From Pseudomonadota bacterium (GTDB lineage Bacteria > Pseudomonadota > Alphaproteobacteria > Rhizobiales > Afifellaceae): a stretch of DNA of 5,705 bases. The stretch is from NCBI GenBank assembly GCA_023417735.1, contig JAEZEK010000052.1, forward strand, positions 1 to 5,705. Direction: 5' to 3'. The position numbers and the translations under genes are program-made. Below the pieces are notes generated by a model. The model was not told the DNA's origin. It saw only the letters and a list, made by a program, of their open reading frames with translations, and did no database searches. Numbering within the stretch: the first letter of the stretch is position 1; each line of letters opens with the position of its first letter. Shown here one piece after another: positions 1 through 5,705 of this stretch.

Positions 1-1338
1 GTCCTTCTCCCGCTCAAGGCGCATCAGGGCGGCGAGCAGGTCGTCGGCCCCCTCCCGGAGCGCCGGCCGGGCGAGCGAGAAGAACTTAGCAGCGATGGCG
101 CCATCGTCGGGGAAGAGCGACGGCTCGCCGATCGGATCGGGCACCAGGCGCTCGATCCGGCCCTGCGGCGTCTCGACCGCGAGGCGCGCGCCGAACGGGT
201 GGGGACGGCCCTCCAGGCGCGCGTCGCGGATCACCTCGACCCGCGCCGCGATCGCGTCCATGCCCGGTTCGCCCAGCCGCCGGTAGTCGTCCCAGCCGAA
301 GGCGCCCTGCTCGATGACGACCGCCGCCGTGAACGGCATGGAGAACTGGCCGTCGACGATCGAGCGCGGCCGGCGCTTCTCCTCGATCGGCTCGCCGGTC
401 AGGGTGATCCCGTTCCGGTGCAGCCCGATCTCGACGCGGCGGAAGTCGTCCGGCCGAAATCCGTGCTCGCTCCGGATCGCGAGCAGGCCGTCGAGCGCGG
501 CATGCGTGTAGCGGCAGCTCGGATAGGGCTTCACGCCGATCCTCAGCGTCTCCCAGGTCTCGCCGAGACCGGCCGTAGCCAACGCGATCCGGGGCGCGCC
601 GGAATAGCCGCTCAGGAAGCCGTGCCGCCCCTCCAGCGCCTCCGACGACCCCTTGAAGCCGCTGCGGGCGAGCGTCGCGGCGATCACGCCGTTCATGGCG
701 GCGGCGCCGACCTGGTAGCGCTTGTTCCAGGCGCCGTTCACCAGGAACTGCAGCGATCCGGCCGCCTGGCTCGCGGCCACGCCGAAGGCGGCGGCCATCT
801 GCTCGGGGGAAAGGCCGTAGAGGCGCCCGGCGGCGGCCGCCGCGCCGAAGGTTCCGGCGGTCGCGGTCGGGTGGAAGCCGCGCGCGTAATGCTCCGTCGG
901 ATCGAGCGCATTGCCGATCCGGCAGCACACCTCGTAGCCGGCCACGATCGCGGCGAGCACGTCGCGTCCGGGCGCGCCGACGAGCTCGCCCGCCGCGAAG
1001 GCTGCCGGCACGACCGGCGCGCTCGGATGCAGCGAGGAGTCCGCGTGGGTGTCGTCGAAGTCGAGCGAATGGCCGAGAAAGCCGTTGGCGAGCGCCGCCA
1101 CCGGCGGCGCGCGGCTGCGCACCGTGCCGACGAGCGGCGCAGCCCCCGGGCCGTCCAGGCCGAGGGCCGACAGCGTCGCGAAGAAGCTCGGGGCGGACTC
1201 CGAATCGAAGCCCGCGCGCACGATGCTGCCGGCGAGGTCGATCGCGAGGCGCTTCGCGCGTTCCGGGACGGCGGCCGGCAGCTCGTCGAACCGGATCGAC
1301 GCGGCGAAGGCGGCGAGGGTTTCCGTCGCTCCGCCCAT
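1..1338 (-). CDS. MmgE/PrpD family protein (2-methylcitrate dehydratase / cis-aconitate decarboxylase superfamily), C-terminus cut by window edge
   Basis: The frame is open from ATG at 1338 to the left edge with no stop (446 codons), close to full length for a family of about 450 residues. I read it directly from the minus strand. Family signatures in order: GHSLDFDDTH at about residues 89-98, HPSAPVVPAAFA from 104, GFHPTATAGTFGAAAA from 154, NGAWNKRYQVGAAAMNG around 202-217, VKPYPSCRYTH around 269-279, and DGQFSMPF around 329-336. D93, T97, H104, H156, K206 and K270 fall where I recall the active-site residues of cis-aconitate decarboxylase (ACOD1/IRG1). Family members dehydrate or decarboxylate tricarboxylic acids, and many have no known substrate, so I do not name one. 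The protein should be cytosolic, with no signal peptide. An AGGAGG Shine-Dalgarno fixes the start. The gene diverges from a CoA-transferase gene, suggesting a shared pathway. Overlapping long ORFs in other frames are Arg/Pro-rich high-GC shadows. Confidence 0.9.
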   Translation of the reverse strand, partial: MGGATETLAAFAASIRFDELPAAVPERAKRLAIDLAGSIVRAGFDSESAPSFFATLSALGLDGPGAAPLVGTVRSRAPPVAALANGFLGHSLDFDDTHADSSLHPSAPVVPAAFAAGELVGAPGRDVLAAIVAGYEVCCRIGNALDPTEHYARGFHPTATAGTFGAAAAAGRLYGLSPEQMAAAFGVAASQAAGSLQFLVNGAWNKRYQVGAAAMNGVIAATLARSGFKGSSEALEGRHGFLSGYSGAPRIALATAGLGETWETLRIGVKPYPSCRYTHAALDGLLAIRSEHGFRPDDFRRVEIGLHRNGITLTGEPIEEKRRPRSIVDGQFSMPFTAAVVIEQGAFGWDDYRRLGEPGMDAIAARVEVIRDARLEGRPHPFGARLAVETPQGRIERLVPDPIGEPSLFPDDGAIAAKFFSLARPALREGADDLLAALMRLEREKD

Positions 1339-1344
1339 GTGCTT

Positions 1345-1350
1345 CCTCCT
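1345..1350 (-). promoter_or_regulatory. Ribosome binding site of the MmgE/PrpD gene
   Basis: On the minus strand the sequence reads AGGAGG, six bases before the ATG at 1338. This consensus Shine-Dalgarno decides the start codon and shows that the longer minus-strand frame beginning at 1462 is not the gene. Confidence 0.8.
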
Positions 1351-1402
1351 GCCTTGGCGGCTCCGCGTGACGACGTCGGGGCGCGGCGATGTCCGCACGG
1401 AG

Positions 1403-1419
1403 CGTGGCGCTGCGCCACG
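1403..1419. repeat. Perfect palindrome, candidate operator
   Basis: CGTGGCGC-T-GCGCCACG has two perfect 8-bp arms around a single central T. It lies 23 bases before the CoA-transferase ATG and 64 bases from the lyase ATG, inside the shared intergenic region. This is a typical place and shape for the site of a dimeric repressor such as GntR, IclR, TetR or MarR types, though no regulator gene is in the window and the sequence does not tell which family would bind. As RNA it would form a tight hairpin only with a strained loop, so a DNA site is more likely. High GC makes short palindromes common; 8-bp perfect arms are less so. Confidence 0.45.
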
Positions 1420-1442
1420 AGCCTAGGGAGAAAGGGCGCTGC

Positions 1443-2564
1443 ATGAAAGATCTGGAGGGCATCCTGGTCGTGTCCGTCGAGCAGGCGGTCGCCGCGCCCT
1501 ACGTCTCGGGCCGGCTCGCCGATGCCGGCGCGCGCGTCATCAAGGTGGAGCGGCCGGAGGGCGATTTCGCGCGCGAGTACGACCACGTCGTGCACGGCGA
1601 GAGCGCCTATTTCGTCTGGCTCAACCGCGGCAAGGAATCGATCCGGCTCGACCTCAAGGACGAAGCGGACCGGGGCGTCCTTTCCCGGATGATCGCCCGC
1701 GCCGACGTCTTCATCCAGAACCTCGCGCCGGGGGCGCTCGACCGGCTCGGCTTCGGCGCCGAGGCGCTCCGCTCCCGCCATCCGCGCCTCGTCACCTGCT
1801 CGATCTCAGGCTACGGCGAGGACGGCCCGTTGCGGGACCTCAAGGCCTACGACCTCCTGGTCCAGGCGGAGAGCGGGCTCGCCTCCGTCACCGGCAACGA
1901 GCACGGCCCGGCGCGCGTCGGCGTCTCGGTGTGCGACATCGCCGCCGGCATGACAGCCCATGCCGGCGTGCTCCAGGCGCTCTTCGCCCGCGAGCGGACC
2001 GGCGAGGGCCGGCACGTCGCGGTGTCGCTCTTCCACGCTCTGTCCGACTGGATGAACGTGCCCTACCTCCAGTACGCCTATGGCGGCAAGGCGCCGGCGC
2101 GCGCCGGTCTCAGCCACCCGACCATCGCGCCCTATGGCGTCTACGCCTGCGGCGACGGCCGGTCCGTGCTCATCTCCATCCAGAACGAGCGCGAATGGGC
2201 GCAGTTCTGCGCGGAGGTCCTCGGCCGGGCGGAGCTCGCGGCCGATCCGCGCTTCGGCAGCAATTCCCGGCGCGTGGAGAACCGCGGCGAGCTGGACGCG
2301 CTGATCGCGGCGGCGTTCGGGGCGTCGGGCCTGGAGACGATCGTCGAGCGGCTGCGGCGTGCGCGCATCGCGTTCGGGCGGATGAACGGCCTCGAGGAGC
2401 TCTCCCGGCACCCGCAGAACCGCTACGTCGCCGTCGATACGCCGAGCGGCCCGGTCCGGATGCTCGCCCCTGGCGCACTGGTCGACGGTGCCGTTCCCCG
2501 GTTCGGCCCCGTCCCTGCGCTCGGAGAGCACTCGGAGGAAATCCGGCGGGAATTCTCCTCCTGA
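1443..2564 (+). CDS. CaiB/BaiF (family III) CoA-transferase
   Basis: This 373-residue protein has the usual length for family III CoA-transferases, which move CoA between carboxylic acids through aspartyl-CoA anhydride intermediates and work as interlocked cytosolic dimers. Visible signatures are the N-terminal EGILVVSVEQAVAAPYVSGRLADAGARVIKVERPEGD (about residues 5-41), NRGKESIRLDLK (61-72), ADVFIQNLAPGALDRLGFG (87-105), CSISGYGEDGP (119-129), and VSVCDIAAGMTAHAGVLQALFARERTGEGRHVAVSL (161 onward). D165 in CDIAAGM sits where the catalytic Asp (Asp169 of formyl-CoA transferase) is expected. I chose ATG 1443 rather than the in-frame ATG 1389 because the protein then begins at the conserved fold start and is preceded by GGGAG/AAAGG at 1426-1435. 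Donor and acceptor acids cannot be read from sequence. Divergence from an MmgE/PrpD lyase suggests the two handle the same or consecutive intermediates. Confidence 0.92.
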   Translation: MKDLEGILVVSVEQAVAAPYVSGRLADAGARVIKVERPEGDFAREYDHVVHGESAYFVWLNRGKESIRLDLKDEADRGVLSRMIARADVFIQNLAPGALDRLGFGAEALRSRHPRLVTCSISGYGEDGPLRDLKAYDLLVQAESGLASVTGNEHGPARVGVSVCDIAAGMTAHAGVLQALFARERTGEGRHVAVSLFHALSDWMNVPYLQYAYGGKAPARAGLSHPTIAPYGVYACGDGRSVLISIQNEREWAQFCAEVLGRAELAADPRFGSNSRRVENRGELDALIAAAFGASGLETIVERLRRARIAFGRMNGLEELSRHPQNRYVAVDTPSGPVRMLAPGALVDGAVPRFGPVPALGEHSEEIRREFSS

Positions 2565-2576
2565 TCCACAGCGCCG

Positions 2577-2615
2577 CTTCTGCCGCATTGCACAATCGGT
2601 TTGCATGCGCAGAAG
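2577..2615 (+). repeat. Imperfect inverted repeat / hairpin covering the nasT translation start region
   Basis: The 3' arm TTTGCATGCGCAGAAG (2600-2615) can pair over all 16 bases with the 5' arm starting CTTCTGC at 2577, leaving single-base bulges at C2584, T2588 and C2593 and a TCGG loop. Opening the last A-T pair gives the hexaloop ATCGGT, which has the A1 and G4 of ANTAR-protein targets. GCC at 2573-2575 can extend the stem against GGC at 2619-2621, covering the AGAAG/AAGG ribosome binding region of nasT up to its ATG. There is no T tract after it, so it is not an intrinsic terminator. The same bases contain TGCAC-N7-TTGCA (2589-2605), close to the NtrC consensus, so a DNA-level role is equally possible. 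The pairing is seen; the function is inference. Confidence 0.4.
2589..2605. promoter_or_regulatory. Possible NtrC-type binding site upstream of nasT
   Basis: The 17 bases read TGCACAATCGGTTTGCA. Against the classical NtrC dyad TGCACC-N5-GGTGCA, nine of the twelve defined positions match and the spacing is exact. It ends only 16 bases before the nasT ATG, unusual for an activator site but possible for autoregulation or for a promoter very close to the gene. I see no sigma-54 promoter next to it. It lies within the larger inverted repeat, so the resemblance may be a by-product of that structure. Confidence 0.3.
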
Positions 2616-2621
2616 TAAGGC

Positions 2622-3230
2622 ATGCTGGGCAAGGCGCTCTCCATCCTCGTCATCGACGAGAACCAGATCCGGGCCTCGATCATCGAGGCGGGGCTGCGCG
2701 AGGCCGGCCACGACCGCGTCACCGTCGTGCACGACGTGAACGGCATCGCGCGTCGGATCGCCGATCTCGCGCCCGACGTCATCGTCATCGACCTCGAGAA
2801 CCCCAACCGCGACATGCTGGAGAACATGTTCCAGCTCTCCAGGGTGGTGAAGCGGCCGATCGCGATGTTCGTCGACCGCTCCGACCAGGCGTCGATCGAG
2901 GCCGCGGTCGAGGCCGGCGTCTCCGCCTATGTCGTCGACGGGCTGAAGCGGGAGCGGGTGAAGCCGATCCTCGACATGGCGATCAGCCGGTTCAACGCCT
3001 TCTCCCGGATGTCGCGCGAGCTCGAGACGCTTCGCGGCGAGCTGGAGAACCGCAAGCTGGTCGACCGCGCCAAGGGCATCCTGATGGCCTCGCGCGGCAT
3101 CACGGAGAGCGAGGCCTATGCGCTGCTGCGGAAGACGGCGATGAACGAGAACCGCACCATCGGCGAGGTCGCCCGGAGCCTCATCACCGTCGCCGGCCTG
3201 CTGGCTCCGCCCGAGGACAAGAGGAAATGA
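2622..3230 (+). CDS. nasT: NasT-type ANTAR-domain response regulator, nitrate/nitrite-responsive transcription antiterminator
   Basis: This is a 202-residue soluble protein with a receiver-like domain (about 6-120), a short helical linker (about 128-148) and an ANTAR RNA-binding domain (about 140-195). The ANTAR motif is clear: RKLVDRAKGILMASRGITESEAYALLRKTAMNENRTIGEVARSLI. In NasT systems the protein binds paired hairpins in leader RNAs and blocks an intrinsic terminator; NasS holds it inactive until nitrate or nitrite is bound. The receiver keeps D12 and the central D57 but has VVDG where the conserved receiver Lys would be and FVD where Thr/Ser is expected. This fits control by NasS binding instead of phosphorylation. 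The ATG at 2622 has AGAAG at 2611-2615 and AAGG at 2617-2620. Its stop overlaps the nasS start (ATGA), so the two are probably co-translated. The likely target lies in this same window, in the nirB leader. Confidence 0.93.
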   Translation: MLGKALSILVIDENQIRASIIEAGLREAGHDRVTVVHDVNGIARRIADLAPDVIVIDLENPNRDMLENMFQLSRVVKRPIAMFVDRSDQASIEAAVEAGVSAYVVDGLKRERVKPILDMAISRFNAFSRMSRELETLRGELENRKLVDRAKGILMASRGITESEAYALLRKTAMNENRTIGEVARSLITVAGLLAPPEDKRK

Positions 3231-4465
3231 GCGCCGAGCACCAGATCGCGGCGGGCTTCATGCCGCTCCTCGACAGCGCGCTGCTCGTCGCGGCGAAGGA
3301 GGCGGGCTTCGCGGCCGCCGAAGGCGTCGACCTGAGCCTCTTCAGGGAGACGTCCTGGGCGAACATCCGCGACCGGCTGGCCGTCGGCCATTTCGACGTC
3401 GCGCACATGCTCGGTCCGATGCCGATCGCCTGCAATCTCGGGCTGACGCCGCTCGCGGCGCGCACGATCGTGCCGATGGCGCTCGGGCTGGGCGGGAACG
3501 CGGTCACCGTTTCCAACGCGCTCTGGTCGGTGATGGCGGACGAGGGCGCCCGCCCCGACCTCGACCCGAAGACCGCCGGGTCCGCGTTGCGGGCGGCAGC
3601 CGCCGAGCGGCTGGCGGGCGGGGGAGAGGCGCTGCGCTTCGCCGTCGTCCATCCCCATTCGGGGCACAATTACGAGCTCCGCTACTGGCTCGCCGCCTGC
3701 GGCATCCGCCCCGATCGCGACATCGAGATCGTCATCGTGCCGCCGCCGCTGATGCCGGACGCCCTCGAGGCCGGCCGGATCGACGGCTATTGCGTCGGCG
3801 AGCCGTGGAACAGCGCCGCCGTGCTGTCGGGACGGGGCCGCATCGCGACGGTGAAGGCGGCGATCTGGCGGTCGAGCCCCGAGAAGGTGCTCGGCGTGCA
3901 GGAGCGCTGGGCGAACGCCAACGGGGATCTCCTGGAGGCGCTGCTGCGGGCGCTCTACCGTTCCGCCCGATGGTGCGCGGATCCCGCGAACCGCGACGAC
4001 CTCGCCTCGCTCCTGGCCGAGCCGGCCTATGTCGGCCGCCCCGTCGAGTGGCTGATGCCGGCGCTGTCCGGCCGCATCGCGACCGGCGGGGGCGAGTGGC
4101 GCACGGTCGACGACTTCTTCATTCCGCTCGCAAGGGCGGCCACCTTCCCATGGAAGAGCCACGCTTTGTGGTTCTACACGCAGATGGTGCGCTGGGGGCA
4201 GGTCGCCCATGACGGGGCGGGGGAACGGATCGCCCGGGACACCTACCGGCCGGACCTCTACCGGTCGGCGCTGAAGCCCCTCGGCGTGCCGCTGCCGGGC
4301 GCGAACGCGAAGGTCGAAGGCGCGCTCGCCGCCCCGACCCCCGTCGGCTCCTCCGGAGCGAGCCTCGTGCTCGGCCCCGACGGCTTCTTCGACGGTGCGA
4401 TCTTCGATCCCGATCGGATCGAATCCTATCTCGCGACGCAGGCCGCCGCGCCCGAGGGCGCCTAG
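3227..4465 (+). CDS. nasS: NasS-type cytosolic nitrate/nitrite sensor, NrtA/CmpA-like binding protein
   Basis: This 412-residue protein resembles the periplasmic nitrate-binding proteins NrtA and CmpA but starts MSAEHQIAAGFMPLLDSALL with no signal peptide or lipobox, the hallmark of NasS. Characteristic segments are AGFMPLLDSALLVAAKEAGF (9-28), LFRETSWANIRDRLAVGHFDVAHMLGPMPIA (38-68), FAVVHPHSGHNYELRYWLAACGI (138-160), EAGRIDGYCVGEPWNSAAV (181-199) and FPWKSHALWFYTQMVRWGQ (307-325). SWANIRDRL, HML.PMP and GEPW line the ligand pocket in the family. NasS binds NasT without ligand and releases it when nitrate or nitrite is bound. The ATG overlaps the nasT stop by ATGA, with GAGG just upstream, implying translational coupling that keeps sensor and effector in proportion. 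The last 40 or so residues (after about 370) are Ala/Pro/Gly-rich and less typical. A transporter-associated NrtA is unlikely because no export signal or ABC genes are present. Confidence 0.92.
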   Translation: MSAEHQIAAGFMPLLDSALLVAAKEAGFAAAEGVDLSLFRETSWANIRDRLAVGHFDVAHMLGPMPIACNLGLTPLAARTIVPMALGLGGNAVTVSNALWSVMADEGARPDLDPKTAGSALRAAAAERLAGGGEALRFAVVHPHSGHNYELRYWLAACGIRPDRDIEIVIVPPPLMPDALEAGRIDGYCVGEPWNSAAVLSGRGRIATVKAAIWRSSPEKVLGVQERWANANGDLLEALLRALYRSARWCADPANRDDLASLLAEPAYVGRPVEWLMPALSGRIATGGGEWRTVDDFFIPLARAATFPWKSHALWFYTQMVRWGQVAHDGAGERIARDTYRPDLYRSALKPLGVPLPGANAKVEGALAAPTPVGSSGASLVLGPDGFFDGAIFDPDRIESYLATQAAAPEGA

Positions 4466-4487
4466 CTCGGCGGCCTCCTGTCCGAAA

Positions 4488-4505
4488 CTTGTGCGGCTGC
4501 ACAGG
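4488..4505. repeat. Dyad A upstream of the sigma-54 promoter, possible activator site
   Basis: CTTGTGC-GGCT-GCACAGG forms 7-bp arms, one pair being T·G, centred about 135 bases before the predicted nirB transcription start. That is within the usual distance of enhancer sites for sigma-54 activators. The half-sites are GTGC then GCAC, the reverse of the NtrC order, so assignment to NtrC is weak. Confidence 0.25.
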
Positions 4506-4546
4506 CCGGGCGATTACGAAATGGGCTGGCGATCCTCTCCCAAACT

Positions 4547-4558
4547 GCACCGGGGTGC
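4547..4558. repeat. Dyad B upstream of the sigma-54 promoter, possible NtrC site
   Basis: GCAC-CGGG-GTGC is a GCAC/GTGC dyad in NtrC order, inside TGCACC-GG-GGTGCT, but its spacer is 4 bases where the NtrC consensus has 7. It is centred near -79 relative to the predicted start. The position fits an enhancer; the short spacer argues against a canonical site. Confidence 0.3.
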
Positions 4559-4571
4559 TGGGCAAACCGCT

Positions 4572-4593
4572 GGCACGGAACGGGATTCGTGCC
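4572..4593. repeat. Dyad C just upstream of the sigma-54 promoter
   Basis: GGCAC (4572-4576) pairs with GTGCC (4589-4593), and GAA (4578-4580) with TTC (4586-4588), with G4577 bulged and CGGGA as loop. It lies about 38-59 bases before the predicted transcription start, so it is transcribed only if nasTS read-through continues this far. It may be an activator or repressor site. There is no T tract, so it is not a terminator for nasS. Confidence 0.25.
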
Positions 4594-4604
4594 CGAGCAG
4601 GACA

Positions 4605-4620
4605 TGGCACGCTTCCTGCA
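4605..4620 (+). promoter_or_regulatory. Sigma-54 (RpoN) -24/-12 promoter of nirB
   Basis: TGGCACG-CTTC-CTGCA matches the consensus TGGCACG-N4-TTGCA at every defined base but one, including the invariant GG (4606-4607) and GC (4618-4619) exactly ten bases apart. The predicted start, twelve bases after the GC, is near 4631-4633, 17-19 bases before the first ANTAR hairpin. Sigma-54 control of assimilatory nitrate genes through NtrC is well known. The promoter points towards nirB, about 164 bases from its ATG. Confidence 0.82.
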
Positions 4621-4649
4621 TCACGACCTGTAGCTAATCAAGCGATCAT

Positions 4650-4671
4650 CGGCGTCCAATGGCGGGCGCCG
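4650..4671 (+). promoter_or_regulatory. ANTAR-protein RNA target, first hairpin (P1)
   Basis: CGGCGTCC (4650-4657) pairs fully with GGGCGCCG (4664-4671), eight pairs including one U·G. The hexaloop is AATGGC, with the A at loop position 1 and G at position 4 that define ANTAR-protein targets such as those of NasR and EutV. The exact six-base loop on a strong stem, next to a terminator and downstream of nasT, makes chance unlikely. Confidence 0.8.
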
Positions 4672-4673
4672 CA

Positions 4674-4685
4674 GGCACAGCCGCC
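4674..4685 (+). promoter_or_regulatory. ANTAR-protein RNA target, second hairpin (P2)
   Basis: GGC (4674-4676) pairs with GCC (4683-4685) around the hexaloop ACAGCC, again A at 1 and G at 4. It follows P1 after two bases. The stem is only three pairs before A·G and C·A mismatches, so it is weak alone and would probably need NasT to be stable. Bases 4680-4685 are also the beginning of the terminator's 5' arm, so P2 and the terminator cannot form together. Confidence 0.62.
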
Positions 4686-4738
4686 GACCAGGAAACCGCG
4701 ACCCGCAAGGGCGCGCCTTTCTGGCCGGCGGCTTTTTT
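4680..4738 (+). terminator. Intrinsic terminator (attenuator) in the nirB leader
   Basis: GCCGCCGACCAG (4680-4691) pairs with CTGGCCGGCGGC (4721-4732) at 11 of 12 positions, the exception being A4687·C4725. The stem continues through AAA/TTT (4693-4695 / 4718-4720), CGCG/CGCG (4697-4700 / 4712-4715) and CCC/GGG (4702-4704 / 4709-4711) to a GCAA tetraloop. Six T residues follow at 4733-4738. It lies between the sigma-54 promoter and nirB and not directly after nasS, which makes it an attenuator of nirB; it would also stop read-through from nasTS. Confidence 0.85.
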
Positions 4739-4794
4739 CGTTTCGGCCGACCCTCGGCGGAGCCGGGGTTCGAACTGGAGACCTGGACGCAGAC

Positions 4795-5705
4795 ATGACC
4801 GAGAAGCTCGTCATCATCGGAAACGGCATGGCGCCGGGGCGGATGCTGGAGCATCTGTTCGAGGCGGCCCCCGGCGCCTTCGACGTCACCATCTTTAACG
4901 CCGAGCCGCGGGTGAACTACGACCGCATCATGCTCTCGCCGGTGCTCTCCGGCGAGAAGAGCTACGAGCAGATCGTGATCCACGGGGACGGCTGGTACGT
5001 CGATCGCGGCATCACCCTCTACAAGGGCCACAGGGTCGTCGCGATCGACCGGGCGGCGAAGACGGTCACCTCCGACCACGGCGCGACGGAGGCCTACGAC
5101 CGGCTCGTGATCGCGACCGGCTCGGTGCCCTTCATCATCCCGGTGCCCGGCCACGACCTGCCGGGCGTCCTCAGCTACCGCGACCTCGACGACGTGAACG
5201 CCATGCTGCTGGCGGCGCAGGCCCGGGCGAAGGCCGTCGTCGTCGGCGGCGGCCTGCTCGGGCTGGAGGCGGCGGCCGGGCTCAAGGCGCGCGGGATGGA
5301 CGTCACCGTGCTCCACCTCATGCCGACGCTGATGGAGCGCCAGCTCGATCCCGCCGCCGGGTACCTGCTGCAGAAGGCGGTCGAGGCGCGCGGCATCAGG
5401 GTCGTCACGAAGGCCGACACCAAGGCGATCCTCGGCGAGCGCCGGGTCGAGGGCGTGGAACTCGCGGACGGGACCGTGATCCCCGCGACGCTGGTCGTCA
5501 TGGCGGCGGGCATCAAGCCGAACGCAGCCCTCGCCAGGGAGGCGGAGCTCGCGGTGAACCGCGGGATCGTCGTCGACGCCGGCATGGCGACGTCGGACCC
5601 GTCGATCCTCGCGATCGGCGAATGCGCCGAGGTCGGCGGCCGGGTCTACGGCCTGGTCGCGCCGCTCTACGAAATGGCCCGCGTCGCGGCCGCCCGGCTC
5701 GCCGG
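4795..5705 (+). CDS. nirB: NAD(P)H-dependent assimilatory nitrite reductase large subunit NirB, N-terminal part (cut by window edge)
   Basis: 303 codons are present and the frame is open at the right edge; full-length NirB proteins are about 800 residues. This part is the FAD/NAD(P)H oxidoreductase module: KLVIIGNGMAPGRMLEHL (4-21) is the FAD dinucleotide fold, NYDRIMLSPVLSGEKSYEQI (41-60) is typical of NirB, VIATGSVPF (105-113) is the flavoprotein ATG motif, VVVGGGLLGLEAAAGLKARGMDVTVLHL (148-175) is the NAD(P)H fold, and ILAIGECAEVGGRVYGLVAPLYEMARVAA (271-299) is the second FAD motif. The Fe-S and siroheme domains that reduce nitrite to ammonium would lie beyond the window, usually followed by nirD. 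The enzyme is cytosolic. GGAG (4777-4780), 14 bases before ATG, is a distant and weak Shine-Dalgarno. The NasS/NasT-controlled leader supports an assimilatory role. Related flavoproteins of the same fold share these motifs, but the GNGMAPGR and NYDRIMLSP stretches favour NirB. Confidence 0.93.
   Translation, partial: MTEKLVIIGNGMAPGRMLEHLFEAAPGAFDVTIFNAEPRVNYDRIMLSPVLSGEKSYEQIVIHGDGWYVDRGITLYKGHRVVAIDRAAKTVTSDHGATEAYDRLVIATGSVPFIIPVPGHDLPGVLSYRDLDDVNAMLLAAQARAKAVVVGGGLLGLEAAAGLKARGMDVTVLHLMPTLMERQLDPAAGYLLQKAVEARGIRVVTKADTKAILGERRVEGVELADGTVIPATLVVMAAGIKPNAALAREAELAVNRGIVVDAGMATSDPSILAIGECAEVGGRVYGLVAPLYEMARVAAARLA

Follow-up and report, generated by a model that had tools for sequence, protein, structure and literature searches.

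A predicted NasT-responsive leader with a sigma-54-type promoter upstream of nirB in an alphaproteobacterium, and its probable kinship with the narK RNA

Genes and leader elements at the nirB locus

The stretch of DNA analysed here (the window; 5,705 nucleotides) carries two regulatory genes followed by the beginning of nirB, all on the forward strand, as are the leader elements described below. The first gene, nasT (2622–3230), encodes an ANTAR antiterminator with a degenerate receiver domain (Pfam ANTAR PF03861, E 1e-21; Response_reg, E 2.6e-8), and its stop codon overlaps the start of nasS (3227–4465) in the sequence ATGA. The nasS product (Pfam NMT1_2, E 1e-70) is the predicted nitrate/nitrite-binding partner of NasT; its relatives of solved structure include the C-terminal part of a nitrate transport ATP-binding protein (8wm7, E 1.9e-54) and NrtA (2g29, E 9.5e-47). 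An ANTAR protein and an NrtA-like partner are encoded side by side, the arrangement of a NasS–NasT pair, and nitrate/nitrite-dependent release of NasT has been reported for a different such pair (PMC3795266). The initial annotation had placed nirB at 4795. An ATG is found there, and the frame that follows (4795–5705), which runs off the window, encodes an N-terminal part matching NCBIfam TIGR02374 with E 2.7e-111 over model positions 1–302 of 794; its score falls under the curated whole-protein cut-off because the window holds only 303 residues.

We aligned NasT with EutV (6wsh), counting residue positions by hand and assuming that the chain index is offset by +2 from the numbering in the paper. 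Both residues named for G4 stacking and loop positioning in EutV, a Tyr and a Met (PMC8934654), are retained (Y166 and M174 here), as are R142 and K143, while K147 is replaced by Arg. Judged from this alignment, the RNA-contact residues of EutV appear to be largely retained in NasT.

Between nasS and nirB lie the three elements that the initial annotation had proposed, and direct reading of the sequence bears them out. A sigma-54-type −24/−12 site, TGGCACGCTTCCTGCA, occupies 4605–4620 (GG at 4606–4607, N10, GC at 4618–4619). Setting the transcript start about 12 nt past the −12 GC gives a putative leader RNA of 4631–4794. This RNA contains two tandem hairpins whose hexaloops carry A at position 1 and G at position 4: P1 (4650–4671; CGGCGTCC and GGGCGCCG enclosing AATGGC, 8 pairs) and P2 (4674–4685; GGC ACAGCC GCC, 3 pairs). 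With at least three pairs in each stem and A1 and G4 in each hexaloop, P1 and P2 have the form of an ANTAR two-hairpin target. A long-stem intrinsic terminator ending in T6 (4733–4738) spans 4679–4738, in which AGCCGCCG (4679–4686) pairs with CGGCGGCT (4726–4733) around an inner stem CCAGGAA/TTTCTGG. The 3′ arm of P2 (4683–4685) falls inside the terminator arm at 4679–4686, so that the two structures are mutually exclusive, and this overlap of the second hairpin with a terminator is a further mark of ANTAR target RNAs. From the end of the T run to the nirB start codon there are 56 bases. A simple scanner that considers only loops of 3–8 nt reported no terminator in 4400–4900.

Two other features of the region were considered. 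A weak 5′ hairpin, GCT AATCA AGC (4633–4643), occupies the position of a tetraloop or third hexaloop hairpin in relatives; its loop has five bases, which rules out a third hexaloop in the window's own leader. The sequence GGGGTTCGAAC at 4765–4775 had suggested a tRNA remnant, which we reject as ARAGORN gives no tRNA in the window.

Conservation of the leader and co-occurrence with NasT

We asked how often such parts arise by chance. Among 5000 dinucleotide shuffles of 4466–4795, a P1 of at least 7 pairs with a P2 at 13–30 nt occurred in 0.12% and the sigma-54 pattern in 1.8%; the hairpin pair and the sigma-54 pattern together, in a test that left the terminator out, occurred in none. The fold of 4630–4760 has z = −3.2, with 2 of 200 shuffles equally stable. 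The covariance-model search that the initial annotation had called for was run with a model built without the window (R2), which recovered the leader at 4651–4740 with 80.5 bits; the next-best matches in the window were the reverse complement of the same leader (28.3 bits) and a match of 8.1 bits. The shuffles and the window-free model together rule out a chance origin of the leader parts.

The initial annotation had staked its reading on orthologous leaders keeping the A1/G4 bases and preserving their stems by compensatory change, and both are conserved across the relatives. At the 80 best loci, where the nirB product is 81–86% identical to that of the window, a script found the tight P1–P2–T-run layout in 55; model R1 added 2 more, and in 14 the same parts are present in a looser arrangement. 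G4 is kept in both loops in 79 of 79 relatives, and A1 in 77 of 79 and 75 of 79, counts that are partly selected because the rows of the 80-row alignment were chosen by the model and fitted to its structure. Across the 80 leaders, 95.5% of stem cells are paired and 106 are altered on both sides, as against 17.3 in shuffles, a score reached in 0 of 500. Thirteen of the 20 pairs are altered on both sides somewhere, as are 9 of 13 in the terminator stem, and P2 stem pair 34–45 changes from GC to AU in 17 leaders. The two loop-closing pairs of P1 and two pairs of P2 contribute no covariation because they hardly vary. The order nasT–nasS–leader recurs at six of the loci compared (L003, L006, L036, L042, L053 and L062). 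At Reyranella loci (for example L037, L077 and L105–L112) the leader precedes nirB with no nasT or nasS match in the retrieved stretch.

The sigma-54 pattern lies upstream of 62 of the 80 leaders (window included) at similar spacing, compared with 29 of 6807 control windows (0.43%); in the window it stands 46 nt 5′ of the covariance-model start at 4651. A GG-N10-GC element in a conserved place is what a sigma-54 promoter should present. The pattern is missing from 18 of the 80 leaders, 11 of them Rhizobium-type loci (L117 is cut by a contig end), and the promoter step is therefore not universal. Searches for NtrC-like sites near the nirB promoter gave chance-level results (candidates 4546 and 4498; best 17-mer 9/12, with 12% of shuffles as good). 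Before nasT, the 17-mer TGCACAATCGGTTTGCA (2589–2605) is a weak candidate, agreeing with the NtrC consensus at 9 of 12 positions (5.8% of shuffles as good).

Leader and NasT also travel together across genomes. NasT is present in 60 of the 385 genomes of the class and in 20 of the 22 that carry a leader match by R2 at E up to 1e-3 (Fisher p 6e-16); with R1 the count is 11 of 13 (p 3.5e-8). Ten of the 22 genomes supplied R2 seeds, and among the remaining 12 NasT occurs in 11. NasT was not found in 2 of the 22, and at the 1e-3 threshold R2 found no leader match in 40 of the 60 NasT-positive genomes. Further R2 matches between 1e-3 and 1e-2 come with NasT in only 1 of 7 cases.

A proposed two-step switch and its alternatives

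The analysis shows which sequence parts are present and that they are conserved, that the stems covary, and that the leader co-occurs with NasT. On these grounds we hold the following reading with high confidence. Upstream of nirB, 4605–4738 combines a sigma-54-type site with a pair of hexaloop hairpins and a terminator that overlaps the second of them; it is a likely leader in which nitrate or nitrite is predicted to release NasT from NasS, and NasT would then keep P2 in place and so block the terminator. The interpretation of the nirB leader given in the initial annotation is thereby supported. When nitrogen is limiting, sigma-54-dependent transcription would be started at about 4631 by NtrC or a similar activator. 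In the predicted folds P1 would form before P2; completion of the 3′ arm, at roughly 4725–4735, would let the terminator displace P2 and end transcription. The terminator form is predicted at −57.7 kcal/mol, compared with −44.5 kcal/mol when P2 is enforced. P2 appears in the folds predicted for transcripts that end at 4690, 4715, 4720 and 4725; it is absent from those ending at 4700 and 4710, and at 4710 P1 is absent too. By analogy with work on NasST, EutV and NasR, nitrate or nitrite would free NasT to bind the A1/G4 loops of both hairpins, and RNA polymerase would continue from the bound leader into nirB. Such a switch is predicted to follow AND logic, nirB being transcribed only if nitrogen scarcity coincides with the presence of nitrate or nitrite.

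The stem and T run might instead merely end the nasT–nasS transcript, the hexaloops being incidental and nirB having its own start downstream. The stem does begin about 214 bases past the nasS stop and is nearly symmetric, as its reverse-strand model match of 28.3 bits reflects, and the scan of 4400–4900, in which no promoter was found, covered the sigma-70 type alone and is blind to others. However, the sigma-54 site and the A1/G4 loops, all of them conserved, are situated between nasS and the stem, and the Reyranella leaders precede nirB where the retrieved stretch has no nasT or nasS match, which makes this explanation very improbable. Slightly less credible still is that the conserved hairpins act mostly on translation or RNA stability rather than on termination. 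Some ANTAR matches lie near ribosome binding sites (Ramesh et al., PMC3369931), but here P2 overlaps a T6 terminator with a covarying stem, and the 56 bases between T run and start codon also speak against it.

An unlikely but more serious alternative is that NasT antitermination is right while the promoter answers to a different enhancer-binding protein (NtrX, for instance) or is largely constitutive, in which case there would be no true AND gate. The chance-level NtrC sites near the promoter and the 18 leaders without a sigma-54 pattern would fit this view, whereas the strong enrichment and conserved position of that pattern, and the description of Pseudomonas nirBD as driven by NtrC and sigma-54 (PMC12830290), argue against it. 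This alternative overlaps with the proposed switch in the folding and NasT steps and contests only the first, initiation.

Relation to known leaders and to the narK RNA

That the mechanism class is known, as the initial annotation held, is borne out by the Pseudomonas nirBD leader NalA, which is described as combining a sigma-54/NtrC start with a NasT-antiterminated leader before nirBD (PMC12830290), the combination predicted for the window. Genome G534 (L161), which has an above-cutoff match to the Rfam narK RNA (RF03032), shows the window's gene order nasT–nasS–leader–nirB. In P. denitrificans, nasTS likewise lies just upstream of the leader of nasABGHC, and leader hairpin HI is required for growth on nitrate; unlike in the window, the structural genes begin with nasA, and the NtrC site tested is at nasT (PMC5424462). 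Dual Ntr/NasR control has been described for Klebsiella (PMC5424462). The K. oxytoca nasF leader resembles the window in its P1P2 hexaloop RNA with A1/G4 and a closing C:G pair, and its read-through in vitro rises from 5% without nitrate to 52% with nitrate (PMC7496416). Klebsiella NasR, however, has a nitrate-sensing domain within the same protein, whereas NasT and NasS are separate in the window.

The eut leaders of E. faecalis likewise have a pair of hexaloop hairpins of which the second overlaps a terminator (PMC3369931, PMC8934654). EutV is activated by phosphorylation; where its receiver has Lys-Pro, the window's NasT has Asp-Gly in the alignment to 6wsh. The hairpins are also closer together, with 19 nt from loop to loop compared with 24 in eutP (A29 to A53). 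The P1–P2 linker is about 3 nt, and loops are 19–23 nt apart in tight-layout relatives, to be read against a range of 5–12 nt known only for the E. faecalis eut linkers; cutting the eutP linker to 3 nt drastically lowered induction (PMC3369931).

An Rfam search of the window gave no family above cutoff. The best match at the leader was RF03032 (E 0.55 in a 241-base search), with P1 and P2 in register, although its 16.4 bits fall below the gathering score of 43.2 and the window is not a member by Rfam's rule. Like the window, the RF03032 consensus has a stretch that reads as a −24/−12 site and a hairpin with the loop AACGGC, and its CGAC AAAGAC GUCG can fold as P2. The search for the family gave 19 above-cutoff matches in 14 genomes, all 14 of which encode a NasT homologue (a count that carries no base rate for those genomes).

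We think it probable that RF03032 does not form an RNA class of its own: it would begin with sigma-54 promoter DNA and continue as a NasT (ANTAR) two-hexaloop target, of which the window's leader would be an alphaproteobacterial cousin. This suggests NasT as a partner for an orphan family, part of whose model may be promoter DNA. The window's leader and its relatives extend the prediction of nitrate-controlled nirB antitermination, described for Pseudomonas, to many alphaproteobacterial loci, in Mesorhizobium, Rhizobium, Reyranella and Hyphomicrobium, for which sequence rules are now explicit and a covariance model is available.

Both the layout shared with RF03032 and the presence in the family of leaders with three hexaloops are new in this analysis. 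The same reading takes leaders with three tandem A1/G4 hexaloops as a probable new multi-site form of the ANTAR target. A leader of the predicted NasT-target kind also stands before nirB of Sinorhizobium meliloti, the regulation of which was reported as unknown. It has been proposed that an upstream hexaloop recruits the ANTAR dimer and passes it to the one overlapping the terminator, an idea that leaders with three hexaloops, such as those of Reyranella type, could put to a natural test.

The leader between nasS and nirB

The window carries an MmgE/PrpD gene on the minus strand (1-1338), followed on the plus strand by a CoA-transferase gene (1443-2564), nasT (2622-3230), nasS (3227-4465), which overlaps the nasT stop, and nirB, running from 4795 to the window end. 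All leader parts lie, also on the plus strand, in the 329-base gap between nasS and nirB: first a -24/-12 site (4605-4620), then the tandem hexaloop hairpins P1 (4650-4671, loop AATGGC) and P2 (4674-4685, loop ACAGCC), and last a terminator with a long stem (4679-4733) and a T6 run (4733-4738). The initial annotation had recognized here a sigma-54 site, a two-hairpin ANTAR target and a terminator; our analysis confirms that observation, with coordinates off by a base or two at most, and supports its interpretation. Transcription would start at about 4631. Immediately 5' of the sigma-54 site, an inverted repeat at 4572-4593 (GGCACGGA ACGGGA TTCGTGCC) is possibly a protein-binding DNA site.

When 4466-4795 was shuffled 5000 times with dinucleotides preserved, a P1 of seven or more pairs with P2 in range arose in 0.12% and the sigma-54 pattern in 1.8%; the P1/P2 layout and the sigma-54 pattern occurred jointly in 0/5000. 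The predicted fold of 4630-4760 lies 3.2 standard deviations below shuffles, 2/200 of which are equally stable. When the growing transcript is folded in silico, P2 is seen at ends 4690, 4715, 4720 and 4725, the terminator at end 4735; P2 is absent at 4700 and 4710, and P1 also at 4710. The terminator form is predicted to be more stable than the P2-enforced form by 13 kcal/mol.

NasT matches the ANTAR family (PF03861, E 1e-21). Compared with EutV, an ANTAR protein of solved structure (6wsh), with positions counted by hand, it retains the tyrosine and methionine named in passages of PMC8934654 for stacking on loop base 4 (G4) and for loop positioning; of three basic contacts, two are unchanged and one is Arg instead of Lys. 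In the receiver, Asp-Gly of NasT stands where EutV has Lys-Pro, which would fit regulation through a partner rather than by phosphorylation. The nearest solved structures to NasS, the predicted nitrate/nitrite-binding partner, are NrtA and the C-terminal parts of NrtC/CmpC-type proteins.

The mechanism predicted for the nirB leader is already known, as the initial annotation held of its class. In passages of PMC3369931 and PMC7496416, a two-hairpin ANTAR target overlapping a terminator is established for EutV and also found in NasR, AmiR and NasT systems, and an excerpt of PMC8934654 proposes that an ANTAR dimer touches the hexaloops singly, P1 serving to recruit it and P2 to antiterminate. 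For Pseudomonas nirBD, part of PMC12830290 describes a sigma-54/NtrC start and NasT antitermination on the leader NalA, and in P. denitrificans nasTS lies directly 5' of the hairpin leader of nasA (passages of PMC5424462). In B. diazoefficiens, according to portions of PMC6759348, most genes altered in a nasT mutant are without such a hairpin. We found no description of this individual leader in the literature searched, as anticipated; the proposed reassignment of an Rfam RNA and the three-hexaloop variants, both described below, raise the finding slightly above routine.

Conservation and co-occurrence with NasT

We built two covariance models of the leader, R1 from 27 leaders with the window included and R2 from 56 with the window left out. 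A covariance-model search of the leader and its relatives had been proposed, and the window-free R2 recovered the leader at 80.5 bits (E 3.2e-20, on a rough scale), the next matches being its own reverse complement at 28.3 bits and then one at 8.1 bits. In an alignment of 80 leaders (the window and 79 others, locus L056 contributing two rows), which was fitted to the model and thus favours structure, 95.5% of cells are paired, 13/20 pairs have changed on both sides somewhere, and none of the five covariation measures was reached by any of 500 shuffles. Sliding partner columns by 1-3 lowers pairing to 31-56%. Besides this compensatory stem change, the conserved loop bases persist in the relatives, as the two-hairpin reading demanded: G4 is invariant in both loops (79/79 each), and A1 is present in 77/79 (P1) and 75/79 (P2). 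The two loop-closing P1 pairs are nearly invariant, in agreement with passages of PMC3369931 in which the closing pairs for EutV are reported to be sequence-specific. Two P2 stem pairs are invariant, a third is AU instead of GC in 17 leaders, and 54 leaders lack a potential fourth.

Among 385 genomes drawn evenly from the class of Reyranella aquatilis, 60 contain NasT (E up to 1e-15). R1 was positive in 13, of which 11 have NasT (p 3.5e-8), the exceptions being G205 (E 6.6e-4) and G350 (E 2e-6). At E up to 1e-3, R2 was positive in 22, 20 with NasT (p 6e-16); the two without are G073 (E 7e-4) and again G350, whose locus (L096) contains a NasS-like gene. Ten of these 22 genomes had given R2 seeds, and NasT is present in 11 of the 12 that gave none. 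Seven more matches fall between 1e-3 and 1e-2, one of them with NasT. Since 40/60 NasT genomes gave no R2 match at 1e-3, R2 covers just part of the leader family. Nine genomes from among the original loci each have exactly one R1 match, and 15/75 genomes of the Reyranella aquatilis family have a match.

Variation in layout, promoter and hairpin number

A NirB-fragment scan, taking one genome per species, gave at least 525 confirmed loci, of which the best 80 were analysed. By script, 55/80 show the P1-P2-T-run layout, and R1 added L003, without a run of five T, and L011, in which a strict P2 is not seen. Fourteen more (L004, L005, L008, L018, L020, L044, L046, L058, L061, L066, L067, L071, L074 and L079), from a search that required a sigma-54 site, carry a loose variant: P1 of CGGTC AAYGGC GAYCG type, with one-base differences in L020 and L074, and P2 (GAC AnnGAC GTC) 45-49 nt past P1, then a T run. 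By eye, these leaders show a further possible hairpin between P1 and P2. Nine of the 80 had neither layout, L080 offering just 121 bases upstream. In L040 (Shinella sp. UYSO24), NasT and NasS matches at 200-2028 are each in two pieces, and the pattern used identified no sigma-54-linked leader upstream of nirB.

Leader position varies in the part of the loci compared: directly before nirB in the window and Reyranella loci, after nasT-nasS and at least 1.3 kb before nirB in L003, L006, L036, L042, L053 and L062, and, in L001, flanked by nasS and an NrtA-like gene. L074 (Sinorhizobium meliloti 4H41) has, at 3719-3881 before nirB at 4001, a sigma-54 site, P1 (TGCTTCGGTC AACGGC GACTGAAGCG), P2 (GAC ACCGAC GTC) and a run of T. 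Together these make up a predicted NasT leader, with a weak R1 score of 17.6 bits; a passage of PMC6616083 calls S. meliloti nirB regulation not known yet.

The sigma-54 pattern TGGC[AT][CT]-N6-[TA]GC, searched within 75 bases 5' of the model start, is present in 62/80 leaders against 29/6807 control windows from the same loci; it lies at -46 in the window and between -46 and -56 in 53/62. The 18 leaders missing it in those 75 bases (11 Rhizobium-type, two Hyphomicrobium, two unclassified Proteobacteria, L097, L118 and L117, the last cut by a contig end) may use another promoter. L062 (2574-2664), ten more Rhizobium-type leaders and L036 and L045 of Hyphomicrobium retain hairpins and terminator with the pattern absent, suggesting that the promoter step differs between lineages. 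NtrC-like 17-mers before nirB and nasT each agree at 9/12 consensus positions, with 12% and 5.8% of shuffles as good, and prove nothing.

A search of the Reyranella family gave 17 leaders, 16 of them before nirB. Fourteen (L086, L088, L091, L105-L112 and L116-L118) have three tandem A1/G4 hexaloops, the extra hairpin, of at least five pairs, starting 18-19 bases 5' of P1; such a hairpin occurs in 4/63 other leaders and 1.3% of 4000 single-base shuffles, and the window is without it. Its stem has 98.8% of cells paired and two-sided change at two positions; 2/5 covariation measures are not above shuffles. Three A1/G4 hexaloops, the last overlapping the terminator arm, are also present in L139, L141 and L143, from Reyranella group genomes, and in L165; the first of those in L141 does not form in its best predicted structure. 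Nothing of the kind appeared among the literature matches listed for third, three or triple ANTAR hairpins. Just 5' of P1, at the place of Reyranella's extra hexaloop, several rhizobial leaders, L001, L006, L012 and L062 among them, have a short small-loop hairpin (GGCC NNNN GGCC type).

Relation to the Rfam narK RNA

In a sensitive Rfam search, four of six loose-variant leaders matched the narK RNA (RF03032), all below its gathering score of 43.2 bits (L067, 38.7; L046, 34.2; L018, 31.5; L074, 27.5), and the alignment spans P1 and P2 in L067 and L046 only. L004 and L058 gave no RF03032 match, L006, L086 and L088 no Rfam match, and the window falls below the gathering score. The RF03032 consensus opens with GGCaCAgcucUUGCU, readable as a -24/-12 site; a hairpin of loop AACGGC follows, and the final stretch, CGACAAAGACGUCG, unpaired in Rfam, is able to form a second A1/G4 hexaloop. 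The terms narK motif and narK RNA were not found in the literature searched; an earlier mention of the link is possible.

Above the gathering score, RF03032 has 19 matches (L148-L161, L166-L170) in 14/369 phylum genomes; at E up to 1e-3 it is found in 20/369 and in 0/14 control genomes. The 19 have a -24/-12 site and mostly two hexaloop hairpins and a terminator: their 5' end reads TGG-N10-GC in 18 and TGG-N10-G[CA] in all, and a strict script found P1 in 17, P2 in 15 and the overlapping terminator likewise in 15, with the full set in 13. On visual inspection, the first base of the P2 loop is G in L152 and L170, L168 and L169 have a P2 stem mismatch, and L153 and L156 a P1 mismatch. All of these 14 genomes, to which the NasT count in the phylum sample is confined, have a NasT homologue: in seven it lies inside the fetched 3-kb locus, and in the remaining 7/7 a search recovered it at 34-37% identity and E 2.5e-34 or better. 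Sub-threshold matches occur in 12/385 class genomes, 10 of these with NasT; three of the 12 places (L142, L145 and L146) are not leader-like, and nasT ends no more than about 310 bases 5' of L137, L141 and L143.
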